A stretch of 6,195 bases of DNA from an uncultured bacterium (GTDB taxonomy: Bacteria > Actinomycetota > Coriobacteriia > Coriobacteriales > Coriobacteriaceae). This document shows, in pieces, positions 1 through 6,195 of this stretch. Below the pieces are notes generated by a model. That model saw only the letters and a list, made by a program, of their open reading frames with translations. It was not told the origin of the DNA and ran no database searches. Position 1 is the stretch's first letter. Each line of letters begins with the position of its first letter. The position numbers and the translations under genes are program-made. Location: assembly GCA_905215095.1 (NCBI GenBank), contig CAJMOL010000102.1, positions 1 through 6,195 of the forward strand. The letters run 5' to 3'.

Positions 1-1789
1 CGGAGAGGCCTGCACGGCTGCGACGCACGGCCGCGGCCACGGCGGAGACGGCCTCGTCCTGGCCGATGACGCGCTTATGCAGCTCACCCTCCAAGCCCTT
101 CAGCTTGTCGAGCTCGCCCTGCATCATCTTGGACACGGGCACGCCGGTCCAGGCGCTCACGACCTCGGCGATCTCATCGGAGGTCACCTGTTCGTTGAGG
201 CCCTCGCCGTCCTGCTGCTTTTGCGCCTCGAGCGCGGCCTCGGAATCCTGAATCTGCTGCTGCAGACCCGGAATCACGGAGTAGCGCAGCTCGGACGCAC
301 GGCCCAGGTCGCCGTTGCGCGTCGCGCGCTCCTCTTCGCTCTTGGCCTCGTCGAGCTGCCCCTTGAGCTCCTGCACGTGGTCGATGGCGTTCTTTTGGTT
401 GAGCCAGCCGGCCTTTTGCACGTTGAGCTTTTCTTGGACCTCGGCGATCTCTTGGCGCAAGGCCTCCAGACGTTCCTTGGAGGCGTCGTCGGTCTCCTTC
501 ATGAGCGCCTGCTCCTCGATCTGCAACTGGGTGAGCTGACGCGTGGTGGCGTCGATCTCGACCGGCATGCTGTCGAGTTCCATGCGCAGGCGGCTTGCGG
601 CCTCATCGACCAGGTCGATGGCCTTGTCGGGCAGGAAGCGGTCGGCGATATAGCGGTCGGAAAGGTCGGCGGCGGCCACGAGCGCGCTATCGGTGATGTG
701 TACACCGTGGAAGATCTCGTACTTCTCCTTGAGGCCACGCAGGATCGAGATGGTGTCCTCGACGGTAGGCTCGCTGACCATCACGGTCTGGAAACGACGT
801 GCGAGCGCCGCGTCCTTCTCGATGTACTTGCGATATTCGTCGAGCGTGGTCGCGCCGATCGCGTGCAGGTCACCACGGGCGAGCGCCGGCTTGAGGATGT
901 TGCCGGCATCCATGGAGCCCTCGGTGGCACCCGCGCCCACGATGGTGTGGAGCTCATCGATGAACAGGATGACCTTGCCCTCGGATTTTTGCACTTCCTT
1001 GAGCACGGCCTTCAAGCGGTCCTCGAACTCGCCGCGGTACTTGGCGCCAGCGACCAACGCGCTCATGTCGAGCTCGATGAGGTCGCGGTCGCGCAGGGTG
1101 CTCGGCACGTCGCCGGCCACGATACGCTGGGCGATGCCCTCGACGATGGCGGTCTTGCCGACGCCCGGCTCGCCGATGAGCACGGGGTTGTTCTTGGTGC
1201 GGCGGGACAGGACCTGAATGGTACGGCGGATCTCGTCGGTACGACCGATGACAGGGTCGAGCTTACCGGCGCGGGCGAGGTCGCAGATGTTGCGACCGTA
1301 CTGCTCCAGCGCCTCAAACTGCGTCTTATCCTCGGCAGACGTCACGCGGTCATCACCGCGCAGCTCCTCGTAGACCTGCTCGATGCGCTCCTTGGTGACG
1401 CCGGCGTCGCGCAGCACGCGGCCGGCCTCGCCCTTGTCCTCGGCAAGTGCCATGAGCAGATGCTCGGTCACCACAAAGCTGTCGCCCATCTTGGTGGCCT
1501 TCTTCTCGGCCTTCTCGATGACGCGGACAAGCTCGTTGGAAAGACCCATCTGCTGGCCCTCGCCGGAAACCTTGGGCGCGTGGTCGATGGCATCCTGTGT
1601 GGAGCGTGCGAGCTGAGCCGGGTCGGCACCGATGCGCTCGATGATCACGGAGATATTGCGCTCGCCGGCACCGAGCAGGGCGGACAGCAGGTGAATCGGC
1701 TCCACCGCGCCGGCCTGCGCGTCAGCGGCCGTGCTCATGGCGGTCTGCAGTGCCTCGCGCGACGTCATTGCTAGCTTATCGATTCTCAT
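1..1789 (-). CDS. clpB: ATP-dependent chaperone ClpB (Hsp100 disaggregase), N-terminal 596 residues, C-terminus beyond the window
   Basis: ClpB is a cytoplasmic AAA+ hexamer that works with DnaK/DnaJ/GrpE to pull polypeptides out of aggregates. Visible in order are the Clp N-domain repeats (about residues 1-145, opening MRIDKLAM like other ClpB), NBD1 with Walker A GEPGVGKT (206-213), a KYRG pore loop (250-253), Walker B ILFIDE (274-279) and an RRF arginine-finger motif (331-333). A long charged, coiled-coil middle domain follows (about 400-525), which separates ClpB from ClpA and ClpC. The linker TGVPVSK (548-554) and RVIGQDEAV then lead into NBD2. The sequence stops before the second Walker A, so about 270 residues are missing if the length is typical (about 860). 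The ATG at 1787-1789 was chosen because it gives the family N-terminus and has AGAGGTGA four bases upstream. There are no frameshifts or internal stops. The family call is certain; expression under heat shock is family knowledge. Confidence 0.98.
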
Positions 1790-1793
1790 GGAA

Positions 1794-1801
1794 TCACCTC
1801 T
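1794..1801 (-). promoter_or_regulatory. Shine-Dalgarno of clpB
   Basis: On the minus strand this reads AGAGGTGA, followed by TTCC and then the ATG at 1789. It is a strong match to the anti-Shine-Dalgarno and fixes the clpB start over the second in-frame ATG (residue 8, MTSREAL). Confidence 0.85.
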
Positions 1802-1810
1802 CTTGGGGCG

Positions 1811-1828
1811 GCCGCCCTACGGGGCGGC
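1811..1828 (-). promoter_or_regulatory. GC-rich hairpin in the clpB leader
   Basis: GCCGCCC (1811-1817) and GGGCGGC (1822-1828) form a perfect 7-bp stem with a 4-base loop, nine bases upstream of the clpB Shine-Dalgarno. The adjacent self-complementary stretch 1806-1817 (GGGCGGCCGCCC) could pair in a competing fold. No T-run follows on the minus strand, so it is not an intrinsic terminator. The Shine-Dalgarno itself has no visible complement. Whether the hairpin matters for translation or mRNA stability is unknown. Confidence 0.45.
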
Positions 1829-1863
1829 TTCACGTTGTTCGAGAAGTATTGTTGCCAGCTTTG

Positions 1864-1920
1864 CTCGATCTTATACACAAATCTAAGTCTCTATATATAA
1901 GATTTTCTGAGTGATTGATG
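1864..1920 (-). promoter_or_regulatory. AT-rich probable promoter/operator zone upstream of clpB
   Basis: This is the only strongly AT-rich stretch between the clpB leader and the repeat array. It contains two overlapping dyads: CTTATA (1870-1875) with TATAAG (1896-1901), and AAATCT (1879-1884) with AGATTT (1900-1905). On the minus strand TATAAG (1875-1870) or TATATA (around 1897-1892) could be a -10 box, giving a leader of roughly 70-95 bases. No convincing TTGACA-like -35 is visible at 16-18 bp. No HspR HAIR site (CTTGAGT-N7-ACTCAAG), CIRCE or CtsR box was found. The promoter assignment is inference from position and composition. Confidence 0.3.
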
Positions 1921-1967
1921 GATAAGGTACTGAAATGTCAGCCCGCCGCTGCCCAGGCGCACTCCCG

Positions 1968-2022
1968 TCTCGATCTGTAACATCTAGCAGCCATTTTTGA
2001 TCCTAGATGTTACAGATCGAGA
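1968..2022. repeat. Palindromic repeat A, unit 1 (perfect 20-bp arms)
   Basis: TCTCGATCTGTAACATCTAG (1968-1987) and its exact reverse complement (2003-2022) enclose a 15-base loop (1988-2002). This is the best-preserved of three units and can form a perfect 20-bp hairpin or cruciform. Each arm contains a TGTAACA/TGTTACA core, itself a small dyad. It lies between the clpB promoter zone and the next unit and is not part of any credible gene. Confidence 0.95.
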
Positions 2023-2047
2023 GAAAATGACCAGCGGCAACCGTTTG

Positions 2048-2102
2048 TCTCAATCTGTAACATCTACTCGGCAAATAGAGCTCCATCTGTTACAAATCGA
2101 GA
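2048..2102. repeat. Palindromic repeat A, unit 2 (degenerate arms)
   Basis: The left arm 2048-2067 (TCTCAATCTGTAACATCTAC) differs from unit 1 at two positions. The right arm 2083-2102 keeps the outer TTACAAATCGAGA but its loop-side end has diverged. The loop is again exactly 15 bases (2068-2082) and the unit again 55 bp. The start lies 80 bp after that of unit 1, with a 25-base linker (2023-2047) that resembles neither arm. Confidence 0.9.
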
Positions 2103-2128
2103 CGAACAGAAGACGCCCGAATCGAAAA

Positions 2129-2183
2129 TCTAAATCTGTAACACCAAGCCCACTTTTAGCGGCCAAGATGTTACAGATCGAGA
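2129..2183. repeat. Palindromic repeat A, unit 3 (degenerate left arm)
   Basis: The left arm 2129-2148 (TCTAAATCTGTAACACCAAG) is diverged at both ends, while the right arm 2164-2183 (CAAGATGTTACAGATCGAGA) matches unit 1 except at one base. The 15-base loop (2149-2163) and 55-bp length are conserved. The start is 81 bp after that of unit 2, with a 26-base linker. The last base lies just before the outer stem of the first 35-bp hairpin element. Confidence 0.9.
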
Positions 2184-2193
2184 CAGACCGAAA

Positions 2194-2228
2194 ACCACCA
2201 CAAAGAGGACAGGCACCTTTGTGGTGGT
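2194..2228. repeat. 35-bp hairpin repeat B, copy 1
   Basis: The arms ACCACCACAAAG (2194-2205) and CTTTGTGGTGGT (2217-2228) are perfectly complementary around an 11-base loop containing GGACAGGCAC. The dyad extends outward through AGACCG (2185-2190) and CGGTCT (2231-2236), so the whole structure ends at the stop codon of the minus-strand gene at 2237. Read on the minus strand the stem is followed by TTTTCGG, so it might also help end that transcript. It differs from copy 2 by one loop base (A at 2206). Confidence 0.95.
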
Positions 2229-2236
2229 CGCGGTCT

Positions 2237-2947
2237 CTACTCCTTCGCCGAACCCGTACTTCCCGATTCGACGGTCCAGGGCATCTCATCCTCGAACAGC
2301 CATGTACGGGCAGACCCACTATCGCGTGCAATCTGCGGGTCGGGCAAGCAGGTCTGTTTATAGGCATCTTGGATACACTGGCCCATAAAATCGTTGAGCT
2401 CGGCCTGGTCGCCCTCCATGACATAGGCTGCATCGCCGGCCATGATGTAAATACCCGGACCCTCATTGCCCTCGTAACCCGGATCGTACGAGACATCACA
2501 TAACTTTGCGCCGTTTGCAGTGTCCAGCTCGATGGAAGAGTGGCATCCGCCAACCATGTCGTTCGCTTTTGCCCGATAGGACGCATATCCGTACCAACGC
2601 TTAAATGTTTTGCCCTTGAGTAGCTCGGACGCCCTATCGATCAGGCTTGTATCCGTGGTATAGCGCATGGCCCCAAGCTGAATACTCGGATAATTGCTAA
2701 TACCCAGCACAGCCGGTTGCTCATCAAAATCAACGGTAATGGTCTCAGGCTTGTCGTCGCCGGTCAGAAGTTCGACAGATTGAATCACAGGCTTGACCAC
2801 CGGCTCCGTCACCGCAGCAGGCAGAAACGCCATGCCGACAGCGCCCGCGCCAACCACAGCGATCGCAAGCGCCAAAACAATCAATCCAATACGGGCAAAA
2901 CGGCTCACGGCAAAACACCCCACAATGCAAACCTTCGCCACCTGCAC
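2237..2947 (-). CDS. Membrane-anchored or exported protein of unknown function
   Basis: I do not recognise this family. Read from GTG 2947 it is 236 residues: a short basic N-terminus, a hydrophobic segment at about 19-42 (signal anchor or uncleaved signal peptide), then a mostly acidic, soluble-looking domain of about 190 residues. Four cysteines in that domain (135, 150, 191, 200) could make disulfides outside the cell. The start is uncertain. GTG 2947 has no clear Shine-Dalgarno. GTG 2923 has CGAAGG eight bases upstream. GTG 2908, which gives MSRFARIGLIVLALAIAV (223 residues), has GGGGTG seven bases upstream and the neatest N-terminus. The stop is TAG. The gene is divergent from the gene at 3143 and ends against a 35-bp hairpin repeat. 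Being a real gene is supported by its coherent anchor-plus-domain layout; function is unknown. Confidence 0.75.
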   Translation of the reverse strand: MQVAKVCIVGCFAVSRFARIGLIVLALAIAVVGAGAVGMAFLPAAVTEPVVKPVIQSVELLTGDDKPETITVDFDEQPAVLGISNYPSIQLGAMRYTTDTSLIDRASELLKGKTFKRWYGYASYRAKANDMVGGCHSSIELDTANGAKLCDVSYDPGYEGNEGPGIYIMAGDAAYVMEGDQAELNDFMGQCIQDAYKQTCLPDPQIARDSGSARTWLFEDEMPWTVESGSTGSAKE

Positions 2948-2997
2948 TAATGATACCGCCAGCCAGCACTATTACCAAAAGGAGCCGCGCGCTCCTC

Positions 2998-3032
2998 ACC
3001 ACCACAAAGGGGACAGGCACCTTTGTGGTGGT
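2998..3032. repeat. 35-bp hairpin repeat B, copy 2
   Basis: The arms ACCACCACAAAG (2998-3009) and CTTTGTGGTGGT (3021-3032) are perfectly complementary, and the loop GGGACAGGCAC is in the same orientation as copy 1. The loop GG/CC can extend the stem by two more pairs. TTTTCGACG follows on the right. A small separate stem, GGAGC (2981-2985) with GCTCC (2991-2995), sits immediately to the left. This copy lies between the starts of the two divergent small genes, about 50 bp upstream of the earliest minus-strand start and 110 bp upstream of the plus-strand start. Confidence 0.95.
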
Positions 3033-3131
3033 TTTCGACGCTAACGGTCGACCATCTCGCGCCATGAGATTAAACTTGAATTGTTCTCTGAACATATCCA
3101 TTTCTGCCTATCCTCAACAGATCTTTGTCTC

Positions 3132-3137
3132 GAGGAG
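3132..3137 (+). promoter_or_regulatory. Shine-Dalgarno of the interrupted gene at 3143
   Basis: GAGGAG lies five bases before the ATG at 3143. It supports that start over an in-frame TTG at 3125, which would add only six residues and has no such site. Confidence 0.7.
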
Positions 3138-3142
3138 CGCAT

Positions 3143-3811
3143 ATGAAGCCGTCTCATTCCACCGGTCGCAACGTCATTACCATTTTCGCCATACCCATCG
3201 TGATGCTCTTCCTTATCGTCGCCACGCCCTTTTCCCTTGGTATCGCCTCGCCCTTCGATCTTTGCGGGATGATCGACGCCGGCTCGCGTGCCACCTCGCT
3301 CTCCTTTGTCTGCCGTGGCGTGTTCTACGAATATGCAATTCCCACCGGAAGTTAGCAGTCCAAGTTACCGTTGCTCGGCAAGGTCGACGGATGCTCCCCC
3401 TATTTCTGCCTTGAACCTCAGGCGCTAAACTATCTAATCGACGACCAGCCACTCGACTCCATCACCCTCGCCTACGACTACGCACCAAACACCGATGAGC
3501 GCCACATGAACCAAGTCCTCGACAAGCTGCTTGGACAGTGCGGGCTCACCGCGGAAGCCGGTCGAACCATCTATAGCAACCGGAAATTAAAGCGAACAGA
3601 ACTCCGCCGTGTCGGAAAAATCAAAGGGCGAAACGGGGCCGCCTACTGGGATGCCTGGGCAACACGCGACAAGGGCGAATTCGGACACAGCACCTATATG
3701 GTCACTGTCTACACCAAAGACGGAATTAAGGACAATGTTGACGATTTCGCGTCATCCAAACTCGGCATCCCCAAAACAACCAAGCCCGCCAGCCCAGATG
3801 AAATCCTGTAG
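3143..3811 (+). pseudogene. Membrane-anchored protein gene of unknown function, interrupted by an in-frame TAG
   Basis: From ATG 3143 the frame encodes 70 residues, with one hydrophobic segment at about 11-36 (VITIFAIPIVMLFLIVATPF), and stops at TAG 3353-3355. The same frame then stays open for 151 more codons (QSKLPLLGKVDGC...PDEIL) to TAG 3809-3811. No frame change is needed, so this is most simply one gene of about 222 codons with a single nonsense codon. The downstream part looks like a folded, mixed-charge extracytoplasmic domain, with cysteines at codons 84, 89 and 133; cysteines 41 and 57 lie before the stop. TTG 3371 could open the second part but has no good Shine-Dalgarno. I do not recognise the family, and there is no clear similarity to the divergent neighbour beyond layout. 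Alternatives are a sequencing error, stop readthrough, or a functional 70-residue membrane peptide. Confidence 0.65.
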
Positions 3812-3865
3812 AGACGCTCATTAACATACCGCTCAACAATCACAACAACATCGAGCTCGTTCCCC

Positions 3866-3900
3866 ACCACCACAAAGGTGCCTGTCCCCTTTGTGGCGAT
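3866..3900. repeat. 35-bp hairpin repeat B, copy 3 (inverted)
   Basis: The left arm ACCACCACAAAG (3866-3877) pairs with CTTTGTGGCGAT (3889-3900), which carries two changes from the perfect arm. The loop GTGCCTGTCCC is the reverse complement of the loop in copy 2, so this copy is inverted relative to copies 1 and 2. TTTTCGAC follows, as after copy 2. It lies 54 bases past the final stop of the interrupted gene and could double as its terminator, though the T-run is only four bases. Confidence 0.92.
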
Positions 3901-3907
3901 TTTCGAC

Positions 3908-3938
3908 AAAAAGAAGCCGCCCCGATAACAGAGGCGGC
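3908..3938 (-). terminator. Rho-independent terminator for the hydratase gene
   Basis: On the minus strand GCCGCCTC pairs with GGGGCGGC (8 bp including one G-U) around a 7-base loop (positions 3930-3924), followed by TTCTTTTT (3915-3908). Read on the plus strand the G-U becomes a C-A mismatch and no T-run follows, so it is directional. It lies about 145 bases downstream of the hydratase stop, beyond the long inverted repeat. Confidence 0.75.
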
Positions 3939-3994
3939 ATCAAGCAAGTCTATTTTTGGCGTCCCTCAAGGCCCAACGAGAACGCAGAAATGTA

Positions 3995-4068
3995 GCCCGG
4001 GGCTTACCCTTTCCCGAACGCGACCCTCGCGAAGCGCGTGAGCGGGCGGGAAAGGGTAAGCCCCGGGC
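3995..4068. repeat. Long perfect inverted repeat (22-bp arms, structured 30-base loop)
   Basis: The left arm 3995-4016 (begins GCCCGGGGCTTACCC) and right arm 4047-4068 are exact reverse complements over 22 bp. The 30-base loop can itself fold, with CGCG (4028-4031) pairing with CGCG (4035-4038) over an AAG loop and CCC (4024-4026) facing GGG (4044-4046). It begins 15 bases downstream of the hydratase stop. No T-run follows on either strand, so it is not an intrinsic terminator. It may be an mRNA 3'-end stabiliser or a mobile palindromic element; the sequence alone does not decide. Confidence 0.92.
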
Positions 4069-4083
4069 GGACAATTAAGTGCG

Positions 4084-6195
4084 TTACTCGGCAGCGGCCT
4101 TGAACTTGTTATAGTTGATCAGGCAGCCGGCCTTGACGATGGCACGCTCCTCTGCCGTCATATCGGCAATGTAGAGCTCAATCTGCTCGACCGCACCGTC
4201 GGCACGCACCACGTAGGCGGCGATGTCCTTCAGGTCGCCGTCGAGCGCGGCACGGATACCCGGCACAAAGACGTAGTCGCCCACCTCAAAGTTGGGCTCC
4301 GCCTCCATCTGGAAGGGCACCATGCCCCAGTTCATCACGTTGGAGCGATAGCGCTTGGTGGCGTACTCGTGGACGATGTTGGCCAGGCCGCCAATTACGC
4401 GCTGGCAGCTCGCGGCCTGCTCGCGGGCGGAACCGTCACCGGGCTTCTTGGCATAGAGCATGGAGCCGTACTCGGTCGCCTTGGCGTCGGCAGCGACACC
4501 CGCGCCGGCCAGCGCCTCAAACACGCCGGCAAGCTCGGCATCGAGCGCGGCCAAGTCGCCTGCTGCCTCGCCGGCAACGCGGCGCTTCTCCACGGCGTCG
4601 ACCTCCTTGGAACGGCCCACATAGGCCGGATCGCGGCGGCTAAGCGTAAACTCGGCCAGGCCCAGCGGGTTGGAGCGGAAGGAGCTCGTCTCGCCCGAGG
4701 GAATGAGCTCGTCGGTCGTGGTGACCGGGTCCATGATCTTGGAGCACACCTTGAGCAGGATATCGTCGCCGAGAGGCTCCATCGCGGGCCACGGCTTGAT
4801 ATTGGGACCCTCGACCAGCTCGTCGGCAGGCTCCGCCTTGCCAAAGCCCCAGTACACGCGCTTTTTGTACGGCGCGTCGTCAAAGGTGTACTCGCAGGCC
4901 TCGTCCCAGGTCTCCTCGGGCAGGTCGGTCGCCGGCGTCAGGACGCCGCCGTTGGCAGCCGTCGCCGCAATGGAGCGAGCGTCCATCAGGGCCACGGCGC
5001 TCAGCTGGCCATTGCCCGGCTTGGAACCCTCGCGGTTGGGGAAGTTGCGGGTGGTGTGGCGGATGGAGAACTCGCCGTTGGCCGGGCAGTCGCCTGCGCC
5101 GAAGCAGGGACCGCAGAAGCACTCGCGCATGATGGCACCGGCGTTGACCAGATCGTTGGCACGGCCATTCTTGAGCAGTTCGCTCAGGGCGGGCATAGAA
5201 CCCGGATAGATGCTCAGGGTGAAGGCACCGTTGCCGCAGCTCTGACCCCGCAGGATGTCGGCCGCGGCGCAGATGTTGTCGAAGGTGCCGCCGGCGCAGC
5301 CTGCGATCTCGCCCTGATCCACCCAGACAGCGCCATCGTGGTACTTGCTGTCCAGGTTCATCTTGGCACCCTTGATCTGCTTGTTGGCCTCTTCCTGTAC
5401 CAGATGCAGGATGTCCTTGGCGTTGGCCTGCAGCTCGTGGATGGTGTAGGTGTTGGAGGGGTGCATCGGCATAGCGATGGTGGATTCAATGGTGCTCAGG
5501 TCGATGTAGACGCAGCCATCGTAGTAGGCCACCTCCGCAGGCTGCAGCTTCTTGAAGTCCTGCGGACGGCCGTGGATGGTGTAGTAACGCTGGGTCTCCT
5601 CATCGGTGACCCAGATGGAGGACCAGCAGGTGGTCTCGGTGGTCATGACGTCGATGGCGTTGCGATACTCGATGGGCAGGCCGGCAATACCGGGGCCGAC
5701 GAACTCCATGACCTTGTTCTTGACATAGCCCTTCTTATAGACGGCACCGCAGATGCTCAGAGCCACGTCGTGGGGACCGATGCCCGGGCGGGGCTTGCCG
5801 GTCAGGTAGATGGCAATGACCTGCGGACGAGCGAAGTCATAGGTGCGGCCCAGAAGCTGCTTGGCCAGCTCGCCGCCGCCCTCGCCGACGGCCATCGTGC
5901 CGAGGGCGCCGTAGCGGGTGTGGGAGTCAGAGCCCAGGATCATCCGCCCGCAGCCGGACATCATCTCGCGGTTGTAGCTGTGGATGACAGCCATGTTCGG
6001 CGGAACATAGATGCCGCCGTATTTGTGGGCAGCGGACAGGGCAAACTGGTGGTCGTCCTCGTTGATGGTGCCGCCGACAGCGCAGAGGCTGTTGTGGCAG
6101 TTCGTCATGACGTAGGGCAGCGGGAACTCCGTCATGCCGGACGCGCGGGCCGTCTGGATGATGCCGACATAGGTGATGTCGTGGCTGGTCATCGA
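4084..6195 (-). CDS. Aconitase-family hydratase (4Fe-4S), N-terminus beyond the window
   Basis: Aconitase-superfamily enzymes interconvert hydroxy-di/tricarboxylic acids through a 4Fe-4S cluster, as in citrate to isocitrate. Numbering from the first in-window Met (6192), the sequence shows [12 protein letters not shown] (87-98) and three cysteines placed like the cluster ligands: C299 ([11 protein letters not shown]) and C360/C363 (CGPC). [11 protein letters not shown] substrate-site motif (381-390) follows, then a C-terminal swivel domain with [13 protein letters not shown] (615-627). This divergent form, with [18 protein letters not shown] near the start, resembles the hydratases related to E. 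coli YbhJ more than classical AcnA or AcnB, so the substrate is less certain than the fold. The Met at 6192 is probably not the start: the frame is open to the edge and relatives, as I recall them, carry some 50 more residues before MTSHDI. The stop is TAA at 4084-4086. No gene within the window shares its transcript. Confidence 0.9.

Follow-up and report, generated by a model that had tools for sequence, protein, structure and literature searches.

A tandem array of three 55-bp palindromes upstream of clpB, in an uncultured bacterium of the Coriobacteriaceae, belongs to a family of arrays that is found, within the scans we made, in Collinsella aerofaciens and its closest relatives. We propose that these arrays are fixed-geometry 55-bp duplex sites, which likely bind a dimeric protein and likely act as recombination joints for gene modules. 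We hold this explanation tentatively, at slightly less than even probability. The array was found in a window of 6,195 nucleotides, the whole stretch of DNA analysed here, and the genomes and loci of relatives were used for all comparisons beyond it. The array and its two flanking genes are arranged as follows.

2..1789, minus strand: clpB, an open reading frame cut by the window edge, with Clp_N, AAA and AAA_lid_9 domains (Pfam); it flanks one side of the putative joint.
1968..2022, no strand: unit 1, 55 bp; arms 1968-1987 and 2003-2022, 20 of 20 bases complementary.
2023..2047, no strand: linker 1, 25 bp; matches the half-site outer spacing of 37.
2048..2102, no strand: unit 2, 55 bp; arms 14 of 20 complementary (hand count).
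2103..2128, no strand: linker 2, 26 bp; matches the half-site outer spacing of 38.
2129..2183, no strand: unit 3, 55 bp; arms 15 of 20 complementary (hand count).
2237..2947, minus strand: an open reading frame of 236 aa without a Pfam match; it forms the other flank and is variably present beside the array in relatives.

The three copies follow one another at spacings of 80 and 81, and their positions, period and linkers agree exactly with the first-pass annotation, which was made from the window alone. Only unit 1 is a perfect inverted repeat. A T-run occupies the dyad centre of unit 1 (1994-1998) and of unit 3 (2154-2157), and an A-run that of unit 2 (about 2073-2075). With up to three mismatches, a 15-base core occurs five times in the window; 200 shuffles gave 0.03 occurrences on average and never as many as five. 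The array lies 179 bp before clpB, whose start codon is at 1789. On the other side, the homologue of the 236-aa gene sits between two arrays in one relative (L001), and in another (L074) the array is directly followed by the next gene, without the 236-aa gene between.

Elsewhere in the window, positions 3125-3811 carry two frames where L001 has a single 228-aa frame (4571-5257), and a long G+C-rich inverted repeat (GGGGCTTACCCTTTCCCG / CGGGAAAGGGTAAGCCCC) lies at about 3994-4068, just past the aconitase gene. A second palindromic repeat, CCACCACAAAGG...CCTTTGTGGTGG, occurs three times, at 2194-2228, about 2999-3031 and 3867-3898, and 139 half copies of it are present in 600 kb from two genomes when up to two mismatches are allowed. 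Only 12 of the 34 arrays of these genomes have it within 200 bases, and we do not regard it as part of the element.

Exact copies mark a single close clade. Among 65 genomes of the bacterial family, 22 hold 18-47 copies, one holds a single copy and 42 hold none; when 396 genomes were drawn over the class, 22 matched, 21 with 25-47 copies and one, the same single-copy genome, with one. In the 22 array genomes the start region of clpB is 94-98% identical to the window (G025 has an additional, partial second match at 93%), and the full-length matches of other genomes are at most 80% identical, with the exception of G042. A two-arm scan of the genome collection, in which the inner gap could range from 14 to 34, returned 13 loci, all in Collinsella and all of one span; every TGTAACA...TGTTACA pair listed at these loci is separated by 25 bases. 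When the arm spacing was left free between 10 and 40 in the 12 genomes found via the arms, 397 of 405 pairs were exactly 25 apart, and a reversed control pattern gave no pair.

Two complete genomes of the Collinsella aerofaciens group carry arrays at 16 and at 18 or more intergenic places. In 600 kb around these arrays, 148 of 153 exact half-sites fall inside units, and the 34 arrays with one to five units number 5, 13, 13, 2 and 1, respectively. The inner spacing of half-sites is 25 in 82 of 83 units. Their outer spacing is 37 in 30 and 38 in 20 of 51 cases (together 50), and the period between neighbouring units is 80 in 29 and 81 in 19 of 49 (together 48), with a rare period of 79 in L008, L013 and G007. 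The position table, built from 83 units with at most two mismatches (four hits with four mismatches and the unit of G041 were left out), gives a half-site of about RTCTCRATCTGTAACANNTAG, with an A/T run at the centre. RTCTC forms the outer ends of the units, and TAG stands at the inner end of most half-sites, behind two variable bases. Nearly all units have only A or T at the three central bases of the dyad; when the units are oriented by their A/T run the centre is mostly TTT, which is partly circular. The first-pass annotation had described conserved arm geometry around unrelated loops and linkers; the geometry is borne out, and the shared centre shows that the loops are not wholly unrelated. 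An arm search in relatives, which it had proposed, returned intergenic, multi-copy inverted pairs whose loop is fixed at 15 bases and whose period hardly varies, in the scans only in Collinsella. The outcomes that it had named as speaking against a family, an arm found nowhere else or a free loop length and period, did not occur.

Single units also lie in two genomes outside the clade, G041 (L062) and G042 (L076 and L099), where they are not multiplied. Their stretches are 92-97% identical to the clade, and the other matched stretches of these genomes are 71-81% identical, apart from a short one at 91%. These single units were likely transferred, as their identity to the clade suggests. We considered G042 as a natural loss of arrays within the clade and rejected this, since its clpB region is 97% identical but five joined-flank matches are only 71-77% identical; the clpB region was probably transferred as well. 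A phage origin was likewise rejected. The strict pattern has no match in viral contigs, and a looser one matches two: the first is a prophage border next to a host array, and the second, inside a phage gene, is an apparent chance match. At L097 a gene that looks like a phage integrase by eye (914-2289) lies about 120 bp past a two-unit array, and the phage-host junction lies outside the units. Copying between loci was also dismissed as the means of dispersal: with the centre set aside, the excess of similar inner sequences is weak (19 vs 12.4 and 20 vs 13.0 units), and the larger excess with the centre included arises partly because the A/T run is coupled.

We also compared 11 orthologous clpB arrays, one in the window and 10 from among the 23 loci L067-L089 collected by their flank. 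The set kept only three-unit arrays at 80 and 81, so spacing and indels lie outside the comparison and the arms are mildly selected; the other 13 loci were excluded for having fewer units or another spacing, for lacking the array, or because a stretch is masked or the contig ends. Polymorphic sites number 14 of 90 in the arms and 40 of 96 in loops and linkers (p 1e-4), and the inner TAG, polymorphic at 9 of 18 sites, is as variable as the loops. The mean pairwise difference is 0.048 in the arm and 0.296 in the loop of unit 1, and 0.040 and 0.143 in unit 2; unit 3 is reversed (0.053 and 0.022). Constraint on the arms at this locus thus holds in sum and for units 1 and 2, not for unit 3, and gene conversion between units could add to the arm conservation seen at this single locus.

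The arms do not compensate one another. At variable stem positions of the 83 units, the two sides are complementary in 0.584 of cases, vs 0.588 with partners re-dealt (z -0.25). Half-sites that are kept, an interior that mostly varies and the lack of mirrored compensation suggest that a protein binds the two half-sites together on duplex DNA. Judged by these sequence patterns, the unit is likely the duplex binding site of a dimeric protein, rather than of a factor that binds a hairpin or RNA. A geometry that is kept almost to the base pair in 22 genomes, around an interior that mostly differs, points to a strict reader.

We further compared one region of 36-67 kb in six genomes. All six share a gene backbone and have arrays in corresponding gaps, and much of the variable content stands between arrays. 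In G032, G011, G007 and G008, arrays A and B have an FHA gene and a kinase gene (named by their Pfam domains) between them; G017 is without these genes and has a single two-unit array, flanked on the left as A is and on the right as B is, and in G018 other genes adjoin array A. Arrays C and C' enclose a 364-aa gene without a Pfam match in three genomes (G018, G011 and G008) and, split over two frames, in G032; G007 and G017 lack this gene and keep a single array. A 1115-aa gene found only in G008 among the six appears to split array B. At the bgl region, modules of 5 and 7 kb lie between arrays in G017, where G018 has one array. The recurring pattern is a gene module of 1-8 kb between two arrays in some strains, and one array with the outer flanks in others. 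Gene differences away from arrays also occur (f30 in G008, f47 twice in G017 and f4 in G032).

Counting all syntenic junctions of the fetched regions, which were chosen around arrays, with unit lengths subtracted, we found a length difference of at least 300 bp between G017 and G018 in 6 of the 10 junctions that have arrays and in 8 of the 79 that do not (p 8e-4). When tight tandem gaps are removed the counts are 6 of 10 vs 8 of 45 (p 0.012), and at convergent and divergent junctions only they are 3 of 6 vs 5 of 19 (p 0.34). All genome pairs pooled give 48 of 89 junctions with arrays vs 27 of 306 without, in related genomes that are not independent. In the compared regions, genes came and went at arrays more often than at other intergenic gaps.

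The arrays themselves also lose units. Some clpB loci lack a single unit, the break falling in left arms (L075, L083) or right arms (L077), losses that short direct repeats explain, and four genomes (G020, G005, G006 and G011) have no array there despite 25-41 copies elsewhere. Unit losses in matching arms, together with modules between arrays, lead us to infer that the modules move by recombination between the repeated arms. A repeat need not be made for recombination in order to cause it. This putative role as joints lay beyond what a single window could show the earlier reader.

Other rearrangements touch the units as well. In array E of G008 (L138; also L009, 559-613) the inner 25 bp of a unit are inverted relative to G011, G007 and G032; the inverted segment is bounded by matching arms, a loop inversion at an inverted repeat. 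Insertion sequences stand inside units at L043 (8559-10055), in the third unit of L067 and at L133 (about 9,900-11,300). The in-unit insertion of G018 carries a Mutator/MULE-type transposase gene by a weak Pfam match, and the element found twice inside units of G032 presumably encodes an IS21 istA-like protein.

Several other readings of the arrays deserve weighing. They may be chromosome-organising sites for a nucleoid or division protein comparable to SlmA or Noc, with gene turnover as a by-product of repeats in tolerant gaps. In favour of this are the duplex character of the site, the presence of arrays in all 22 clade genomes and their dispersed placement: all 34 arrays of the two genomes are intergenic by our own gene calls (overlaps of up to 40 bp allowed; one array overlaps the next frame by 27 bp), and the gaps that bear them occur in every orientation. 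Of these 31 gaps, 12 are convergent, 10 tandem and 9 divergent, compared with 26, 116 and 39 among 181 other gaps of 100-1200 bp; arrays are thus depleted between co-directional genes (10/31 vs 116/181), with a p of 0.001 that is optimistic because the two genomes share many loci. On the other hand, three genomes sharing loci show no significant bias towards the origin: tested against a uniform spread, the distances from dnaA gave KS p 0.22, 0.31 and 0.36, with means of 0.36-0.41 of the half-chromosome. Nor is there a second ParB-family protein common to the array genomes, 13 of the 22 having a single ParB_N match, which speaks against a reader of the ParB/Noc type. The nucleoid- or replication-associated site of the first-pass annotation is an alternative that we consider unlikely, although the most serious one. 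Less probable again is that the arrays are multi-site operators through which one global transcription factor would control about 15-20 operons. The units are palindromic like protein sites, and several arrays lie near divergent or single promoters, as here before clpB, so that an operator, also suggested by the first-pass annotation, is possible at some loci. Against it, a place at promoters is not the rule in the gap counts above, since no promoter is expected in the 12 convergent gaps of 31, and the next gene may be tens or hundreds of bases away, or further. Scanned for consensus promoters, positions 1780-2320 returned none of any kind, a result that carries no weight either way.

Two readings with a dedicated enzyme are each improbable, somewhat more so than the operators. 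Miniature mobile elements of the REPIN/BIME kind, served by a RAYT (Y1 transposase), would fit the clustered intergenic inverted doublets, the weak excess of similar inner sequences between loci and the presence of at least one Y1_Tnp match in each of the 22 array genomes. But Y1_Tnp is matched in 53 of the 65 genomes, array-free ones included, the lone units of G041 and G042 did not multiply, and compensatory changes, common in REPINs in the available text of PMC3116915, are absent. Moreover, no paired unit lies in the fetched flanks of 16 Y1_Tnp loci (14 from seven array genomes, one from G042 and one from G060), some of which hold only lone half-site-like matches; the transposase-moved REP/BIME array and the linked RAYT envisaged by the first-pass annotation thus find no support. 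At L116, L118, L122 and L128 the Y1 transposase genes are flanked by other repeats, around CACTCATTGGGGACAGACTTACATGAGTG as judged by eye. Alternatively, the units could be integron-like sites, at which gene cassettes would enter and leave through a dedicated site-specific recombinase. Modules with an array at either end, empty sites that keep a single array and symmetric arms about an asymmetric A/T centre are consistent with this, yet the few placeable crossovers fall in the arms and not the centre, the attC core consensus is not seen, and no array-specific tyrosine recombinase appears in 13 genomes, 9 of the 22 with arrays plus 4 others; the sets that most of these share are Xer-sized and present in array-free genomes as well. 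One recombinase set with an inner stop was considered and dropped: where read, it is an XRE-like gene followed by an integrase relic, with no unit nearby. The tyrosine-integrase relic occurs in six array genomes (L158-L163), and in L160, L161 and L163 the XRE-like gene runs into it in the printed frame. Transcribed hairpins, such as terminators, mRNA stabilisers or small RNAs, are the least probable by far. Single strands of the three window units do fold well (z -2.6 to -10.6), but this comes from their symmetry alone. The loops are less complementary than chance (z -5.5), there is no Rfam match at the gathering threshold, and the lack of covariation at mirrored positions led us to reject an RNA or single-strand hairpin despite the folding energies.

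Known systems resemble the arrays in part. REPINs and BIMEs, in the available text of PMC3116915 and PMC2817692, are intergenic inverted doublets with conserved ends, a variable spacer and some tandem clusters; the Collinsella units share the intergenic, multi-copy doublet form (34 of 34 arrays intergenic; multi-copy in 22 of 65 genomes). Unlike these, they lack compensatory pairing and, at the loci read, RAYT linkage, and they keep one rigid geometry in 98% of pairs, at tens of copies per genome. A REP hairpin carries a GTAG or CGTC tag at one end according to the portion available of PMC3733652, whereas the outer ends of our units are RTCTC and TAG stands at the inner end of the half-site. 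REP elements also serve as targets of insertion sequences (PMC7771070, in the part available), and insertion sequences sit inside units in G018 and G032, although these units are not REPs by test. SlmA- and Noc-binding sites, as far as the text of PMC4117426 and PMC4331003 was available, are specific duplex sites scattered on one chromosome. The Collinsella sites are dispersed in the same way; they differ as 55-bp dyads in periodic arrays, with no significant origin bias and a putative binding protein. CRISPR loci have direct repeats, unique spacers of one length class and Cas genes; the arrays differ from them, as the first-pass annotation had rightly noted, by repeats that alternate in orientation with intervals of 15 and 25-26 bases, and also by inner sequences that recur at orthologous loci.

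Integron cassette arrays, and attC clusters without an integrase, have palindromic sites that separate gained and lost gene modules, and so far the Collinsella arrays are alike. They are, in contrast, many, small and dispersed, mostly without genes between units. They also show no covarying hairpin and, in the 13 genomes above, no array-specific tyrosine integrase, and the few breaks with a definable position fall in a left or right arm rather than at one fixed crossover point. Our searches of open-licence papers returned no description of the family, and terms for Collinsella and Coriobacteria do not occur in the available text of PMC6006769 and PMC3733652. The arrays appear to be an undescribed variety of intergenic palindromic repeat families. 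By features the REP/REPIN families are nearest, and the failed hairpin and RAYT tests set the arrays apart from them.

In the duplex-joint explanation that we prefer, a dimeric protein would hold both inverted half-sites, 25 bp apart, on duplex DNA, and recombination between the repeated arms would add or remove gene modules. The link between binding and recombination is one that we infer; the bound protein may guide the exchange or simply tolerate it, and the acting agent could be either a dedicated recombinase or general recombination. A bolder version, which we regard as unlikely, is a clade-specific docking system over the whole chromosome: rigid protein-bound dyads would be reusable joints at which modules are added, lost or exchanged without damaging the neighbours, an integron-like function on duplex-binding arrays spread over the entire chromosome.

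Repeats scattered between genes are commonly taken for remnants of mobile elements. The arrays described here sit where gene content differs between strains of a common human gut species, and the identity of their reader would tell whether they are prepared joints for gene exchange or a side effect of a chromosome-organising protein.
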